DNA of 64,000 nucleotides from Anaerolineae bacterium (GTDB lineage: Bacteria; Chloroflexota; Anaerolineae; Aggregatilineales; Phototrophicaceae): positions 62,001 to 126,000 of the forward strand of contig JABWBO010000001.1 of NCBI GenBank assembly GCA_013360465.1. The letters are read 5' to 3'. Within the stretch, counting starts at the first letter, position 1. The number at the start of each line of letters is the position of its first letter. The notes beneath the pieces are model-generated. The model saw nothing but the letters and a program-made list of their open reading frames with translations, ran no database searches and was not told the origin of the DNA. This document shows, in pieces, positions 1 to 64,000 of this stretch. Both the position numbers and the translations under genes were made by a program.

Positions 1-359
1 TCCAGGACGACGGCTCCGCCTATCGCGCCGAGGAGCGTGCCGAGGATCGGAATGGGGATCAGAAAAGTGCCGGCGAGACCTCCAACGAGGGTGCCGACCG
101 CGCTGCTGCACGACATGTCGCTCCCGTTCATTCCGAGCAGCGGCAGCCAGAAACTGCTGGTCAGGGCAAGCAGCGCCAGCAGCGAGATGAGGATCATGGA
201 TACCCAGGTCACTTCCTGGAAGCCGGTCAGTATGGCGTAGAGCAGACTGATTGCCCACAGGATTGTCGGTCCGGGAATGAAAGGGATGAGCGCGACGAAG
301 AAGGTCACGACCATCGCGATTAGCGTGAAGAGTGTGAGCGCAGATTGCGCGAAATCCAC
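1..359 (-). CDS. DUF456-family membrane protein, C-terminal part outside window
   Basis: The reverse strand reads open from a GTG at 359 to the window edge (about 119 residues). The start is supported by GAGG eight bases upstream, inside the end of murF. The translation is almost wholly hydrophobic. It has a first membrane segment (LFTLIAMVVTFFVALI), then the motif PFIPGPTILWA, two more hydrophobic stretches, and a glycine-rich hairpin (GTLVGGLAGTF, then GTLLGAIGGAV). The PGP motif followed by glycine-zipper segments is characteristic of the DUF456 family of small membrane proteins, whose function is not known. It is the last visible gene of the psuG-murA-hydrolase-murF run and starts 12 bases after the murF stop, so it is probably cotranscribed. 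The stop codon lies outside the window. Confidence 0.7.
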   Translation of the reverse strand, partial: MDFAQSALTLFTLIAMVVTFFVALIPFIPGPTILWAISLLYAILTGFQEVTWVSMILISLLALLALTSSFWLPLLGMNGSDMSCSSAVGTLVGGLAGTFLIPIPILGTLLGAIGGAVVL

Positions 360-370
360 AGCGGCAGCCT

Positions 371-2011
371 CTACGACGAATAGGTATCCGGCAGATCGTT
401 CAAGAATAATACGGCGTCTCCGGGAGATAAGTTGCGCTTGTACCATTCGACCGCTTCACTCAGCGTCCGCACGACGTGCAGTCGATCTGAGGCGAAGTTC
501 GCTGCCAGAAGACCCTCTTTGATCGGTGCGGTGCGCGCTTCGCCGACCAGGATCACGTCGGTCGCATGTCGCGCCGCCAGCTCGCCCAGCTGGCGATTCT
601 CCTGGTCCATCAGCGCACCCAGCTCGACCATGCCGGGGGTGATCAGAAGCCGCTTACCGGCGTCGTGAAGCGACAGAACACGCAGCGCGTAGACGATGCC
701 GACGGGATTGGCGCTGTAGGCGTCATTGATGATGGTGATTCCTTCGGGGGAGATGCTGCGTACCAGGCGGCTCTCGGCAGGTTTCAGCGAACGCGCCCGG
801 AATGCCACTTCGCGCAGCGGCATACCTTCATGCACGGCGACGGCGGCTGCCAGCAGGATGTTGGTCACGTTATGCTCACCAAGCAGCGGCGTGGCGAAGT
901 CTTCGCGAGCGCCGGTCAGGGTGTCGGTGACGGTGAAGCTCAACCCCTGGAGCGTCTCGCGGATCGATGACGCGACGAAACGAGGCGTTGCATCAGCGAT
1001 GGCTTGCGGATCGACCGTTCGACTCACCGTCAGACAGGTTTGCGGGTAACCGCGCGCCGCCATCGTTCGGATGTGTGGGTTATCCCAGTTGAAGACGCCG
1101 ACGCCGTCAGCCGGGAGCGCTTTGATGATCTCGTACTTGGCAGCGGCGATATTCTCCAGCGTCCCGAAGCGTTCCAGGTGCTGCGGTCCGACCTCGACGA
1201 CGATGCCGATGCGAGGGTGCGTGAGATCGCAGATCTGCTCGATCTCGCCGCGCACGTATGCGCCCATTTCGGCGATGAAATAATCGACGCTGTTATCGTG
1301 GGCGAGATCATTGTTGATGGCGATGCACACACCCATCAGCGTGTTGTAGCTCTTCGGGGTAGGGTAGGCGCGGAAACGACCATTCAGGATGTGGGCGAGA
1401 GTCATCTTGGTGGTGGTCTTGCCATAGCTGCCGGTGATGCCGATGACCGTCGGGTTCACTGCCGCGAGCGCCTGACGGGCGCGCTGCACGAAGCGCCGGC
1501 GCATGGCGGACTCCACCGGCATCATCACCAGGTTTCCGAGTGCGAGGAATAAGGGGGCGCTTAGGAAGGTCAGGAAGCCGAGCGCAGCCAGCGCCAGCGG
1601 TCGAAATCGATCAGGCAGCGTGACGGTGAAAAGCAGCGCCAGCAGCCCCGCCGTCCCAATGAGAATAAAGGTTGCACCCAGGAGCCGCCGGGCGCGTGAC
1701 GTGGCGCGGAACGGTTTCTTCACTTCGCCTGCGCGCGGTGGGATGACGGCGACTGCTGCTGCCGCTGTCAGCATGAGCGCCGGCAGCCCGCTGCCGGGTG
1801 ATTCGGCAAGGGCAAACGCCAGGATCGAGCCGATCAGCCAGGCGGTGACGGGGCGTCGGGGTAACCAGCGATCCCGCTGCGCCGCCAGCCAGCGAATGAA
1901 GCGGACGCCCATATACTCCTCGATCTGAAAGTAGCGGGCTTGTCGAAAAGCGCTGGCGGCGGCGCCGCCAAACCACACCACAGCCAGCAGGATCAGCAGG
2001 AAGTCGAGCAT
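371..2011 (-). CDS. murF: MurF-like Mur ligase with N-terminal membrane region
   Basis: The 546-residue protein belongs to the Mur ligase family and matches UDP-MurNAc-tripeptide:D-Ala-D-Ala ligase best, the last cytoplasmic step of peptidoglycan precursor synthesis. The ATP-binding P-loop GITGSYGKTTTK lies near residue 190. It is followed by YNTLMGV, the carbamylated-Lys/metal region EMGAYVRGEI, and NVGPxHLE-like VEVGPQHLERFGT. The C-terminal domain has INDAYSANP, corresponding to the MurF DSYNANP motif. E. coli MurF is about 450 residues. The extra length here is about 160 N-terminal residues with several hydrophobic segments (1-20, 55-90, 110-165), so the enzyme is probably membrane-tethered. 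It lies 29 bases after the hydrolase gene. A related amide-ligase role (MurT- or CphA-like) is less likely because the MurF-specific motifs are present. Confidence 0.85.
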   Translation of the reverse strand: MLDFLLILLAVVWFGGAAASAFRQARYFQIEEYMGVRFIRWLAAQRDRWLPRRPVTAWLIGSILAFALAESPGSGLPALMLTAAAAVAVIPPRAGEVKKPFRATSRARRLLGATFILIGTAGLLALLFTVTLPDRFRPLALAALGFLTFLSAPLFLALGNLVMMPVESAMRRRFVQRARQALAAVNPTVIGITGSYGKTTTKMTLAHILNGRFRAYPTPKSYNTLMGVCIAINNDLAHDNSVDYFIAEMGAYVRGEIEQICDLTHPRIGIVVEVGPQHLERFGTLENIAAAKYEIIKALPADGVGVFNWDNPHIRTMAARGYPQTCLTVSRTVDPQAIADATPRFVASSIRETLQGLSFTVTDTLTGAREDFATPLLGEHNVTNILLAAAVAVHEGMPLREVAFRARSLKPAESRLVRSISPEGITIINDAYSANPVGIVYALRVLSLHDAGKRLLITPGMVELGALMDQENRQLGELAARHATDVILVGEARTAPIKEGLLAANFASDRLHVVRTLSEAVEWYKRNLSPGDAVLFLNDLPDTYSS

Positions 2012-2040
2012 ATCGGGGTTAGCCTGACGGAACCTAGGAA

Positions 2041-2850
2041 CTAATGCCGGTAAAAGTGGTCGAGCGTTCGGGCGATCTCCGTTTGCCGGCGCAGATAGGC
2101 GTAATGATCGCCATCATCGTAGACGATCAATCCGGCGTCGGGGATCAGTTTCTCCAGAGCCTCACCCTGCCACAAGGGCGTATCCTGGTCGAGCGCTCCC
2201 CAGAACAGCAGCGTGGGGCGGCTGACCTGGGCAGCGACCGGGCGCAGGTCTTCATTCACCACTTTGAGTAATGTCTCACGCATAATTCCCGACGCTGCCT
2301 GATAGTCGGCGGAACCGTAGCGCCGGCTGTACCAAGCGCTCAACTGGCGCGAAAAGCTCTCTGCGCCAACTCTGCGCAGTCCGGAACGAAAAGACTTATA
2401 AAGATGGAGGCGCAGGCGCACCTCGAGCGACTTCGGCGTGGGGATGCCTGCTGCCCCGGTCAGCGCCACTTTGTCGAAGCGATGCGCCGAGTCCGATGCC
2501 AGGAACAGGCTGACCCGCGCTCCGAAAGAGTGGGCGAAAAGATGCGCGCGAGAGACCTGCATCGCGTCCATGACATCGAGCGTCCAGCGGGCGTAATCCT
2601 GCACTGACCAGGCGGTCGGCGGCGCAGGCGTGTCGCCAAACCCCGGAAAGTCCGGGATGATCCCGGTATAGCCAAGCGCTGCCATACGCTCAGCGAGCGG
2701 CTTCATCAGGGCAGAACTGACGCCCCAGCCATGTAAGAACAGGATCGGTGTCGGCTGCAGCTTCGCGGCAGAAGGCGGCTCCAGGCGCATAACCGTCACC
2801 GGCATCTCCTGGACCTGAACCGTGAGCGTAGGAGAAGGCATCGAACTCAT
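2041..2850 (-). CDS. alpha/beta hydrolase
   Basis: The 269-residue protein has the classic alpha/beta hydrolase layout. The oxyanion motif FLHGWG is near residue 38. The nucleophile elbow is AHSFGAR near residue 107, with Ser in a (A)HSFG version of GxSxG. The acid is likely the Asp in WGALDQDTP near residue 217, and the catalytic His is in DDGDHYAYL near residue 247. No signal peptide is seen, so it is probably cytoplasmic. The start codon overlaps the MurA-like stop by four bases (ATGA), which indicates translational coupling. Its place between two peptidoglycan genes suggests a substrate connected with the envelope, but the sequence does not identify it. Esterase, lipase and C-C hydrolase activities are all possible. 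Confidence 0.85.
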   Translation of the reverse strand: MSSMPSPTLTVQVQEMPVTVMRLEPPSAAKLQPTPILFLHGWGVSSALMKPLAERMAALGYTGIIPDFPGFGDTPAPPTAWSVQDYARWTLDVMDAMQVSRAHLFAHSFGARVSLFLASDSAHRFDKVALTGAAGIPTPKSLEVRLRLHLYKSFRSGLRRVGAESFSRQLSAWYSRRYGSADYQAASGIMRETLLKVVNEDLRPVAAQVSRPTLLFWGALDQDTPLWQGEALEKLIPDAGLIVYDDGDHYAYLRRQTEIARTLDHFYRH

Positions 2851-4106
2851 GCCGGGATGATGCGCGCGCCGAGCGCCGTGAGCTTGTCTAACACGTCACC
2901 GAACGTATGGGCGAGTACCTGACCATTGTCGATCTGTGTCACACCTTCAGCGACCAGCGCCGCCGCCAGCATACCCAAGCCTGCGCGAATATCCGGGGTA
3001 TCCATATAGCCGCCTAGAAGCCTCGTAGGGCCGACTACGATGGCGCGGTGTGGGTCGCACAGGACGATCTGCGCCCCCATGGCTTTGAGCTTATCCACAA
3101 AGAGCAGGCGGTTGGCGAACATCTTCTCGTGAATGAGCGATGTTCCGACCGTCTGGGTGGCGACAACCGTAGCGACCGCGACCAGATCGGAAGGGAAGCC
3201 GGGCCAGGGGGCGCTTTCTATTGAGGCGTCCACATCCTCTTCGCGGTTAGAGATGCTCAACCCTTCGTGGCTGGGAATATAGAGGTTTGCCTCGTCCATG
3301 TCGATCTGAATGCCGAACCGCCGGAAAATGCGGACGATCATGCGTAAGTCGGCGCGGCGAACGCCTTCGATCTGCACCCGTCCACCACACATCGCTGCGA
3401 TGGCGGAGACGCTGCCGACTTCGATATGATTCGGTCCGATCGACGCCTCGGCGCCCTTGAGCGATTCTGTCCCGGTGATCGACAGGATGTTCGAGCCGAT
3501 TCCTTCGACGTGCGCGCCCATCGCAACGAGCAGGTGGGCGAGTTCCTGTACATGCGGTTCGGTGGCGGCATTGCGGATCGTCGTCTGTTTTCCGAGCCGA
3601 GCTGCCAGCATCATCACCAGCGCCGTCGCGGTCACGCTCGCCTGAGTCAAGAGGATGTCCTTCTTATCCCAGGAAGAGACATTCAGTTCGACGGCGCTTC
3701 CGGGCGTGACGACATCGATTCCCAGATCGCGCAGCGCTTCAAGATGGGTCCGAATACGATTGAGGGGGAAGTCGATCTCCAGGCGCACGTGCTGACGCCG
3801 AATGAGGAGGGGGGCTGCAAGGAGCAGCGCGCCTGATGAAAGCTCAGTATCTTCCTGTGAGATGACCCGCCGCTTGATCTGTCCGGTGGTGAGGGACATG
3901 TCACCGGTATCCCAGTCGATCTGAGTGCCGAGTTCCTCAGCAATCTCCGCCAGCGCCTGTGTCGTGAGCGTGCGCGGCACGTTGCGCAGGGTCGATTTCT
4001 CCTCGGTCAGCAGCGCCGCCGCCATGAGCGCCAGCGCCGCGTTCGGGTTACCGCCGGGGTGGTATACCCCATTGAGGGGGTGACGTCCTTCGACCTGGAT
4101 CAGCAT
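2847..4106 (-). CDS. murA: MurA-like UDP-GlcNAc enolpyruvyltransferase family protein
   Basis: The 419-residue protein has the EPSP-synthase/MurA double-domain fold throughout, including the C-terminal-half motifs SAPWPGFPSD (MurA Asp305 region) and DIRAGLGML (Arg397 region). MurA transfers enolpyruvate from PEP to UDP-GlcNAc, the first committed step of peptidoglycan synthesis. Two active-site positions differ from the usual enzyme. The GAKNAAL motif reads GNPNAAL, so catalytic Lys22 is replaced by Pro21. The flexible loop PGGCxIGARPVD is two residues shorter here (about residues 108-119, LEIDFPLNRIRT), with no Cys; Asp112 may take the place of Cys115. It could be a paralogue with changed chemistry, or an enzyme that tolerates these changes. 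It is preceded by psuG at 7 bases and followed by the hydrolase with a 4-base overlap. Confidence 0.75.
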   Translation of the reverse strand: MLIQVEGRHPLNGVYHPGGNPNAALALMAAALLTEEKSTLRNVPRTLTTQALAEIAEELGTQIDWDTGDMSLTTGQIKRRVISQEDTELSSGALLLAAPLLIRRQHVRLEIDFPLNRIRTHLEALRDLGIDVVTPGSAVELNVSSWDKKDILLTQASVTATALVMMLAARLGKQTTIRNAATEPHVQELAHLLVAMGAHVEGIGSNILSITGTESLKGAEASIGPNHIEVGSVSAIAAMCGGRVQIEGVRRADLRMIVRIFRRFGIQIDMDEANLYIPSHEGLSISNREEDVDASIESAPWPGFPSDLVAVATVVATQTVGTSLIHEKMFANRLLFVDKLKAMGAQIVLCDPHRAIVVGPTRLLGGYMDTPDIRAGLGMLAAALVAEGVTQIDNGQVLAHTFGDVLDKLTALGARIIPA

Positions 4107-4113
4107 GCTGGGA

Positions 4114-5049
4114 TTAGCGTCCCGCCTGGTCCCGGCGGCGCAGGGCTTCGGCGATCTGCCCTGCCACCCGCGCGTTGTTGATCAGCAGCGACGTATTGGC
4201 TCTTCTCGATGCGCCCTCAGTCAGGTCGGCGACACGACCCAACACATAGGGTGTGACTCGTGGACCTGACAGTTGCTGCTGATGCGCTTCATCGGTTGCC
4301 CGGGCGATTGCGGCTTCCGCCGCTTCCGAGGAAAGCTCATCCTCAGCCGGTACTGGTACGGCGATCAGTACGCCTTGCTTGAGCGCCATCTGGGAAGAAG
4401 CGTCAATAATGGCTGCGGCTTCGTCCGGCGAGGCGACGCAGGCGTCGATGGGCAGCGACGTCTCGCGCGTATAGAAGGCAGGCAGCTTTGCTGTGTTGAA
4501 ACCCACAATCGGCACACCCTGGGTTTCCAGGACTTCGAGCGTGAGCGGCAGATCGAGGATCGACTTCGCGCCGGAGCAGACGACGGCGACCGGCGTCCTG
4601 CCCAGCTCGATCAGATCGGCACTGACATCGAACGGCTGACCTCGGTGAACGCCGCCGATGCCGCCCGTCGCGAAGACCTTGATCCCCGCCATATGAGCGA
4701 CGATCATCGTCCCGGCGACTGTCGTCGCACCATCTTCACCGCGTGCCACCGCGATGGCGAGATCGCGCCGGCTGCACTTGCGGACAGGGCTGCGCTGCGC
4801 CAGGTCGCGTATCTGATCTTCCGTCAACCCGACGACGATCTTGCCCCCCAGGATGGCGATAGTAGCGGGGACTGCGCCCTGCTCGCGAATCGCCTGTTCC
4901 ATCGCCAGGGCGGTGTCAACGTTAGTCGGGTAGGGCAGCCCATGCGTGATCAGCGTCGATTCCAGCGCCACGACCGCACGGTCTCGGCGGGAGAGGGCGT
5001 CCTGTACTTCGGCGGAAAGGTGCAGTGCAAACGTGTCCTGGCTCATCAT
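4114..5049 (-). CDS. psuG: pseudouridine-5'-phosphate glycosidase
   Basis: The family reversibly cleaves pseudouridine 5'-phosphate to uracil and ribose 5-phosphate. The 311 residues match the usual length of about 305. Family motifs are intact: VALESTLITHGLPYP with the catalytic Glu, GATTVAGTM, the long block KVFATGGIGGVHRG, FDVSADL with the metal-ligand Asp, and CSGAKSILD with the catalytic Lys. The C-terminus has RANTSLLINNARVAGQIA. The reading frame stays open well upstream of Met5049, but that extra sequence is Gln/Asp/His-rich and unlike the family, so the start is placed at the ATG ATG pair at 5049/5046. There is no kinase gene (psuK) next to it. The gene heads the minus-strand run that continues into murA and diverges from the gene at 5116. 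Confidence 0.9.
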   Translation of the reverse strand: MMSQDTFALHLSAEVQDALSRRDRAVVALESTLITHGLPYPTNVDTALAMEQAIREQGAVPATIAILGGKIVVGLTEDQIRDLAQRSPVRKCSRRDLAIAVARGEDGATTVAGTMIVAHMAGIKVFATGGIGGVHRGQPFDVSADLIELGRTPVAVVCSGAKSILDLPLTLEVLETQGVPIVGFNTAKLPAFYTRETSLPIDACVASPDEAAAIIDASSQMALKQGVLIAVPVPAEDELSSEAAEAAIARATDEAHQQQLSGPRVTPYVLGRVADLTEGASRRANTSLLINNARVAGQIAEALRRRDQAGR

Positions 5050-5115
5050 CAACTTTCGTAACCCGTCAGAAAATGCGTTAGAATTTATATCACGTTCGAC
5101 CGTGAATCGGTATGG

Positions 5116-5607
5116 GTGATGGCGGACAGCAAAGAGGCACAAGCGAAAACCGCTGAGCAGGAGGCGGCTGTTCGTCGCGGGCAGCGCCGCCGCACAGTGC
5201 GCCTGGGGATCATCCTGCCGATGGTGCTGGGATTTTTGCTCATCCTCACGCTGGCGGCAGCGGCGGTTGCCCTGCGCCAGGGAGCAGCCCTTGCCGACAT
5301 CTTCTTCACCGTCGCCATCCTTTGCCCGATGGTGATCTGCATGCTGCCCATCTATCTGGTCCTGGTCATCCTCATCGGTTTGATGGGACGGGCAAATGAT
5401 GCGGTTGCCGGTGGACTGCTGCGCCTCAATGGACTGTTGGGCAGCGGGGAAGGACGCATCGACCCGATCATCCATGCTGTGGCTCAGCTGACCATACGCT
5501 GGAACAGCATGTTCGCCATCCTGGATAAGCTTGCATTTCACGTATTCGATCCGAATACCGCCGCACCAACCAGCAGCGGAACGGAACAAGAGAAGGAACT
5601 GCCGTGA
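5116..5607 (+). CDS. small membrane protein, unknown function
   Basis: The protein has 163 residues, starting at GTG 5116 or the adjacent ATG at 5119. A charged N-terminus rich in Lys, Arg and Glu is followed by two strong membrane helices (about residues 28-52 and 62-90) and then an amphipathic region with LLRLNGLLGSGEG. I do not recognise a named domain. It is divergent from psuG, and its stop overlaps the start of the next small membrane protein by four bases (GTGA), so the two are probably made together. A weak -10-like TAGAAT lies at 5079-5084 without a clear -35. No catalytic motif is visible; a structural or regulatory membrane role is as far as one can go. Confidence 0.65.
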   Translation: MMADSKEAQAKTAEQEAAVRRGQRRRTVRLGIILPMVLGFLLILTLAAAAVALRQGAALADIFFTVAILCPMVICMLPIYLVLVILIGLMGRANDAVAGGLLRLNGLLGSGEGRIDPIIHAVAQLTIRWNSMFAILDKLAFHVFDPNTAAPTSSGTEQEKELP

Positions 5608-5870
5608 GCAACACATCGATCCAGCCAACTTCGCAGGCTGCCGGAGACAGCCGCAGCCAGACCTATCTGCTTGGCGCCGCCGCCGGACTGCTGTTCGGAT
5701 TGTTGTCCGCCTACCTCTACAATCGCGCTGCCGGCGAAAGCCAGGTCCCCCCGGGGACTCAGCGCGTGAAATCTGGCGAACTCATTGCCTTGGGGCTGAC
5801 CGTGTTGGGCTTGGTACGGCAGGTCTCCGAGATGGGACGTCCTGATCTGAAGCATAACAAGCGGAGATGA
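5604..5870 (+). CDS. small single-pass membrane protein, unknown function
   Basis: The protein has 88 residues and its GTG start overlaps the previous stop. It has a polar N-terminus of about 20 residues, one hydrophobic segment (LLGAAAGLLFGLLSAYLY) with GxxxG-like small-residue spacing, a linker, and a second weakly hydrophobic stretch (IALGLTVLGLVRQV) before a basic tail. No family is recognised. It is coupled to the preceding two-helix protein and followed three bases later by the SRAP gene, so the three form one short operon. Confidence 0.6.
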   Translation: MSNTSIQPTSQAAGDSRSQTYLLGAAAGLLFGLLSAYLYNRAAGESQVPPGTQRVKSGELIALGLTVLGLVRQVSEMGRPDLKHNKRR

Positions 5871-5873
5871 AAG

Positions 5874-6539
5874 ATGTGTGGACGCTACGTGCTGGCAGTT
5901 GATCCTGAGATGCTGCAAACGGCGTTCAACCTGTCCTCGGCGCCGGACTTCCCGCCCCGGTTCAACATCGCTCCCACGCAGCAAAATCCGGTGATCAGCA
6001 ATGAATCCCCTGCCAGCGCCGCCCTGATGCGCTGGGGGCTGATCCCTTCTTGGGCGAAGGATGCCAAGATCGGCGCCTCGCTCATCAACGCGCGCTCAGA
6101 ATCCGCTGCCGAGAAACCCTCGTTTCGCAATGCCCTGAAACGCCGCCGCTGTCTGATCCCTGCCAGCGGCTTCTATGAGTGGCAGCAGCGCGACGGCGGA
6201 AAAGCGCCGATGTACATTCATTTGGCGGATGCGCCCGTGTTTGCAATGGCTGGATTATGGGAAGTCTGGAAGGACCCTGCTAGCGCTGAGATCATCCGCA
6301 CCTACAGCATCCTGACGACTGAAGCGAACCCGTTCATGCAGTCAATCCATCACCGTATGCCGGTGATCCTACGACCGGAAGATTATGCTGCCTGGTTGGC
6401 AACTGAAGAGGTCAGCAGCGACGCCGTTCGTCACCTGATGCGTCCGTTTGATGGCGGTGCGCTGGCGGCGCACGGAGTCTCCAAAGCCGTCAACCGTCCT
6501 GCCAACGACTCGCCTGACCTGATCGAACCGGTCGCCTAA
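5874..6539 (+). CDS. SRAP-domain (YedK/HMCES type) abasic-site protein
   Basis: The 221-residue protein begins MCGRY. After removal of Met the Cys at position 2 forms the thiazolidine crosslink with abasic sites in single-stranded DNA, as known for YedK and HMCES. The other family signatures are present: FNIAPTQQ, RWGLIPSWAKD, INARSESAAEKPSFR with the Asn and Glu, CLIPASGFYEWQ with the active-site Glu, and SIHHRMPVIL with the active-site His. The length is typical. It shields stalled replication forks from abasic-site breaks. It converges with ftsK on the other strand: the two stop codons overlap by four bases. Confidence 0.93.
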   Translation: MCGRYVLAVDPEMLQTAFNLSSAPDFPPRFNIAPTQQNPVISNESPASAALMRWGLIPSWAKDAKIGASLINARSESAAEKPSFRNALKRRRCLIPASGFYEWQQRDGGKAPMYIHLADAPVFAMAGLWEVWKDPASAEIIRTYSILTTEANPFMQSIHHRMPVILRPEDYAAWLATEEVSSDAVRHLMRPFDGGALAAHGVSKAVNRPANDSPDLIEPVA

Positions 6540-9172
6540 TCCTCGCTGCCGACGCGCTTATCGATGATGTCTTTGAAAGGGTCCTTGCCCGGCTTGATCA
6601 GGACCTCGCGTCCGCGCCCGCCTGGAAGCGGCTGACCGATGATGCCCAGTTCTCCCAGAAGGTCCATGATCCGTGCCGCACGAGGATAACCCAACCCAAG
6701 CCGTCGCTGGATGAGCGACGCTGAGGCTTCGCGCTCGGCGATCACCACTTCAATCGCCTGTTCAAGCATCGGGTCGGTCTCCGCCAGGAATTCGCGCCGG
6801 GTCAGCCCGCGCTCCCAAGGACCAACAATGCGCGGCGTTTGTCCGTTGTTTTGCTCCAGCACCCACTGCCGCCAGTGATGGGTTACCAGGCGCACTTCGT
6901 CGTCTGATACGTAACAGCCCTGGGCGCGACGAGGTTGCAGCATATCCGCCGCCTGATAGAGCATGTCGCCATGTCCCAGCAACGATTCCGCGCCGACCGT
7001 GTCCAGGATAACTCGTGAATCGGTCCCGGAGGCGACAGAGAAGGCAATGCGCGACGGGAAATTCGCCTTGATCAATCCAGTGATGACATCGACGCTGGGG
7101 CGTTGTGTCGCGACGACCAGATGCATCCCGACGGCACGCGCCATCTGGGCGAGGCGGGTGAGCGTCTTCTCGGTTTCGTCGGGGTGATTCATCATTAGGT
7201 CACCTACTTCGTCGATCATGATGACGATGTAGGGCAGGTACTCATCGCGCCGCCGTCTGCCCAGGCGCGAGTTGTAGGTGTCGATATTGCGCGCCGCATT
7301 CTCTTCAAGAAGCTTGTAGCGGCGGTCCATCTCACGGGTACACCAGCGCAGCACCCCGATGATACGTTCGAGATCGGTTTCGACGGGACCGAGCAGATGC
7401 GGCAGACCGTTGAAGCGGCTGAGTTCGACCATCTTCGGGTCGAGCATGACCAGCTTAATGACGTTGGGGTGATTGTCCAGCACCAGCGCCGTCGCCATAG
7501 CTGCCATACAGACGGACTTGCCGGACCCGGTCGTTCCGGCGATCAAGAGGTGAGGCATCGAAGCCAGGTCAATCCCGACCGGGTCGCCGGCAACGTCACG
7601 CCCCAGGGGGATGAACAGCGGCGATTTCTTCTTCTGCATCTGTTCGTAGTAGGTTTTGCTCTCGTAGACGGAACGCAGTGAGACCACGCTCGGATTACGA
7701 TTCGGCACTTCGATACCGATATAGTTCGTCCCCGGCACTGGCGTTTCCAGACGCAGACGCTTGGCTGAGAGCGAGAGCGCCAGGTCATTCACAAGCGAGC
7801 TGATCTTGCTGATGCGGGTGCGGCTGAAGGCGATCTCGCCGTCTTCGCCCGTTTTTTCCCGAAAAGGCTGGATGAGATACTGTGTGACGGTCGGTCCGAC
7901 GCGCACATCGACGACATCGACATCAATGTCGAATTCGAGAAGCGTGTTCTCGATCAGCACGACATTGCCGTTGATCTCATTGGCGTCGGGGATATTGATG
8001 GGCATATCCACCAGAAGCTTGAGCGGCGGCAGCACGGCGTCGCGTTTGCCGACTTGTCGCGCTTCCTTAAAACTGTCGGTGGTGAAAAAGCGCTTCACCC
8101 GTCCGTCTGGACGCTCTATCGACGGAGGCTCTCCCTTTCTTTGGATGATCTGCAATGAGTCCAGCGGAGCAGGATGCTCGGCGGAGACGGGGCGTCTGAA
8201 GAGAGGATGCTGCGAGTAATCGATAGGCTCGCTCGTCTCTAACTTCTCGTCCTCTGGCGACGATTGCCCTGTCCCGTAGCGCAGTGATGGCGGAAGGCTG
8301 TCGGCGTCGGGACGGATCAGCATCAATGAGAAGGCGCGCGTTCGCTGCTGTGCCAGCTCGCTGATGCGCTTCAGCGCGGGCGCTCCGCTCTCTTCAATAA
8401 TAACGGTGCGCGTCTCCGGTGTGAGCGCTTCGTCGAGCGAAAGGCGTTCGGCACGCGGACGTTCTTCGGGCTGCCACCTCCGCGCCATCCCCACGAGTTC
8501 TTTGCGAAGCTGATTCAGCAGGCTGACGACGTGCCGCCGGCTGATGCCGATGGCTATCGCAGCGCCGATCACCAGCAGGAATCCATAGAGGGCAACCGCG
8601 ACCGACGAGCCGAACAGACTGACGATAAGAGAACTGAGCGCCCATCCGACCTGTCCACCGCCGCGCCCCGCGCGCGCCAGATTGCGCAGCTCTGTGTCGC
8701 CAGCGGCGAGATGCAGCAGCGCCAGCATCGCCAGGAAGACGACCTCCAACGCGAGGATACGTCGTGCCGGAAAGCGGATGACGATACCCAGTTTTGGCAG
8801 CAGAATGATGATGCCAAGCGCAAACAACCCGGCGCAGACGATGATTCCGCCGACGCCGAACAGGCTGGTCAGCGCATTCGACCACGCCGCTGCCAGCGAT
8901 GCGTCCGCCGAGACATTGAGCAGCGACAGGAAGGAGACGATCCCGAAGATGATCAGGGTGATCGCGGCGATCTCATCTGCCCAGGGCGGCAGCGCACCGA
9001 GGATCGTATCCCAGAACTCCGTTTTGACCGTATAGCGTTCGATGATCGGCGGCGGCGTCTTGGGCACAGGTTTTTGCGCCGCAGGCTTCTCCGGCGCAGA
9101 CTTCCCCTTCGCCGCTGCGTTGTCGGACGGTCTACGACTCTGCGTCACAGGCGCTCCTGGAAAACCGCTCAA
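6536..9172 (-). CDS. ftsK: DNA translocase FtsK/SpoIIIE
   Basis: FtsK is the septum-bound ATPase that pumps chromosome ends into daughter cells and activates dimer resolution. The 878-residue protein has an Ala/Pro/Lys-rich N-terminus, four membrane helices between about residues 65 and 210, and a variable linker. The motor domain has Walker A AGTTGSGKS near residue 545 and Walker B VIMIDEVGDL near residue 650, followed by VATQRPSVDVITG. The C-terminal winged-helix gamma domain (about 800-870) contains SASLIQRRLGLGYPRAARIMD, which reads the polar KOPS-type sequences. It follows the S1-domain gene by 24 bases and is probably the distal gene of the rpoD-side operon. Confidence 0.96.
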   Translation of the reverse strand: MSGFPGAPVTQSRRPSDNAAAKGKSAPEKPAAQKPVPKTPPPIIERYTVKTEFWDTILGALPPWADEIAAITLIIFGIVSFLSLLNVSADASLAAAWSNALTSLFGVGGIIVCAGLFALGIIILLPKLGIVIRFPARRILALEVVFLAMLALLHLAAGDTELRNLARAGRGGGQVGWALSSLIVSLFGSSVAVALYGFLLVIGAAIAIGISRRHVVSLLNQLRKELVGMARRWQPEERPRAERLSLDEALTPETRTVIIEESGAPALKRISELAQQRTRAFSLMLIRPDADSLPPSLRYGTGQSSPEDEKLETSEPIDYSQHPLFRRPVSAEHPAPLDSLQIIQRKGEPPSIERPDGRVKRFFTTDSFKEARQVGKRDAVLPPLKLLVDMPINIPDANEINGNVVLIENTLLEFDIDVDVVDVRVGPTVTQYLIQPFREKTGEDGEIAFSRTRISKISSLVNDLALSLSAKRLRLETPVPGTNYIGIEVPNRNPSVVSLRSVYESKTYYEQMQKKKSPLFIPLGRDVAGDPVGIDLASMPHLLIAGTTGSGKSVCMAAMATALVLDNHPNVIKLVMLDPKMVELSRFNGLPHLLGPVETDLERIIGVLRWCTREMDRRYKLLEENAARNIDTYNSRLGRRRRDEYLPYIVIMIDEVGDLMMNHPDETEKTLTRLAQMARAVGMHLVVATQRPSVDVITGLIKANFPSRIAFSVASGTDSRVILDTVGAESLLGHGDMLYQAADMLQPRRAQGCYVSDDEVRLVTHHWRQWVLEQNNGQTPRIVGPWERGLTRREFLAETDPMLEQAIEVVIAEREASASLIQRRLGLGYPRAARIMDLLGELGIIGQPLPGGRGREVLIKPGKDPFKDIIDKRVGSED

Positions 9173-9196
9173 TTCGTGAATACCGCTTCACAGCCA

Positions 9197-10174
9197 TTAC
9201 AGCAGAGAACGCAGGCTCAATCCCAGCCTGCGCGCGTGCCCATCAATGCTCAGGATGCGGGCATGGATGTGCTGACCTTCAGTCACCACATTACGCGGGT
9301 GTAAAAAGTGTCCCTCGGCAAGCTCCGAGACGTGGATGAGACCTTCCAATCCCTCTTCGATGCGGGCAAAGGCTCCAAAATCGACAACGTTGGTGATGAC
9401 GCCCTCGACGGTCTCTCCGACGGTGTAGCGCAGCGCGACTGTTTCCCAGGGGTCGGGGTGCAGCCGCTTGAAACTCAGCGCCACACGTCCGGCATCGGCA
9501 TTCACATCCAGCACGGCGGCGCGTACCTGCTGCCCTCGACTCAGAATCTCGGACGGGTGACCCACTCGACCCCAGCTCAACTCACTGATGTGGATGAGTC
9601 CTTCCAGACCGCCGAGATCGACGAATGCGCCGAAATCGCACAGGTTGGTCACCACGCCTTCGACAATATCGCCTGACTGAAGGCGTGATAGGATGTCGGC
9701 GCGTTCGCCAGGGCTGGCGCTGGCGGCGCGTTCCGAAAGGATCAGGCGGTTCTGCAATTCGTTGAGTTCGATGACCCGTAGGCTAAGCATCCTGCCGACA
9801 CACGCTTCAAGGAGTCGCTTGCGAGCCGTTTCGTTGTTCACAGCAGGGAAGTCGATGAGCTGACTCGCCGGAACGAAACCGCGCAGTGTGTGCCATTCAA
9901 CCAGCAGCCCACCCCGGTTATACCCCGTGACGGCTAGCTCCAGGACTTCATCATGGTCTTTGATCTGGGTTATCGCGTCCCAGTCCGACAGGTGCTGTGC
10001 GCCGCCATTATTCGCATGTTCAATTTGATGGGTGCGGTCTTCCGAGATTTCACGATGGTCACCATTTCCAAGAACGATCCCCTCTGCGAATTCCCCTTCA
10101 CGCAGCAGCGCCTCCCAGTACCCTTCCTCAAGATCGGGCGGCGTATCATCCCGACGCTGCAAATTCGCGGTCAT
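9197..10174 (-). CDS. S1 RNA-binding domain protein (RpsA-like)
   Basis: Three consecutive S1 (OB-fold) RNA-binding domains are visible. The first is divergent ([19 protein letters not shown], with GFVPASQL). The second and third are canonical: [20 protein letters not shown] with LIHISELSW, and [20 protein letters not shown] with LIHVSELAE. The protein resembles the short S1 proteins found in many non-proteobacteria rather than full six-domain RpsA. The frame is open up to GTG 10234, but the candidate promoter (-10 ending at 10238) would put the mRNA start close to 10231. AGGGA lies seven bases before ATG 10174, so that start is preferred (325 residues); ATG 10189 and 10201 are alternatives. 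It lies 24 bases upstream of ftsK. It could act in translation initiation or mRNA binding. Confidence 0.88.
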
Positions 10175-10237
10175 TCCCCCGTCCCTCATTCCGCCACTCA
10201 TTACGATTACATTCAGCTCTCGTGAGACTGCCACATA

Positions 10238-10267
10238 AGTATAGCATTAGTGACCAAGCCCCGGCAA
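10238..10267 (-). promoter_or_regulatory. candidate promoter of the S1-domain gene
   Basis: On the minus strand TTGCCG (10267-10262) is followed after 18 bases by TATACT (10243-10238). It sits between the end of the 7TM regulator gene and the S1 gene, and if used it makes an internal start codon more likely for the S1 gene. Confidence 0.45.
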
Positions 10268-10328
10268 TCGACGCCCAGAACTTAGAACGCTTGTTTTGCC
10301 GTGAAGAAGGGAATGGATGCGCGATGGG

Positions 10329-12290
10329 TTAGGGGGAAGACCTTTTTCTGAGGTCCTGTTCTGATTTCCAGAGCATGTCTGCGAGCTGGTCGATGGCGAC
10401 GCGCTGTTTACGATAGAGGTCGGACTCGCCGAGGACCAGGCGCTGAGCGACGTCCCGCACTTTGATCTGCTGAATAAACCGCATCTCCAGGATGTTGTAG
10501 AGGGTCCATTCGGGGGTGATGTACTTCCGTTCCCCTTCCGGGCGCATCTTCTCGATGCCCTCGTTCAGCAACGCGCGCAGCGTTTTGACCGGGTTATTGT
10601 CGTTGTCGGGAAGGAGGCGCTTCACTGATTCAGTTTCCAGCAACCGACTGCTGGTCAACCCGGGACCACCCCAGTAGTGACGCAGCGCGGCGCGCACCTG
10701 CTCCTTGAACTGCTCCTCGTCCACGCCGCCAGAGTCGCCGTTTTCGACCAGCGCCTCAGGTCGCCCTTGACGATATTCCAGGGAATTGGCGCGCGACCGC
10801 GTCAGCGCGACCTGGGGAAGCAGTCCTTCCAGGGCGGCGAACAGCTCGCCTTGCAGGGAGAGGTCATCGAGCGCCTGGCTTGCCCGGTGAACGAGGGCGG
10901 ACAGCATGCGGTTGTCGTCGGAAGAGAGATCGACTGTCTGCGCCCTCGCCTGAATGCCCAGGACGCCCACCAGCGGACGATCACCGTTTCGCGAACTATA
11001 CAGCGGGACCAACCAGAAACCGTTCCAGCCTCGAATCGGCACAGAGTCGCTCTCATGTTCCGTACCGTCGTTCGAATGCAGGGTAAAGGTCGGCATCTGC
11101 TCGGCAAGTCTCTGCACGTCCGGGATCATGGGTCCCATTGCGCTGACCATCTCGGCGTTCATGCCGTCGCGGACGCTGGCGACGAATGCGCTGCTTACCC
11201 GCACATAATCGCACAGCGACGCCAGAAGCGCCTCTATCTGTTGAAGCAGATCGGTGCGCGTCAGCAGTCGGTCGGACAGGTCCTGAAGCTTCTCGATCTG
11301 ATCGGCGTCGTCCGCCGGGTAGACTAACCAGCGTTCGAGCGCAGGCAGACCTAATGCTACGCTCCACTGCCACAGGAGGACCACCGCGACGACGGCGAAG
11401 GGCATAAATTCGTCACCAGGAAGGCTGAAGACGCGAGACCCGGACGTTGTCAGGATGATCGTGCCGAGCGCCAGCAGACCGGTTCCGGGACCGCGCAGCA
11501 GAAAGCGCAGCAGTTCGATCTTGACGAGCCGGTCGGGAATGCGCGTCCCGAAGAACGACAGGGGGTAGGAGAGAAAGATCAGCATCAGAATGACGATGAT
11601 GTTCGCCAGATTGACAAGCGTCAAGCCGATGATCGATTGTTCTGTGCCCACGCCGAGCAGCAGGGCGAAGGGGAAGATGCCGCCAGCAGGCGTGAGCATG
11701 GCGATTTGCAGGTAGCCCATGCGCCGGCGCGTGCTGCGGGCGATACAACGCACGCGCGCCCGCTGGACGTTGAGGAAAGCGGCAGTCGTTACAATGAGAA
11801 AGTAGGCAACATAAAGAAAGAAGACGGGTCCACGTTCGACCGACACCAGATTCTCGCTTCCCACCATGAGGGGCGAGACGAGGCGCATTGGTATCACCAG
11901 CGAATCGGTGAATGCCGCGAGAATGAAGAAACCTAGTGCTATCAGATAGAGCAGTCGAATGACACGCCGCCGTCGCCCGCGCGAGGGCAGCCCGGTTGTT
12001 GCCAGGAGCGCGTCAGACAGGTGATACATAGCCACCGGCATGAAGGCGATGCCGTACCATTGCAGTCGCAGAGTCAGTGCATAGATCGAGGGAGCAGGTC
12101 CAAGCGCGACGAATGTGTCGCAAAGATAGACGGCGGTCAGACATCCGAGGACAATGCCTGATGTGCGCGCGACGCGGTCGTGAAGGTTGCGGGTGAGGTT
12201 ATAGAGCAGCAGGGATGCGGCAATGATGACGATGGCTGCCGTCAGAATCTCGTTAGCGGTGGCAAGAACTTCCAGGAGAACAGCGTCCAC
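10329..12290 (-). CDS. 7TM-GAF membrane protein with C-terminal HTH-like region
   Basis: The 653-residue protein has an N-terminal half with seven to eight hydrophobic helices (to about residue 320) resembling the 7TM sensor region of histidine kinases. It then has a GAF-like domain (about 340-480, with LLTRTDLLQQIEALLASLCDY and a SALVHRASQALDDLSL coiled helix). There is no H-box, ATPase or GGDEF domain. Instead the C-terminal 70 residues contain IKVRDVAQRLVLGESDLYRKQ followed by an Ala/Leu helix, which reads like a helix-turn-helix of a sigma-like or activator type. The simplest model is a membrane-anchored one-component regulator, but DNA binding is an inference. It lies 12 bases downstream of the GNAT gene in the run that starts at rpoD. 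Confidence 0.7.
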   Translation of the reverse strand: MDAVLLEVLATANEILTAAIVIIAASLLLYNLTRNLHDRVARTSGIVLGCLTAVYLCDTFVALGPAPSIYALTLRLQWYGIAFMPVAMYHLSDALLATTGLPSRGRRRRVIRLLYLIALGFFILAAFTDSLVIPMRLVSPLMVGSENLVSVERGPVFFLYVAYFLIVTTAAFLNVQRARVRCIARSTRRRMGYLQIAMLTPAGGIFPFALLLGVGTEQSIIGLTLVNLANIIVILMLIFLSYPLSFFGTRIPDRLVKIELLRFLLRGPGTGLLALGTIILTTSGSRVFSLPGDEFMPFAVVAVVLLWQWSVALGLPALERWLVYPADDADQIEKLQDLSDRLLTRTDLLQQIEALLASLCDYVRVSSAFVASVRDGMNAEMVSAMGPMIPDVQRLAEQMPTFTLHSNDGTEHESDSVPIRGWNGFWLVPLYSSRNGDRPLVGVLGIQARAQTVDLSSDDNRMLSALVHRASQALDDLSLQGELFAALEGLLPQVALTRSRANSLEYRQGRPEALVENGDSGGVDEEQFKEQVRAALRHYWGGPGLTSSRLLETESVKRLLPDNDNNPVKTLRALLNEGIEKMRPEGERKYITPEWTLYNILEMRFIQQIKVRDVAQRLVLGESDLYRKQRVAIDQLADMLWKSEQDLRKRSSP

Positions 12291-12302
12291 TGCGCGACTG
12301 CT

Positions 12303-12854
12303 TTAACGAACTGCTTGACTGAAGAATAATGCAATATCGCGATTCGGAAAGTAAAACTCGTTGAAACCGCAGAATACAAAACCCTGTCCCTGCAAGAAGG
12401 CGGACGCCGGATAATTCGTTGTCTGGACAGCAGCCTGAATACGGATGATCTGATGTTCCTTCGCCCAGTTGACGGCGACCGTGAGCAGTCGCTTGCCGAT
12501 TCCGCACCGGCGCGCCTCGGCATCGACGGCGAAATCCTGAATATGCCCGACTCGCACCAGCGCATCGCCCCGCATCGTGAGATAACCAAGCATGTCACCG
12601 GAACTCCGATCTGAGGCGACAAGGAAACAATGTTCTGGCGCAACTGCCGATTCCAGGCGGCGCATATCCGGGTTAGGCTTCCCTTCCAGGGTGCGCGGCA
12701 GCCGTTCTGGACGGAAGGCGATCTGCCAGCCATCCTCATGCCGGACCTGCATCTGCCAGACATGATCGGTCTCGTAGCGATGATCGAGCGCCGCACACCC
12801 GCGCACGTCGTCCATCACCGCATCACGGATGATCAGATTTACCGAATTCGCCAT
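12303..12854 (-). CDS. GNAT-family N-acetyltransferase
   Basis: The 183-residue protein shows the GNAT fold. It has an N-terminal LIIRDAVMDDVRGCAALD segment and a central HIQDFAVDAEARRCGIGKRLL segment; RRCGIG is the acetyl-CoA pyrophosphate-binding R/QxxGxG/A motif. Later come AVNWAKEHQI and the C-terminal NYPASAFLQGQGFVFCGF motif typical of family acetyltransferases. The substrate cannot be told from sequence. It sits 34 bases downstream of the LiaF-like gene and 12 bases upstream of the 7TM regulator, so it is probably part of the rpoD operon. Confidence 0.85.
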   Translation of the reverse strand: MANSVNLIIRDAVMDDVRGCAALDHRYETDHVWQMQVRHEDGWQIAFRPERLPRTLEGKPNPDMRRLESAVAPEHCFLVASDRSSGDMLGYLTMRGDALVRVGHIQDFAVDAEARRCGIGKRLLTVAVNWAKEHQIIRIQAAVQTTNYPASAFLQGQGFVFCGFNEFYFPNRDIALFFSQAVR

Positions 12855-12888
12855 GTTTGTTCACCCGCGCAGGCGTCTGGAGAGGTGC

Positions 12889-13674
12889 TTAGAGAAGATA
12901 GGCGTCCCCGAACGTGCCGTTGACATAGATTACTGCTTCCGGTTGGTCTGGGGCAGGGTCGCGCGCTACGTAGACGTTTGGTTCAAGACTGCTGTACCGT
13001 GCTTCGTCAACCCGCAGACTGAACAACCGCGTAGTGCGGACGACAACCTTAGTGTTGTAGCCCGGCGGGACGGAGACGCGAATATTGCCGAGCGTCGAGC
13101 GGACATAGACCGGCGCGAGCGCCTCATGGGGTGCGGTGACCTGAATATCGCCGAAACCTGTCGCAATTACGCCGCCATCGACAATCAGATCAGACATATC
13201 GACGCTGACCTGACCCAGATGCGTGGAAATGTAGATCTTCCAGGGGAGATCCCGCGCCAGCGCGACCTGCCAGGGAGTCAGCGAGAAGAATGGCGTCGCC
13301 GCCCGGTCCATCCGCAGGCGGGCATTCACGCCATCGACCTGCAAATCGGGTCGGGAATCAGGCGCATACTGTCCGGCGATCAGACGGGCTTCTCGCTGCA
13401 AACCATATGCGACGACATCGACGGGACCGGCGCTGATCTCCAGCGCCGCGTTTTCGACGCTGCCGCGCGTGATTCCGAAGTTCTTCCCGCCGCCCTCACC
13501 GAATAGATCGCCTCTGATGAGTACGATGCCGCCGATGACAACAAGAATCAGCGGCAGCAACGCCGAAACGTTGAAGCCGCTGATCAGTAGAAAGTTATTT
13601 GCCAGCATAACAGCCCCCAGCGCTACGAGCGCCAAGGACCACAGCCACCCGCCAGAAGTCCCCTTCGGACGCAA
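12889..13674 (-). CDS. LiaF/DUF5668-like membrane protein
   Basis: The 261-residue protein has two N-terminal membrane helices (about 10-28 and 34-54, with GAVMLANNFLLI and LLPLILVVIGGIVLI). These match the DUF5668/LiaF transmembrane region. A soluble beta-rich domain follows, with repeating short strands such as LGQVSVDMSDLIVDGGVIATGFGDI and STLGNIRVSVPPG, like the 'toast-rack' or LiaF C-terminal domains of envelope-stress proteins. No enzymatic motif is present. It starts seven bases after the rpoD stop, so it is cotranscribed with the main sigma factor. A role in envelope sensing is an inference from the LiaF family. Confidence 0.75.
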   Translation of the reverse strand: MRPKGTSGGWLWSLALVALGAVMLANNFLLISGFNVSALLPLILVVIGGIVLIRGDLFGEGGGKNFGITRGSVENAALEISAGPVDVVAYGLQREARLIAGQYAPDSRPDLQVDGVNARLRMDRAATPFFSLTPWQVALARDLPWKIYISTHLGQVSVDMSDLIVDGGVIATGFGDIQVTAPHEALAPVYVRSTLGNIRVSVPPGYNTKVVVRTTRLFSLRVDEARYSSLEPNVYVARDPAPDQPEAVIYVNGTFGDAYLL

Positions 13675-13680
13675 GACGCG

Positions 13681-14937
13681 CTACTCCTCGTAGAGATAAT
13701 CGCGCAGGGTCACATGTGCCGATGACTGACGCAGACGGTTGAGCGCCTGCGCTTCGAGCTGACGAACGCGCTCACGAGTGACGCCGATCGCCTGACCGAC
13801 CTCTTCCAGGGTATAGACCTTGCCATCTTCCAGCCCATAGCGCAGGCGCAGAATCTGCGCTTCACGCTGCGGCAGACGGTCGAGCGCCGAGTTCAGCTGC
13901 TCGTGCAGCAGATTGGTCGCCACTTCTTCCGCCGGGGCAGGACTGCTGATATCCTCGACGAAATCGCCGAACGTGCTGTCGCCATCTTCGTCGATGGGCG
14001 TCTCCAGGCTGACCGGACGCCGCGCGATTTCCAGCAGGTTCTCGACCTTGTCAGCGGTCGTCTCCATGCGGTCAGCGATCTCTTCAATCGATGGGTCGCG
14101 TCCCAGTTCCTGCGTCAGGCGCATCTGAATCCGCCGCATCCGGTTGAGCTGATCGCCCATGTGAACCGGAACGCGGATGGTCCGCCCTTGATCGGCGACG
14201 GCGCGACTGACCGCCTGGCGAATCCACCAGGTGGCATAGGTGCTGAACTTGTGCCCCCGGCGATACTCAAACTTGTTGGTTGCGCGGATGAGACCGATGT
14301 TGCCTTCCTGGATGAGATCGAGGAAGGGGACGCCTCGCCCGATATACTTCTTGGCGACGCTGATGACCAACCGCGCGTTCGCCCGCACCAGGTGTTCCTG
14401 CGCCAGTTCGCCGTCGGAAATATAGTCACGCAGGGTGTACACGTCATCCAGCGGCAGGGTATCGCCGCGTGTATCCAGGATGCGCCGTGCTTCGACCGCA
14501 CGCTCCATGCGCTTGGCAAGCGAAACTTCTTCTTCGGCTGTCAGCAGCGGCACACGTCCGGCTTCCTTTAGATACAGACCGACGACGTCGTCGCTATCGA
14601 GCGCCTGCTGGTAGCCCGCGTCCTGAATCAGCGTGTCATCGAAGCCCCAGGTTGCTTCGATGCCTTCCTCTTCGAACATGTCCATGTCGAAGGCGGCTTC
14701 TTCCATGACGCGTTCCATCTCACCAATGTCGTACATAGGACGAGCCTGTTCTCCACCCGAAGTGATTTCGATACCTGCTTCTAACAGGTCGTCCATCAGG
14801 TCATCAAGCAGACTGAGGTCGCGCTCGGCATCAGGGACAAGGTTCAAGACATCGTCGTAGGACAGTATGCCCTGCTTGCGCGCGCGCTGGATGAGTTGAT
14901 TGCGGAGTTCGTCTCGATTCACCATTACCTTCAGCAT
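13681..14937 (-). CDS. rpoD: primary RNA polymerase sigma factor RpoD/SigA
   Basis: The 418-residue protein has all core sigma-70 regions. Region 1.2 is [22 protein letters not shown]-like, near residue 120. Regions 2.1-2.4 contain [33 protein letters not shown] and RTIRVPVHM. Region 3 contains [10 protein letters not shown] followed by [13 protein letters not shown]. Region 4 contains [12 protein letters not shown] and [20 protein letters not shown], the -35-binding helix-turn-helix. The N-terminal region 1.1 is short and acidic. It should direct most housekeeping transcription at TTGACA/TATAAT-type promoters, which agrees with the candidate promoters seen in this window. The start may be ATG 14937 or ATG 14925 (AAGG just upstream of the latter). 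It has its own promoter at 15101-15129. Confidence 0.96.
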
Positions 14938-15060
14938 ACGTTAATCACCAGCGCTTACGCCATAACCTTTCGGACGACAGCATCCAGCCAATAAACCACC
15001 CGACAGCTTCACGCCTTGTTTACGAACGACGTTGAACGGGGGGGAAACCGGAACGAGGGT

Positions 15061-15082
15061 AACAGGTTATAGGCAACCTGTT
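15061..15082. promoter_or_regulatory. perfect palindrome downstream of the rpoD promoter (possible operator)
   Basis: AACAGGTT (15061-15068), six bases, then AACCTGTT (15075-15082) form a perfect 8-base inverted repeat. It lies 19 bases beyond the -10 box of the rpoD promoter, within the first part of the predicted untranslated leader. It has no T-run on the rpoD-sense side, so it looks more like a protein-binding site than a terminator. The binding protein is unknown. Confidence 0.5.
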
Positions 15083-15100
15083 GTTCCAATGCAATCAGAC

Positions 15101-15129
15101 AGAATAAACACTTTTGAATATCTTGTCAA
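15101..15129 (-). promoter_or_regulatory. promoter of rpoD
   Basis: On the minus strand TTGACA (15129-15124) is followed after exactly 17 bases by TATTCT (15106-15101). The -35 box overlaps the last codons of the DUF4340 gene. The mRNA would begin near 15094, leaving a leader of about 155 bases before rpoD. Confidence 0.7.
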
Positions 15130-15671
15130 GCAACTGGCGGATCGCGCAGCTGACTGATCAGATAGTCTACAGCGGACCGATCCAGGATATATAAATCTGG
15201 TCGATCATCGACGAAAGCGTAGTATCCCTGTTCGGTGGGTGTACGAAAACCTACCGCCACCGCATGCGACCCGCCATCCACGAGGACGATTTCAATAGCG
15301 AGAACCCCTTCAGGCGTGAAACCGTAGGTCGCGAGGTTCGGCTCCGCCTGCATTTCGCTGGTATAGGGCAGCAGCGCCATCGTCCTCGCCAGGACTGTGC
15401 CCGCGCCCTCTTCGAGTGTTCCGCTGCGATCAGCGACCTGCCACTCACCCTGCTCGTTTCTAAGCAGTGTGAACGTATCGTCTGTCTCTGGGCTGCGAAT
15501 GCGCATCGCCATAATATCCAACACCGCCAGGTCGGGGAAGACACGATAGAAGGGTGCGACCGGCGTGAGCGGTTGATGAGAAGTTTCCAGCGGGGGCTGC
15601 GCCAGCGTCAGCAAGAGCAGCCCGACGAAGACTACCATCAGGATCAGGAGTCCGGTACGTCGCTGAGTCAT
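15126..15671 (-). CDS. DUF4340-domain protein, partner of Gld-type ABC exporter
   Basis: The 181-residue protein has an N-terminal membrane anchor (GLLILMVVFVGLLLLTL) and a DUF4340-like external domain with FPDLAVLDIMAMRI, a GEWQVAD strand and YYAFVDDRPDLYILDRSAVDYLI near the end. DUF4340 proteins regularly follow GldG-like genes in ABC clusters, and here the start overlaps the GldG-like stop by four bases. It probably works at the outer face of the membrane with the exporter. The exact role is unknown. Its last codons contain the -35 box of rpoD. Confidence 0.8.
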   Translation of the reverse strand: MTQRRTGLLILMVVFVGLLLLTLAQPPLETSHQPLTPVAPFYRVFPDLAVLDIMAMRIRSPETDDTFTLLRNEQGEWQVADRSGTLEEGAGTVLARTMALLPYTSEMQAEPNLATYGFTPEGVLAIEIVLVDGGSHAVAVGFRTPTEQGYYAFVDDRPDLYILDRSAVDYLISQLRDPPVA

Positions 15672-17341
15672 CTGCGGCTTCGCCTCATCCAGATGCCGAT
15701 CCCGATGAGCAGCACCGCAGCCGGCATGAAGATGACGGTGATGAAGGCGATGATGTCCATCTGCTGCTGGCTGACAAAAATCAGCGGAAGCGCCTGACCG
15801 TACATCTGCGGTTGGAAGTCGATTTCCTCGCTAAGTTCGGTCAGCCAGACCACTGAATCGGTGAACAAGATGCCGTTACCTGGAACAGTCACCGCACCGT
15901 CGGTTGTGACGATGCGACCATTGGCGACAAAATCGCCATCGCCGATGAGGACGATCTTTGCGCCAGTCTGAATGTTGGTGGACCAGGCGGCGGTCGTCAG
16001 CGGACCCGGCAGATCGACTCCCTCATCATACTGATAGGTATTGGTCTCGCCCAGCAGCGTCAGGTTCGTCTCCCCATACGCCTGTTCGGTCGTGAAGATC
16101 ACCCGTCCGGTTGCGATGTTCGGCGGCGTCTCAGAGAGTTTTACATCGACGGCGCGGGCGACCGAGAAAAGCGTAGGGTTAACGGCGGGATCAAGTCGGG
16201 CAGCGATGTCCGATTCGGCGAACACATAGGCGCTGATCACATCCAGCAGCGTCTGGGCACTCAACCCCGGATCGACCACTGCCGCGTCAAGCGCGCCGAT
16301 ACCGTAGTTTTCCAGCAGGAATTGATTGAATGCTCCCCGCTCGCTCAGGAAAGGCTGCTCGCTGAAGAGGACATCGGTCAGCAGCAGCAGCGCGCCGCCT
16401 GCTTCAAGATAGCGGGCGACTGTCTGAATTTCATTGTCCGTCAGGTCACGCAGCGGGCGAATGAAGAGTACGGCAGAGGCATCGGCTGGGATCTCTCCAC
16501 CCTGTGCCGCGATCTGCGCCAGGTCAAGCGTGCGGGCATTGATACCGCTTTCCTGTACACCGGAGAACACCGCCGAAACACCCTCCTGCGTTGCGTCGAG
16601 CGGTCCGCGTTCGCCCAGCCCGATGTCGAAGTAGATGGTGAGCCGCCCCGCGATCAACTGACGGGCGATAGCTTCGGTGATGTCCCGCTCCTGGGCGCCT
16701 CCGCGTGGGACGCGCGCCAGCGTCGCCAGATCGACCGTTCCATCGTCACGCACGTTGGCGAGAAAGACCTGCCCATCGTACTGGACGCCGTAGCGGCGGG
16801 CGATGGCAGGCTGTTCGTCCGGGTCGATGTATTCACGCGAAATCAATCCGTTGGTCGCCGTCTCGTAAAGGCGGAAGAACTGATCGTCGATTTCGCGCGT
16901 GGTCAGGGCGCGCGAACTGTAAAAGCCAATGATGCGCATCGGACTGCTCAGGCGGCTTAACACGCGCTCGGTCTCTGGACTGAGCGTGTAGCGCGTGGCT
17001 TGCGTCGCATCGAACGTCCAGGCAGCACGGAGCAGCTGCAGGTAGACCAGCGCCACGATGCCGATCAGGAGGATTGTCGAAATAATCGCCATCGTCCCAA
17101 AGCGCACCTGGCGTCCGCTGAAGAACCCGGCAAACTCCTGCGGCGTAGCGACCGCCCATAACAGGATACCGCCGATGCCCACGACGAAAGCGGCGATCAC
17201 TGTGCTTCCCGGCGCGCCGGTCCAGATCAAGCCGATGACGCCTATCACGACGCCCGCCACGCCCAGGATGTTGCCCAGCACCCCCAGGGCGCGGCGGCGA
17301 ATGATAATCGAAGCGCTGTCGGTGCGTTTCATCCGTGCCAC
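15668..17341 (-). CDS. GldG-like auxiliary protein of ABC exporter
   Basis: The 557-residue protein has several N-terminal membrane helices (about residues 20-110). A large extracytoplasmic domain of the ABC-transporter-auxiliary/GldG type follows, with TRYTLSPETERVLSRLSSPMRI-like sequence, FRLYETATNGLISREYIDPD, and the IVLIGDGDFV block near the end (residues about 465-475). A final membrane helix is AAVLLIGIGIWM with a basic tail. In Bacteroidota GldG acts with GldA/GldF in gliding, while in other phyla these clusters have no proven motility role. Its start overlaps the permease gene by 13 bases, and the DUF4340 gene follows. Confidence 0.85.
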   Translation of the reverse strand: MARMKRTDSASIIIRRRALGVLGNILGVAGVVIGVIGLIWTGAPGSTVIAAFVVGIGGILLWAVATPQEFAGFFSGRQVRFGTMAIISTILLIGIVALVYLQLLRAAWTFDATQATRYTLSPETERVLSRLSSPMRIIGFYSSRALTTREIDDQFFRLYETATNGLISREYIDPDEQPAIARRYGVQYDGQVFLANVRDDGTVDLATLARVPRGGAQERDITEAIARQLIAGRLTIYFDIGLGERGPLDATQEGVSAVFSGVQESGINARTLDLAQIAAQGGEIPADASAVLFIRPLRDLTDNEIQTVARYLEAGGALLLLTDVLFSEQPFLSERGAFNQFLLENYGIGALDAAVVDPGLSAQTLLDVISAYVFAESDIAARLDPAVNPTLFSVARAVDVKLSETPPNIATGRVIFTTEQAYGETNLTLLGETNTYQYDEGVDLPGPLTTAAWSTNIQTGAKIVLIGDGDFVANGRIVTTDGAVTVPGNGILFTDSVVWLTELSEEIDFQPQMYGQALPLIFVSQQQMDIIAFITVIFMPAAVLLIGIGIWMRRSRR

Positions 17342-18054
17342 CTCTGCGATTCCAGGATTTGCGCGGTGATGAACAACATGACGGCGATGATCCCGGCGAA
17401 AAAGGCGACATCCTCGGCGCGCATCAAGCCCGACGCGAAGGAAGTTGAGAAGTGTCCCTGTAAAGACATCGTTCGGAAGATGATGGCGACATCAATGTTG
17501 CTGAACAGCTGCCCAGCCTGATCGGCAAGCCAGAGGAGCATCAGCGCGACCATGCCGAGAAACGCCGCCACGATCTGGTTCTCTGTCAGCGCGGAAAAGA
17601 CCATGCCGACGGTCAGTGTCGCGCCGCCATACAACCAGATGCCAATATAGGCGCTCAGCGCATGCCCCAGGTCCGGCGCGGTGATGCTCAACAGGATGAC
17701 CTGATAGACGCCGGTCAACAGGAGCAGCAGGGTGAAATAAGCCCACGCGCCGAGGAACTTGCCGAGAACGATGCTGAGTTCGCGCACCGGCGCGGTCAAA
17801 AGGAGTTCCATTGTCCCTTCGCGCTGTTCTTCAGCGAACATACGCATGGTCAGGAGTGGGGCGAAAAAGACCATCGCGAAAGAAAGGATGCCGGGGACGA
17901 GCGCCGGGTCTGCGGGTTTGGTGCTGAAGCTGATATTCAGGTCGCGATTGAAAAGGATGCCGGTCAGCAGAAGCACGGCTGCTCCGATCACGTAGGCGAA
18001 TGGCGTTGTCAGAAACTGCGCGATTTCCCGGCGAAAGACGATCCAGGAGGTCAT
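17329..18054 (-). CDS. ABC-2 type permease, GldF-like
   Basis: The 241-residue integral membrane protein has about six helices. It begins SWIVFRREIAQFLTTPFAYVIG, the usual start of GldF/ABC-2 permeases, and contains LLTMRMFAEEQREGTMELLLTAPVRELSIVLGKFLGAW, the coupling region conserved in this family. It overlaps the ATPase gene by four bases and the GldG-like gene by 13, so the proteins are stoichiometrically linked. It should form the membrane channel with the ATPase encoded upstream. The substrate is not evident from the sequence. Confidence 0.88.
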   Translation of the reverse strand: MTSWIVFRREIAQFLTTPFAYVIGAAVLLLTGILFNRDLNISFSTKPADPALVPGILSFAMVFFAPLLTMRMFAEEQREGTMELLLTAPVRELSIVLGKFLGAWAYFTLLLLLTGVYQVILLSITAPDLGHALSAYIGIWLYGGATLTVGMVFSALTENQIVAAFLGMVALMLLWLADQAGQLFSNIDVAIIFRTMSLQGHFSTSFASGLMRAEDVAFFAGIIAVMLFITAQILESQRWHG

Positions 18055-18791
18055 TTGTCTGCTCCTCGCTCAGCGCCAACGATGCTCAGGAAAACCTCCT
18101 CCAGCGTTGCGTCTGGGCGGAGCTTGCGCTTGAGGTCGGAAGGCTGGCCCTGCGCAACGATTCGTCCCTGATGGAGGATGATCACCCGGTCACATGTATG
18201 TTCGGCTTCGGAGAGGATATGTGTGCTGAACAGGACGGTCTTCGTCCTGCCTAGTTCCCGCACCGTATCGCGCACCTCGATGACCTGACGGGGGTCGATG
18301 CCGATGGTCGGCTCGTCGAGGATCAGTACTGGTGGATCATGCACCAGCGCCTGGGCGAATCCCAACCGCTGGCGCATCCCTTTCGAGAGGTTGCGGATGA
18401 GGGTATCGCGCCGCTCGCTCAGATTCACCTGGGCGATGACCGCATCGGCGCGCGCTCTGGCGTCCCGCTGCCCACGCAGCCGCGCCCAGAAGAATACATA
18501 TTCACGGACGGTCATATCCGGATAAACGGGCACACGTTCGGGAAGGTAGCCGACATTGCGCCGAGCGTTCAGCGAGTCGGCTGCGATATCATGACCGGCG
18601 ATCTTCGCGCCCCCTTCGCTGGGTGGCAGAAAGCCGGTAAGCATACGCATGGTGGTCGTTTTGCCTGCGCCGTTGGGACCCAGCAGACCGACGACTTCAC
18701 CCGGTTTTGCTAAAAACGAGACGTGATCAACCGCAATGCGGTCACCGAATCGCTTGGTCAAACGTGTCACTTCGATCATCGCTTTGGTCAT
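18051..18791 (-). CDS. ABC transporter ATP-binding protein, GldA-like
   Basis: The protein has 246 residues from ATG 18791. The upstream frame stays open to 18911, but it reads unlike the family, and IEVTRLTKRFGDRIAVDHVSF is the normal beginning of such ATPases. All nucleotide-binding motifs are present: Walker A GPNGAGKTTT, signature LSKGMRQRLGFAQAL, Walker B VLILDEPTIGIDP and the H-loop STHIL. It powers the GldF-like permease encoded directly downstream. It is the first gene of the four-gene exporter operon. Confidence 0.93.
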   Translation of the reverse strand: MTKAMIEVTRLTKRFGDRIAVDHVSFLAKPGEVVGLLGPNGAGKTTTMRMLTGFLPPSEGGAKIAGHDIAADSLNARRNVGYLPERVPVYPDMTVREYVFFWARLRGQRDARARADAVIAQVNLSERRDTLIRNLSKGMRQRLGFAQALVHDPPVLILDEPTIGIDPRQVIEVRDTVRELGRTKTVLFSTHILSEAEHTCDRVIILHQGRIVAQGQPSDLKRKLRPDATLEEVFLSIVGAERGADK

Positions 18792-19094
18792 GAAGCTGAA
18801 CCGTTGAACTGAATCATGGCTTTGAACGATCCTGTATAGAATCGAATGGTCCTCCCTGGGTAGGAAGCGGCTGCAACCCGGCAAGGAAAGGCTGATCACC
18901 CTGTTCCCCATCTTACGCCTGAAGGCGACTCAGACGAAAGCAAATGGTACAGAGTCGATGGCGATCCGGCTTGTTATGATTTTGTGCGACTTGCGACGGC
19001 AGTGAAGCTGTAAAATGATCGGACGATTGTTGACAGTCGGGCGGGGCACGGGTATCATCAACCTATCAGCATTCAGGACTTGATCATTCAGCCG
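18792..19094. other. intergenic region between ABC operon and arginine leader
   Basis: This divergent spacer of about 300 bases has no supported gene. The right end holds the arginine operon promoter (19030-19058). The left part must hold the promoter of the ABC operon, but I see no convincing -35/-10 pair on the minus strand. No RNA gene is recognised. Confidence 0.5.
19030..19058 (+). promoter_or_regulatory. promoter of the arginine operon
   Basis: TTGACA (19030-19035), 17 bases, then TATCAT (19053-19058). The mRNA should begin near 19065, about 30 bases before the leader-peptide ATG and about 210 bases before argC. Confidence 0.72.
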
Positions 19095-19178
19095 ATGCAG
19101 CCGTTACCTGTTTGTTCTTCGCGTCGTCGCAGCCGTCGCCCGCTGACCACTGAGGTCAAGCCGGGAGCTTTGGCGTAG
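19095..19178 (+). CDS. arginine-rich leader peptide (attenuator)
   Basis: This 27-codon frame (ATG 19095, TAG 19176) lies between the operon promoter and an intrinsic terminator. Residues 10-15 are Arg-Arg-Arg-Ser-Arg-Arg, written CGT CGT CGC AGC CGT CGC, so five of six codons ask for the end product of the operon. That is the hallmark of leader peptides in ribosome-mediated attenuation (trp, his, leu types). The stop codon is placed so that a ribosome reaching it covers segment 19151-19158, while one stalled at the Arg codons covers 19144-19148. An in-frame TTG at 19080, directly behind AGGA, is an alternative start; the ATG has only a distant Shine-Dalgarno match. Confidence 0.72.
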   Translation: MQPLPVCSSRRRSRRPLTTEVKPGALA

Positions 19179-19226
19179 CGCGGTTGCGACTGCCTGAACC
19201 TGAGCGAACCCCGACCCCTGACCTCA
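19144..19226 (+). promoter_or_regulatory. alternative pairing segments of arginine attenuator (1:2 and 2:3)
   Basis: Segment 1, TGACC (19144-19148), can pair with GGTCA (19154-19158). Segment 2, TGAGGTCA (19151-19158), is the exact reverse complement of segment 3, TGACCTCA (19219-19226), which is the 5' arm of the terminator stem. Pairing 2:3 would therefore prevent the terminator, and pairing 1:2 would allow it. Confidence 0.65.
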
Positions 19227-19252
19227 ACCAACGAGGCGGGGGTTTTTGTTTT
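19215..19252 (+). terminator. intrinsic terminator of the arginine leader
   Basis: CCCC and CCTC (19215-19218, 19222-19225) pair with GAGG and GGGG (19233-19236, 19238-19242) across a 7-base loop with a small internal bulge. TTTTTGTTTT (19243-19252) follows. It ends 21 bases before the argC start, so it can only serve to stop transcription before the operon. Confidence 0.68.
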
Positions 19253-19273
19253 CATACCTGGAAAGGAGAATGG

Positions 19274-20308
19274 GTGACACCGATGTCCGATCAAGACTCT
19301 CAGCAGGTGCGCGTAGGCGTCTACGGCGCGAGCGGCTATGCCGGGCAGGATGCGGTTGAACTGCTGGCAAAACACCCGCACGCCCGCGTCGTGTTTGCCA
19401 CATCTTCCACCTATGCCGGGCAGCCTGTGCCGTTCACCGATTTGCACTACATTCGCCCCGATGACGCGCCGCTGAACCCCGACACCGTCGATGTCGTTTT
19501 CCTGGCGCTTCCTCACGGCGTATCGGCAAGAACAGCGGCAAAAGCACTCGATGCCGGCATTCGCGTCATCGATCTGTCGGCAGATCTGCGTCTGGATACG
19601 CCGGAAAGCTACAAGCAGTGGTATGGGCATGATCATCCACACCCGACGCTGCTACAAAGCACGCCGTATGGACTTCCTGAATTTAACCGCGAACGGCTGC
19701 GCGAGGCACGGGTCATCGCTGCGCCGGGATGCTACCCGACGACGACGCTGCTCGGCATCTATCCGCTGCTTAAAGCCGACTGGATTCTGCATAGAGCGCC
19801 GATCATCGTCGATGCCAAGTCCGGCGTGAGTGGGGCAGGGCGTGACCCCAAACCACACCTACACTTCGTCGAAGTTTACGGCAACCTGTCACCCTATAGC
19901 GTGGGACGCTCGCATCGCCATGTGGGCGAAATCGAGCAGGAGATGAAGAAGATCAACGCCGACACCGGAACACTGATCTTCACGCCTCATCTGCTGCCGG
20001 TGGATCGCGGGTTGATGTCGAGCATCTATGTTCAACTCGCCGAGAACCACAGCAGTGGGGATGTTCAGGCGCTCTACGAGACGACCTACGCCGGCGAACC
20101 GCTGGTCAGGGTACTGCCGAATGGGGAACAGGCGTCGTTGAAGCACGTCGTCAAGACCAACGGCTGCGCCATCAGCGTCTCAGCGGCGGCAGAGAAACTG
20201 GCGCATGTCACCAGCGTCACCGACAATCTGCGTAAAGGCGCGTCTGGACAGGCGGTGCAGTGCTTCAATCTCATGTTCGGCTTTGAAGAGGCGGAAGGGC
20301 TGCTGTGA
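19274..20308 (+). CDS. argC: N-acetyl-gamma-glutamyl-phosphate reductase
   Basis: ArgC reduces N-acetylglutamyl phosphate to the semialdehyde with NADPH, the third step of arginine synthesis. The NADP-binding motif GVYGASGYAGQ is near the N-terminus, and the catalytic Cys153 lies in APGCYPTT. Further motifs are VDAKSGVSGAGR, HRHVGEIEQE and FTPHLLPVDRGL. The chosen start is GTG 19274, five bases after GGAG; ATG 19283 is possible, while the frame upstream runs into the terminator and is not coding. With 344 residues the length is normal. It is the first structural gene after the attenuator, and argB starts inside its stop codon. Confidence 0.95.
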   Translation: MTPMSDQDSQQVRVGVYGASGYAGQDAVELLAKHPHARVVFATSSTYAGQPVPFTDLHYIRPDDAPLNPDTVDVVFLALPHGVSARTAAKALDAGIRVIDLSADLRLDTPESYKQWYGHDHPHPTLLQSTPYGLPEFNRERLREARVIAAPGCYPTTTLLGIYPLLKADWILHRAPIIVDAKSGVSGAGRDPKPHLHFVEVYGNLSPYSVGRSHRHVGEIEQEMKKINADTGTLIFTPHLLPVDRGLMSSIYVQLAENHSSGDVQALYETTYAGEPLVRVLPNGEQASLKHVVKTNGCAISVSAAAEKLAHVTSVTDNLRKGASGQAVQCFNLMFGFEEAEGLL

Positions 20309-21057
20309 CTCTCGTCATCAAAATCAGCGGACATGAGCTGGACAGCCAGGAATACCTGAACGAATTCGCCGGCGTGGTCGCGAAACTGGCGGATCCGGTC
20401 GTCATCGTTCACGGCGGCGGCAAGGAGATCAGCCAGCTTCAGGAGCGCATGGGCATCACGCCGCGCTATGTTGACGGCGTGCGCGTGACCGACGCCGACT
20501 CGCTGGCGCTGGTGGAGATGGTGTTATGCGGTACGGTCAATAAGCGGTTGGTGCGTACGCTGGTGAACGCAGGCGTAGATGCGGTGGGGCTTTCTGGAGT
20601 CGATTTCGCCCTGGTACGGGCGGAAAAGATGGGACATGCTGCGGTGGATATGGGTTTTACCGGGGAAGTCTCTGCCGTGCGTCCAGAACCGCTGCAAGCG
20701 TTCCTGGGCGATGGGCTGACTCCGGTGATTGCGCCGATCTGTATCGGTGTTGAGAACAACTTCAACGTCAATGCAGATCACGTCGCCGGCGCGCTGGCGG
20801 TGGCGCTCGAAGCGGAGCGACTGGTTTTCCTGTCCAACGTCCCCGGCGTCCTGGTGAATGGACAGGTTGTGCCGTCGCTGACGGATGAGCAGTCGGAGGT
20901 GCTGATTGCCGATGAGACGATCTTCGGCGGCATGATTCCGAAGGTGCGCACGGCGACCGCGACGCTGCGGCGCGGCGTTCGGGCGGCGGTGATCACTCAT
21001 CTGGATGGACTGCGGAATGGCGGCGGAACCGTGATCACGGCGACACATCATCGTTGA
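20305..21057 (+). CDS. argB: acetylglutamate kinase
   Basis: The enzyme phosphorylates N-acetylglutamate (second step of arginine synthesis). The 250-residue amino-acid-kinase-fold protein has LVIKISG at the N-terminus, the glycine loop IVHGGGKEIS, the substrate region NVNADHVAGALA, and the C-terminal GGMIPKV with the Lys for phosphate transfer. It is rather short, like the LysZ/ArgB kinases that use LysW-bound substrates. No lysW gene is nearby, and ArgJ in the same operon points to the ordinary acetyl route. The GTG start overlaps the argC stop by four bases. Confidence 0.88.
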   Translation: MTLVIKISGHELDSQEYLNEFAGVVAKLADPVVIVHGGGKEISQLQERMGITPRYVDGVRVTDADSLALVEMVLCGTVNKRLVRTLVNAGVDAVGLSGVDFALVRAEKMGHAAVDMGFTGEVSAVRPEPLQAFLGDGLTPVIAPICIGVENNFNVNADHVAGALAVALEAERLVFLSNVPGVLVNGQVVPSLTDEQSEVLIADETIFGGMIPKVRTATATLRRGVRAAVITHLDGLRNGGGTVITATHHR

Positions 21058-21075
21058 TAGCAGCGAGATAGAGCG

Positions 21076-21708
21076 ATGAGCGACCAACAACCGGACCCCA
21101 TGCCGGATGGCGACCTTCACCCGGCGCTCGATGATCAGGTGGAGGCGCTCTATGCGTTGGTGCGCTCGCTCTTCCGTGAGAAGGTAGCGCACGATCTGCT
21201 CGACGCCTTCGAAGCAGCCTTTTCTGCGCTGCCCGATGAAGCAACGCGGGCAGAGGTGGTCGGCTATTGGCTCGACTTCTACCGCTTACAGCGTTACAAG
21301 CTGCTGCGCCGCCGCCGTCGTCCGAAGTTCCAGGAGCGCCTGAAGGCGTGTTCGGCGTGCGGCTATCCAACGTCGCATCGCCATCATCTGTGGGATGTCG
21401 CGACACATGGCGAAAACAGGGTGACGATCCAGTTATGCGCCAACTGTCATGAGCTGCATCATCTGATGTATAACGCACTGGTCAGGCAATCGGAGTATTC
21501 GCGCAAACTTGTGCTGCACGCCTTGTTTTCCGGGCGCATCAACCGTGATACCGGGGTGAGGATCCTGGGGTGGTGTCTGGCGACGATCCGCTACGAAGCC
21601 GGAAATGGCTGGATCGCACCGGGCAGCGACCGCCGCGAACAGGTGGAAGAACGTCTGCATTGGTCTGAGTTCCTGAAGATTCAGGATGCACAAAAAGGGG
21701 AAACGTAA
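21076..21708 (+). CDS. HNH-domain protein inside the arginine operon
   Basis: The 210-residue protein begins with a helical, acidic region (residues 1-75) and a basic patch RRRRRPKFQERL. An HNH-like zinc module at about residues 92-135 follows: CSACG, HRHHLWDV, an Asn in GENRVTIQL, and CANCHELHH. The order C-x2-C, His-His, Asn, C-x2-C-H-x3-H is that of HNH nucleases. The rest is helical. It lies 18 bases after argB and its stop abuts the argD start, so it is plainly cotranscribed with the arginine genes. No arginine enzyme has this fold. It may be a nuclease, an RNA-binding zinc protein or a regulator; the sequence alone does not decide. Confidence 0.75.
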   Translation: MSDQQPDPMPDGDLHPALDDQVEALYALVRSLFREKVAHDLLDAFEAAFSALPDEATRAEVVGYWLDFYRLQRYKLLRRRRRPKFQERLKACSACGYPTSHRHHLWDVATHGENRVTIQLCANCHELHHLMYNALVRQSEYSRKLVLHALFSGRINRDTGVRILGWCLATIRYEAGNGWIAPGSDRREQVEERLHWSEFLKIQDAQKGET

Positions 21709-22905
21709 GTGATTGCAGCTGTCAACACCAACTGGGTCATCGAGCGGGATGCCGCTCATGTCGTTCAGACGTACAAGCGCCCGCCATTTGTGCTGACTCG
21801 CGGTGAGGGTGTGACGCTATACGACGCTGAAGGGAACGCTTACATCGACTGGGTGGCGGGAATCGCCGTCAACGCGCTTGGATATGGCGATCCAGGACTG
21901 ACGGCGGCTGTTCAGCGCGCCGCCGAAGGGCTTCTGCACACCAGTAATCTCTATTATACCGAACAGCAGGCGGCGCTGGCGACAGCGCTCACCGAACGTT
22001 CGTTTGCCGACCGGGTCTTCTTCACCAACAGCGGGACGGAAGCGAATGAGGGCGCGATCAAGTTCGCCCGCCGCGCCGCTTACGACTCCGGCGAGCCGGG
22101 CAAGCACGAACTCGTCTGTTTCAGCGATGCCTTTCACGGACGCACGATGGGGTCGCTCTCCATGACTCCGAAGGAGAAGTATCAGAAACCGTTCATGCCG
22201 CTGCTCTCCGGGGTCAAGATCGCCACTTTCAACGATATCGCCAGCGCCCGCGAGGCGATCACTGACAAGACGGCGGCGATCTTCATTGAGCCGGTGCAGG
22301 GCGAGGGCGGCATCAACGCGGCGACGCCTGAGTTTCTCGGCACGCTGCGCGAAGCGTGCGATCAGCACGGCGCCGTGCTGGTCTACGACGAGGTGCAGTG
22401 CGGCGTAGGGCGCACCGGCAGGCTGTGGGCGCACGAACATGCCGGCGTCGCGCCGGACATCATGACGCTGGCGAAGCCGCTGGCGGGCGGGCTGCCGATC
22501 GGCGCGATTCTGGCGACCGAGAAGATCGCCAGCCACCTCCATGCCGGCGATCACGGTTCGACCTTCGCCGGTGGACCGTTCATCACCAGTGTGGCGCGCT
22601 ACGTGCTGGAACGCATCGCCGAGCCGACGTTCCTGGGGCACGTTCAGTCGGTGGGGGCGTATCTCAGAGAGCGGCTGGAAGAGATCAACAGCCCGCACAT
22701 CAAGGAGATTCGCGGACGCGGGCTGATGGTCGGCATGGAACTAGATGTCGAAGCCGCGCCGATCATCGAAGCCGGGTACAAGCATGGGCTGCTGATGGTC
22801 AACGCCGGGACCAACATCATTCGCTTCGTGCCGCCGCTGGTGGTCCAGAACAGCCACGTCGACTCGCTGGTCGAACGCCTGACCGGCATCCTGGCAGCGA
22901 TGTGA
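21709..22905 (+). CDS. argD: acetylornithine aminotransferase
   Basis: This class-III PLP transaminase of 398 residues converts N-acetylglutamate semialdehyde to N-acetylornithine with glutamate. Motifs seen are FTNSGTEANEGAIKFAR (PLP phosphate), FHGRTMGSLSMT, EPVQGEGGI, VYDEVQCGVGRTG with the Asp that holds the pyridine N, and LAKPLAGGLPIGA with Lys256 as the Schiff-base residue. It starts with GTG preceded by AGGGGA. It is adjacent to the HNH gene and 48 bases before argJ. Acetylornithine and succinylornithine transaminases look alike; the operon settles the role. Confidence 0.95.
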   Translation: MIAAVNTNWVIERDAAHVVQTYKRPPFVLTRGEGVTLYDAEGNAYIDWVAGIAVNALGYGDPGLTAAVQRAAEGLLHTSNLYYTEQQAALATALTERSFADRVFFTNSGTEANEGAIKFARRAAYDSGEPGKHELVCFSDAFHGRTMGSLSMTPKEKYQKPFMPLLSGVKIATFNDIASAREAITDKTAAIFIEPVQGEGGINAATPEFLGTLREACDQHGAVLVYDEVQCGVGRTGRLWAHEHAGVAPDIMTLAKPLAGGLPIGAILATEKIASHLHAGDHGSTFAGGPFITSVARYVLERIAEPTFLGHVQSVGAYLRERLEEINSPHIKEIRGRGLMVGMELDVEAAPIIEAGYKHGLLMVNAGTNIIRFVPPLVVQNSHVDSLVERLTGILAAM

Positions 22906-22953
22906 TCAGCCAGCCGCTTTTATCGGGAAACGTCAATTTTTCAGGGATGACTG

Positions 22954-24177
22954 ATGACTGATTTGACAACCATGACCGTCGCCGGTTTCAAAACCGCCGG
23001 CGTCGCCTGCGGTCTGAAAATCAGCGGGGCGCTCGATTTCGCGCTGATCGCCAGCGACCGCGCCTGCACTGCTGCCGGGGTATTCACCACTAATCTAATC
23101 AAGGCGGCTCCCGTACTCTATGACGCCGAAGTGCTGGCGCGGGGACGATCGGAAATCCGCGCTGTCGCCGTCAACACGCGCTGTGCCAACGCCTGTACTG
23201 GCGAACAAGGGCTGGCGAACGCCCGCGAGATGGCGCGGCTCACGGCGGAGAAGCTTGGCGTGCCGTCGGACTCGGTGCTGGTGATGTCCACCGGCGTGAT
23301 CGGCACACAGCTCTCGATGGACAAGATCGCGCAGGGGGTGACGCTTGCCTTTGACGATCTGGATGCTGACGATGACGCCTGGAATCGCGCGGCGAACGGG
23401 ATCATGACGACCGACACCCGACCCAAGATCGCCTCGGAGACCGTCGTGCGCGAAGACGGCAGTGCCTACCGTATCACCGGCATCGCCAAAGGGGCGGGGA
23501 TGATCGCGCCGAATATGGCGACGATGCTCAGCGTCATCGTCACCGATGCCGTCCTGAGTGCTGAGCAGGTGGACCGGTTCCTGCATCAGGCGGTGGAAGT
23601 GAGCTTCAACCGCATCGTTGTGGACGGCGATACCAGCACGAACGACACGGTGCTGCTGCTGGCGAACGGCGCGAGCGGAGTCGCGATCGCGGATGATGCC
23701 GACGAAGCGGCGTTTCTGACGGCGCTGACCGAGGTGAGCGTGCAGCTGGCTCAGGCAGTCGTGCGTGACGGAGAAGGCGCGACCAAATTCATCGCCATCG
23801 AAGTCACCGGCGCGCAAAACGACTCGACGGCGAAGCAGATCGCCAACACGATTGCCACATCGCCGCTGGTCAAGACGGCATTCTATGGCGGCGACGCGAA
23901 TTGGGGGCGGATCATGGCGGCGGCAGGGCGCGCCGGCGTACCGCTCGATGCTGCAGCTGCGACGCTTCGCTTCGCGCGGGGCGCTGATGATGAAGGCTTG
24001 TTGCTCTATGCCAATACGATGCCAACCCAGTACGACGAAGCCCTGGCGACCGAAATCGTCAATGCGGACTCGGTGATCGTTCGGCTGAACGTGGGTATGG
24101 GCAGCGGCGCGGCGACGGTGTGGACGTGTGACCTCAGCCACGATTACGTCTCGATCAACGGACATTACCGCAGCTAG
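22954..24177 (+). CDS. argJ: bifunctional ornithine acetyltransferase / N-acetylglutamate synthase
   Basis: ArgJ moves the acetyl group from acetylornithine to glutamate, closing the cyclic arginine route, and may also make acetylglutamate from acetyl-CoA. The 407-residue precursor contains KGAGMIAPNMATMLSVI; self-cleavage before Thr190 would give the alpha and beta chains, with that Thr as nucleophile. Other motifs are AGVFTTNLIKAAPV near the N-terminus, STGVIGTQL for the oxyanion hole, and FYGGDANWGRIMAA. The start ATG is six bases after AGGGA. Its presence argues that argB/argC here act on acetylated, not LysW-bound, substrates. Confidence 0.95.
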   Translation: MTDLTTMTVAGFKTAGVACGLKISGALDFALIASDRACTAAGVFTTNLIKAAPVLYDAEVLARGRSEIRAVAVNTRCANACTGEQGLANAREMARLTAEKLGVPSDSVLVMSTGVIGTQLSMDKIAQGVTLAFDDLDADDDAWNRAANGIMTTDTRPKIASETVVREDGSAYRITGIAKGAGMIAPNMATMLSVIVTDAVLSAEQVDRFLHQAVEVSFNRIVVDGDTSTNDTVLLLANGASGVAIADDADEAAFLTALTEVSVQLAQAVVRDGEGATKFIAIEVTGAQNDSTAKQIANTIATSPLVKTAFYGGDANWGRIMAAAGRAGVPLDAAAATLRFARGADDEGLLLYANTMPTQYDEALATEIVNADSVIVRLNVGMGSGAATVWTCDLSHDYVSINGHYRS

Positions 24178-24187
24178 GAGTTGATAC

Positions 24188-25342
24188 GTGACGCTGCATA
24201 CAGGCAAGAAGCCCGGATTGATTGCACTGGAAGATGGTCGGACGTTTGCCGGCGAGGGATTTGGCGCGCAAGGCGTGCAGACCGGCGAACTGGTCTTCAA
24301 TACGTCGATGACGGGTTATCAGGAGATCCTGACAGATCCCTCCTATCACCGCCAGATTGTGACGATGACCATCCCGCACGTTGGCAATACCGGAATCAAC
24401 CCGGAAGATGTGGAGTCGGAACATGTGTGGGTCGCCGGTTACGTAGTACGCGCCCTTTCGCCGGTGGTGAGCAGCTGGCGGGCGCAGCGCGACCTCGACG
24501 GTTATCTACGCGAACAGGGGGTGATCGGTATCAGCGAGGTCGCCACGCGAGCGCTGGTGCGGCATATCCGCGAGCGAGGTGTGATGCGCGCGGCGATTGC
24601 GCATGGCGAAGCGGCGATGGATGAGTCTGCGTTGGTCGATCTGGCGCGCAGTTCGCCGGACATGAACGGCTGGAATCTCGTCGATGACGTGACCTGCGCT
24701 GAGTCCTACCACTGGTCGGAGCGCAGCAATCCGGATTATTACGGCGCGGGGGTGCGCACTGAGCAGGCTCCGTTGATCGTCGCCTACGATACTGGCATCA
24801 AACACAACATCCTGCGCATGATGACTGACCGGGGGCTGCGCGTGACTGTCGTTCCAGCGCGGACGACCTTTCAGGAAGTCCTGGGAATGCACCCGGCGGG
24901 AGTCTTTCTGAGCAATGGTCCGGGCGATCCGGCCGCTGTGACCCATATGATCGAGAATGTTCGAGGCTTATTAGGCAAGACGCCGATCTTCGGGATCTGC
25001 CTGGGACATCAAATCCTGGCGCTGGCGCTTGGCGGCAGGACGGCGAAGATGCGCTTCGGGCATCGTGGGGGAAACCAACCAGTCAAGAATCTCCTCACCG
25101 GCATCGTCGAGATCAGCGCACACAATCACGGTTTTGCCGTCACGTCGGACAGCGATTTGCGCGGCGCAGAAGTGACTCACATCAACCTGAATGACAACAC
25201 CATCGAAGGGCTTCGCCACGTCGATCTGGGCGCGTTCAGCGTCCAGTACCATCCGGAAGCGTCGCCAGGTCCGCACGATTCACTTTACCTGTTCGATGAG
25301 TTCGTCCGTCGCGTCCAGGACGGCAGCAAAGCAGCAGTCTAA
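24188..25342 (+). CDS. carA: carbamoyl-phosphate synthase small subunit
   Basis: The glutaminase subunit supplies ammonia to CarB for carbamoyl phosphate, needed for arginine and pyrimidines. The 384-residue protein has the N-terminal domain with LIALEDGRTFAGEGFG, FNTSMTGYQEILTDPSY and IGISEVATRALVRHIR. The class-I amidotransferase domain has Cys271 in FGICLGHQILALALGG, and the His-x-Glu pair in VQYHPEASPGPHD. It starts with GTG ten bases after argJ, and carB follows at three bases. The placement directly behind argJ suggests control by arginine supply. Confidence 0.96.
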   Translation: MTLHTGKKPGLIALEDGRTFAGEGFGAQGVQTGELVFNTSMTGYQEILTDPSYHRQIVTMTIPHVGNTGINPEDVESEHVWVAGYVVRALSPVVSSWRAQRDLDGYLREQGVIGISEVATRALVRHIRERGVMRAAIAHGEAAMDESALVDLARSSPDMNGWNLVDDVTCAESYHWSERSNPDYYGAGVRTEQAPLIVAYDTGIKHNILRMMTDRGLRVTVVPARTTFQEVLGMHPAGVFLSNGPGDPAAVTHMIENVRGLLGKTPIFGICLGHQILALALGGRTAKMRFGHRGGNQPVKNLLTGIVEISAHNHGFAVTSDSDLRGAEVTHINLNDNTIEGLRHVDLGAFSVQYHPEASPGPHDSLYLFDEFVRRVQDGSKAAV

Positions 25343-25345
25343 ACG

Positions 25346-28300
25346 ATGCCAAAACGTACTGACATCAAGACCATCCTGATCATCGGCTCCGGTCCCATCG
25401 TCATTGGGCAGGGCTGCGAATTCGACTACAGCGGCGTGCAGGCGTGCAAGGTCCTGCGGGCACAGGGCTACCGCGTGGTACTGATCAACAGCAATCCTGC
25501 GACGATCATGACCGACCCGGAATTCGCCGACGCCACTTACGTTGAGCCGCTCTCACCGGAAATCGTTGAGCGAGTTATCGAGGCGGAAAAGCCGGATGTC
25601 CTGCTTCCGACCGTTGGCGGGCAGACCGCCCTCAATCTGGCGATGACTCTGGCAGAAAGCGGCGTCCTTGCCAGGCATAACGTCGAGCTGATCGGCGCGA
25701 AGCTGGACAGCATCCAACTTGCCGAAGATCGGCAGTTATTCAAAGATGCCATGATGGAAATCGGCTTGCAGTGCCCGGAAAGTGAGGTCGTCAGGACCAT
25801 AGAAGAGGGACTGCACGCCGCCGGACGAATCGGCTACCCGGTGCTGGTCCGCCCCTCTTTCACCCTCGGCGGATCGGGCGGCGGCATCGCCTACAACCCC
25901 GGAGAACTGGCGACCATCGCCGAGCGCGGACTGAAGCTCAGCCCGGTGCAGGAGGTGCTGATCGAGCGCAGCGTCCTGGGCTGGAAGGAATACGAACTCG
26001 AAGTCATGCGCGATGCCAGCGGCAACTTCGTAGTTGTCTGCACCATCGAGAACCTGGACCCGATGGGGGTACACACCGGAGACAGCATCACCGTCGCGCC
26101 GGCGCAAACTCTCACCGACAAGGAATTGCAGCGGCTGCGCAACGCCGCGCGTAGGGTACTCGACCGGATCGGTCTGGCGACCGGCGGTGCAAATGTTCAG
26201 TTCGCCGTTAACCCGGCGGATGGGCAGGTCTACGTCATCGAGATGAACCCGCGTGTCTCGCGTTCGTCGGCGCTGGCGAGCAAGGCGACTGGCTTTCCGA
26301 TTGCCAAGATCGCCGCGCTGCTGGCGGTTGGGTATCGGCTTGACGAGATCCCTAACGACATCACCCGTGTGACGCCGGCATCCTTCGAACCCTCGCTCGA
26401 CTACGTGGTTGTGAAGATCCCCCGCTGGGATTTTGACAAGTTCCCCGGCGCTGATCGTACGCTCGGTCCGCAGATGAAAGCCATCGGCGAAGTGATGGCG
26501 ATTGGGCGGACGTTTCCAGAGGCGCTGCAAAAGGCGATCCGCTCGCTGGACATCGGGATGATCGGTTTCGGCGCGAAGGCGATGCAGGTGAAACCGGAGT
26601 CGCTGAAGCTGCCGACGGCACAGCGCTTGTTCCAAGTTGCCTCAGCGTTGAGCGACGGCGCACCCCTGGAACACATCGTCGAGAAGACCGGGTTCGATGC
26701 CTGGTTCGTCCGCCAGTTGGGCGACATCATCACGACGCGGCGGTCGCTCGTCCCTGAGGGGCTGCATCTGAGCGACCTTACCGCCGAGTCTTTGTGGACT
26801 CTGAAACGCGCCGGCTTTGGCGATGCGCACCTGGCGCGTATGCTCGGTGAGCGCGAGCAGGCGGTCCGCGTTTACCGCAAAGCGTTGGGCGTTGAACCCA
26901 GCTTCTATCGCGTTGATACCTGCGCGGCGGAATTCGAGGCGTTCACGCCCTACCTCTATTCGACCTATGAAGCGGAAGACGAAAGCGCACCTGATGAACG
27001 TCGGAAGGTCGTCATCCTCGGCGGCGGTCCAAACCGCATCGGGCAGGGGATCGAATTCGACTACTGCTGCGTTCATGCCTGTTTCGCGCTGCGCGATCTT
27101 GGCTTCGAGACGATCATGATTAACTGCAATCCAGAGACGGTCAGCACCGACTACGATACCGCCGACCGCCTCTATTTCGAGCCGATCACCACCGAGGATG
27201 TGCTGAATATCATCGACCGCGAGAAGCCAGACGGTGTGCTGGTGCAGTTCGGCGGTCAGACCCCGCTCAACATTGCGCGCGCGCTGGCGGAGGGCGGCGC
27301 AACGATCTGGGGTACTTCGGTGGAGACGATTGATCTGGCAGAGGACCGCCGGCGCTTCCACACGCTGATGCAGCAGCTCGACATCCCCCAGCCTTCTGGC
27401 GCCATCGCCGTGACGGCGGACGAGGCGCTGGCGGCTGCCGAATCCATCGGCTATCCTGTGTTGGTTCGCCCCAGCTACGTCCTCGGCGGACGTGACATGG
27501 CAATCGTCTTTGACCGTGCAATGCTCGCTGAGTGGCTGGAAAAACACGCTGAATCGCTGGGGCATCCCGTGCTGATCGATCAGTTCCTGGATGATGCTTT
27601 CGAGATCGATGTTGATGCGCTCTGCGATGGCGAACGGGTCGTCATCGGAGGAATCATGCAGCACATCGAAGAAGCCGGCGTCCACAGCGGCGATTCGGCG
27701 TGCGTGCTGCCGCCATACAAGGTCAGCTACTATCATGTGGAGATCATTCGCGAGTACACCGAACGAATCGGCAAGGCGCTGGGCGTTCGCGGGCTTTTCA
27801 ATATCCAGTTCGCCATCAAGGACGAAGTGGTCTATGTGCTGGAGGTCAACCCGCGCGCCAGCCGCACCGTCCCCTTCGTGAGCAAGGCGACGGGGATTCC
27901 CCTGGCGCGACACGCCGCCGAGATCGCCGCAGGCAAGAGCCTGGTCGAGATCGGTTTTCTGGAAGAGCCGCGCGTCGATGGCTTCTTCGTCAAGGAAGCC
28001 GTACTACCGTTCCAGAAGTTCCCTGGCGTCGATGCCGGTCTCGGTCCTGAGATGCGCTCTACCGGAGAAGTGATGGGGCATGCCTCCAGTTTTGGGCACG
28101 CCTTTGCCAAGGCGGAACTGGCGGCAAATACGGCGCTTCCACAGCAGGGGACGGTCTTCATCAGCGTCAACAACAACGACAAGGGCGCAGTCGTCAAAAT
28201 TGCCCGCGACCTGCATCAGCTCGGTTTCGCGTTGATCGCGACTCAGGGAACAGCCGCTTTCCTGCGCACGCTGGAAATCCCCGCGACGACTATACAGAAG

Positions 28301-28543
28301 GTGAGCGAAGGTTCGCCGAATGCTGTGGACGTGATTCGCGCCGGAGAGATCGATCTGATCATCAACACGCCGCGCGGCGCACAGGCGCATCACGATGGCG
28401 CCCAGATTCGCGGCGCAGCGGCGCTCTACAACGTGCCGATCATCACAACACTGAGCGCGGCAATGGCGGCGGTGCAGGGGATCAAGGCGCTGCGTACCAA
28501 GCCGCTGCGCGTCCGCAGCCTCCAGGTACACCATCACCTTTGA
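25346..28543 (+). CDS. carB: carbamoyl-phosphate synthase large subunit
   Basis: The 1065-residue protein has the usual duplicated ATP-grasp halves. The first half has [17 protein letters not shown] near residue 15, [14 protein letters not shown] and [18 protein letters not shown]. The second has [17 protein letters not shown] near residue 557, [14 protein letters not shown] and [18 protein letters not shown]. The C-terminal allosteric domain (about 930-1065) carries [22 protein letters not shown] and LIINTPRG. The length matches the family. It is the last gene of the arginine operon, followed seven bases later by a strong terminator. Confidence 0.97.
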
Positions 28544-28549
28544 AAGGGT

Positions 28550-28588
28550 CCGCGCCGGACAGATTTCCTGCCCGGCGCGGGCTTCTTT
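28550..28588 (+). terminator. terminator after carB
   Basis: CCGCGCCGG (28550-28558) and CCGGCGCGG (28572-28580) form a perfect 9-base stem with a 13-base loop, followed by a pyrimidine tail (GCTTCTTTCT). It closes the arginine operon, and also lies at the end of the converging SH3-like gene. Confidence 0.8.
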
Positions 28589-28589
28589 C

Positions 28590-28961
28590 TCACGAGTCGG
28601 TCTGGACATCCAACTCCAGCCAATACTGGTTCCAACCCCAAACGCTGAAAACCTGACCCTCAGACGCCCATCCGCGCTGTCCGGTCTCGAACTGAATCTC
28701 GTACCAGGTCAACGGACCATATCCGGCACAGAGCGGTCCCTGCAGGACGACGAAACGCAGCGGCGCGTACAAGACCTCGACGGGACTGCCGGCGGGAGAC
28801 TCTCGCAGCGTGCTGAAACGCTGCGCAATGCGCCCCTGATCTCCAATCACAAGCCGAGGCGGTGGCGATCCGGCGCAGTCCTGAGCGCTTGCCGGAACTG
28901 CCGCGAATATCATTGCGACGAGCGCCATCAGAATGAAGAGCATCGGTAGTCTACGCATCAT
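28590..28961 (-). CDS. secreted SH3-like domain protein
   Basis: The protein has 123 residues from the ATG ATG pair at 28961, which has AGGAAGGGG just upstream; an earlier in-frame start at 28991 lacks such a site. A clear signal peptide (MMRRLPMLFILMALVAMIFA, then AVPASA) is followed by a single compact domain. It has LVIGDQGRIAQRF, LRESP, a Val/Leu-rich strand and WYEIQFETGQRGWASEGQ, the typical order of bacterial SH3 (SH3b) domains. There are two Cys residues in the mature part (QDCAG and GPLCAGYG) that may form a disulfide. It probably binds cell-wall material. It is a single gene, transcribed toward carB. Confidence 0.75.
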   Translation of the reverse strand: MMRRLPMLFILMALVAMIFAAVPASAQDCAGSPPPRLVIGDQGRIAQRFSTLRESPAGSPVEVLYAPLRFVVLQGPLCAGYGPLTWYEIQFETGQRGWASEGQVFSVWGWNQYWLELDVQTDS

Positions 28962-29076
28962 TTTGCCCCTTCCTGAAAGGCATACACCCAAAAGACCTTC
29001 CCTAAGAAACTAGCGCAAACCGACAAACCGCGCAACCGCTCATTGGAGCGTTTCGGGTGGAAGGCTGGGAACGCGC

Positions 29077-29082
29077 TATAAT
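29077..29082 (+). promoter_or_regulatory. -10 box of hpt promoter
   Basis: A consensus TATAAT lies 24 bases before the hpt start. No good -35 box is seen at 16-18 bases. The mRNA would start near 29089 with AGGGGA at 29095-29100 as ribosome site. Confidence 0.45.
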
Positions 29083-29105
29083 GCAGACGTACCCAGGGGA
29101 AATAT

Positions 29106-29657
29106 ATGATGCCAGCCTATGAACAATATTTGGCAGAAGTGTTGATCGATGAAGCGATGATCAATCGGCGAGTCGCGGAGCTGGGCGCGGATATCTCGCG
29201 CGATTATGCCGACAAACCGGACCTAGTCCTCATCTGTATTCTGAAGGGCGGCGTCGTATTCTTGTCGGACCTGATGCGTCAGATCAGCGTCCCCCACGAG
29301 ATCGATTTTCTTTCGATGTCGAGCTATGGACGGGGTGCAAGGGCGTCAACGGGCAACGTTCGTATCGATATGGATCTGCGCGCCGAAGTCACCGGCAAGC
29401 ATCTGCTTATCGTGGAAGACATCATCGACAGTGGGCATACGCTGCGCTTCGTGATGGATGTCCTGCAGGCGCGGCGTCCCGCCAGCGTAAGGCTTTGTGC
29501 GCTGCTTGACAAGCCATCGCGGCGAACGGTGGATATCACGGTCGATTACACCGGTTTTGTGATTGAAAACAAGTACGTCTTTGGTTATGGTCTCGATCTG
29601 GATGAGAAGTTCCGCAACATGCCGTTCGTCGGCGTCGCGAAGACCGACGGAGCGTAA
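29106..29657 (+). CDS. hpt: hypoxanthine phosphoribosyltransferase
   Basis: The 183-residue enzyme salvages hypoxanthine and guanine with PRPP. Family motifs are present: LICILKGGVVFLSDLMR, HEIDFLSMSSYGRG, the PRPP loop VEDIIDSGHTLRF, LCALLDKPSRR, and IENKYVFGYGLDLDEKFRNMPFVG, which is typical for bacterial Hpt. The start ATG (29106) follows AGGGGA. It precedes the CCA/poly(A)-polymerase-like gene by six bases and probably shares its mRNA. In many bacteria hpt is near tilS and ftsH, which are not present here. Confidence 0.95.
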   Translation: MMPAYEQYLAEVLIDEAMINRRVAELGADISRDYADKPDLVLICILKGGVVFLSDLMRQISVPHEIDFLSMSSYGRGARASTGNVRIDMDLRAEVTGKHLLIVEDIIDSGHTLRFVMDVLQARRPASVRLCALLDKPSRRTVDITVDYTGFVIENKYVFGYGLDLDEKFRNMPFVGVAKTDGA

Positions 29658-29663
29658 TTCGAC

Positions 29664-31160
29664 ATGATGAACGTGGTCCTGGCATGGAGCGACTTCATCC
29701 TCGATTTCAGCGACACCTTGAGGGACATGCCTCAGGCGGTGTACATCGTCGGTGGCGCGGTGCGAGACGCTATTCTGCGCCGTCCCATCAAAGACCTGGA
29801 CCTGGTGACGCCGGAAAATGGGATGGTGCTGGCGCGCCGGATCGCTAACCGCTTCGGCGGTGACTACTATTCGCTGGATGATGCGCGCGATGTCGGACGT
29901 GCGATTGTCGAGACGCAGGACGGGCGTCTGGTGATCGACGTGTCAGGCTTGCGTGCGCCTGATTTGGCGGGCGATCTGGCTGATCGTGATTTCACCCTGA
30001 ACGCCATCGCGGTCGATCTGCACGGTGACCTGCAAACCCTGATCGATCCGCTCGGCGGTGTGGGCGATCTGCTGGGGAAAACACTGCGGCAGTGTACGCC
30101 GGCGTCGCTGACGAACGATCCCATTCGGGTGCTGCGGGGCGTCCGTCAGAGCGTCCAGTTTGGGCTGCACATCGACAGTACCACGATGCGGGCAATGAAG
30201 GTGACTGCACCCATGCTGGCGCGGATGTCGGCGGAGCGCGTCCGCGATGAGCTGATCAAGCTGCTGTCCCTGGCGAAACCGGTGACAGGTCTGAGGGTTG
30301 CCCAGGCTGTTGGGGTATTAGGGGTTGTGCTGCCAGAAACGGGGCGGCTCCTCGGGCTGCGTCAAGGGAAACCCCACCTCTACGATGCGTGGAATCACGC
30401 GCTTGCGGTGGTTGATGCGCTCAACGACATTTGCAGCACCATCAGCAGTTCGCGCACCGATGAGACTGCGGCGCGGTTCAACCTCGGCATGGTCGCTATT
30501 GGGCTGGATCGCTTCCGCATCAGTCTTCAGCAGCGTGTCGCGGGCACTCTCAGCGATGATCGCTCGCGCCGGGCGATTCTTCTGCTGGCGGCGCTGCTTC
30601 ATGAGGTCGGAAAAACGCCGATCGAGCCGCACCGGAGCGAGGACGGAGCGATTCTCTATTCAGGATATGCCGAGATCGGCTCGCAGATCGCCCTAGACCG
30701 GCTGACCTCGCTCCGATTCAGCAACTCAGAGCGGAAACTCGTCGCCTTATTGATCAGACATCAGGCGGACGATGTGCTGCGGCAGGAGCGCCTCTCACCG
30801 CTACACGTATATCGCTATTGGAGATCGATGGGCGAAGACGGCATCGATCTGATCCTGCTGATCCTTGCAGATTACCTGGGCACAGTAGGGCATACCTACG
30901 ATCAGGAGGTCTGGCTGAGGATGATCGAGAATGCTCAGATCTTGCTGGAAGGACTGCTGGAAAAGCGCGGTTCCCTGGTAGACCCTCCGGCGGTCATCAG
31001 CGGAGATGGACTGATGGCTGCGCTGGGGCTATCGCCCGGACCTATCGTCCGTGACCTTCTGGAGATCATCCGGGAAGGGCAGGTGAATGGACAGGTGCAT
31101 TCCTTCGAGGATGCTGTACACAGAGCGCGTACAGCGCTCAACAACGGTCACGCCGAATAG
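29664..31160 (+). CDS. CCA-adding / poly(A) polymerase family nucleotidyltransferase with HD domain
   Basis: The 498-residue protein has a class-II nucleotidyltransferase head: YIVGGAVRDAILRR, DLDLVTPENG with the two metal-binding Asp, RDFTLNAIAVDL, and DPIRVLRGVRQSVQFGLHID as the neck/primer motif. A C-terminal HD-type domain follows (about 235-400), with HLYDAWNHALAVV and LLAALLHEVGKTP. The usual His-Asp pair reads His-Glu here, which could change or abolish the phosphohydrolase activity. It may repair tRNA CCA ends or tail RNAs; the tRNA gene in this window lacks an encoded CCA, so a CCA enzyme is required somewhere in the genome. It converges on the next minus-strand gene with overlapping ends. 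Confidence 0.85.
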   Translation: MMNVVLAWSDFILDFSDTLRDMPQAVYIVGGAVRDAILRRPIKDLDLVTPENGMVLARRIANRFGGDYYSLDDARDVGRAIVETQDGRLVIDVSGLRAPDLAGDLADRDFTLNAIAVDLHGDLQTLIDPLGGVGDLLGKTLRQCTPASLTNDPIRVLRGVRQSVQFGLHIDSTTMRAMKVTAPMLARMSAERVRDELIKLLSLAKPVTGLRVAQAVGVLGVVLPETGRLLGLRQGKPHLYDAWNHALAVVDALNDICSTISSSRTDETAARFNLGMVAIGLDRFRISLQQRVAGTLSDDRSRRAILLLAALLHEVGKTPIEPHRSEDGAILYSGYAEIGSQIALDRLTSLRFSNSERKLVALLIRHQADDVLRQERLSPLHVYRYWRSMGEDGIDLILLILADYLGTVGHTYDQEVWLRMIENAQILLEGLLEKRGSLVDPPAVISGDGLMAALGLSPGPIVRDLLEIIREGQVNGQVHSFEDAVHRARTALNNGHAE

Positions 31161-31606
31161 CGAATCAGGTCCTCGAGTCGTCGGCGCACATCTTCCTCCG
31201 GCACTTCGAAATAGGCGCTCATGATCTGCGGGGTTCGCGCATCTGGGCGCAGCTCTTTGATCATCCGCGCCGGCATCACGATCATGCGGGCGAACTGCTG
31301 GAAGACGATCACATCGTCGTTCATGCTTGGGACCCCACGCGCCTGACCCCACTCGCACTGCGCGATCATACGCGCCAGGAAGCGCGCCAGCGACATGCGC
31401 GGCGAATAGGGCGATGTGATCTTCAGGAACCCGGTCGATATTTGTGAGATGTCGATCTCTCGCCACATGCCAGGGCGAGGATCTTGCAGCATCCGTTCTA
31501 CGGGAACAGGTGGGGCGTTCACGGCGAAAACATCGATCAGGTCGCTGACCGACCGTTCGAGCGTCCTGAGCAGTTCTGTGTTAGCGTTCGAATCTGGCAT
31601 AGTCAT
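31148..31606 (-). CDS. degenerate ImmA/IrrE-like domain protein
   Basis: The 152-residue protein has the outline of the ImmA/IrrE (DUF955) metallopeptidase family: an N-terminal PVPVERML segment, then SPRMSLARFLARMIAQ where the family has RFTLAHELGH, then FARMIVMPARMIKELRP like FAAELLMP, and YFEVPEEDVRRRLEDL like the usual VS.EA...RL. The zinc-binding HExxH is absent (ARFLAR at that place), so peptidase activity is unlikely. It starts one base before the rsmD stop and is the last gene of that operon. It may act as a protein-binding or regulatory relic; the family assignment is from pattern only. Confidence 0.55.
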   Translation of the reverse strand: MTMPDSNANTELLRTLERSVSDLIDVFAVNAPPVPVERMLQDPRPGMWREIDISQISTGFLKITSPYSPRMSLARFLARMIAQCEWGQARGVPSMNDDVIVFQQFARMIVMPARMIKELRPDARTPQIMSAYFEVPEEDVRRRLEDLIRYSA

Positions 31607-32179
31607 CTATTCCGGTGCGGGCAGCGCAAGGCGCCGAAAGAACTGGAGAAGCGTGCTTCCATAGCGTCGCTCGTCGAACAACTGAAAGGTTCTGAGCGTG
31701 ATGTCTTCGCGTTCGGTGGGGTCAATCTGAACGATGACGATACCGTCATCGGCGACCCATCCAGGCGAAGCATCCAGGAGGTCAAGCGCTTTCTTCCACA
31801 GCCCCAGGTACTGCGGAGGGGCGATGTAGACCATGTTGAAAGCGCGCTCCGGCGTACTGCGCAGCAGCAGAAAGGCGTCCAGCTTTCGCACTGCGGCGCG
31901 CGCTGCCAGATGGGTGATCTTCAGATTATCCTGGATCGTGCGCTGTGCCCTGGCGTCGTTGTCGATCAGCAGCGCATAGGCAGCACCTCGGCTGAGCGCC
32001 TCGATAGCAACGCTGCCCGTGCCGGCAAAGAGATCAAGAAATGTACAGTCGAAAATATCGCGTCCAAGAATGTTGAACAGCGACTCTTTGACGCGGTCCA
32101 TGATGGGGCGGGTTCCTTCGCCGGGAACCAACTTCAGCTTCATGCCCTTTGCAGTTCCGCTGATGACGCGGATGCTCAT
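31607..32179 (-). CDS. rsmD: 16S rRNA (guanine966-N2)-methyltransferase RsmD family
   Basis: The protein has 190 residues from ATG 32179 (MSIRVISGTAKG). The upstream frame is open but overlaps the URO-D gene and is not coding. The SAM-binding motif FLDLFAGTGSVAIEALSRGA is near residue 46, preceded by RPIMDRVKESLFNIL, a specific RsmD signature. The catalytic (D/N)PPY motif reads APPQY here, so the usual acidic or amide residue is Ala. The enzyme modifies the small ribosomal subunit rRNA. Its start overlaps the preceding gene by four bases. It may also be a related N6/N2 methyltransferase with a different target. Confidence 0.85.
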   Translation of the reverse strand: MSIRVISGTAKGMKLKLVPGEGTRPIMDRVKESLFNILGRDIFDCTFLDLFAGTGSVAIEALSRGAAYALLIDNDARAQRTIQDNLKITHLAARAAVRKLDAFLLLRSTPERAFNMVYIAPPQYLGLWKKALDLLDASPGWVADDGIVIVQIDPTEREDITLRTFQLFDERRYGSTLLQFFRRLALPAPE

Positions 32180-33162
32180 GCGCCTTCGACCGCCTCGCGC
32201 ACGGCGCGAATATTGGAGAGGGGAGAAGTAATCATTGCCACGCACCCGGTCGAGATGACCAACCGCCTGCCGTTCGTTTCGGCGATGGCGTCGCGCACTG
32301 CCTGCTTGACGCTGGTTGGAGTGCCCTGGTGCAGATGCTCCCATTGGGCGATCCCGCCGCAGACCGCGCCGTCGAACATTGTTTTGCCCATCGTCAGAGT
32401 GGGTGGCGTTGTCTGATCGTGCCAGTTGACGACCTGGGCTGGAAGCTGTGGGGCGAACTTGAACATCGGCGATTCGCCGTGCAGGTGCAGTACATTCAGC
32501 CACCACCGGGTGGGCAGTGTCTCCAGAATCTTCTGGTCATAGGGCAGCCCGAAGGCGATATATTCGGATTCCGCCAAGGCTGCGTAGTTGGCGTACTGAA
32601 TCGCATAGAAGATTCCAGAGATGGGCAGACGCTTTAGCGCTTCGATGAATCGCAGGGTCGTCTCGGTCAGCACGCTCAGCCCACTGTGGACGCGGTCCGG
32701 CTCAGTACGCAGATCGTGGATCAGACGTTCGTGCCCAGCAATATGTTTCGCCTGAGTCAGTGGGCTGAAGAGAGTCTGGATGACCGGCGTGTCCTCGCCG
32801 ACCGCTTCGCAGACCAATTGAACCGTCTCGATCTGACGGCTCAGAGTGCCCCGTCCCGGATCAAGGGGGCGGAGATTCGTCCAGTCGAGCGACCGCTCGA
32901 TCACCCGCTTTTTGTATACGCGGGTCCCTTCCAGCGAGCCTTCCCATGCGTCCTGGACACCGTAATCGCTGACGGCGAAACTGCTGGCAGGCGTGATCTT
33001 GACGAAATCCCAATCGTATGCGCGCTGATAGTCCACGGTAGATTGGGCGAGATCGGCGGCGCGCTGATCATCACCGGGGAAATGCCGCCACAATGCCGCC
33101 GGAACCCGGTCTGTTGGTTCTCCTGCGATAGTCTTTTCTAGGCGTTCTCTCTTGCGCATCAT
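32176..33162 (-). CDS. uroporphyrinogen decarboxylase family protein
   Basis: The 328-residue protein of the URO-D fold starts at the ATG ATG pair 33162/33159, which has GAGAGG just upstream; the frame extends further but reads poorly. It begins ERLEKTIAGEPTDRVPAALWRHFPGD, the standard N-terminus of this superfamily, and contains the ITPASSFAVSDYG segment, TLFSPLTQAKHIAG and LHLHGESPMF. True HemE usually has RQAGRYLPEY at the N-terminus, which is missing. This is therefore one of the broad URO-D-like group, which includes methyl-transfer proteins acting on cobalamin or other cofactors. No haem or corrinoid genes lie nearby. It is cotranscribed with rsmD. Confidence 0.8.
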   Translation of the reverse strand: MMRKRERLEKTIAGEPTDRVPAALWRHFPGDDQRAADLAQSTVDYQRAYDWDFVKITPASSFAVSDYGVQDAWEGSLEGTRVYKKRVIERSLDWTNLRPLDPGRGTLSRQIETVQLVCEAVGEDTPVIQTLFSPLTQAKHIAGHERLIHDLRTEPDRVHSGLSVLTETTLRFIEALKRLPISGIFYAIQYANYAALAESEYIAFGLPYDQKILETLPTRWWLNVLHLHGESPMFKFAPQLPAQVVNWHDQTTPPTLTMGKTMFDGAVCGGIAQWEHLHQGTPTSVKQAVRDAIAETNGRRLVISTGCVAMITSPLSNIRAVREAVEGA

Positions 33163-33190
33163 GCCTCTCGTTCGACCTGGAGCGAATGGA

Positions 33191-33496
33191 TCAGCGCGCT
33201 GCGCCAAGCTCCTGAAGTCGCTGAAGGATCATGCGTTGAAGAATCTGCAGACGGTCGTTGCCCGCATCCTGCTGCCGTGCGCTGGCGACAAGACCGCTTG
33301 CCTTCTGGAAAAGTTCGGACGCGGTACCGCGATTACCCTGCGAACGGCGCACCAGCCCCAAGCCATACAGGGCGTCAATGCTGTCGCTGTTGCGATTCAC
33401 CAGATCTTCAAATGCTTTGGCAGCGGCGTCAAGCTGACCCTTACGGTACGTGATCCACGCCTGACCAATTTGCTCAGCGAGGTTGCTCTTGTCCAT
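33191..33496 (-). CDS. small TPR-repeat protein
   Basis: The 101-residue protein consists mainly of two tetratricopeptide repeats (residues about 5-75). Their consensus small and aromatic residues are AWITYRKGQLDAAAKAFEDLV and ALYGLGLVRRSQGN with a following AxELFQKA helix. There is no signal peptide. It probably serves as a protein-binding scaffold. It is the first gene of the run toward the URO-D, rsmD and ImmA-like genes and has a candidate promoter at 33541-33570. Confidence 0.8.
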   Translation of the reverse strand: MDKSNLAEQIGQAWITYRKGQLDAAAKAFEDLVNRNSDSIDALYGLGLVRRSQGNRGTASELFQKASGLVASARQQDAGNDRLQILQRMILQRLQELGAAR

Positions 33497-33540
33497 TTGT
33501 GAAGACCCTTCATGATGACACTGTCAAGCAAACAGCGGGG

Positions 33541-33570
33541 ATTTTACCCCTCCACGGGCGAAAATAACAA
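33541..33570 (-). promoter_or_regulatory. candidate promoter of the TPR/URO-D/rsmD operon
   Basis: On the minus strand TTGTTA (33570-33565), 18 bases, then TAAAAT (33546-33541). It lies in the short gap behind the large membrane protein gene. Confidence 0.42.
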
Positions 33571-33578
33571 CTTTCTTG

Positions 33579-35879
33579 CTACCCCGAAATAATGGTGATT
33601 GCTGAGGGTAGGGCGTAGCGCTGCCCCACCAGCGTACCATCGAGCGTGAAGAAGGTGAGTGGCTGCCGGATATCACAGCCGAAATCGCAGGAAAACACCG
33701 CCAGAACGAGATCGTAGTTCCCAGGGGAGAGCGAGTTCGGGACGGAGATTCGCCACTGATCGATGACGGTGCGTCTCGGTTGCCATCGTGTCGTTGGTAG
33801 ATCGCCGGGATGGCGCGTCGATGTCAGCGTATCAATGCGCCCACTGGAACGGTCCTGAAAGGCGATCTGCGTGCGGTAGTTCGCATCGAGCGGGCGAAGC
33901 GTTCGCCAATAGAGTGTCAGGTCCAGGGTGGATCCGCTATGGACTGCGGTGGTCTCGATATCATATGCCGTCAGTTCCAGACCTGAATCGGAGCGGATGC
34001 TCGTCACCTGTTCCATCCCTGCCAATGAATCGACAGCATATGCGCCGATGCCCTGGGCGACTTCTGGAAACGCCCTAACCAGCAGCAAGACGCCTGCTAC
34101 AGCTAATAGCAGGGCAGCGAAGAACCGCGCTTCAAGGGCGGTGAGCAGCGTTGGTCCTCGGATGATCGCCCAGTCTTCCTGTTTCCAGCGCAGCGTGATG
34201 AAGACCCCTATGATCGCAGCCGCCCATGTGGTGAGCCAGGCGATCAACCTTGGCAGGGTGCTGTCCAGAGTCAGCCACAATTCGCCGCGCGTGCCGCGCG
34301 GCAGGTCAAGGGCAAGCAGTTGACTCTCGGAAAGGCTGCGTAGGACAATTTCCGTCCCGGAAAACCGCGCTGTCCATCCCGGAAAGGCGGCGATGAGTAT
34401 CTCCAGGCTCAGCGGTGTGAACGCTTCGACCTGGAGCCTCAGATCGTGGGCGCTGCTGGTGATGAGTCCGATCTGCGCCCTGCCGGAGAGAATAGCCGTC
34501 TTGCTGCCAGCGTTGTTCAGTTGATTGCTCAGGGACTCGCTGCTGACGATGTAGTCGGATAAGATGGTCGCCGGGAGCGCTGTTCCAAGTGGGAGGATTG
34601 CTGTTCCATAGCCCCGTTGTTCAAAGCTCAGCGCAGCCTGCGATGAAAAATCTCGCAGCCCGGATGGCGCATTGAGCGTCACAGCAGCCACGAGCTGCGG
34701 CTGGAGTACTCCGGCGACAGCGACGCTGCACAGCGTGATCGGAAGGATCTGTCTGAGCGGCTTAAGGAGATCAGCGCTGAGCGCTGCCGCCGAGGATCCG
34801 ACGATTGCAAAGCACAGCGCAGCCGGGATAAGGAACCAGTATGAATCGCTGCCGATCAACGATGCGCCGGTGAGCGCCAGGGCGGCGAGTAAGGCGATTC
34901 CGTAGAACCTTCGCCCGGACCCCTTTCGGCGCAGGGCAAGCGGGGCGATAGGAAGTACCAGCAGCGGCGTGAAGCCCAGCGTAAACTCCGGCAGGTTATT
35001 CAGGACGTTGGGGTCGGCAGGTAGGGGAAATGAGAAGAGCGACTGCAAGCGTACAAGATAATTCGGCGCGATATCTGGTGGGTACCAGTGTACGGCGGAT
35101 GATTCCGCCAGGGCTGGCAGCCAGTAGAAACTGGCAATACCGATCCCCAGCGCCGCTGCCGAGGTGACCAGCAGCAGCGGAATCGTCTGACGCCGGGAGA
35201 TATTCAGGAAGACGAGCAGCAGCCCGGCACAGAAGCCTGCTGCGGCGAACCGAGCGTCGAGCAGGATGAGTCCTGCGGTGGTGAATGCCACCGCGCTGAA
35301 GTCCACCGCCGACTGGCGCTGGCAGAGACAGTCAACTGCCCACAGCAGACTTGGCAGCAGTGCAGCGCCGAGCGCCAGGGTGAGATCGCCAAGGCGCAGG
35401 GGGACGGTCACGGCGATCATCGGGTTGAAGACATATAAGATTGCAGCGCAAATCGCGGCGACGGAACCTGCCTTGCGCATTATCAGCGCATAAAGCGAGA
35501 CTCCTGCGATGCAGTTGGCGATTACGAAGCTTGCCGAGACGGCGGCGGCGGGGTTATTCAGCAGCGTGAGATCGATCAGCGCTGGAAGAAAGCCGGGGAG
35601 AGGGGGTAGATAGTGAGGGATCGGCGCGCCGTAGCCGCCGAGCGCCTCATCGGTCCAGCGCGGGTACAGCCGTCCTTCACGGATCGACTGCGCCACCTCG
35701 GCAGCGCGGAAGACGTAGCGCTCGTGGTTTGTCCCAATGGGAACGCTGCTCGATAGCAGGTGAGGCAGCGCCGCAATGATGCAGAAGCCCAGTACGATCA
35801 GCACGCCCCAATCCGTCTTACGCATGGCGCGCTGCATCCAAAGGGGCAGGTCTTCGTAACGCACAGTTGAGGTTGCCAT
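33579..35879 (-). CDS. large polytopic membrane protein, glycosyltransferase-like
   Basis: The protein has 766 residues from ATG 35879 (MATSTVRYEDLP). The frame further upstream overlaps the diverging gene and is not needed. It has about a dozen hydrophobic helices in the first 430 residues, beginning VLIVLGFCIIAALPHLL. An early luminal loop contains HERYVFRAAEVAQSIREGRLYPRWTDEALGGYGAPI, as in GT-C-type membrane glycosyltransferases and the '6-pyruvoyl-tetrahydropterin synthase-related' membrane family. Later comes a soluble beta-rich part with another two helices, and a C-terminal domain ending in YWRTLRPLDANYRTQIAFQD-like sequence. The function is unknown; transfer of sugars from lipid carriers is the best guess. 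Confidence 0.65.
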   Translation of the reverse strand: MATSTVRYEDLPLWMQRAMRKTDWGVLIVLGFCIIAALPHLLSSSVPIGTNHERYVFRAAEVAQSIREGRLYPRWTDEALGGYGAPIPHYLPPLPGFLPALIDLTLLNNPAAAVSASFVIANCIAGVSLYALIMRKAGSVAAICAAILYVFNPMIAVTVPLRLGDLTLALGAALLPSLLWAVDCLCQRQSAVDFSAVAFTTAGLILLDARFAAAGFCAGLLLVFLNISRRQTIPLLLVTSAAALGIGIASFYWLPALAESSAVHWYPPDIAPNYLVRLQSLFSFPLPADPNVLNNLPEFTLGFTPLLVLPIAPLALRRKGSGRRFYGIALLAALALTGASLIGSDSYWFLIPAALCFAIVGSSAAALSADLLKPLRQILPITLCSVAVAGVLQPQLVAAVTLNAPSGLRDFSSQAALSFEQRGYGTAILPLGTALPATILSDYIVSSESLSNQLNNAGSKTAILSGRAQIGLITSSAHDLRLQVEAFTPLSLEILIAAFPGWTARFSGTEIVLRSLSESQLLALDLPRGTRGELWLTLDSTLPRLIAWLTTWAAAIIGVFITLRWKQEDWAIIRGPTLLTALEARFFAALLLAVAGVLLLVRAFPEVAQGIGAYAVDSLAGMEQVTSIRSDSGLELTAYDIETTAVHSGSTLDLTLYWRTLRPLDANYRTQIAFQDRSSGRIDTLTSTRHPGDLPTTRWQPRRTVIDQWRISVPNSLSPGNYDLVLAVFSCDFGCDIRQPLTFFTLDGTLVGQRYALPSAITIISG

Positions 35880-35903
35880 GCCGCCATTGTCGCACAAGGT
35901 CGC

Positions 35904-35932
35904 TTGATCTGAAAATAGGACAATGCTATGCT
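35904..35932 (+). promoter_or_regulatory. candidate promoter of GNAT gene at 35941
   Basis: TTGATC (35904-35909), 17 bases, TATGCT (35927-35932). The predicted mRNA start is within a few bases of ATG 35941, so the transcript would be nearly leaderless. Confidence 0.4.
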
Positions 35933-35940
35933 TTGCCAGC

Positions 35941-36408
35941 ATGGTGACCATTCGTCCTCTGACCCACGCGGACCTTGAAACGCTTTCCTCATTCTGGCAA
36001 GAACAGTCGAGCTTGATTGCTCAGTCTGACCCGCGCGTTATGTCAGCGACCGCCGTCAAGGATTGGCACAGCGGCATGACATCGCTGCTCCTTGACGAGC
36101 GTACAGCGGCGTTTGTCGCCGTCGATGATCGAGGATTTGCGGGCTACATCGTGGGATGGGAATCGCCCGTCGGTCTGCTCCCCGGCGTTGGGGCGCGCAT
36201 GGGCCTGGTCGGCGATTTGGTCGTCGACATGCACAATTATCGAGCGGGGGTGGCACGGGAGTTGGCAGGCGCGCTGAAGACGGAATTTAACCGGCGGGGG
36301 GTGACGCGGCTGGCTGCCTTCAGCCTGCGCCACCATGTGACCGGGCAAGCCTTCTGGCGCTCGATGGGGGGGATAGAATGGCTAGACGGCTTCTGGCTGA
36401 AGGATTGA
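35941..36408 (+). CDS. GNAT-family N-acetyltransferase
   Basis: The 155-residue protein starts at ATG 35941 (MVTIRPLTHADLETLSSFW). It contains AFVAVDDRGFAGYIVGWES and GLVGDLVVDMHNYRAGVARELAGAL, with the acetyl-CoA loop changed to YRAGVA, and a C-terminal RLAAFSLRHHVTGQAFWRSMG. The fold is clear; the substrate is unknown. It diverges from the large membrane protein gene and is followed after 16 bases by a second GNAT gene, so both belong to one operon with the editing protein. Confidence 0.78.
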   Translation: MVTIRPLTHADLETLSSFWQEQSSLIAQSDPRVMSATAVKDWHSGMTSLLLDERTAAFVAVDDRGFAGYIVGWESPVGLLPGVGARMGLVGDLVVDMHNYRAGVARELAGALKTEFNRRGVTRLAAFSLRHHVTGQAFWRSMGGIEWLDGFWLKD

Positions 36409-36424
36409 TGGGGAGATCGCTGGG

Positions 36425-36922
36425 GTGATGGCAGAGGTTACGGTGCGCCGGGCGCTACGGATGGACATGGACGCTATCGCGCAGATGTGGATGGCGCTGG
36501 TGGACCATCATCAAGAACTTGACCGGAGGCTGCCACCGGCTGCAGGCGCAGGGGCGCGCCGCTATGCGGCAAGTCTCGAGGAGCGGCTGGATGACCCGTC
36601 GACGCGCATCCTGGTGGCAGAGATCGATGGACAGTCCGCAGGTTACGTCCTGGCGATGATCGTCGATACGATGGATGACATGTTCGTTCACGAGACATCC
36701 GGTTTTGTCGCCGACATCTACGTGAAGCCGGAGTTCCGGCGAGACGGAGTTGGGCGCGCGATGGTTGGAACCCTGCATCAATGGTTTGTCGAGAGCGGGG
36801 TGGACTTCTATGAGTGGCATGTTGCCGCGCTGAACGCAGGTGCTGTGGCATTCTGGGAGGAACTAGGTGGCAAGCCGGTTCTGGTCCGGATGCGAAAGGA
36901 AATTGAGGAGGCGCGATCATGA
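36425..36922 (+). CDS. GNAT-family N-acetyltransferase
   Basis: The protein has 165 residues (GTG 36425 or ATG 36428). It is a well-conserved GNAT: VRRALRMDMDAIAQMW, ILVAEIDGQSAGYVLAMI, DIYVKPEFRRDGVGRAMVGTLHQW with RRDGVG as the acetyl-CoA pyrophosphate loop, and AALNAGAVAFWEELGGK at the end. Its stop overlaps the next start by four bases. The coupling with an alanyl-tRNA editing protein suggests the two act in the same physiological setting, but no direct link is known to me. Confidence 0.87.
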   Translation: MMAEVTVRRALRMDMDAIAQMWMALVDHHQELDRRLPPAAGAGARRYAASLEERLDDPSTRILVAEIDGQSAGYVLAMIVDTMDDMFVHETSGFVADIYVKPEFRRDGVGRAMVGTLHQWFVESGVDFYEWHVAALNAGAVAFWEELGGKPVLVRMRKEIEEARS

Positions 36923-37641
36923 CGGAACTGCTCTATCAGACCGACAGCTACCTCCGGGAATTCGAGGCGGTTGTCACCTCGGTCGATGTGGCGGCGCGAA
37001 CGGTGACACTCAATCGCACCGCATTCTATCCGGGCGGCGGTGGTCAACCGTGCGATACGGGTGATCTGGAAGTTGGCGGGCGGCGCTATGCTGTTGTCAG
37101 GGTTGAGCGGGGTAATCTTCACGTCCTTGACGGCGATACGATGCCGGAGGCAGGGGCAGCGGCGATTGGCTGCCTGGACTGGGAGCGCCGCTTCAAACTT
37201 ATGCGCACCCATACGGCGATGCACATCCTTTGCGGCGTCGTCTGGCGCGATTACGGGGCAAGCGTGACCGGCGGAAACATGGAGCTGCTGGAAGGGCGGA
37301 TGGACTTCGAGTTCGAACGCCTGCAGAAGGATTTCGTTCAGGAGATCGAAGATAAGATCAACGTCGAGGTGCGGGCGGCGCGGGACGTCCGCGTCAGGAT
37401 TCTGCCGCGCGGTGAGGCATTTCAGATCCCCGATCTCATTCGTACCAAGATCAATCTGCTGCCCGAAGGCATACTTGAGGTGCGTACGGTCGAGATCGTC
37501 GGTCTCGACCTTCAGGCAGACGGCGGCACCCACGTGAATAACACCCGCGCTGTCGGGCGGATTCGGATCACCGACTACAAGAGCAAGGGCGGCATCAACA
37601 AGCGCATCTATGTGCGTATCGAAGACGACGATCAGCCATGA
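36919..37641 (+). CDS. alanyl-tRNA editing protein (AlaX type)
   Basis: The 240-residue free-standing editing domain is related to AlaRS and removes serine or glycine wrongly attached to tRNA-Ala. Motifs are LNRTAFYPGGGGQPCDTG near residue 34, RTHTAMHILCGVVW with the zinc ligands HxxxH near residue 97, and QADGGTHVNNTRAVG near residue 200, where the Cys of the AlaRS motif CxxxH is replaced by Asp. The last quarter is RIRITDYKSKGGINKRIYV, usual for AlaX. It overlaps both neighbours by four bases. The Asp variant may still bind metal. Confidence 0.9.
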   Translation: MTELLYQTDSYLREFEAVVTSVDVAARTVTLNRTAFYPGGGGQPCDTGDLEVGGRRYAVVRVERGNLHVLDGDTMPEAGAAAIGCLDWERRFKLMRTHTAMHILCGVVWRDYGASVTGGNMELLEGRMDFEFERLQKDFVQEIEDKINVEVRAARDVRVRILPRGEAFQIPDLIRTKINLLPEGILEVRTVEIVGLDLQADGGTHVNNTRAVGRIRITDYKSKGGINKRIYVRIEDDDQP

Positions 37642-38642
37642 TTGGACGCATGTTTCGCCAATTCAGCCTATTCATGGGGGCTGCGCGGCTCCGCACGCTC
37701 TTCCTGCTCATCGGCGGCACCGGACTGATCAGCCTGATATTGAACGCCGTCGAGGCAGACTGGGTCATCCCAGCACAAACCATACTGGCGCTGACGACAG
37801 TCCTGGGAAGTCTGATCATCATCATGGGCAGGATGGAACCGTCAGATCGCGGTCGATGGCTGGCGATACTGTTTCCGGCAATCGGCGCGCTGATTCTGGG
37901 CGTGTTCATCGTGCCGCAGTTCCTGCTGCCCCTGGTTGGCGCCGCGCTGGGTTGGATCGCGGCTGGAATGCTGTTGTTTCGGTCGCGCCTGCCGATACAG
38001 TATCGTGAAGCGGTTCGGCATCTGCGGAAAAATGAATACGCGGAAGCCGTGAAGATTATGGATGGCGTCATCAAAGAGGAACCCGACAAGCCGGAACATC
38101 TGCGCTTCCGTGCGGAAGTGCTGCGTGTGTGGGGAAAGCTGGACCGTGCCAGGCGAGACTACCGGCGCATGACAGAACTCGACCCGCAGTCGGCGGTGGC
38201 ATATAACGGGCTTGCGGAAGTCTGCTTGCAGGCGCGCGACTATGAAGAGGCGCTGAAGGCGGCGCAGTGCGCGGCGGAACTTGCCCCTGAAGAATGGGTT
38301 GCGCTGTACAATCTGGGCATGATTGAAGATCGCCTGGGCAGCGCACAGTCTGCTGTAGATCATCTTGAGAAGGCGCTCGCTCTTAAAGTGAGCGACGTTC
38401 GGCATCGACTGCTGATCCATCTCTACGTGGCGCGCGCCTACGCGCGGTTAGGCGATGCCGCCAAGGCGCAGGGAGCGATCCTCGAACTTCGCAGGAGCAA
38501 GTCCGGGCTAGAAGAGTGGGATACCATCCTAAAAAGCGACCAGGCAGAGACGCTGCGGGTAGCCATCGGTGACGATGTAGAGACTGCTCGCGCACTCATC
38601 GCAGGCTCGCAGGATGTCCTGAGTTTGGCGCGCAGCACATGA
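37638..38642 (+). CDS. membrane-anchored TPR protein 1
   Basis: The 334-residue protein has four hydrophobic helices in the first 120 residues (LRTLFLLIGGTGLISLIL; TILALTTVLGSLIIIMG; WLAILFPAIGALILGVFIV; LLPLVGAALGWIAAGMLLF). A cytoplasmic TPR array follows (about residues 130-290): YREAVRHLRKNEYAEAVKIMDGVI, LRFRAEVLRVWGKLDRARRDYR, AYNGLAEVCLQARDYEEALKAA and ALYNLGMIEDRLGSAQSAVDHLEKAL. No enzymatic motif is seen. It is the first of three successive genes with the same helix-TPR plan, joined by 4-base overlaps, so they probably form one complex. Confidence 0.82.
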   Translation: MIGRMFRQFSLFMGAARLRTLFLLIGGTGLISLILNAVEADWVIPAQTILALTTVLGSLIIIMGRMEPSDRGRWLAILFPAIGALILGVFIVPQFLLPLVGAALGWIAAGMLLFRSRLPIQYREAVRHLRKNEYAEAVKIMDGVIKEEPDKPEHLRFRAEVLRVWGKLDRARRDYRRMTELDPQSAVAYNGLAEVCLQARDYEEALKAAQCAAELAPEEWVALYNLGMIEDRLGSAQSAVDHLEKALALKVSDVRHRLLIHLYVARAYARLGDAAKAQGAILELRRSKSGLEEWDTILKSDQAETLRVAIGDDVETARALIAGSQDVLSLARST

Positions 38643-39535
38643 TGCAGAACAGACGTTGGCTGGCACTGACGTACGTCACCTTCCTGATGGGCTTCGCAGG
38701 CGTGGCGCTGTTCATCGGCGCGATCACCATCGAGGTCTTCACGCGGGAAGACAGTGCCGAGTCGCCGCTGGCGCTGCTGGCTTTCGTGGGGCTTTGTTTT
38801 GCCGGCGGCGTCTTCCTGGTTTGGTTTGGCTTTGTCGGCATCCTGCTGGCGCGCCAGACGCGCCAATTGGGTTCGGGCTATGGTGACGCCTACCGGCTCA
38901 TCGAAGCTTTTCGGTTTCGTGAAGCCATCCCGCTGCTGGAACGTTCTATCCACGAAGGTAAAGAGACATCAGAGGTGCTGATGCTGCTGACCACCGCTTA
39001 CGCTTACACGGGGCAGCTGGCGCGGGCGCAGGCGTCGGCAGATCGGGCTGTGCAGCTCTACCCGAACAACCCCACTGCCCTCATCACCCTGGCGAACGGC
39101 TACCGCCTGCAAGCGGCTTATGATGAGGCGGCGCAGACGCTTCTGCAAGCCGCCCGGCTTGACCCGGACCAACCGATCACCTGGGCGGAATTGGGGTTCA
39201 CGCAGCGGCTGAGCGGGAATGATGTTGCTGCAATCGAATCCTTTGAGCGCGCAGCAGATCATCCCATGCCTACCCCCTATGCGGTGCGCGTCTTCTATCA
39301 TCTGACTCACGCCTATCAGGCGCGGGCGGATACCAAGAGGGCGGTTCAGGCGGCGTCGCGTATGATGAGCGCACGCGAAGGGTTGAATGTCTGGAAGGCG
39401 GCGCTCAAGGCGATGAACGGGACCGCTTATGGCAATTCGCTGCGCTATGAGATCGCCGCGATCGAGCAGGCGCTGGCAGATGCCGACGCCGGGACCCTGG
39501 CTGACCAGGATGTAAGGGATAACAGCCGCCCATGA
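38639..39535 (+). CDS. membrane-anchored TPR protein 2
   Basis: The 298-residue protein has two membrane helices near the N-terminus (about 8-28, LTYVTFLMGFAGVALFIGAI; and 42-68, LALLAFVGLCFAGGVFLVWFG). TPR motifs run from residue 85 to 250: RLIEAFRFREAIPLLERSI, LMLLTTAYAYTGQLARAQASADRAV, ALITLANGYRLQAAYDEAAQTLLQAA and AELGFTQRLSGNDVAAIESFERA. The start overlaps the previous stop (ATGA). The layout copies proteins 1 and 3 of this set, which suggests duplication of an ancestral gene. Confidence 0.82.
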   Translation: MMQNRRWLALTYVTFLMGFAGVALFIGAITIEVFTREDSAESPLALLAFVGLCFAGGVFLVWFGFVGILLARQTRQLGSGYGDAYRLIEAFRFREAIPLLERSIHEGKETSEVLMLLTTAYAYTGQLARAQASADRAVQLYPNNPTALITLANGYRLQAAYDEAAQTLLQAARLDPDQPITWAELGFTQRLSGNDVAAIESFERAADHPMPTPYAVRVFYHLTHAYQARADTKRAVQAASRMMSAREGLNVWKAALKAMNGTAYGNSLRYEIAAIEQALADADAGTLADQDVRDNSRP

Positions 39536-40326
39536 TCTGGCTGATTCGTAATCTACGCCGTGACTATCAGGCATGGGACCGCCCCGCGCGTGTCGCGATC
39601 TTGCTGGGACTGGTGCTGTTCCTTTGTGCCCTGGTCGTCGTGTTCACCGGACCGCCGCAAATTCGTACGCAGGCGCTGGTTGGCGCGGGTGCGTTGGTGG
39701 TGGTGATCCAGATCGTCATCCTCTATGGCAACCGAGGGATGACCTCGCTGTTCACCCGCGCTCAGCGGACCTATCTCTCTGGTGATTTTCAGAATGCGCG
39801 CATGCTGCTGGAAGACGCTCGTGAGCGTGGCAGGTCGGACGCACGTATGCTGACGCTGCTGGGCAATACCTACCGCCAGCTCGGCGATCTTGAATCCAGC
39901 GCACGGGTTTTGTCCGAAGCTCTAGACAAAGCGCCGGATCATCATTTTCCTCTGTATGGTTTTGGGCGTACACTTCTATCGCAGGGCGCGTACCAAGAGG
40001 CGATCTCGGTCATTCGTCGAGCGGTTGATGCCGGCGCGCCTCCGGTTGTACTGGGGGATCTCGGAGAGGCATACTTCCGACTTGGTGATTTCGCCGCAGC
40101 GCGCAGCGCACTTGGCGCGGCGGAGCAACCAGGCGCAGAGATGCCGCCGCACCGTGAACTGATGGTTCGTCACATGTTGTATGTGATGGGCGCCGGTGAG
40201 CCTCCATCCGCCGATCTGATACATACAGGTCTGCCTTACTGGCAGGCGAGTGCAGAGCGTTTCGCGCATACGCCCTATGGCGCTTCCGTAAACCAGGATG
40301 TGCGTGCGCTAGAGTCGTCGATCTGA
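39532..40326 (+). CDS. membrane-anchored TPR protein 3
   Basis: The 264-residue protein has two N-terminal helices (VAILLGLVLFLCALVVVF and ALVGAGALVVVIQIVILYG). TPR-like repeats follow from about residue 78: RTYLSGDFQNARMLLEDA, LLGNTYRQLGDLESSARVLSEAL, YGFGRTLLSQGAYQEAISVIRRAV and LGEAYFRLGDFAAARSALG. It starts inside the stop of protein 2. It is shorter than its two partners. The function is unknown; scaffolding at the membrane is likely from the fold. Confidence 0.8.
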   Translation: MIWLIRNLRRDYQAWDRPARVAILLGLVLFLCALVVVFTGPPQIRTQALVGAGALVVVIQIVILYGNRGMTSLFTRAQRTYLSGDFQNARMLLEDARERGRSDARMLTLLGNTYRQLGDLESSARVLSEALDKAPDHHFPLYGFGRTLLSQGAYQEAISVIRRAVDAGAPPVVLGDLGEAYFRLGDFAAARSALGAAEQPGAEMPPHRELMVRHMLYVMGAGEPPSADLIHTGLPYWQASAERFAHTPYGASVNQDVRALESSI

Positions 40327-40357
40327 GATGAACCTGATGTGAAGGAGAGTTGAAGAC

Positions 40358-40870
40358 ATGACAGCGACGAGAACGAGGACACGAAGCGGGGGAGTCTCCA
40401 TCGTGCGGATCGCCTTGATCGTCGGCATTGTCGGCATCCTGATCGTCGGAGCCTGGCTTGTATGGTTCTTTATTGACCAGGCGTCCCGCCAGGTTCCGTT
40501 TGATGTTGCCGTATATCCCGGAGCGGAGTTCTGGGGTGAAAATGATGTCCAGCCCGGCGGGCGGAACCTGTTCTATCGGACGCCCGATTCGCCCGAACTG
40601 GTCGCCGAGTTCTACCAGCTTCGCCTTAATGAGTATTATGGTGATGCCGAGCAGTTCTGCGTGCGCATCCCCCCTGAAGGCGTCAATGAGGGGCTGGAGA
40701 ATAATCCGAATGCGGTCTTGTATCAGTTCAAGTGCATGTTCGACCGTTCTGGCTTTAACGCAACGCAGTTCACGCAGGTCATCATTTATCCGGGGCGGTA
40801 TAACCCGGATCCCTTCTTCAACGCCGAAGGGCTGACGATTGTCAAATATGAACAACAGTGGCAGCAGTGA
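40358..40870 (+). CDS. single-pass membrane protein, unknown function
   Basis: The 170-residue protein has a short basic cytoplasmic N-terminus (TATRTRTRSGG), one membrane helix (IALIVGIVGILIVGAWLVWFFI) and an external domain of about 125 residues with GAEFWGENDVQPGGRNLFYRT, SPELVAEFYQLRLNEYYG and two Cys residues (EQFCVRIP; QFKCMFDRSG) at a spacing that would allow a disulfide. The start ATG follows GGAG. It lies 31 bases after the TPR genes and its end overlaps the next gene by 23 bases, so it belongs to the same operon. I recognise no family. Confidence 0.6.
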   Translation: MTATRTRTRSGGVSIVRIALIVGIVGILIVGAWLVWFFIDQASRQVPFDVAVYPGAEFWGENDVQPGGRNLFYRTPDSPELVAEFYQLRLNEYYGDAEQFCVRIPPEGVNEGLENNPNAVLYQFKCMFDRSGFNATQFTQVIIYPGRYNPDPFFNAEGLTIVKYEQQWQQ

Positions 40871-41384
40871 TACACCGTCTGAGCAAACCTTGACAGCGGA
40901 GACGGGCGGCAGCGGGACTCAGCGTCGCCCGTCTCTTTTATTGTTTCTTCTTTTGGTCGCAGCGGTCGCTCTGGCGCTGTATTTTGGCGTCAATGTGTTG
41001 GGTGTACTCTTTGCCATGATCGTGCCGCCAATGCCGCCAGTTCCGGCGGGACTGATCGAAATCGGGCACGAGAGCGAGGCGTATGGAGTCGATGTTTGGA
41101 CCTACACGTCTCTGTCCGATCCCTGCGAATATGTCGCTCAATTGGAGCAATTCGGCGTGTGTTCAGTTGCCCCCTTGCAATGTGGTGAGATTCGCACGAC
41201 GCCCGACTTGCAGTTTGAGACGAGCCAGGTGGCACGCTGCGCCGGTGAACAGGAATTCTCCATCTTCAATATGCAGTGGTGGGCGCGGATTGCGCGCGTC
41301 AATGCGGATGGAACGACCCGTCTGGAATTGGAGCGCGAGGTCTTCTGGATCGGTGAGGGCGAGCAACAGGTTGGGAACCGCTAA
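40848..41384 (+). CDS. single-pass membrane protein with Cys-rich external part
   Basis: The protein has 178 residues from ATG 40848; a TTG three codons earlier is possible. A Ser/Thr/Gly-rich cytoplasmic head is followed by one membrane helix (LLLFLLLVAAVALALYFGVNVLGVLF), a Pro hinge (PPMPPVPAG) and an external region with four Cys (SDPCEYV, FGVCSV, LQCGEI, ARCAGE), which probably pair. It resembles the preceding protein in layout though not in detailed sequence. It overlaps the previous gene and ends the operon; no clear terminator follows. The function is unknown. Confidence 0.55.
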   Translation: MNNSGSSDTPSEQTLTAETGGSGTQRRPSLLLFLLLVAAVALALYFGVNVLGVLFAMIVPPMPPVPAGLIEIGHESEAYGVDVWTYTSLSDPCEYVAQLEQFGVCSVAPLQCGEIRTTPDLQFETSQVARCAGEQEFSIFNMQWWARIARVNADGTTRLELEREVFWIGEGEQQVGNR

Positions 41385-41598
41385 CCCCTAACAGTTTTTC
41401 AGCCCGCCACTACCGAAAACGCAGCCAATTGTAGATAATACAATCTGGAATCCATGAGTTTCCCAGGTGGCAGATGAAGGAGGTGCGGTGGTGCTGAGGC
41501 GGTCTCTCACACCACGTCTCATTAACCCCTCGCAGCGCATACGTCGGTAAATCACAACCCACGCAGTTCATCACACGAGATGCAGCCTGGAGGGAGTT
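41385..41598. other. leader region upstream of ileS, no gene
   Basis: The region of 214 bases contains a short inverted repeat, ATTGTA (41428-41433) and TACAAT (41439-41444), and a ribosome site GGAGGGAG just before ileS. I looked for a T-box (conserved antiterminator bulge) and for an Ile-rich leader peptide and found neither. Confidence 0.4.
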
Positions 41599-44500
41599 AT
41601 GTTCAAGAGCGTGAGTCCGAAGGTAGATATCCCGAAAGTGGAGCGGGAACAGCTCGACTTTTGGAGAGCGAAACGCATCTTCCAGCGGTCGATGGAAGAG
41701 CGGCAGGGCGCGCCCCGGTACGTGACCTATGAAGGTCCGCCGACGGTTAACGGCACGCCGGGCGTTCATCACGTCCTGGCGCGGGCATTCAAGGATATTT
41801 TCCCCCGATATAAGACCATGCGAGGCTACTATGCGCTTCGCAAGGGCGGGTGGGATACGCATGGGCTGCCGGTCGAGATCGCCCTGGAGAAGGAACTCGG
41901 TTTCACCCATAAGCGGCAGATCGAGGAATATGGCATCGCCGCCTTCAACGAAAAATGCCGTACCAGCGTCCTGCGCAACATCTCTACCTGGGAGCGTTTC
42001 ACCGAGCGCATGGCGTACTGGACCGACCTGGACAACGCCTATGTGACGTTCACCAACGACTATGTGGAGAGCGTCTGGTGGGTCCTGAAGGAATTCTTCG
42101 ATAAGGGGCTGCTCTACAAGGGCTTGAAGGTCGTCCCCTACTGTGCGCGCTGCGGCACACCGCTGAGCAGCCATGAAGTGGCGCTCGGCTACAAGGAAGT
42201 CAAAGACCCCAGCGTTTATGTGCGTTTTCCGGTGCGCGACAAGCCGGGAACCTATTTCCTGGTCTGGACGACCACTCCCTGGACGCTTCCCGCCAACGTC
42301 GCGCTGGCGGTGGGAGCGAATGTCGATTATGTCGAGGTCGAAGGTCCGCTGCCAGAGGGCGAGGGGACGGAACACCTAATCCTTGCGGCGGCGCTGAAGG
42401 ACAAAGTACTTAAGCAGGCGGATGGCTACCGCGTGGTCCGGCAGTATAAGGGCAAGGATCTGCTGGGGATGCAGTATAACCCGTTGTATACCTACCTGCC
42501 CGTCGGACAGAAATACGCTTACCTCGTCCCAGGCGATTTTGTCAGCACTGAAGACGGGACCGGTATCGTCCACATTGCTCCGGCGTTCGGCGCGGATGAC
42601 ATGGCGGTCGCCCAGTCACAGGGACTGCCGGTGCTGCAAACAGTCGCCGCCGATGGCACCTTTGTCGATGCCGTGACGGAGTTTCGCGGGATGTGGGTCA
42701 AGGATGCTGACCCCGAAATCACGCGGGATCTGCGCAAGCGCGGTCTGCTGTACAAGTCTGAGAAGTACGAACACACCTATCCGTTCTGCTGGCGCGATGG
42801 CACGCCGCTGATCTACTTCGCGCGCGATTCCTGGTTCGTTCGCTCGACCGCTTACCGTGATCGAATGATCGCCAACAACCAGGAAATTGCCTGGTATCCC
42901 GATCACGTTCGTGACGGTCGCTTCGGCAACTGGCTGAACGAGCTGAAGGATTGGGCGCTGGGTCGTGAACGCTATTGGGGGACGACACTGCCCATCTGGA
43001 TCGACGATCAGACCGGCGACATGATCTGTGTGGGCAGTCGCGAAGAGCTGAGCCGGCTGGCTGGGCGCGATTTATCTCAGCTTGATCTGCATCGCCCCTA
43101 TGTCGATGAGATCACTTTTCCGAATCCCGCAGGGACGGGCGGCACGATGCGGCGTGTGCCGGAAGTGATCGATGTATGGTTCGACAGCGGCGCCATGCCG
43201 GTGGCGCAGTGGGGATACCCGGCGCGCAATGCCGAGATGTTCGAGTCGCAGTTCCCTGCCGACTATATCTGTGAAGCGGTCGATCAGACTCGCGGGTGGT
43301 TCTATACCCTGCACGCAATCAGCACCATGCTCTTCGACACGCCGTCGTTCAAGAACGTCATCTGCCTGGGCTTGATCCTCGATGGGGATGGGCAGAAGAT
43401 GTCGAAGAGCCGGGGCAACGTCATCGATCCCTGGGACATCATGAACACCCATGGTGCGGATGCCATGCGCTGGTATCTGTACACGTCGGGACCTCCTGGG
43501 GAACCGCGCCGCTTCTCCAGCGACCTGGTCGGCGAGACAGTGAGTAAAGTGTGGTTGACGCTGTGGAACACCTACAGCTTTTTCGTCACTTATGCCAACA
43601 TCGACGGCTGGACGCCGCAGACGCCTGCGCCGCCGGTTTTGGGGCGCGAGTCGATGGATCGCTTCGTCATCGCCGAGCTGCATGAACTGGTGAAGGAAGT
43701 GACTGAAGCTTTCGATACCTATGATGTGCCCGGAGCGACTCGCCCTGTGGCATCTTTCATCGACATGCTGAGCAACTGGTACGTACGCTTGAGCCGTCGC
43801 CGCTTCTGGAAAAGCGAGAACGACGCCGACAAGCAGGGCGCTTATGCAACGCTGTACGAGTGTCTGACCACCATCGCCAGGCTGATCGCGCCGACGATGC
43901 CGTTCGTCGGCGATGCGATCTATCGCAATCTTGTGGCGGAAGCTGTACCGGGCGCGGCGGACAGCGTTCATCTTGCCCTGTGGCCCGAATACGATCCAGC
44001 GCTGATCGACACCCGCCTGATCAACGAGATGCGCCTTGTTCAGCGCCTTGTCACGCTGGGGCGCTCAGCGCGTGAGAGCGTGAAGATCGGTGTGCGCCAG
44101 CCCCTTGCGCGAGCGCGCTTCAATCCGCGTGATGCGGCGGAAGCGGATGTCATCCGTAGGATGGCTGGCGTGATTGCCGGCGAGCTGAACGTCAAGAGCG
44201 TCGAGGTCCTCGAAAGCGCCGCCGATGTCGTCAATTTCCGCTTGAATCCGCTGCCGAGTCTCCTCGGCAAGAAGTTTGGCAAGGACTTCCCGCGCGTGCA
44301 GAAGGCGCTGCGCGAAGGCGAATCGGCGGACGTGCGGCGCTGGGCAGAGACGCTGCTGCGTGGCGAGAACGTCGTAATCACGCTGGATGGACAGACCTTT
44401 GAAGGGACGCCTCAGGAGATCGAAGTCAAGCACGATGCCGCAGCTGGTTATGCTGTGGTGGAAGACGACGGCTATCTCGTCGCGCTGGATACCACGCTGA

Positions 44501-44814
44501 CCGAATCGCTGATCCTCGAAGGGTTGGCGCGCGAAGTGGTTCGCCGGGTGCAGTCTCTCCGCAAGGATGCGGATTTCGATATCAGCGAACAGATCGCGCT
44601 GCGCTACGAAGCGAGCGACCGCCTGAACGAGGCGATTCGGCGTTTTGGCGAGTATATCCAGGCGGAGACGCTGGCAGTCACGGTTGAACCGGGGCGGCCC
44701 GAAGAGTCTTTCGTGCAGGCGTCGTACATGGCTTCACCCGATGGTGACCCGAAGAAAGATACTTCTATCGACGGGGAAACCCTGCACATCGGCGTGAGGC
44801 GCTACCAGGCGTAG
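41599..44814 (+). CDS. ileS: isoleucyl-tRNA synthetase, GxHH type
   Basis: The 1071-residue class-I synthetase charges tRNA-Ile. The first signature is GTPGVHHVLARAFKD near residue 52, where the HIGH box reads in the G-x-H-H form. The second is GQKMSKSRGN near residue 597. The editing domain has TTTPWTLPANVAL and the TGIVHIAPAFGADD block, and the anticodon-binding part follows WYVRLSRRRFW. The start ATG is preceded by GGAGGGAG. The sequence belongs with the eukaryote-like IleRS2 type, known for low sensitivity to mupirocin in bacteria that carry it. It is the only ileS visible here and is followed by a very strong terminator. Confidence 0.96.
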   Translation: MFKSVSPKVDIPKVEREQLDFWRAKRIFQRSMEERQGAPRYVTYEGPPTVNGTPGVHHVLARAFKDIFPRYKTMRGYYALRKGGWDTHGLPVEIALEKELGFTHKRQIEEYGIAAFNEKCRTSVLRNISTWERFTERMAYWTDLDNAYVTFTNDYVESVWWVLKEFFDKGLLYKGLKVVPYCARCGTPLSSHEVALGYKEVKDPSVYVRFPVRDKPGTYFLVWTTTPWTLPANVALAVGANVDYVEVEGPLPEGEGTEHLILAAALKDKVLKQADGYRVVRQYKGKDLLGMQYNPLYTYLPVGQKYAYLVPGDFVSTEDGTGIVHIAPAFGADDMAVAQSQGLPVLQTVAADGTFVDAVTEFRGMWVKDADPEITRDLRKRGLLYKSEKYEHTYPFCWRDGTPLIYFARDSWFVRSTAYRDRMIANNQEIAWYPDHVRDGRFGNWLNELKDWALGRERYWGTTLPIWIDDQTGDMICVGSREELSRLAGRDLSQLDLHRPYVDEITFPNPAGTGGTMRRVPEVIDVWFDSGAMPVAQWGYPARNAEMFESQFPADYICEAVDQTRGWFYTLHAISTMLFDTPSFKNVICLGLILDGDGQKMSKSRGNVIDPWDIMNTHGADAMRWYLYTSGPPGEPRRFSSDLVGETVSKVWLTLWNTYSFFVTYANIDGWTPQTPAPPVLGRESMDRFVIAELHELVKEVTEAFDTYDVPGATRPVASFIDMLSNWYVRLSRRRFWKSENDADKQGAYATLYECLTTIARLIAPTMPFVGDAIYRNLVAEAVPGAADSVHLALWPEYDPALIDTRLINEMRLVQRLVTLGRSARESVKIGVRQPLARARFNPRDAAEADVIRRMAGVIAGELNVKSVEVLESAADVVNFRLNPLPSLLGKKFGKDFPRVQKALREGESADVRRWAETLLRGENVVITLDGQTFEGTPQEIEVKHDAAAGYAVVEDDGYLVALDTTLTESLILEGLAREVVRRVQSLRKDADFDISEQIALRYEASDRLNEAIRRFGEYIQAETLAVTVEPGRPEESFVQASYMASPDGDPKKDTSIDGETLHIGVRRYQA

Positions 44815-44839
44815 TTGTGCCAAATCACCCATGCGATCC

Positions 44840-44880
44840 GACGGCGGGGCTGTGAACGTTACAGCCCCGCCGTCCTTTTT
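44840..44880 (+). terminator. terminator after ileS
   Basis: GACGGCGGGGCTGT (44840-44853) and ACAGCCCCGCCGTC (44861-44874) form a perfect 14-base stem with a 7-base loop, followed by C and TTTTT (44876-44880). Confidence 0.93.
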
Positions 44881-44950
44881 GTGTACAATTCACCAAAATT
44901 GCCATCATCCGTTGTGAAATACGTCGGAAACCTTCTCTGTAATTGGTCAA

Positions 44951-44956
44951 TATAAT
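44951..44956 (+). promoter_or_regulatory. -10 box of the PucR-type regulator gene
   Basis: A consensus TATAAT lies 27 bases before the GGTGG ribosome site region. No -35 box of good quality is found at the right distance, so an activator may be needed. Confidence 0.4.
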
Positions 44957-44983
44957 CAATGCCGTTCAGGGTAGGTGGTGAAG

Positions 44984-46627
44984 ATGACCGAAAACAACAG
45001 CGCATCGCTCCAATCGCTCCTCCAATTCGCGCTTCCGCTGGGAACCCAGCTTGTCACTGGCAGCGCCGACGAGGCGATCACCTGGGCGGTCACGGTACAG
45101 GCGCAGCCTCCGGCGTTTCCCGACGTGTATGGGGGTGAACTGGCGCTGGTGTCGCTGGATATCCTTCGATCCTATGACAGCCGCCTGACTCTCGCCGACG
45201 TTATTCTCAAGCTGGCGGAAGCCGGCGTGTGCGCTATCGCCTCGAAGCACGACGTCTCGCAGAGCGCCGTCAAGGCGGCGACTGAGGCGGGGGTTGCGCT
45301 GCTGGCACTGCCGGATGACAGCAGCCTGCCGCGCGTCGAACGTGCGGTGAACACGCTCATCGTCAATTACCGCGCACAGGTCACGCAGCGTGCCATGGAA
45401 ATTCAGCGCCAGCTCACCCGCCTGGCGGCGGAGAACCGCGATCTGAACAGCCTGCTCCAGCTGGTGGCGCGGGTCACGGCGAAACCTGTCGTGATTCACG
45501 ATGATGCCGGGGCGATCATGGCTCAGGTTTATCCCAGCGTGGCGCGCCGTACTCAGACTGGTGCAGGACGCAGTCTGCTTCACAGCCTTCCCTATGGCGC
45601 GTTTCAAAACTGGCTCAACCGGGATGCGCCGAATGCCGAAGGAGCCATCGTACGCAGCCCGCTGGGGTTTACGACGATTCTGAGAGTGGAAAAACGAATC
45701 GCCGGGTATCTTTCGCTGGTCGACAGCCGCGATGTACTGGATGATTTCGACCGCATGATCCTGAGCTATGGCGCAGATGTTTGCGCTGTCGAACTTGCCA
45801 AGAGCCGTGCGATTGCCTTCGCAGTGGAGCAGGCACGCGGCGACTGGGTGCAGATGTGGCTGAGCGGTACGCCCGTCGATGATGACATGCTGGCGGCGCG
45901 CGCTCAGCAGGCGGGTTTTGAGCCAGATACCCTGTATCTCGTCGCGGTGTACCGGGCGACCAGCGATTCTGGGGCGATTCTGCCGCTTGACGCCCTGATA
46001 CCCCTGGTGCGCGATGACATGACCCGCCGGCAGAGTGCCGGAGCTGTCGGTCAGGTCGTCGACATGATCGTGGCGCTCTATCCTATGGACAATGTCGCTC
46101 AGACGCCGCGCATCCGGCGGCTCGTCGATGAAGTGCGTGAACAACTGGTCTCGCGCACGCCCAGCGGCTTGGTTGCTGCCGGTCTCAGCCGCCCGGTGGT
46201 TGGCGTGAGCGCACTGCGCGAAGCCTTTCGCGAGGCGAAAGATGCCCTTACGATTGCGAACGAGCTGGGCGACCGTGAACAGTCGACGTTCTACGGGGAC
46301 CTTAAGCTGTATCAACTGCTCCTTGCGCTAAAGGATCACAATCTCGATCAGATGCGCCGGTTCTATGAAGAAACTCTGGGTCCTCTTGCCGACCACGACG
46401 AGCGCAAGCAGGGCGATCTCATTCGCACGCTTATGGGCTTCTTCGATGCCAACGGCAACCTGGCGAAAGCCGCCAACGATCTTGATGTGCATCGCAATAC
46501 GCTTGTCTACCGGCTGGAAAGGATCAGCGAGCTGACCGGGCTGAACCTGGAAGATGCTGATAATAGACTCATTCTGCACCTTGCTTTGAAGATTAAACGG
46601 GTGTTGGCGACGCTCCCCGGACTTTAG
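44984..46627 (+). CDS. PucR-family transcriptional regulator
   Basis: The protein has 547 residues from ATG 44984 (AGGTGG five bases before). The N-terminal PucR domain (about 10-125) contains ALPLGTQLVTGSADEAITWAV and GELALVSLDILRS. It is followed by a GAF-like segment and a CdaR/GGDEF-like domain. The C-terminal HTH_30 domain (about 480-540) contains LIRTLMGFFDANGNLAKAANDLDVHRNTLVYRLERI, the PucR recognition helix. Family members sense purines, proline, amino acids or other small molecules. It sits alone between ileS and a small basic protein, without an adjacent catabolic operon, so the ligand cannot be inferred. Confidence 0.9.
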   Translation: MTENNSASLQSLLQFALPLGTQLVTGSADEAITWAVTVQAQPPAFPDVYGGELALVSLDILRSYDSRLTLADVILKLAEAGVCAIASKHDVSQSAVKAATEAGVALLALPDDSSLPRVERAVNTLIVNYRAQVTQRAMEIQRQLTRLAAENRDLNSLLQLVARVTAKPVVIHDDAGAIMAQVYPSVARRTQTGAGRSLLHSLPYGAFQNWLNRDAPNAEGAIVRSPLGFTTILRVEKRIAGYLSLVDSRDVLDDFDRMILSYGADVCAVELAKSRAIAFAVEQARGDWVQMWLSGTPVDDDMLAARAQQAGFEPDTLYLVAVYRATSDSGAILPLDALIPLVRDDMTRRQSAGAVGQVVDMIVALYPMDNVAQTPRIRRLVDEVREQLVSRTPSGLVAAGLSRPVVGVSALREAFREAKDALTIANELGDREQSTFYGDLKLYQLLLALKDHNLDQMRRFYEETLGPLADHDERKQGDLIRTLMGFFDANGNLAKAANDLDVHRNTLVYRLERISELTGLNLEDADNRLILHLALKIKRVLATLPGL

Positions 46628-46752
46628 TCTCGACCCAGCGACGAAATGCTTGCGCGATTCGCTGGCGCAGTGTTAAATTTGCGTGGTATACTTCGCGTAA
46701 GTGTGCCGAAGAATTTTTAACGGTGATTTCATTAAAACAAGGGAGCAGAACG

Positions 46753-46965
46753 ATGGCTAAGAAAGCGGATGTTGAGTTCTACGACGTGAAGACCCGCAAG
46801 AAGGTCTCCATCGACGAGAAGAACGTCCTTAAGACGACCTTCACGACCAAGACGGGGCAGACCCGCTATGGTTTCCGCGGCAAGACGTCGGATGGACGGA
46901 TGCTGACCAAGTTCGTCAGCAAAGCCGACTGGGATAAGTCGAAATATCCCGTCGAGAAGAAATGA
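46753..46965 (+). CDS. small basic protein, unknown function
   Basis: The 70-residue protein starts at ATG 46753, seven bases after GGGAG; the frame before it is not needed. It is rich in Lys and Thr, with VEFYDVKTRKKVSIDEKNV, TTKTGQTRYGFRGKTSDG and LTKFVSKADWDKSKYPVE. The Tyr-Gly-Phe-Arg-Gly segment suggests a small beta fold, perhaps nucleic-acid binding, but I recognise no named family. A -10-like TATACT (46687-46692) lies upstream and a good terminator follows, so it is expressed as a single gene. Confidence 0.72.
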   Translation: MAKKADVEFYDVKTRKKVSIDEKNVLKTTFTTKTGQTRYGFRGKTSDGRMLTKFVSKADWDKSKYPVEKK

Positions 46966-46976
46966 GCTTGTTTCAC

Positions 46977-47008
46977 GCCGCGCTGTCGTAAGACGGCGCG
47001 GCTGTTTT
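46977..47008 (+). terminator. terminator after the small basic protein gene
   Basis: GCCGCGCTGTC (46977-46987) pairs with GACGGCGCGGC (46992-47002), 11 base pairs including one G-T, with a GTAA loop and a TGTTTT tail. Confidence 0.82.
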
Positions 47009-47807
47009 ACAGCCATTTACTGATCAGCGCTTCGATCTCGCCGTCGCGCAGCAGCGATGAAATCCCCTCTGCCACGTACCAGGAAACGTCTGGGCGGTCG
47101 ATGCGACTGATAGCAGCATAGAGGACATCGGTCACATAAACAGCGTGTGGATGCCATCCTCCGCTGTTCCTCAGATAGAGTCGGGCGCTTACGGCGTCCA
47201 CCAGCGCCGCCTCCGCTGTTCCCGTCCGCAGTGTATCCAACGCAGCGTCCGGCGTCTCCTGCGGCAGCAATCCATACGATGCGACTCGCCGCAGCCATTC
47301 CAGGGCGACGGCGTGAGCGACCGAGCCATACTCGAATGCCAGAGTCTGTCCTGGCAGATCCTCCATAGAACGCAGTGGGTGATCGGCGATCAGCATCAAC
47401 CCGGCGTTGAAGTAGGGCGGGCTGGCGCTGATCGTACGCGATCGGTTGAGATCGATAGGTGTCGCTGCGATGATGACATCGACTCGGTCGGCTGAAAGGG
47501 CGTCATACAGACCGTCATATCCCAAGCCGACGAGTTGAAGAGGCGCTCCGAGTCCGTCGGCAAGCATCTGGCTGAGATCGATCTCTAATCCGGCATATCC
47601 TTCACTGCCAGCGAACGCAAAAGGGGGATTGCTGGCATCGATACCTACGCGGAGTACACCGGTCGGCAGCGCCTCAATGAAAGACGGACGGGGCGCGTCA
47701 AACGCACCATGAAGGATGAGGATGGCGGCGAGCAGCGCACTGGAGAGGATGAATACGCGCCCGACACGTCCTGGCTCAGCGTGCTTCGACAATGCCCGAT
47801 CGCGCAT
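47007..47807 (-). CDS. solute-binding protein family 3 (amino-acid type), membrane-anchored
   Basis: The protein has 266 residues from ATG 47807. The frame continues upstream, but within the glycosidase gene, and this Met gives a normal signal anchor (VFILSSALLAAILILHGAF). The mature part is a bacterial extracellular solute-binding domain 3: LPTGVLRVGIDASNPPFAFAG, GLEIDLSQMLADGLG, YDGLYDALSADRVDVIIAAT and LPGQTLAFEYGSVAHAVA. Such proteins bind polar amino acids for ABC importers or act as sensors, but no permease or ATPase is next to it. There is no lipobox Cys. It overlaps the upstream glycosidase gene by 32 bases. Confidence 0.83.
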   Translation of the reverse strand: MRDRALSKHAEPGRVGRVFILSSALLAAILILHGAFDAPRPSFIEALPTGVLRVGIDASNPPFAFAGSEGYAGLEIDLSQMLADGLGAPLQLVGLGYDGLYDALSADRVDVIIAATPIDLNRSRTISASPPYFNAGLMLIADHPLRSMEDLPGQTLAFEYGSVAHAVALEWLRRVASYGLLPQETPDAALDTLRTGTAEAALVDAVSARLYLRNSGGWHPHAVYVTDVLYAAISRIDRPDVSWYVAEGISSLLRDGEIEALISKWL

Positions 47808-48936
47808 AGGCTTGGACCTCGTAATAGATAGGGTGGAGTTGAAAGACGGTATCGGCGAATGTGAAGTGATCAGGGTAGCTGAGCGTGGGCTGTGGGTAGC
47901 GAAAGACCCAGAGGCAGATACGTTCTGCCCACTGCCAGTTTTTCTCAGTGAAGCGCAGGGCATCAAGTGTGTAGGCGACGCGCTGCGCCGGCGTGACAGC
48001 GTGAATCCATCGAGGGTGATCGTTCCAGCCGGTTTCGGTTACATAAACCGGTTTGTCTCCGTCGCCATTACGCACCATCACCTCGCGAAGCAGCTCAGCA
48101 CGGCGAAAGTTGAGGACATCTGGCGAAGCGGCTGCTTCCGCCGGGTGTGTGAAGCCGTAGGTGTGTACCGCCAGCGCATCGAAGAAGTCACTGGCTTCAG
48201 CGTCGTACAGCGCCTCAAGGTAGCTGACGTCGTTGAGTCCATGCGGTGAGCCTTCAGGCTCCAGCGTCGGGGCGAGTCCGGCTGCAAGGATTTCAACATC
48301 CGGGTTGGCGGCGTGGGCGCTCCGATAGACAGTGCGCAGCAGGTCCGCATACCCAACCGGACTCACCGCCGAAAAACCCCACTCGAACGCCAGATTTGGC
48401 TCGTTCCAGATGACAATCTGATCGATCACGCCCTGATAGCGCCCGGCGAAGGCGGAAACGAATTCGGCGAAGTCTGGATAGGCGGCGCGGGGAAGCGTGT
48501 TCAGGGTGGTCAACCCAACATTCTCGGTATCGCGCTGCCGTACCCATGCTGGGACCAAGCCCATCCTGGCGATGATCCGGATGCCTTGATTCTGAGCATG
48601 GCGGACTATCCGATCCACGTTGTGCCAGTCGTAGAAGTTGTCGCTGGTCTCGATGTATGCCCAGGGGAGGAATTCGACGATGGTGGAAGCTCCCATTTCC
48701 CGGATGAGTTGGAGCGAACGCTGAATCTTCCATTCCTCAACTTCGTCGATGAGTCGGGTGTGCATGCACAGCTTTGGTTGCGCGGTATTTACGCGCTGGG
48801 GCACATCAAGCGGCGCGCGCGGCGGAGCAGGGACAAGCCCTTGCAGCAGCAGCAGCAGGATTAGCGCCCTTGTTCCCCAGGATAGGCAGGCTAGAAAGCT
48901 GTACGGGGCGGCGCGAAGGCGGGTCAAGTCAGGCAC
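47776..48936 (-). CDS. clan GH-A glycoside hydrolase, secreted or anchored
   Basis: The 386-residue protein has an N-terminal hydrophobic segment (ALILLLLLQGLV), so it is exported or anchored. A (beta/alpha)8 glycosidase domain follows. The acid/base is probably the Glu in VIWNEPNLAFEWG near residue 180, and the nucleophile the Glu in PVYVTETGWNDH near residue 303. The segments LIREMGASTIVEFLPWAYIE and GIRIIARMGLVPAW are also typical. The pattern fits families such as GH39, GH5 or GH53-like clan GH-A; the exact family and sugar are not determined. It stands with the binding protein gene, which may point to uptake of its products, though an amino-acid-type binder argues against this. Confidence 0.82.
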   Translation of the reverse strand: MPDLTRLRAAPYSFLACLSWGTRALILLLLLQGLVPAPPRAPLDVPQRVNTAQPKLCMHTRLIDEVEEWKIQRSLQLIREMGASTIVEFLPWAYIETSDNFYDWHNVDRIVRHAQNQGIRIIARMGLVPAWVRQRDTENVGLTTLNTLPRAAYPDFAEFVSAFAGRYQGVIDQIVIWNEPNLAFEWGFSAVSPVGYADLLRTVYRSAHAANPDVEILAAGLAPTLEPEGSPHGLNDVSYLEALYDAEASDFFDALAVHTYGFTHPAEAAASPDVLNFRRAELLREVMVRNGDGDKPVYVTETGWNDHPRWIHAVTPAQRVAYTLDALRFTEKNWQWAERICLWVFRYPQPTLSYPDHFTFADTVFQLHPIYYEVQAYARSGIVEAR

Positions 48937-49025
48937 GTAGGCTTACACGATAGGAGAAAATGACCAGCAGAGAGGCTTGCGAAGGAGCGCTGTAGATACA
49001 TAAGAGGGGGAAATACATGGTCCAG

Positions 49026-49097
49026 TACCCCCAACAGGAATCGAACCTGTGCCTTTGCCTCCGGAGGGCAACGCTCTATCCGCTGAGCTATGGGGGC
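49026..49097 (-). tRNA. tRNA-Arg(CCG)
   Basis: The 72-base gene on the minus strand has acceptor arms GCCCCCA and TGGGGGT with discriminator A, a D arm GCTC-loop-GAGC, an anticodon stem TTGCC/GGCAA with loop CTCCGGA giving anticodon CCG, and a T arm ACAGG-TTCGATT-CCTGT. The first pair is G-T. No 3' CCA is encoded. It reads the CGG codon for arginine. Confidence 0.93.
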
Positions 49098-49110
49098 ATC
49101 CCTGAGGATC

Positions 49111-49139
49111 AGTGTATCAGCGTTTGAAAGGCGGCGCAA
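49111..49139 (-). promoter_or_regulatory. promoter of tRNA-Arg
   Basis: On the minus strand TTGCGC (49139-49134), 17 bases, then TACACT (49116-49111). The transcript would begin about seven bases before the mature tRNA end. Confidence 0.5.
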
Positions 49140-49257
49140 GTGCAGGTCGCCACGCGCCCATACCATCGCCATAACCTCTGGTTCGGCGGAAACCCCTGGA
49201 TGATTGGCGCGAAATCTGCTAACGTGCCAACATGCCGGAAGGTCTCAAGGAGAGAAC

Positions 49258-50022
49258 ATGTATGCCAAGCAACGCGCGTTTCTGCGAAAAATCGGCTTCC
49301 TGGCGGCGCTGACACTGCTCAGCGCGTGCAGCACGCTGACGCCAGACGATCCCGCCGCGACGCTGCGCGCTGAACGCGAAGGATATATCGCCGAGGCGAC
49401 GCAGATCGCGTCGAATATCCTGTTGCAGCAGACGCAATCGCTGGAGACGGTGTCGGCGGTGGAAGCCCGACTCAGCCAGGTCGAAGCCCGTAACGCTGCG
49501 CTGCTGTTGACGCTGCGTGCTGCTGTTCCTCCGACACAGCAGATCATCAACGACTCCGGGATTGTCACACCGGGACAGGTCGCAACGCCCGCGCCGCCCG
49601 GCTCGACAGGCGCTGCAAATAGTACGGCAATTCCCGGTGATGGCGCGCCTTTAGGAGCGATGCAGTTCCTCAGTGTGGCAACCGCCCTCACGGTGCGCGA
49701 CTCTGATGGTTGTGCGGATCTCGCCGCAAGCAGTTTTGCCGCCGATGTGCGGCGCATCTATGTCACAGCGCGCGCACAGAACATCGCTCAAGGGACGGTG
49801 ATGCGTGTTGAGTGGTTCTACGAGGGGAGTGCGACGTTTAGCGAGAGCTTCACGGTCGGCGTTAACGACGACGATTACTGCCTCTGGTTTTATATCGAGC
49901 CAACGGAAACAGTGTTTTCTCCGGGCAACTGGTCGGTCCAGCTCTACGCCAACGAACAGGCGATACAACCCAATGTGCCTTTCACTATTGGCGACATTGG
50001 CGACGTGATGACCGAAGGATGA
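49258..50022 (+). CDS. lipoprotein, unknown function
   Basis: The protein has 254 residues from ATG 49258, placed seven bases after a consensus AAGGAG. A basic N-terminus and hydrophobic segment end in the lipobox LLSAC (Cys about residue 22), so it should be lipid-anchored outside the membrane. A helical region with a coiled-coil look (residues 35-100, AEATQIASNILLQQTQSLETVSAVEARLSQVEARNAALLLT) follows, then a Pro/Thr/Gly linker, and a beta-rich C-terminal domain with AQNIAQGTVMRVEWFYEG, DDDYCLWFYIEPTE and PGNWSVQLYANE. I recognise no named family. It is the first gene of the surface-protein group to 53834. Confidence 0.7.
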   Translation: MYAKQRAFLRKIGFLAALTLLSACSTLTPDDPAATLRAEREGYIAEATQIASNILLQQTQSLETVSAVEARLSQVEARNAALLLTLRAAVPPTQQIINDSGIVTPGQVATPAPPGSTGAANSTAIPGDGAPLGAMQFLSVATALTVRDSDGCADLAASSFAADVRRIYVTARAQNIAQGTVMRVEWFYEGSATFSESFTVGVNDDDYCLWFYIEPTETVFSPGNWSVQLYANEQAIQPNVPFTIGDIGDVMTEG

Positions 50023-50110
50023 GAAATCACCGTCACTTCCGCTGGTGTTATTGTGAGGCGGATGATAGGATCGGGCGGATTTTGTTCCGCGCTCTGTCAC
50101 GAGTGGTCGC

Positions 50111-51703
50111 GTGAAACCTCTTTTTCGCAGCATCATCCTACTTCTGATCTGCGGTGGCGCGGTCCTGTCTGTCGCGCAGGATCAACCTCTGGACCTGCCC
50201 ATCGCTCCTTTGGCGTCGCCAGAGCCAACAGCGACGCCGATATTATTGCCGACGCCGACGCCTTCCGGTAACTGGGTCCGTGCTGGTGCAATCGGCGCTT
50301 ATCTCCGAGCCGGTCCGGGGCTGCGCTATCCTCTCGTTGGAACGGTGTTCAACGGCGAGAGCGTCGAGCCTGTAGGTAGGGACGCCGAACGAGGCTGGAT
50401 TATGGTGCGCGTCGGGGACGGGTTCGGATGGATACTCCGTCCGCTGGTCAACTGGGTGGTTGATCTGGAGGTGCTGCCCGTATTGGTGATAGGAGCGCTC
50501 ACTCCGTCACCGACCTTCACCGCGACTCAGCCACCGACGGCGACGCTGACGCCATCACCTACGTCCACTGCGACAAACACCACGACGAGTACCGCAACCG
50601 AAACGCCGCTGCCTCCGCCGACGCTGACGCATACACTGACACGCACGCCGACGGAAACCGCCACGAGCGCGCCAAGCAGTACGCCGACAGCGCTCCCGAC
50701 GGAGACGCCTCCGCCGACGCTGACTCCTACACCGACACGCACGCCGACGGAAACCGCCACGAGCGCGCCAAGCAGTACGCCGACAGCGCTCGCGACGGAG
50801 ACGCCTACGCCGACACGCACGCCGACGGAAACCGCCACGAGCGCGCCAAGCAGTACGCCGACAGCGCTCGCGACGGAGACGCCTCCGCCCACGATGACCT
50901 ATACGCTGACTGTAACCTCAACGGAGACCGTCACGAGCTTGCCGATCTCCAGCGAGACGCATGCGCCAACCGATACAGCGACCGATCTGCCGACGACGCT
51001 ACTCACTCCAACGAGCCGAGCCGACCAGGCTTTGCCAACTCCCGACGAGACAATCGTCGCTCTGCTTGTCTCGCCAGAGCCATCGAGGACGCCCGATGCT
51101 CCACCCTCCGAGACAAATGCGCCCGCCGGTACGCCGATCGGCACAGCAGTGCCCAGCGAGACGAGTTCGCCGGTGCCCACCGATACTCCTTCATCTGCTC
51201 CAGCGCTGCCTGCGTCTTCCGAAGCGCCTCCGCCGACGCTTGCTCTACCCACTCCCGTGCCGGACAGACCCGATGGGTCCATAGATGCCGCCGGCGACTC
51301 TGCGCTGACGCCAGAGGCACTTGTCGCGGGCGGAATTATCGCGCTAGTCGTCGGATATGTAGTCATCTACTGGCGTGGTCTTGCCTCGGCGGAACGTTAC
51401 GCTGATGGTTTTGTGACCGAAACCTGCCCGGTTTGCCGAACCGGTCATCTCCACGTTGATACACGCGCAGAACGTTTTCTGGGCATCCCGCGTCCGCGTT
51501 CAGTCGTGACCTGTGATAACTGCCGCTCGGTCCTGCGGCAAGCCGGCGACAGGCAGTGGCGCTACGCGGTTGACCGGGCGGCGAATCCGATGTTGTACAG
51601 ACAGTACAACGGACGGGTGATCCGTGAGGACATACTGGTGAACCTCAATATGTGGAATAATGCCATGCAGAACCCACCGACTTTCGAGGACGATCCAGGT
51701 TGA
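50111..51703 (+). CDS. SH3-domain surface protein with Thr/Pro repeats and zinc-ribbon-like tail
   Basis: The 530-residue protein begins with a GTG start and signal sequence (LFRSIILLLICGGAVLSVAQ). An SH3 domain follows (about 58-115: GNWVRAGAIGAYLRAGPGLRYPLVGTVFNGESVEPVG and GWIMVRVGDGFGWI). Next is a 250-residue Thr/Pro/Ser linker with repeated RTPTETATSAPSSTPTAL blocks. After this come one membrane helix (LVAGGIIALVVGYVVIYW, about 412-430) and a cytoplasmic tail with CPVCRTGHLHVD and CDNCRSVLRQ, a two-CxxC zinc-ribbon-like module. The order outside SH3 - stalk - membrane - inside zinc ribbon suggests signal transfer or anchoring. It starts 88 bases after the lipoprotein gene and overlaps the formiminotransferase gene. 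Confidence 0.78.
   Translation: MKPLFRSIILLLICGGAVLSVAQDQPLDLPIAPLASPEPTATPILLPTPTPSGNWVRAGAIGAYLRAGPGLRYPLVGTVFNGESVEPVGRDAERGWIMVRVGDGFGWILRPLVNWVVDLEVLPVLVIGALTPSPTFTATQPPTATLTPSPTSTATNTTTSTATETPLPPPTLTHTLTRTPTETATSAPSSTPTALPTETPPPTLTPTPTRTPTETATSAPSSTPTALATETPTPTRTPTETATSAPSSTPTALATETPPPTMTYTLTVTSTETVTSLPISSETHAPTDTATDLPTTLLTPTSRADQALPTPDETIVALLVSPEPSRTPDAPPSETNAPAGTPIGTAVPSETSSPVPTDTPSSAPALPASSEAPPPTLALPTPVPDRPDGSIDAAGDSALTPEALVAGGIIALVVGYVVIYWRGLASAERYADGFVTETCPVCRTGHLHVDTRAERFLGIPRPRSVVTCDNCRSVLRQAGDRQWRYAVDRAANPMLYRQYNGRVIREDILVNLNMWNNAMQNPPTFEDDPG
50641..50892 (+). repeat. in-frame tandem repeat coding Thr/Pro blocks
   Basis: Three near-identical DNA copies begin at 50641, 50737 and 50815 (spacings 96 and 78 bases, both multiples of three). 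Each codes for RTPTETATSAPSSTPTAL followed by a variable TETPxPT part. The near identity at silent sites indicates recent expansion by slippage or unequal recombination; copy number may vary between strains. Confidence 0.85.
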
Positions 51704-52623
51704 GCGCGCCGCTCATTGAGTGCGTGCCGAATATCAGCGAAGGGCGCGACGGCGCGCTGATCGACCAGATTGCCGAAGCCGTGCCCGCGCCCGGCGTTGC
51801 CCTGCTCGATAGGACCAGCGACCCGGATCACCATCGCACAGTCCTCACATTCGCCGGGACTCCCGATGCGGTCGAGGATGCGATGATGCGCGTCGCCGGA
51901 CTCGCCTTAGAGCATATTGATCTTGAGAAGCATCAGGGAGTCCATCCTCGCATTGGCGCTGTCGATGTCGTGCCTTTTGTCCCACTGCGTGGAATCTCTC
52001 TGGCGGCGTGCGCCGAACGCGCGCGCGCCTTTGCTCGCCGATATGCGGACCGCTTCAGCGTCCCCGTGTATCTCTACGAAGCCTCTGCACTGCGCCCAGA
52101 GCGCGTGAACCTGCCCAATATCCGACGAGGGGGCTACGAGGCACTCAAAAAGAGCATCGCAGCCGATCCGGATCGTACTCCGGATTACGGACCGGCGATC
52201 CTGAGTGGGGCAGGGGCATCAGTGATCGGGGCGCGCAGCCCCTTGATTGCCTTCAACGCTTTTCTGGATACCGCTGATATTGTCGTCGCCAGGGCAATCG
52301 CCAAAGGGCTGCGCGCCTCCAGCGGCGGGCTGCCATACGTCCGCGCCATCGGGGTAGTGGTGCGGGGACGTGCGCAGGTTTCGATCAACGTCATTGACTT
52401 TCGGCGGACCTCTATGTATACCATCATGCGCATGCTGCAAACGCTGGCGAGCGCGTATCGCGCTGCCATTGTCGAAACAGAGCTTATCGGTCTCATCCCC
52501 CAGGCGGCGCTGCTTCATGCTGCCGCCGAATCCCTTCAGCTTCCTCCTGCGGCAGTTTCGGCGACGCTGGAGCGCCGCCTGGGGGATGCTACTGCCGATT
52601 ATCGCGAGGTCGCCTTCGAGTGA
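51700..52623 (+). CDS. glutamate formimidoyltransferase (formiminotransferase domain)
   Basis: The 307-residue stand-alone formiminotransferase moves the formimino group from formiminoglutamate to tetrahydrofolate at the end of histidine breakdown. It begins PLIECVPNISEGRDGALIDQIAEA and has DRTSDPDHHRTVLTFAG with the active-site His, GVHPRIGAVDVVPFVPL, VYLYEASA and SINVIDFRRTSMYTIM. The cyclodeaminase domain of vertebrate FTCD is absent. The TTG start lies within the stop of the preceding gene. No other histidine-degrading genes are near; a general folate C1 role is also possible. Confidence 0.9.
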   Translation: MSAPLIECVPNISEGRDGALIDQIAEAVPAPGVALLDRTSDPDHHRTVLTFAGTPDAVEDAMMRVAGLALEHIDLEKHQGVHPRIGAVDVVPFVPLRGISLAACAERARAFARRYADRFSVPVYLYEASALRPERVNLPNIRRGGYEALKKSIAADPDRTPDYGPAILSGAGASVIGARSPLIAFNAFLDTADIVVARAIAKGLRASSGGLPYVRAIGVVVRGRAQVSINVIDFRRTSMYTIMRMLQTLASAYRAAIVETELIGLIPQAALLHAAAESLQLPPAAVSATLERRLGDATADYREVAFE

Positions 52624-53834
52624 GAATTACGTCTGCCATTCGCATCCTGGTGTTTCTGTCGCTCGTTACCTTTAGCGCATGTGAGGCTGGTCCTTCAGCG
52701 ACGCCAGCCGATGCTCTACCCTCACAGGAGATCAGTGCATCATCCGGGCGGGCGCTCGTTTCCGTCATGCAGAATACGCCGATTCCGACTGCGAATCTTC
52801 AGCCGACGCCGACCGTGACCTTACGCCCAACCGATACGCCATCGCCGACGATGACCTTCACGCCCAGCCTGACGCCGACCGACACACCTTTGCCGACGAA
52901 CACACCGACGCCCACCCCTACACCACTGCCCACTTCGACGCTGACGCCTTCGCCGGTTCCGACATCGACGCTGCCGCCAACGATGGTGCCTATCGCATCA
53001 GCGACCCCGACCGGTGCCTTTGAGGACCCGAACAGCACTCCGCTGCCGACCTGGACCCCGCCGCCACCGGACCCCGCCAGTCTCATTGCCGATCACTACG
53101 TCTTTGGACGCCCGATCTCCAGCAGCGGGACCAACTGGGTGGATCGTAATTACCCCTATGGTAATACGCGCGGCGGACGACTGCAGATCCATCACGGTGT
53201 GGAGTTCGTCAACCCACAGGGGACGCCAATCAAGGCGGTGGCTGATGGTGTCGTGTTCTACGCGGGGGGCGATGCCGAAACGCTCTTTGGACCGATCTTC
53301 AACTACTACGGCAATCTGGTGGTGCTTCAGCACGCGTTCACCGATGCGAGCGGTCAGGCTGTCTATACGCTTTACGGACACATGGCGCGAGTGGAGGTTG
53401 CGACAGGACAACCGGTCACCGCCGGGGACGATATCGGGATTGTTGGCGGGACGGGCGTAGCGTTGGGGCCTCATCTGCATTTCGAGGTGCGTGTAGGCGA
53501 TCCCTATAACTTCTACGGGGTTCGCAACCCAGAACTGTGGATCCGCCCCTATGGCGGGTACGGCACGCTTGCAGGTCGGGTGACTGATTCAAGCGGCAAC
53601 ATCCTTTATGATGTGACATTGACAGTCGAAAGTGAGCGCATCACGCGCTATGCCTTCAGCTACGCCGGCACAGAAGTCAGCGGTGATACTGTTTTCAATG
53701 AGAACTTCACCCTCGGCGATCTGCCGGCGGACTGGTATACGGTGACTGTTGGTGAAGGTGGGCGGGTGCGCTTTCGCCAGCTCATGTACGTCTATCCGAA
53801 CCGGACAACCTGGCTGAACGTAGTACTGAACTGA
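52620..53834 (+). CDS. M23-family peptidase lipoprotein
   Basis: The 404-residue protein has a GTG start overlapping the previous stop. The signal segment ends in the lipobox TFSAC (Cys about residue 21). A Thr/Pro-rich stalk (residues 45-155) precedes an M23 (LytM/lysostaphin-like) domain with IHHGVEFVNPQGTPIKAVADGVV, YTLYGHMARVEVATGQPVTAGDDIGIVGGTG and LGPHLHFEVR. The zinc ligands are the His of HxxxE, which replaces the usual HxxxD, and the HLH pair. The C-terminal 100 residues form a beta-sandwich-like extra domain. It probably cuts or remodels cell-wall peptide bridges at the outer face, or is an inactive activator if the Glu is not tolerated. Confidence 0.85.
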   Translation: MRITSAIRILVFLSLVTFSACEAGPSATPADALPSQEISASSGRALVSVMQNTPIPTANLQPTPTVTLRPTDTPSPTMTFTPSLTPTDTPLPTNTPTPTPTPLPTSTLTPSPVPTSTLPPTMVPIASATPTGAFEDPNSTPLPTWTPPPPDPASLIADHYVFGRPISSSGTNWVDRNYPYGNTRGGRLQIHHGVEFVNPQGTPIKAVADGVVFYAGGDAETLFGPIFNYYGNLVVLQHAFTDASGQAVYTLYGHMARVEVATGQPVTAGDDIGIVGGTGVALGPHLHFEVRVGDPYNFYGVRNPELWIRPYGGYGTLAGRVTDSSGNILYDVTLTVESERITRYAFSYAGTEVSGDTVFNENFTLGDLPADWYTVTVGEGGRVRFRQLMYVYPNRTTWLNVVLN

Positions 53835-53850
53835 TGTAGGCGCTCGTGCC

Positions 53851-53879
53851 TTGATTTTCGTTTTTCCCGTGACTATACT
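53851..53879 (+). promoter_or_regulatory. promoter of MBL-fold gene and greA
   Basis: TTGATT (53851-53856), 17 bases, TATACT (53874-53879). The mRNA start is expected near 53886, 17 bases before the MBL-fold gene start. Confidence 0.6.
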
Positions 53880-53902
53880 GCCATGAACCCATTAGCAGGC
53901 AC

Positions 53903-54754
53903 ATGGATGGAATTGCCCCGATGCAGCGCGAACGGATAGCTGACGACATTATCGTTTTTGTCAGCGATCGGTATGTTCAAGTCACGGCGACGGTTGTTAT
54001 GACTTCCGACGGCGCTGTTCTGTTTGACACGCTCCTGTACCCTGAGGAGACACGGCAGATCAAGCGCTACGTAGAGACGCGCCTGGGTTCGGTGGTCCGT
54101 TTTGTCATCAACAGCCACTTTCACGCTGATCATTCGACGGGGACATGCTTTTTTCCAGAGGCGCAGGTGATTGCCCATATGCGCTGTCGCGATCTCCTCG
54201 ATAAGCGGGGACGTGTCGGATTGGCGCGCGCGAAAGCTTCGACGGATGAGATGCGCGATGTCGAAATTGTGCTTCCTGACATCGCCTTTGGCGACGAAGG
54301 CATGATCCTTCAAGTAGGCAACAAGACGCTGGAGCTGACCCCTGCAACCGGGCACAGCCCAGATTCTATCATCTGTCTGGTCCGGGAAGATCGGACTCTG
54401 CTCGGCGCCGACACGGTCATGTCGCTCCCCTATTTTGTTGATGGCAGCTATGATGAGCTGTACCGTTCCCTGGAACGCCTCCTCGGTGAGAACTACGAAC
54501 ATGTCGTCCAGGGGCATGGCGACGTCATCCTGCGCGGCGAAATCGAGGAAAAACTGCGCGGCGATCTGCGCTATCTTCAACGTATGCACGACGCTGTAGC
54601 AGATGCCATGACCTCGCGTTCGCGTGAGGCAGCCCTGGCAGCTATCGAGATTGAAGCGTGCGGCAAGAGCCGCATCCTGCTGAATGGTTCGGCTGAAGCG
54701 CTGCATCGCAAGAATGTACTCGCACTCGCCAGCCATCACATCGCTGAACCCTAG
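53903..54754 (+). CDS. metallo-beta-lactamase-fold hydrolase
   Basis: The 283-residue MBL-fold protein has the metal-binding motif INSHFHADHSTG near residue 73, the TPATGHSPDSIICLV segment with the next metal His near residue 150, the LLGADTVMSLPYF region with the bridging Asp, and VVQGHGD with the last His near residue 200. The N-terminus (DDIIVFVSDRYVQVTATVVMTSDGAVLFDTLLYPEE) matches the hydrolase group that includes RNase-Z-like, glyoxalase-II-like and quinone-type enzymes. No signal peptide is seen. It lies 27 bases upstream of greA and shares the promoter. Confidence 0.88.
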   Translation: MDGIAPMQRERIADDIIVFVSDRYVQVTATVVMTSDGAVLFDTLLYPEETRQIKRYVETRLGSVVRFVINSHFHADHSTGTCFFPEAQVIAHMRCRDLLDKRGRVGLARAKASTDEMRDVEIVLPDIAFGDEGMILQVGNKTLELTPATGHSPDSIICLVREDRTLLGADTVMSLPYFVDGSYDELYRSLERLLGENYEHVVQGHGDVILRGEIEEKLRGDLRYLQRMHDAVADAMTSRSREAALAAIEIEACGKSRILLNGSAEALHRKNVLALASHHIAEP

Positions 54755-54781
54755 AGTTTGTGACCTGAAGGGATAGACAAT

Positions 54782-55249
54782 ATGGCGGATGCAGTTTACC
54801 TGACAGCCGAAGGCGCGGGAGATCTGCGGCGTGAACTCGACACGCTGATCAACGAACGACGGCCAGAACTGGCGAGAAAGCTGAAAGAAGCGGTCGCGCA
54901 GGGCGATCTCAAAGAGAACGCCGACTACCATGATGCGAAGGAACAGCAGGCGTTTATCGAAGGGCGCATCCAATACCTGGAGAACCTGCTGCGCGCCGCC
55001 GTCATCATCAGCAATGATGGCAAGTCGGATATGATTAACCTTGGCTCCCAGGTGACCATCGTCGAAGAGGGTGTCGACGAAGACGAAATCTACACGATTG
55101 TCGGCGCTGCCGAGGCAAACCCAGCAGAAGGCAAGATTTCCAACGAAAGCCCGATCGGCGCGGCGCTGATCGGCAGGAAAAAGGGCGACAAAGTTCGCGT
55201 GAAAACCCCCGGCGGTGAGATCACCTTTCGAGTCAAGAAGGTCAAGTAA
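54782..55249 (+). CDS. greA: transcription elongation factor GreA
   Basis: The 155-residue protein has the usual two domains. The N-terminal coiled coil contains YLTAEGAGDLRRELDTL and GDLKENADYHDAKEQQAFIEGRI, with the acidic tip residues Asp-Leu-Lys-Glu-Asn that reach the polymerase active site. The C-terminal FKBP-like domain contains IVGAAEANPAEGKISNESPIGAALIGRKKGD. It stimulates cleavage of backtracked RNA in stalled polymerase. It follows the MBL gene and is closed by a symmetric terminator shared with the convergent gene. Confidence 0.96.
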   Translation: MADAVYLTAEGAGDLRRELDTLINERRPELARKLKEAVAQGDLKENADYHDAKEQQAFIEGRIQYLENLLRAAVIISNDGKSDMINLGSQVTIVEEGVDEDEIYTIVGAAEANPAEGKISNESPIGAALIGRKKGDKVRVKTPGGEITFRVKKVK

Positions 55250-55267
55250 GCGTTCCTGGATACAACC

Positions 55268-55311
55268 GACACTAAAACACCCTGTTGTCTGCGACAGGGT
55301 GTTTTAGTGTC
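55268..55311. terminator. bidirectional terminator between greA and converging gene
   Basis: GACACTAAAACACCCTGT (55268-55285) and ACAGGGTGTTTTAGTGTC (55294-55311) are a perfect 18-base inverted repeat with an 8-base loop. A GC-rich inner stem is bordered by AAAA on one side and TTTT on the other, so it can stop transcription in both directions. Confidence 0.93.
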
Positions 55312-55328
55312 TTATCCAGGGCAGATGG

Positions 55329-56648
55329 TCATCCGATTGGCGCGAAATCGCCCGTCCCGCCAAAGGGATCGTCATCGGGTGGCAAGGTGCGCGGTGGTGG
55401 CGCTGCGGGAGGCGCCATCGGCGGCATGGTCGTTGGCTGCTGCGGGATCGGCACATGCGTCTGAGGTGGTGCCGGGTTGAATACCGGCGCAGGCGCAAAA
55501 GTCTGTGGTTGGGTAGGGGCAGTAGCTGCCGGGATAGTCTGGGCGGGCAGCGGCGCTGTCGGCATACCACCCTGGGGCTTGCGCCAAGACGCGAGTTCAA
55601 GGATGAACCGCTGGAAGGTGCTGTTAGGCGGCGCGGCATTCACGCCGTAGCTCATCTCGACGACCCGAGCCTGAACGCGCAGCGTATTGGTTTCCAGGAC
55701 GATCACCGCGCCAGGCTGCGCAAGGACAACGTCACCCTTTTCCTGAAGACGTGCGCGCAGCGACGGATTGTTGAAGACGTAGTCCGAGACGAAGACCTTG
55801 GTGAACGTGCGGACGAAATCATCTTTGTCGAACAGCCATACCTCGATTGCCATCGCCTGACCCGGCTGCATTTCGATGCCGTCGCTGACGACCGCGCCGC
55901 ACTGTCCGAGGAACATCTCATTCTCTTCAATTTCGAACGATTCATCGAAGTCGCCGCCACCCATCGCCGGATACGTCGTCATGCGCTGCATCAGCGGTGC
56001 GCCCAGCGCCGAGGCTGTCGTGAAGTCAGTTTTGCGGGTCTCCAGGATGCGGCGCTCTTCCTGCTGCGCCTTGCGGACTTCCAGCACTTCCTTGCTGGTC
56101 TTTTCACCGCGCAACCGCCTGATCAGAGGGTCAACTACGATCGGCTTGATCAGCAAGTTGTACACAACCACGAAGATCAGCGCGGCGATGGCAAAAACGA
56201 GCGGCGCCATGATGAACGGGCGGAGAATCATCCATATATCGTTTAGCTGCGGTGCCGCAGCCGCAGAAGTCTGCGCCGCCTCAGCGAAGGGACGGATCGC
56301 CTGGAGCTTGCCGGTGTTTTCAATTTCGGCAGGGTTTGCCAGCAGGCTGTCGACGATGCCCAGGGGGTCATCGACCCGCTGGAGGAGATCGACGATGTTG
56401 CCGCTGATGTCACGGTCAGTCGTCGCGGCATAGCGGTCAGCCAGAAGTTTGACCCATTCGTTCTGCCACGTCTGCTGGAGCGCGCTGGGCTGACCATCGT
56501 AGTAGATGGTCTCGTGAACGTTGTACCCCCAGAACAAGCCCGCCAGGACGCCGATGACCAGGGCAACGATGACTGCCAGTCGGGGCAGGTTTGGCTTGAT
56601 GAGTACGCCAAAGATGCCAATAACGCTGTTCTGTATCGACTTTATCAT
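55329..56648 (-). CDS. membrane protein with Pro-rich C-terminus, unknown function
   Basis: The 439-residue protein has one helix near the N-terminus (LAVIVALVIGVLAGLFWGY) and a second near residue 155 (FIMAPLVFAIAALIFVVVYNLLI). An external loop of about 110 residues lies between them. A cytoplasmic region contains REVRKAQQEERRILETRK-like charged helices and a beta domain (AMAIEVWLFDKDDFVRTFTKVFVSDYVF, AVIVLETNTLRVQARVVEM). The last 80 residues are Pro/Ala/Gln-rich with tandem PxxP-like motifs. I know no name for it. It is a single gene converging on greA, with a candidate promoter and palindrome upstream. Confidence 0.65.
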   Translation of the reverse strand: MIKSIQNSVIGIFGVLIKPNLPRLAVIVALVIGVLAGLFWGYNVHETIYYDGQPSALQQTWQNEWVKLLADRYAATTDRDISGNIVDLLQRVDDPLGIVDSLLANPAEIENTGKLQAIRPFAEAAQTSAAAAPQLNDIWMILRPFIMAPLVFAIAALIFVVVYNLLIKPIVVDPLIRRLRGEKTSKEVLEVRKAQQEERRILETRKTDFTTASALGAPLMQRMTTYPAMGGGDFDESFEIEENEMFLGQCGAVVSDGIEMQPGQAMAIEVWLFDKDDFVRTFTKVFVSDYVFNNPSLRARLQEKGDVVLAQPGAVIVLETNTLRVQARVVEMSYGVNAAPPNSTFQRFILELASWRKPQGGMPTAPLPAQTIPAATAPTQPQTFAPAPVFNPAPPQTHVPIPQQPTTMPPMAPPAAPPPRTLPPDDDPFGGTGDFAPIG

Positions 56649-56744
56649 GAACTTTCAACCTTTCGCCTGATGGTCACCTCGACTGCGTCGAAGTCTGCGG
56701 CAGTCGCCCGTGCCATGCCGCAGAATCTGCATCATTGGAAGACG

Positions 56745-56764
56745 GGATAGGAATAATACTATCC
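56745..56764. promoter_or_regulatory. inverted repeat overlapping candidate promoter
   Basis: GGATAG (56745-56750), eight bases, CTATCC (56759-56764). It covers the -10 box of the promoter below and could be a repressor site. Confidence 0.3.
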
Positions 56765-56784
56765 GCGAAAGAGAGAGTATGCAA
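56756..56784 (-). promoter_or_regulatory. candidate promoter of the Pro-rich membrane protein gene
   Basis: On the minus strand TTGCAT (56784-56779), 17 bases, TAGTAT (56761-56756). It lies in the 206-base gap behind topA, which holds no gene. Confidence 0.35.
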
Positions 56785-56854
56785 ACCGGATCACGGCAGG
56801 ATCGAGGGGAGAAATTCGCCGGGGCAGGAGAGATTTTCTACCCCGGCAGGACGA

Positions 56855-59404
56855 TCAAGCGGTTTCGGCTTCCTGAAGCTGATCGGCGCGATAGGTGTTG
56901 CCGCAGTTCAGGCATTTCAGGCGGGAGCGCGTCTGCTCTGTGAGCAGCCCACCGCAGTTGGGGCAGGGATGGGCGACCGGGCGCTGCCAACTCGTGAAAT
57001 CACAGCCTGGGTAGCGGGAACACCCAAAGAAGGTTTTGCCTCGTCGGGAACGCCGCTCGACGATCACCCCTCCATGCTCGACACCGCACTTTGGGCAGCT
57101 GATGCCCAGCGATTCCATAAAAGGTTCGGTGTGACGGCAGCTGGGGTAATCTGAACAGCCGATGAACTTGCCAAAACGTCCATAACGCATGACCAGCGGT
57201 TTGCCGCAAACCGGGCAGTCGCGCCCGATGAATTCCTCCTGCGCGACCCGCGTAATGGTGGACTTGGCGTGCGCGATCTGTGGCTCAAACTGCTGATAGA
57301 AATCGCGCAGCATCGGACGCCACTCGCGCGCCCCTTCGGAGATCTCGTCCAATTCATCTTCCATGCGGGCGGTGAACTGGTAGCTCATGATCTCCGGAAA
57401 GTGCTTGACCAGCAAATCGTTCACGATTTCGCCGGTCTCGGTCGGGCGCAGACGTTTGTCTTTTTCTTTGACGACATATTCGCGATCCTGGATGACCGCG
57501 ACAATCGGCGCATAAGTGCTTGGGCGACCGATGCCGAATTCTTCCAGGGTGCGGACCAGACTCGCCTCTGTATAGCGGTGCGGCGCTTCGGTGAAATGCT
57601 GCTCAGGCAGCAGCGCCAGCAGGTCCAGAGCTTCACCAACCGTCATCGAAGGCAGGACGCGCCCTTCATCTTCATCGACCGCCGCATCTTCGTCACGGGC
57701 ATCCTCGTAGAGCGCTAGGAAACCGCGAAACTGGATGGTGCTTCCCGAAGCGCGCAGCAGGTAGCGCGCTGCTTTTGCCTGCTGTGGATGCGCTTCAATA
57801 TCCACGCGGCGGGTCTTGTAGACTGCGCTTTCCATCTGACTGGCGACGAAACGCTGCCAGATCAGCGTGTACAGCTTGAACTGGTCGCTCGTCAGCCAGC
57901 GCCTGATGCTTTCTGGCTCATGCAGGATAGCGGTCGGGCGGATGGCTTCGTGGGCTTCCTGCGCGCCTTTTGTGCGTGTGCGATACTGGGGCGGCTTTGA
58001 CGGAGCGAAGTCGGCGCCGAAACGCTGGACAATGTAGTCGTGCGCTTCACGCTGCGCCTGTGATGAGACATTGGTGCTGTCAGTGCGCATGTAGGTGATC
58101 AAGCCGACCGAACCCTCGGCTCCGACATCGATCCCTTCATAGAGCTGCTGCGCCAGCGCCATAGTCCGACGAGCGTTATAGCCGAAGCGGCGCGACGCTT
58201 CTTGCTGAAGGGTGCTTGTCGTGAACGGTGCAGACGGTTTGCGCTGGCGTTCGCCTTCCTTCACATCGCTGACGGTATAGCGACTGTGTTCCAGCAGCGA
58301 CAGATGCGGCTGGACATCGCCCTCTTTCCCAAAGGCAACCTCCTTGCCGCCAATCTTGATCAGCCGCGCGAGGAAGGGTGTCTGCGACTCTTTGCCGCTC
58401 CGCTGCTGTTTGCGCAGGCGGGCGTCGAGCGTCCAGTATTCAGTTGGGACGAATGCGCGAATCTCGCGTTCACGGTCGACGATCAGCCGGGTGGCAATGC
58501 TTTGCACGCGCCCCGCCGAAAGCCGATTGCGCACCTTCTCCCACAGCAGCTCGGTGATGTTGTAGCCAACCAGGCGATCCAGGATGCGCCGCGCTTGCTG
58601 CGCGTTGACCAGGTTCAGATCAAGATCGCGGGGGCGAGTGAATGCCTCTTTGACCGCTGGTTTGGTGATCTCGTGGAAGACGACGCGATGGATCGGACGT
58701 TTCTTGCCATTGACCATCTCCGTCGCAGCCATCAGATGCCAGGCGATGGCTTCGCCTTCGCGATCGGGGTCCGTTGCCAGGAAGATCTCGCTTGCGCGGT
58801 CCACCGCCGATCTTAATTCTTTGACGGTGTCTCGCTTGTCGTTTGGAACGCGATATTTCGGCTCAAAATCGTTCTCGACATCGACAGAGAGCTGCGAAAC
58901 GAGCAGGTCGCGTACGTGCCCTTTGGAAGCCTTGACCGTGTAACCCGCGCCGAGGTACTGACCGACGCTGCGTGCCTTCGCCGGCGATTCAACGATCACC
59001 AGTTTGCCGACAGCGCGGCTTGGCGACGCCTTGTCTGCACGTGCGCTGGTGGAAGTCTTTTTCGCAGCGCTTTTCGCCTTGGTCTTCTTTGCCGCACCGG
59101 ACGAAGGTGCGGCTTTTGGTTTTGAAGCCGCTTTCGTCGATTTGGCTTTGGCGGCAGGCTTTCGCGCCGCCTTCTTGCTCGCGCCGGGCTTCACAGCGCC
59201 TTTTACAGGTCTGGCAACCGACGTCGGTTCAGGCTTCGGCAGCCCGGCATGGGCATCTGACTCGCCCATACGCAAAAGGGTGGTTCCGCACACGGAACAC
59301 ACGCCGCGCGTCGCCGGACGTCCGTTCGCCAAAAATACCGGCTGTGGACTGACAATATCCCGCTTGGTTCTACACTTCACGCAGTAGGCTTGTAAGGTTG
59401 CCAT
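56855..59404 (-). CDS. topA: DNA topoisomerase I with N-terminal DUF5679-like zinc ribbon
   Basis: The protein has 849 residues from ATG 59404. It begins MATLQAYCVKCRTKRDI and CSVCGTTLLRMG, a small C-x2-C/C-x2-C ribbon like DUF5679. A Lys/Ala-rich linker of about 90 residues follows. The type-IA topoisomerase core has TOPRIM KLVIVESPAKARSVGQYLG, DPDREGEAIAWHL, and the active Tyr in LITYMRTDSTNVS near residue 438. The C-terminus has three zinc motifs: CPVCGKPLVMRYGRFGKFIGC, CPKCG with FFGCSRYPGC, and CPNCGG with CLNC. It relaxes negative supercoils. The frame before 59404 enters manC and is not coding. An upstream start with the same N-terminal ribbon is excluded by the manC gene end. Confidence 0.95.
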   Translation of the reverse strand: MATLQAYCVKCRTKRDIVSPQPVFLANGRPATRGVCSVCGTTLLRMGESDAHAGLPKPEPTSVARPVKGAVKPGASKKAARKPAAKAKSTKAASKPKAAPSSGAAKKTKAKSAAKKTSTSARADKASPSRAVGKLVIVESPAKARSVGQYLGAGYTVKASKGHVRDLLVSQLSVDVENDFEPKYRVPNDKRDTVKELRSAVDRASEIFLATDPDREGEAIAWHLMAATEMVNGKKRPIHRVVFHEITKPAVKEAFTRPRDLDLNLVNAQQARRILDRLVGYNITELLWEKVRNRLSAGRVQSIATRLIVDREREIRAFVPTEYWTLDARLRKQQRSGKESQTPFLARLIKIGGKEVAFGKEGDVQPHLSLLEHSRYTVSDVKEGERQRKPSAPFTTSTLQQEASRRFGYNARRTMALAQQLYEGIDVGAEGSVGLITYMRTDSTNVSSQAQREAHDYIVQRFGADFAPSKPPQYRTRTKGAQEAHEAIRPTAILHEPESIRRWLTSDQFKLYTLIWQRFVASQMESAVYKTRRVDIEAHPQQAKAARYLLRASGSTIQFRGFLALYEDARDEDAAVDEDEGRVLPSMTVGEALDLLALLPEQHFTEAPHRYTEASLVRTLEEFGIGRPSTYAPIVAVIQDREYVVKEKDKRLRPTETGEIVNDLLVKHFPEIMSYQFTARMEDELDEISEGAREWRPMLRDFYQQFEPQIAHAKSTITRVAQEEFIGRDCPVCGKPLVMRYGRFGKFIGCSDYPSCRHTEPFMESLGISCPKCGVEHGGVIVERRSRRGKTFFGCSRYPGCDFTSWQRPVAHPCPNCGGLLTEQTRSRLKCLNCGNTYRADQLQEAETA

Positions 59405-59417
59405 GCCCTTCCTTCGA

Positions 59418-60500
59418 CTAAAGGTACTTGTCTTGTTCCGTTTCACGCAGTAGATCGACGACTTTACGAACGTCCTGCGCACGGTCTTTGTGACAGATCA
59501 TCAACACGTCGGGGGTATCGACGACCACCAGGTCTTCTACGCCGATAGTGACCGTCAGCTTGTCGCTGTAGACCAGTGAGTTCTTTGTATCGACCACGAC
59601 ACGGTTGGGCGAAGACCCCCGGAAGCCATTACCATCTACGTCCAGGTCCAGCACGTCGAACAGGGCATCCCAGCTGCCGATATCACTCCAGCCAATGTCC
59701 ACCGGGATCACGGCAATACGTTCTGCACCTTCCATGACACCCGTATCCAGTTGAACTCTGGGCATCCGTGACCAGAGTTCTGCCAGTTTTGCGGTTGCGT
59801 CCGCCGTATCGATATGGGGCTGGTAGTCCGCCATCAGATCGTGGATGACCGGCTGCTGGCGTTTGAACTCCCTCACAGCGAGATCAGCGCGCCAGATGAA
59901 CATGCCGGAATTCCAGCTGTACTCCCCGGAGCGAAGAAACTGCCGTGCCGTCTGAGGGTCTGGCTTCTCAGTGAAATTGAGCGAATGAAAGACCTGGAAG
60001 CCGCCTGTTTCGCTCAGCAGTTCTCCACGCCGGATATAGCCAAATCCTGTAGAGGGCATCGACGGAGATATGCCCAGCGTGACGATATAACCCGCCTGGG
60101 CAACATTGAAGGCGCAGTTCAAAACAGCGCGAAAGCGCTCCTTGTAGGTGATGTGGTGGTCGGCGGTGAGCAGCGCCACGGTCGCGTCAGGATCGCGCTG
60201 AGTGATGACTGCCATTGCCAGCGCCGCCGCCGGACCTGTATTCCTGCCTTCCGGTTCGATGATGAAATTCTCAGCAGGCAGTTCCGGCGCATCGGCACGC
60301 ATCTTGTCGGCAAATCGTTCTCCGGTGACCACGTAGATGTGTTCGACCGGGAAGAGCGGAGCCAGGCGCTCGATACTGACTCGAAACATGGACGTGTCTT
60401 CGACCAGTGGGAGGAGCTGCTTGGGAAAGTCTGATCGGCTCATTGGCCACAAACGGGTTCCGCCGCCACCTGCCAGAATGACCGCGTAGTAATGATCCAT
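59418..60500 (-). CDS. manC: mannose-1-phosphate guanylyltransferase
   Basis: The 360-residue enzyme makes GDP-mannose from GTP and mannose 1-phosphate for glycan synthesis. The N-terminal nucleotide motif YAVILAGGGGTRLWPMSRSDFPKQLLPL is complete. Further motifs are EPEGRNTGPAAALA, LTADHHI, GFGYIRRGE, FTEKPDPQTA, YSWNSGMFIWRADL and DIGWSDIGSWDAL. The C-terminal isomerase half of bifunctional ManC/AlgA is absent. It starts 15 bases after dprA and precedes topA by 13 bases; these belong to one run with the rimM-ffh cluster. Confidence 0.94.
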   Translation of the reverse strand: MDHYYAVILAGGGGTRLWPMSRSDFPKQLLPLVEDTSMFRVSIERLAPLFPVEHIYVVTGERFADKMRADAPELPAENFIIEPEGRNTGPAAALAMAVITQRDPDATVALLTADHHITYKERFRAVLNCAFNVAQAGYIVTLGISPSMPSTGFGYIRRGELLSETGGFQVFHSLNFTEKPDPQTARQFLRSGEYSWNSGMFIWRADLAVREFKRQQPVIHDLMADYQPHIDTADATAKLAELWSRMPRVQLDTGVMEGAERIAVIPVDIGWSDIGSWDALFDVLDLDVDGNGFRGSSPNRVVVDTKNSLVYSDKLTVTIGVEDLVVVDTPDVLMICHKDRAQDVRKVVDLLRETEQDKYL

Positions 60501-60515
60501 GGGTGCAATAACCCT

Positions 60516-61670
60516 CTACCGCATATCCAGGTCGCGAAGAAGCTGCTGTGCGGCATAGTTCAACCGATACAGACTGCCATGATCTTGCTCTACGTATCCC
60601 TGAAGTTCAAGGGATGTCAGCGCGCTGATGACTGCCGACGCCGCAACACCCGCTTCCCGCACCAGCACATCGATGTGTACAGGGTCCTGACCAAAGAGCC
60701 TCAGCAGAGCGATCTGCGCCGGCGTCAGCGGTAGAGTCTCCTGTACGGCGGACCGGGTCATCAACTGCTCATTGGTGATCTCCAGATCGTTCAGGATATC
60801 CTCAACGTCCATGACAGCCCTCGCTCCATCCTGAATCAGACGGTGACAGCCCTTGCTGCCAGCGCTGAAGATGCTGCCCGGAACCGCGTAGACATCACGC
60901 CCCTGCTCAAGCGCGAAGGCGGCAGTGATCAGCGCTCCGCTTTTCTCCGGCGCTTCCACAACGATGACAGCCAGAGACACGCCGCTGATGATACGATTTC
61001 GGCGCGGAAAATGACGCCCTTCGGGCTGACTGCCCAATGGAAATTCCGTTAGAACCGCGCCGCGTTCTGTGATCTGCCTGGCGAGCGCCGCGTGATCGCG
61101 CGGGTAAATCTGGTCGATGCCGCATCCGAGAATCGCTATTGTCCGCCCGCCGACTTCAAGCGCCGCTTGATGTGCGCTGGCGTCAATACCATGCGCCAGT
61201 CCGCTGACAATAGTGACGCCCGCCGCCGCCAGCCGCCCCGCCAGATGGCGCGCGACCTCGCGCCCATAGGCGCTGGACTTGCGGGTTCCGACGATTGCCA
61301 CCGCTTTGTCGTCGCCGGGCAGCAGCGATCCGCGTGCGTAAAGAAGCGGCGGCGAGTCGGGCAGGATACGGAGCGCAGCCGGGTAATCGGCATCACTCTG
61401 CAAAATGATCCTGGCGCCATATGCCGCGATCCTGTTCATGACGGCGTGCAGGTCGCTCTTTTCACGGGTTTGCAGCAGATTATCCGCTGTGGTGGCATCC
61501 AGTCCTGCTGCCAGAAGCGCGGCGCGATCTGCCGTCCAGATCGCAGGAGCGCTCTTGAAAGCCTCCATCAGGCGGCGCAGTCGTCTTGTCCCGATGCCGG
61601 GCGTCAAGCTCAAGCCGAGCCAGCATAACCGTTCGTCCAAGAGTAATCCGACCGCCGTCCCCAACTCCAT
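60516..61670 (-). CDS. dprA: DNA processing protein DprA
   Basis: The 384-residue protein loads RecA on incoming single-stranded DNA in natural transformation and is also widespread in non-competent bacteria. An N-terminal SAM/HhH-like region (LTPGIGTRRLRRLMEAF) precedes the Rossmann domain. There the family blocks are YPAALRILPDSPPLLYARGSL, VAIVGTRKSSAYGREVARHLAG, VSGLAHGIDASAHQAAL, ILGCGIDQIYPRDH and FPLGSQPEGRHFPRRNRIISG. The C-terminal winged helix is ALLRLFGQDPVHIDVLVREAG. The start is ATG 61670. It lies between manC and rimM. Confidence 0.95.
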   Translation of the reverse strand: MELGTAVGLLLDERLCWLGLSLTPGIGTRRLRRLMEAFKSAPAIWTADRAALLAAGLDATTADNLLQTREKSDLHAVMNRIAAYGARIILQSDADYPAALRILPDSPPLLYARGSLLPGDDKAVAIVGTRKSSAYGREVARHLAGRLAAAGVTIVSGLAHGIDASAHQAALEVGGRTIAILGCGIDQIYPRDHAALARQITERGAVLTEFPLGSQPEGRHFPRRNRIISGVSLAVIVVEAPEKSGALITAAFALEQGRDVYAVPGSIFSAGSKGCHRLIQDGARAVMDVEDILNDLEITNEQLMTRSAVQETLPLTPAQIALLRLFGQDPVHIDVLVREAGVAASAVISALTSLELQGYVEQDHGSLYRLNYAAQQLLRDLDMR

Positions 61671-61723
61671 TAAAGAGAATAAAGGGGGGATGAGGTCGTG
61701 TCAAGCGCAGATGGGACCGTTCA

Positions 61724-62263
61724 TCAGCCAGATCGATCCGGCAGAAGCCCTTCCGGCAGGCGCACCGTCATCACGCCGCCGTCAATATCTGTCGAGAGGA
61801 TGGTATCGGGAATCGCCGGGATCAAGACCTCCCCGTACCCGGGGCTTGCGACGATGTAGACATCGTTGGCGCCGGTTTCCAGCACGTCGGTCAGTGTGCC
61901 AAGTTCCTGACCATCGTCCAGAAGGACCCGAATACCGATAAGCTGATAGAGGTAGAATTCCCCTTCTTCAAGCGGCACCGCGTGGTCGATGTCTACCAGC
62001 ACGAACAGCCCACGAAGCCGGTCCGCAGCGTCGCGGTCGTCGATTCCGCGCAGCTTCAGGAGCCCGTACCCGCTGTTCATGCGGTTCCCCTGAACCTGGA
62101 ACGGCGTCAGCTTAGAGGATGACGCCGACTCGCCCAGGTAGACTGTCTCCAGATGCGCGATTCGTTCCGGATAGTCGGTGAGGATGCGTAGGCGCACTTC
62201 GCCGCGTATGCCGTGCGGACGCAGGATTTCGCCGATCGCCAGATATTTCGGAGTCTCGGTCAT
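61724..62263 (-). CDS. rimM: 16S rRNA processing protein RimM
   Basis: The protein has 179 residues from ATG 62263 (MTETPKYLAIGEILRPHGIRGEVRL). The RimM domain has the signature GIRGEVRLRILTDYPER and KLRGIDDRDAADRLRGLFV. The C-terminal PRC-barrel has YLYQLIGIRVLLDDGQELGTLTDVLETGANDVYIV and EVLIPAIPDTILSTDID. It assists maturation of the 30S head and binds protein S19. It follows khpA by seven bases. The usual next gene trmD is not behind it; dprA takes that place. Confidence 0.95.
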   Translation of the reverse strand: MTETPKYLAIGEILRPHGIRGEVRLRILTDYPERIAHLETVYLGESASSSKLTPFQVQGNRMNSGYGLLKLRGIDDRDAADRLRGLFVLVDIDHAVPLEEGEFYLYQLIGIRVLLDDGQELGTLTDVLETGANDVYIVASPGYGEVLIPAIPDTILSTDIDGGVMTVRLPEGLLPDRSG

Positions 62264-62270
62264 CCAGCGA

Positions 62271-62498
62271 TTACAGAATCTTGAGGATGACGCGCTTGGA
62301 ACGAGGGGTTTCGGCAGCCCGCAGAAGCGTGCGCAGGGCATTAGCGACCCGCCCACCGCGCCCGATCATACGTCCCATGTCGTCACTGCCGACGCGCAGC
62401 TCGATGATCAAAGACGATGCCGTCTCGCGGCGTCGCACGCGGACTGCGGTGGGATCATCGACAAGGCTTTTGGCAACGTACTCGACCATACCTTCCAT
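62271..62498 (-). CDS. khpA: KH-domain RNA-binding protein KhpA
   Basis: The protein has 75 residues from ATG 62498, eight bases after GGGAGG; the frame upstream is not needed. It is a single KH domain with EGMVEYVAKSLVDDP, IIELRVGSDDMGRMIGRGGRVANALRTLL and a final VILKIL. The GxxG loop (Gly-Arg-Gly-Gly) is intact. KhpA proteins bind RNA with KhpB and act in cell-envelope and ribosome-linked regulation. The gene is placed between rpsP and rimM as in many bacteria. Confidence 0.94.
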   Translation of the reverse strand: MEGMVEYVAKSLVDDPTAVRVRRRETASSLIIELRVGSDDMGRMIGRGGRVANALRTLLRAAETPRSKRVILKIL

Positions 62499-62613
62499 GC
62501 GATTGCCTCCCTGCAAGCGGGCGGATAGAAAGCGGCGGACGCCCGACAGCATATCCTCACCGTCTGGTGTGGGATACGCACTGACGCGCCCGCCGTTGTA
62601 GATGAGAGGGCGT

Positions 62614-63003
62614 TTATTCCCCCTTCGGCTTCATCTTGCCTTGACCAGGTTCGGGGGAAGCGAAGCGCGTGCGCCCACTCACGGGCGCTGCCTCGGCGCG
62701 CGCCTTTTCAGCTTCGGCGACCAGCTCTTCAAGCTTCGCGCCAGCCTTGAGCCGCTCGAAACGCGCCGCTGTTCCCGTTCGTTTGAACAGCGTAACGACG
62801 GCTTCGCTGGGCTGAGCGCCGACGCTCAACCAGTAGAGCGCGCGATCTTCCTGAACAATATCGGTGGATGGCTGCGTGCGCGGATTGTGAAAGCCGATCA
62901 CCTCGATGTAACCGCCGGCGCGAGCTGCACGCTGATCGGCGACGACGATACGGTAGCTCGGCTGATGCTTCAATCCGACGCGGCGCAAACGAATACGAAC
63001 CAT
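62614..63003 (-). CDS. rpsP: 30S ribosomal protein S16 with C-terminal extension
   Basis: The protein has 129 residues from ATG 63003 (MVRIRLRRVGLKHQPSYRIVVADQRAARAGGYIEVIGFHNP). The S16 fold ends near residue 80, with ALYWLSVGAQPSEAV and VTLFKRTG. The remaining 45 residues form an Ala/Glu-rich helix and a polar tail (AGAKLEELVAEAEKARAEAAP and KMKPKGE), longer than the usual 80-90-residue protein. It is near the 5' side of the ffh-rpsP-khpA-rimM run. Confidence 0.95.
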   Translation of the reverse strand: MVRIRLRRVGLKHQPSYRIVVADQRAARAGGYIEVIGFHNPRTQPSTDIVQEDRALYWLSVGAQPSEAVVTLFKRTGTAARFERLKAGAKLEELVAEAEKARAEAAPVSGRTRFASPEPGQGKMKPKGE

Positions 63004-63109
63004 GTGTACTTTCTCCTTAGATGTACGCTCCCATGCACCAGCCTTACTGCCGGCGGAGAGCCACTGAGACGAATAAGAGGACTCAGTTGCGGAAAGGGTA
63101 GGGATACCC

Positions 63110-64000
63110 TTAGCGCGGTGGACGACGCGGCGGCTGTGCCCCTGGCATACCACCAGGCAGACCGGGGAAGCGCCCCTTGCGCATCTGACCCATGAGCGTC
63201 TGCATTTCGTTGAACTGCTTCAACACATCGTTCACGTCGCGCACCTCTACACCGCTCCCCTTGGCGATACGCTTGCGGCGGCTCGCATTGAGGACCTTCG
63301 GATTGGTGCGCTCGGCAGTCGTCATCGAATTGATGATCGCCTCGACGCGGCGGATGCGTTTCTCAACCTGGTCCTGATCGATCTGATCGCGGAAGCGGCT
63401 CATGCCGGGAATCATATCCAACAACTGCACAAACGACCCCATCCGGCGGATTTTCCGCAGCTGATCGAGGAAGTCCTGCAAGGTGAACTGATTCTCCATC
63501 AGCTTCTTCTGAAGCTTGAGCGCCTCCGCCTCGTCATATTCGGCTTCAGCCTTCTCGATGAGCGTGAGGACATCGCCCATACCCAGAATTCGCTGTGCCA
63601 GACGATCTGGATAGAACGGCTCGAAACCATCCAGCTTTTCAGACGTGCCCAGGAACTTGATCGGCACGCCGGTCACGGCGCGCATCGAGAGCGCAGCGCC
63701 GCCGCGCGAATCGCCGTCTATTTTGGTCAGGATCAAGCCGGTGATGCCCAGGCGTTCGTTGAAGCCCTGGGCGATGTTAACCGCTTCCTGACCCGTCATC
63801 GAGTCGGCGACCAGGAGGATCTCATTCGGCTTGGTGCGCCGCTTGATCTCCTCAAGCTCGGTCATGAGCGTCTCGTCGATTTGCAGCCGTCCAGCGGTAT
63901 CCAAGATGACCACCGCCGCATTTTTGGCTCGCGCCTGCTGAATGCCGCGTTCGCAGATCTCCGGCGGCTTGGCTGTCGTGCCTTCTTCGTGGAAGTCAAC
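63110..64000 (-). CDS. ffh: signal recognition particle protein Ffh, N-terminal part outside window
   Basis: The frame is open to the window end; the first visible residues continue into KNAAVVILDTAGRLQIDE, the G3 motif of the SRP GTPase. LLVADSMTGQEAVNIAQGF and ITGLILTKIDGDSRGGAALSM (G4, TKID) and IKFLGTSEKLDGFEPFYP follow. The M domain begins at FTLQDFLDQLRKIRRMG and contains RRVEAIINSMTTAERTNPKVLNASRRKRIAKGSG, the RNA-binding part. The Met/Gly/Pro-rich end is GRFPGLPGGMPG. The G1 P-loop lies outside. It targets membrane proteins to the translocon together with 4.5S RNA, which is not in this window. Confidence 0.95.
   Translation of the reverse strand, partial: VDFHEEGTTAKPPEICERGIQQARAKNAAVVILDTAGRLQIDETLMTELEEIKRRTKPNEILLVADSMTGQEAVNIAQGFNERLGITGLILTKIDGDSRGGAALSMRAVTGVPIKFLGTSEKLDGFEPFYPDRLAQRILGMGDVLTLIEKAEAEYDEAEALKLQKKLMENQFTLQDFLDQLRKIRRMGSFVQLLDMIPGMSRFRDQIDQDQVEKRIRRVEAIINSMTTAERTNPKVLNASRRKRIAKGSGVEVRDVNDVLKQFNEMQTLMGQMRKGRFPGLPGGMPGAQPPRRPPR

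Follow-up and report, generated by a model that had tools for sequence, protein, structure and literature searches.

What controls the arginine genes that begin with argC in the window, by which we mean the whole 64-kb stretch of DNA (64,000 nucleotides) analysed here? The usual account of bacterial arginine synthesis is one of control by a repressor, and classical attenuators are known for several amino acids. No ArgR (PF01316) match was found at E<=1e-3 in the window genome (G000, 97% complete), and an earlier note had read the DNA before argC as an attenuator that responds to arginine. Our analysis supports this reading. From the conservation of the leader in relatives, the covariation of the helix between its segments 2 and 3 (2:3), the mean profile of a ribosome-footprint model and the arginine genes downstream, it is very probable that the argC operon is preceded by a ribosome-mediated transcription attenuator specific for charged arginine tRNA.

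The leader before argC in the window

The features of the leader all lie on the forward strand. A sigma-70-type promoter (19030-19058), with TTGACA at 19030-19035, a 17-nt spacer and TATCAT at 19053-19058, was read directly and matched 11 of the 12 consensus positions in the promoter scan. Among 48 leaders of the order, a promoter that starts with TTG and has a 17-nt spacer was picked in 33, by a score that itself favoured 17 nt and was run without a shuffle control. The ATG of the leader peptide follows the -10 element by 36 nt, at 19095, and its frame, MQPLPVCSSRRRSRRPLTTEVKPGALA, has 27 codons and ends with TAG 19176-19178 (19095-19178); this Arg-rich mini-frame is kept in relatives. There is no Shine-Dalgarno sequence at normal spacing before this start, where an AGGA ends 16 nt upstream of the ATG, though the codon-level conservation described below suggests that the frame is translated.

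The putative regulatory codons CGT CGT CGC AGC CGT CGC (19122-19139, read directly) contain five arginines in six codons. Segment 1, TGACC (19144-19148), pairs with GGTCA at 19154-19158, within segment 2 (19151-19165), which consists of TGAGGTCA at 19151-19158 and GGG at 19163-19165. Segment 3, CCCCTGACCTCA (19215-19226), is both the partner of segment 2 and the 5' arm of a terminator. Segment 4, GAGGCGGGGG at 19233-19242, and the T-run at 19243-19252 complete this intrinsic terminator (19233-19252), as seen from direct reading and folding. The stem at 19215-19242 has 10 pairs, one bulge and an energy of -16.8 kcal/mol, and the T-run ends 21 nt before the likely argC start, GTG 19274. The hairpin was absent from the output of a simple terminator scan, presumably because of the bulge.

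When the sequence was read directly, the promoter, the 27-codon Arg frame, the 8-nt complementarity, the TGACC/GGTCA pair and the terminator described in the earlier note were all found in place. The complementarity itself had been given as eight nucleotides. This match is exact, with TGACCTCA at 19219-19226 being the complement of TGAGGTCA, but the antiterminator is longer: GGG 19163-19165 and CCC 19216-19218 adjoin the 8-bp core, and together they make 11 pairs with -17.0 kcal/mol.

The first gene under the proposed control is argC (19274-20308, forward strand, start GTG 19274 or ATG 19283), which has Pfam semialdehyde dehydrogenase domains and a Shine-Dalgarno sequence, AAGGAG (19263-19268), before GTG 19274. 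It is followed on the same strand by argB, an HNH-like ORF, argD, argJ, carA and carB (20305-28543), for which Pfam gives amino-acid kinase (ArgB), class-III aminotransferase (ArgD), ArgJ, CarA and CarB. The HNH-like ORF between argB and argD (21076-21708, 210 aa) has no Pfam match at E<=1e-5, and a CxxC and an H-rich motif are visible in it by eye. Upstream of the leader lies a divergent ABC-transporter gene on the minus strand (18051-18911). The possibility that the terminator at 19215-19252 is the end of the upstream gene was rejected, since that gene is on the opposite strand.

Two more argC-like paralogues (37% identity) are present in the window genome, at C197:17829-18848 and C126:493-1500. 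No Arg leader was seen by eye in the DNA upstream of either. The DNA before the C126 paralogue reads by eye as the end of a gene which, from its motif, we take to be of the LysX type.

Conservation, codons and pairing in relatives

The gene argC was sought in 101 genomes, 94 of which had a match, and for 80 we read the DNA that precedes the main paralogue; the remaining genomes of the 101 gave weak, partial or paralogue argC matches, or none. Two groups of loci were left out of the order count. In L081 and L082 argC is cut by the contig end, and other contigs of these genomes (L186, L200) carry leaders followed by an argC-like start. L084-L087 belong to a second argC paralogue with about 36% identity, before which no leader was seen by eye.

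At 68 of the 80 order loci the upstream DNA contains a mini-frame in which Arg fills at least 4 of 6 codons; the corresponding rates are 7.7% for 1600 dinucleotide shuffles and 8.7% for 484 flanking pieces. With at least 5 Arg in 6 codons the counts were 39 of 80, 0.5% and 1.2%, respectively, while at least 3 Arg in 6 codons occurred at 76 of 80 loci, yet in 43% of shuffles too. A hairpin with a T-run in the upstream 350 nt is not diagnostic alone (75 of 80 loci, but 152 of 240 shuffles). We therefore give the result for a combined criterion, namely an Arg frame, a hairpin with a T-run and a 2:3 pairing of <=-9 kcal/mol. The earlier note had proposed that relatives be checked for a conserved Arg-rich mini-frame and for compensatory changes, and as to the former, 73 of the 80 argC loci of the order pass the combined criterion, compared with 23 of 240 shuffles.

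The seven failing loci are L026, L027, L035, L046, L051, L054 and L055. At L026 (G059) the Arg leader is present, but it is separated from argC by a luciferase-like monooxygenase gene (seen by eye at L187, G059:C12:146000-149000), so that the attenuator would control that gene too. At L051, L054 and L055, all of genus g19, the screen detected no terminator and no Arg leader upstream of argC, though GC-rich repeats are visible by eye; here the attenuator seems to have been lost or replaced. A covariance model built from the 48 order leaders, which match it by construction, found matches at E<=1e-3 in 109 of 154 order genomes and 49 of 61 genera, the weakest of which include chance ones. The matches L194 and L211 were judged to be chance.

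The codons of these leaders are strongly biased. Of the 250 Arg codons in the 48 leaders, 248 are CGY (CGT or CGC), compared with about 437 of 665 (about 66%) in the argC bodies, and CGT makes up 57% of the leader codons versus 13% in the bodies. The residues that break the Arg run are not constant (S, N, F, L, P, E, I and others occur), and the nearest ATG lies 2-22 codons before the first Arg in the 43 leaders with an ATG, whereas the distance from the last Arg to segment 2 is steady, being 11-17 nt in 26 of 28 leaders of family f1. The N-terminal parts of the leader peptides are unlike one another and of variable length, and the residues after the Arg run track the pairing segments rather than a motif. 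The CGY bias, the variable residues and N-terminal length, and the steady spacing together point to a leader that is read codon by codon by one isoacceptor, not as a peptide motif. Near-exclusive use of CGY suggests that the leader reports the charging of that isoacceptor.

The same data bear on nascent-peptide sensing, in which the leader peptide in the exit tunnel would bind free arginine or ornithine and arrest the ribosome. Fungal AAP, TnaC and SpeFL are examples of nascent-peptide arrest. Arg runs with the pattern RR(R)xRR(P) do recur across families, and Salmonella has a leader, orf34-speF, in which there are two Arg codons, according to the part of PMC6386406 available to us. However, the dissimilar N-termini, the 2-22 codon range, the varying interruptions and the dependence of the post-Arg residues on the pairing segments speak against a sensing peptide. 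The sign would also be wrong, since arrest by abundant arginine would free segment 2 and switch biosynthesis on. We regard nascent-peptide sensing as very unlikely, and retain the reading of the leader as a sensor of tRNA charging.

Compensatory changes were evaluated in two alignments. Alignment A1 contains 48 leaders, with 22 of 70 script-cut stretches left out as near duplicates, divergent (including genus g17) or mis-cut. Alignment A2 contains 38 leaders of families f1 and f4, and because the terminators of three f4 rows (L049, L052, L053) are misaligned in it, A1 was taken as the main evidence for covariation. In A1, the 2:3 helix has 27 double-change cells against 11.9+-2.6 in shuffles and a covariation score of 0.192 against 0.120, and neither value was reached in any of 500 shuffles; slid versions of the 2:3 structure score lower (0.044-0.091). 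The compensatory changes proposed in the earlier note are thus present in this helix, although related sequences may beat shuffles even without structure. Within the 38 leaders of A2 the signal for 2:3 is modest, with 7 double-change cells against 4.8+-1.8 (75 of 500 shuffles; for the score, 5 of 500). For 1:2 and 3:4 together, A2 gives 14 double-change cells against 7.0+-2.1 (10 of 500). The 1:2 helix is paired in 84.2% of cells in the 38 leaders, with double changes in two of its five pairs.

Exchanging partners between leaders gives a similar comparison in terms of energy. A leader's own 2:3 pairing has a mean of -18.3 kcal/mol, compared with -13.4 (sd 3.6) for 1430 swaps of segment 3 between families, while swaps within a family change little (f1: own -19.0 vs -18.1; f3: own -14.5 vs -14.9). 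On average, 17% of the partners from other families equal the own segment 3 in pairing, while 12 of the 48 leaders pair better with their own segment 3 than with any partner from another family. The segments themselves differ by family: GAGGTC/GACCTC in f1, GGTTCG/CGAACC in f8, GGGTCCGG/CCGGACCC in f3 and GGTCTGG/CCAGACC in f7. An antiterminator 2:3 that excludes the terminator is backed by the covariation in A1 and by the swaps between families, and more weakly by families f1 and f4 alone.

It may also be supposed that the terminator is controlled by a bound protein or metabolite, as in a riboswitch, and that the Arg frame is incidental. A short GGTC/GACC core kept across families would fit this. 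On the other hand, conservation follows the codons (with alternation of CGT and CGC) and the pairing, not a fixed core, and the segment sequence shifts between families while the pairing is retained. At gathering score, Rfam reports one tRNA only in the whole window, and for the leader nothing appears even at E<=1, including no T-box. A riboswitch-like terminator is therefore hardly credible to us, and an attenuator read by the ribosome is preferred.

Ribosome position and structural choice

We modelled the effect of the ribosome by blocking, codon by codon along the 48 leaders, the stretch that its footprint would cover (P-site -12 to +15), and computing pairing probabilities. All values in this section are model values. 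Before segment 4 exists, the mean P(2:3) reaches 0.78-0.79 when the last Arg codons occupy the A-site, compared with 0.35-0.62 at -84 to -12 nt and 0.00 at +15 to +30 nt, and it climbs back to 0.23-0.40 at +36 to +48 nt. In this mean profile, the spacing is predicted to let a ribosome on the Arg codons free segment 2. The exceptions are 11 of the 48 leaders, in which P(2:3) at the stop either exceeds the value at the Arg stall or lies less than 0.1 from it (L004, L009, L010, L012, L015, L022, L023, L024, L029, L031 and L083). Between the Arg stall and the state without a ribosome, the difference is less than 0.1 in 20 of 48 leaders. For the window leader P(2:3) is 0.45 on the Arg codons, 0.05 at the stop and 0.00 without a ribosome. 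At full length, equilibrium favours the terminator throughout, with a mean probability of 0.71-0.97 and with 1.00 in all three states of the window leader, so that the switch would have to be kinetic, the choice being made during transcription.

The earlier note had proposed that a ribosome stalled at the Arg codons favours the antiterminator, and that a ribosome at TAG 19176 covers segment 2. The mean model profile agrees with the former. The latter is doubtful for the window leader: with 25 nt between segment 2 and the stop codon, a ribosome at the stop would hardly mask that segment. It is likewise unlikely in family f1, where segment 2 starts 22-45 nt before the stop. We ascribe the low P(2:3) at the stop in the window leader to reforming of 1:2, and the off state is more likely to be this hairpin, formed anew once the ribosome has passed. 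Masking of segment 2 by a ribosome at the stop is plausible in families f2-f4: of the 11 leaders modelled there, 10 have the stop -5 to 13 nt from segment 2, and L065 has it at 25 nt.

The proposed mechanism would then run as follows. When Arg-tRNA(Arg) is scarce, the ribosome would stall on the CGY codons and mask segment 1; segment 2 would pair with segment 3 before segment 4 is made, no terminator would form, and argC-argB-HNH-argD-argJ-carAB would be transcribed. With plentiful Arg-tRNA, the ribosome would run through and mask segment 2 transiently, after which the 1:2 hairpin would reform, 3:4 would form and transcription would stop before argC. Translation of the leader, stalling, the kinetic choice of structure and the response to arginine are what we infer from the arrangement.

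Other leaders, wider distribution and known systems

A second Arg leader in the window genome lies before argG on contig C220 (L244). Its peptide is MFILSPCLRIRRRRTQDEFGAFGVRSG, its terminator stem has 9 bp, and its segments 2 and 3 pair with -17.1 kcal/mol. Extra matches of the covariance model in the order precede argG-argH or argG (L182-L185, L190-L193, L199). The gene argG was matched in 52 of 61 genomes, and among the best 30 argG loci an Arg leader was seen by eye at 12 (L222, L229, L230, L232, L236, L237, L241, L243, L244, L245, L249 and L250), four of which are the same loci as among the extra matches; at L226 the leader is doubtful by eye. In family f42 of the class, 17 loci were examined for their model matches: 14 of them precede argC, L205 precedes an argD-like gene and L216 alaS, while L203 is truncated where its contig ends. 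Genes downstream of leaders outside the window were recognised from translated starts, not by Pfam. The leader ATG is only 6-8 nt after the -10 element in all nine argG leaders of the extra matches, and the picked start is 6-10 nt after it in 11 of the 14 f42 argC leaders (within L202-L221). An ATG so near the -10 element suggests leaderless translation of the leader peptide.

A poly-Ala leader with a terminator stands before alaS in the Anaerolineae family f42 (L339-L342, L347-L349, L351, L352, L356, L360 and L366). At least 4 Ala in 6 codons were found in 13 of 28 alaS upstream regions, and 12 of these 13 match a profile of the 14 f42 argC leaders with E of 7e-7 to 1e-15, while the best of 140 shuffled regions has E 0.81. 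These matches support homology between the f42 alaS poly-Ala leader and the argC Arg leader. When six argC and six alaS leaders were aligned, a one-nucleotide gap appeared between the codon run and segment 1, so the same GC-rich run would be read in another register (CGC for Arg, GCC for Ala). It is conceivable, though we put it at somewhat less than even, that the attenuators changed their amino-acid specificity by such a register shift, a duplicated Arg switch becoming an Ala switch or the reverse. The homologous Ala leader would let a change of amino acid in an attenuator be seen in nature, and none of the paper titles listed describes an alaS poly-Ala leader.

These neighbours also help to judge whether the leader might be a general sensor of translation stress, in which the terminator would be opened whenever a ribosome on the leader is slow or drug-bound, irrespective of arginine. 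In the model, any stall over segment 1 would do, and RLR-type leader motifs report antibiotics elsewhere, as described in the accessible part of PMC8632094. However, Arg leaders with an identified next gene precede argC, argG and argD (in one case a luciferase-like gene and then argC), and they carry tandem CGY codons, while the homologous alaS leader has Ala codons. We hold such a general sensor to be highly improbable and continue with a switch specific for arginine.

Outside the order, the loci of the class and phylum were the best-scoring matches together with others chosen among the better-scoring ones so as to cover many families, and are no random sample. Of the class loci beyond the order, 33 of 46 argC loci pass the combined criterion (shuffles: 11 of 138). 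For loci outside the class the count is 12 of 36 (shuffles: 9 of 108); three f83 genomes and one f109 genome look credible by eye, and the rest look like chance. The covariance model matches 54 of 396 class genomes, order members included.

ArgR was counted in the same way. Among the 101 genomes of the order search, 10 have a PF01316 match and 5 of these are over the cut-off, all five in one f8 genus, partial and marginal (27.4-31.3 bits), and in genomes that carry leaders. Among 60 chosen class and phylum genomes, the cut-off is passed by none of the 26 class genomes and by 7 of the other 34, with strong matches in all seven. Two of the seven (G537, G625) pass the automated leader screen, and by eye no CGY run was seen beside a terminator just before argC in either. 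The four credible leader carriers outside the class have no PF01316 match over the cut-off. As 23 of the 34 non-class genomes have neither ArgR nor a credible leader, there is no strict exchange of the leader for ArgR. A large branch of Chloroflexota nevertheless seems to use the Arg leader instead of the usual repressor. If so, a core pathway would have received a different evolutionary solution in a class where ArgR was not found, and the leader would explain arginine regulation in mostly uncultured bacteria and add a new RNA family.

Among the matches listed from the openly licensed literature (including PMC4833913), the parts available describe no ribosome-mediated attenuator of bacterial arginine biosynthesis, and the survey of Lopatovskaya (2010) could contain some. 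According to the part available of PMC2965389, which concerns premature terminators, leader-peptide systems were until 2010 unknown outside Proteobacteria and Actinobacteria except for ermC, and PMC8632094, as far as its accessible text goes, covers 26 genomes. The repressor ArgR/AhrC (PF01316) has the same pathway as its target, but it is a DNA-binding protein and is without a match in the window genome. The fungal arginine attenuator peptide (arg-2/CPA1) is eukaryotic and translational, and free arginine is sensed through the nascent peptide; like the argC leader, it is an arginine-related leader peptide before an arginine biosynthesis gene.

T-boxes bind tRNA directly. Arginine T-boxes resemble the argC leader in responding at the RNA level to the charging of arginine tRNA, but the argC leader has an Arg-rich frame and no Rfam T-box match. 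Arginine T-boxes are mentioned in PMC1262725, where, in the part available, no conserved RNA element is reported before arginine operons of Actinobacteria. In orf34-speF of Salmonella, ribosome pausing on consecutive Arg codons reports arginine and alters mRNA folding (PMC6386406, in part). Unlike the argC leader, that system serves polyamine synthesis through Rho, access to the ribosome-binding site and RNase G, and the same partial source describes no intrinsic-terminator switch before an arginine biosynthesis operon.

The attenuators of the trp, his, leu, thr, phe and ilv operons share with the argC leader a leader ORF with tandem codons of the end product, the 1:2, 2:3 and 3:4 helices and the intrinsic terminator. 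Those ribosome-mediated attenuators belong to Proteobacteria. Compared with the trp/his type, the argC leader has arginine codons, no Shine-Dalgarno sequence at its start and a Chloroflexota host, and Arg leaders precede argC, argG and, in one case, argD. The mechanism is therefore a known one, while the amino acid, the pathway and the lineage are apparently new.
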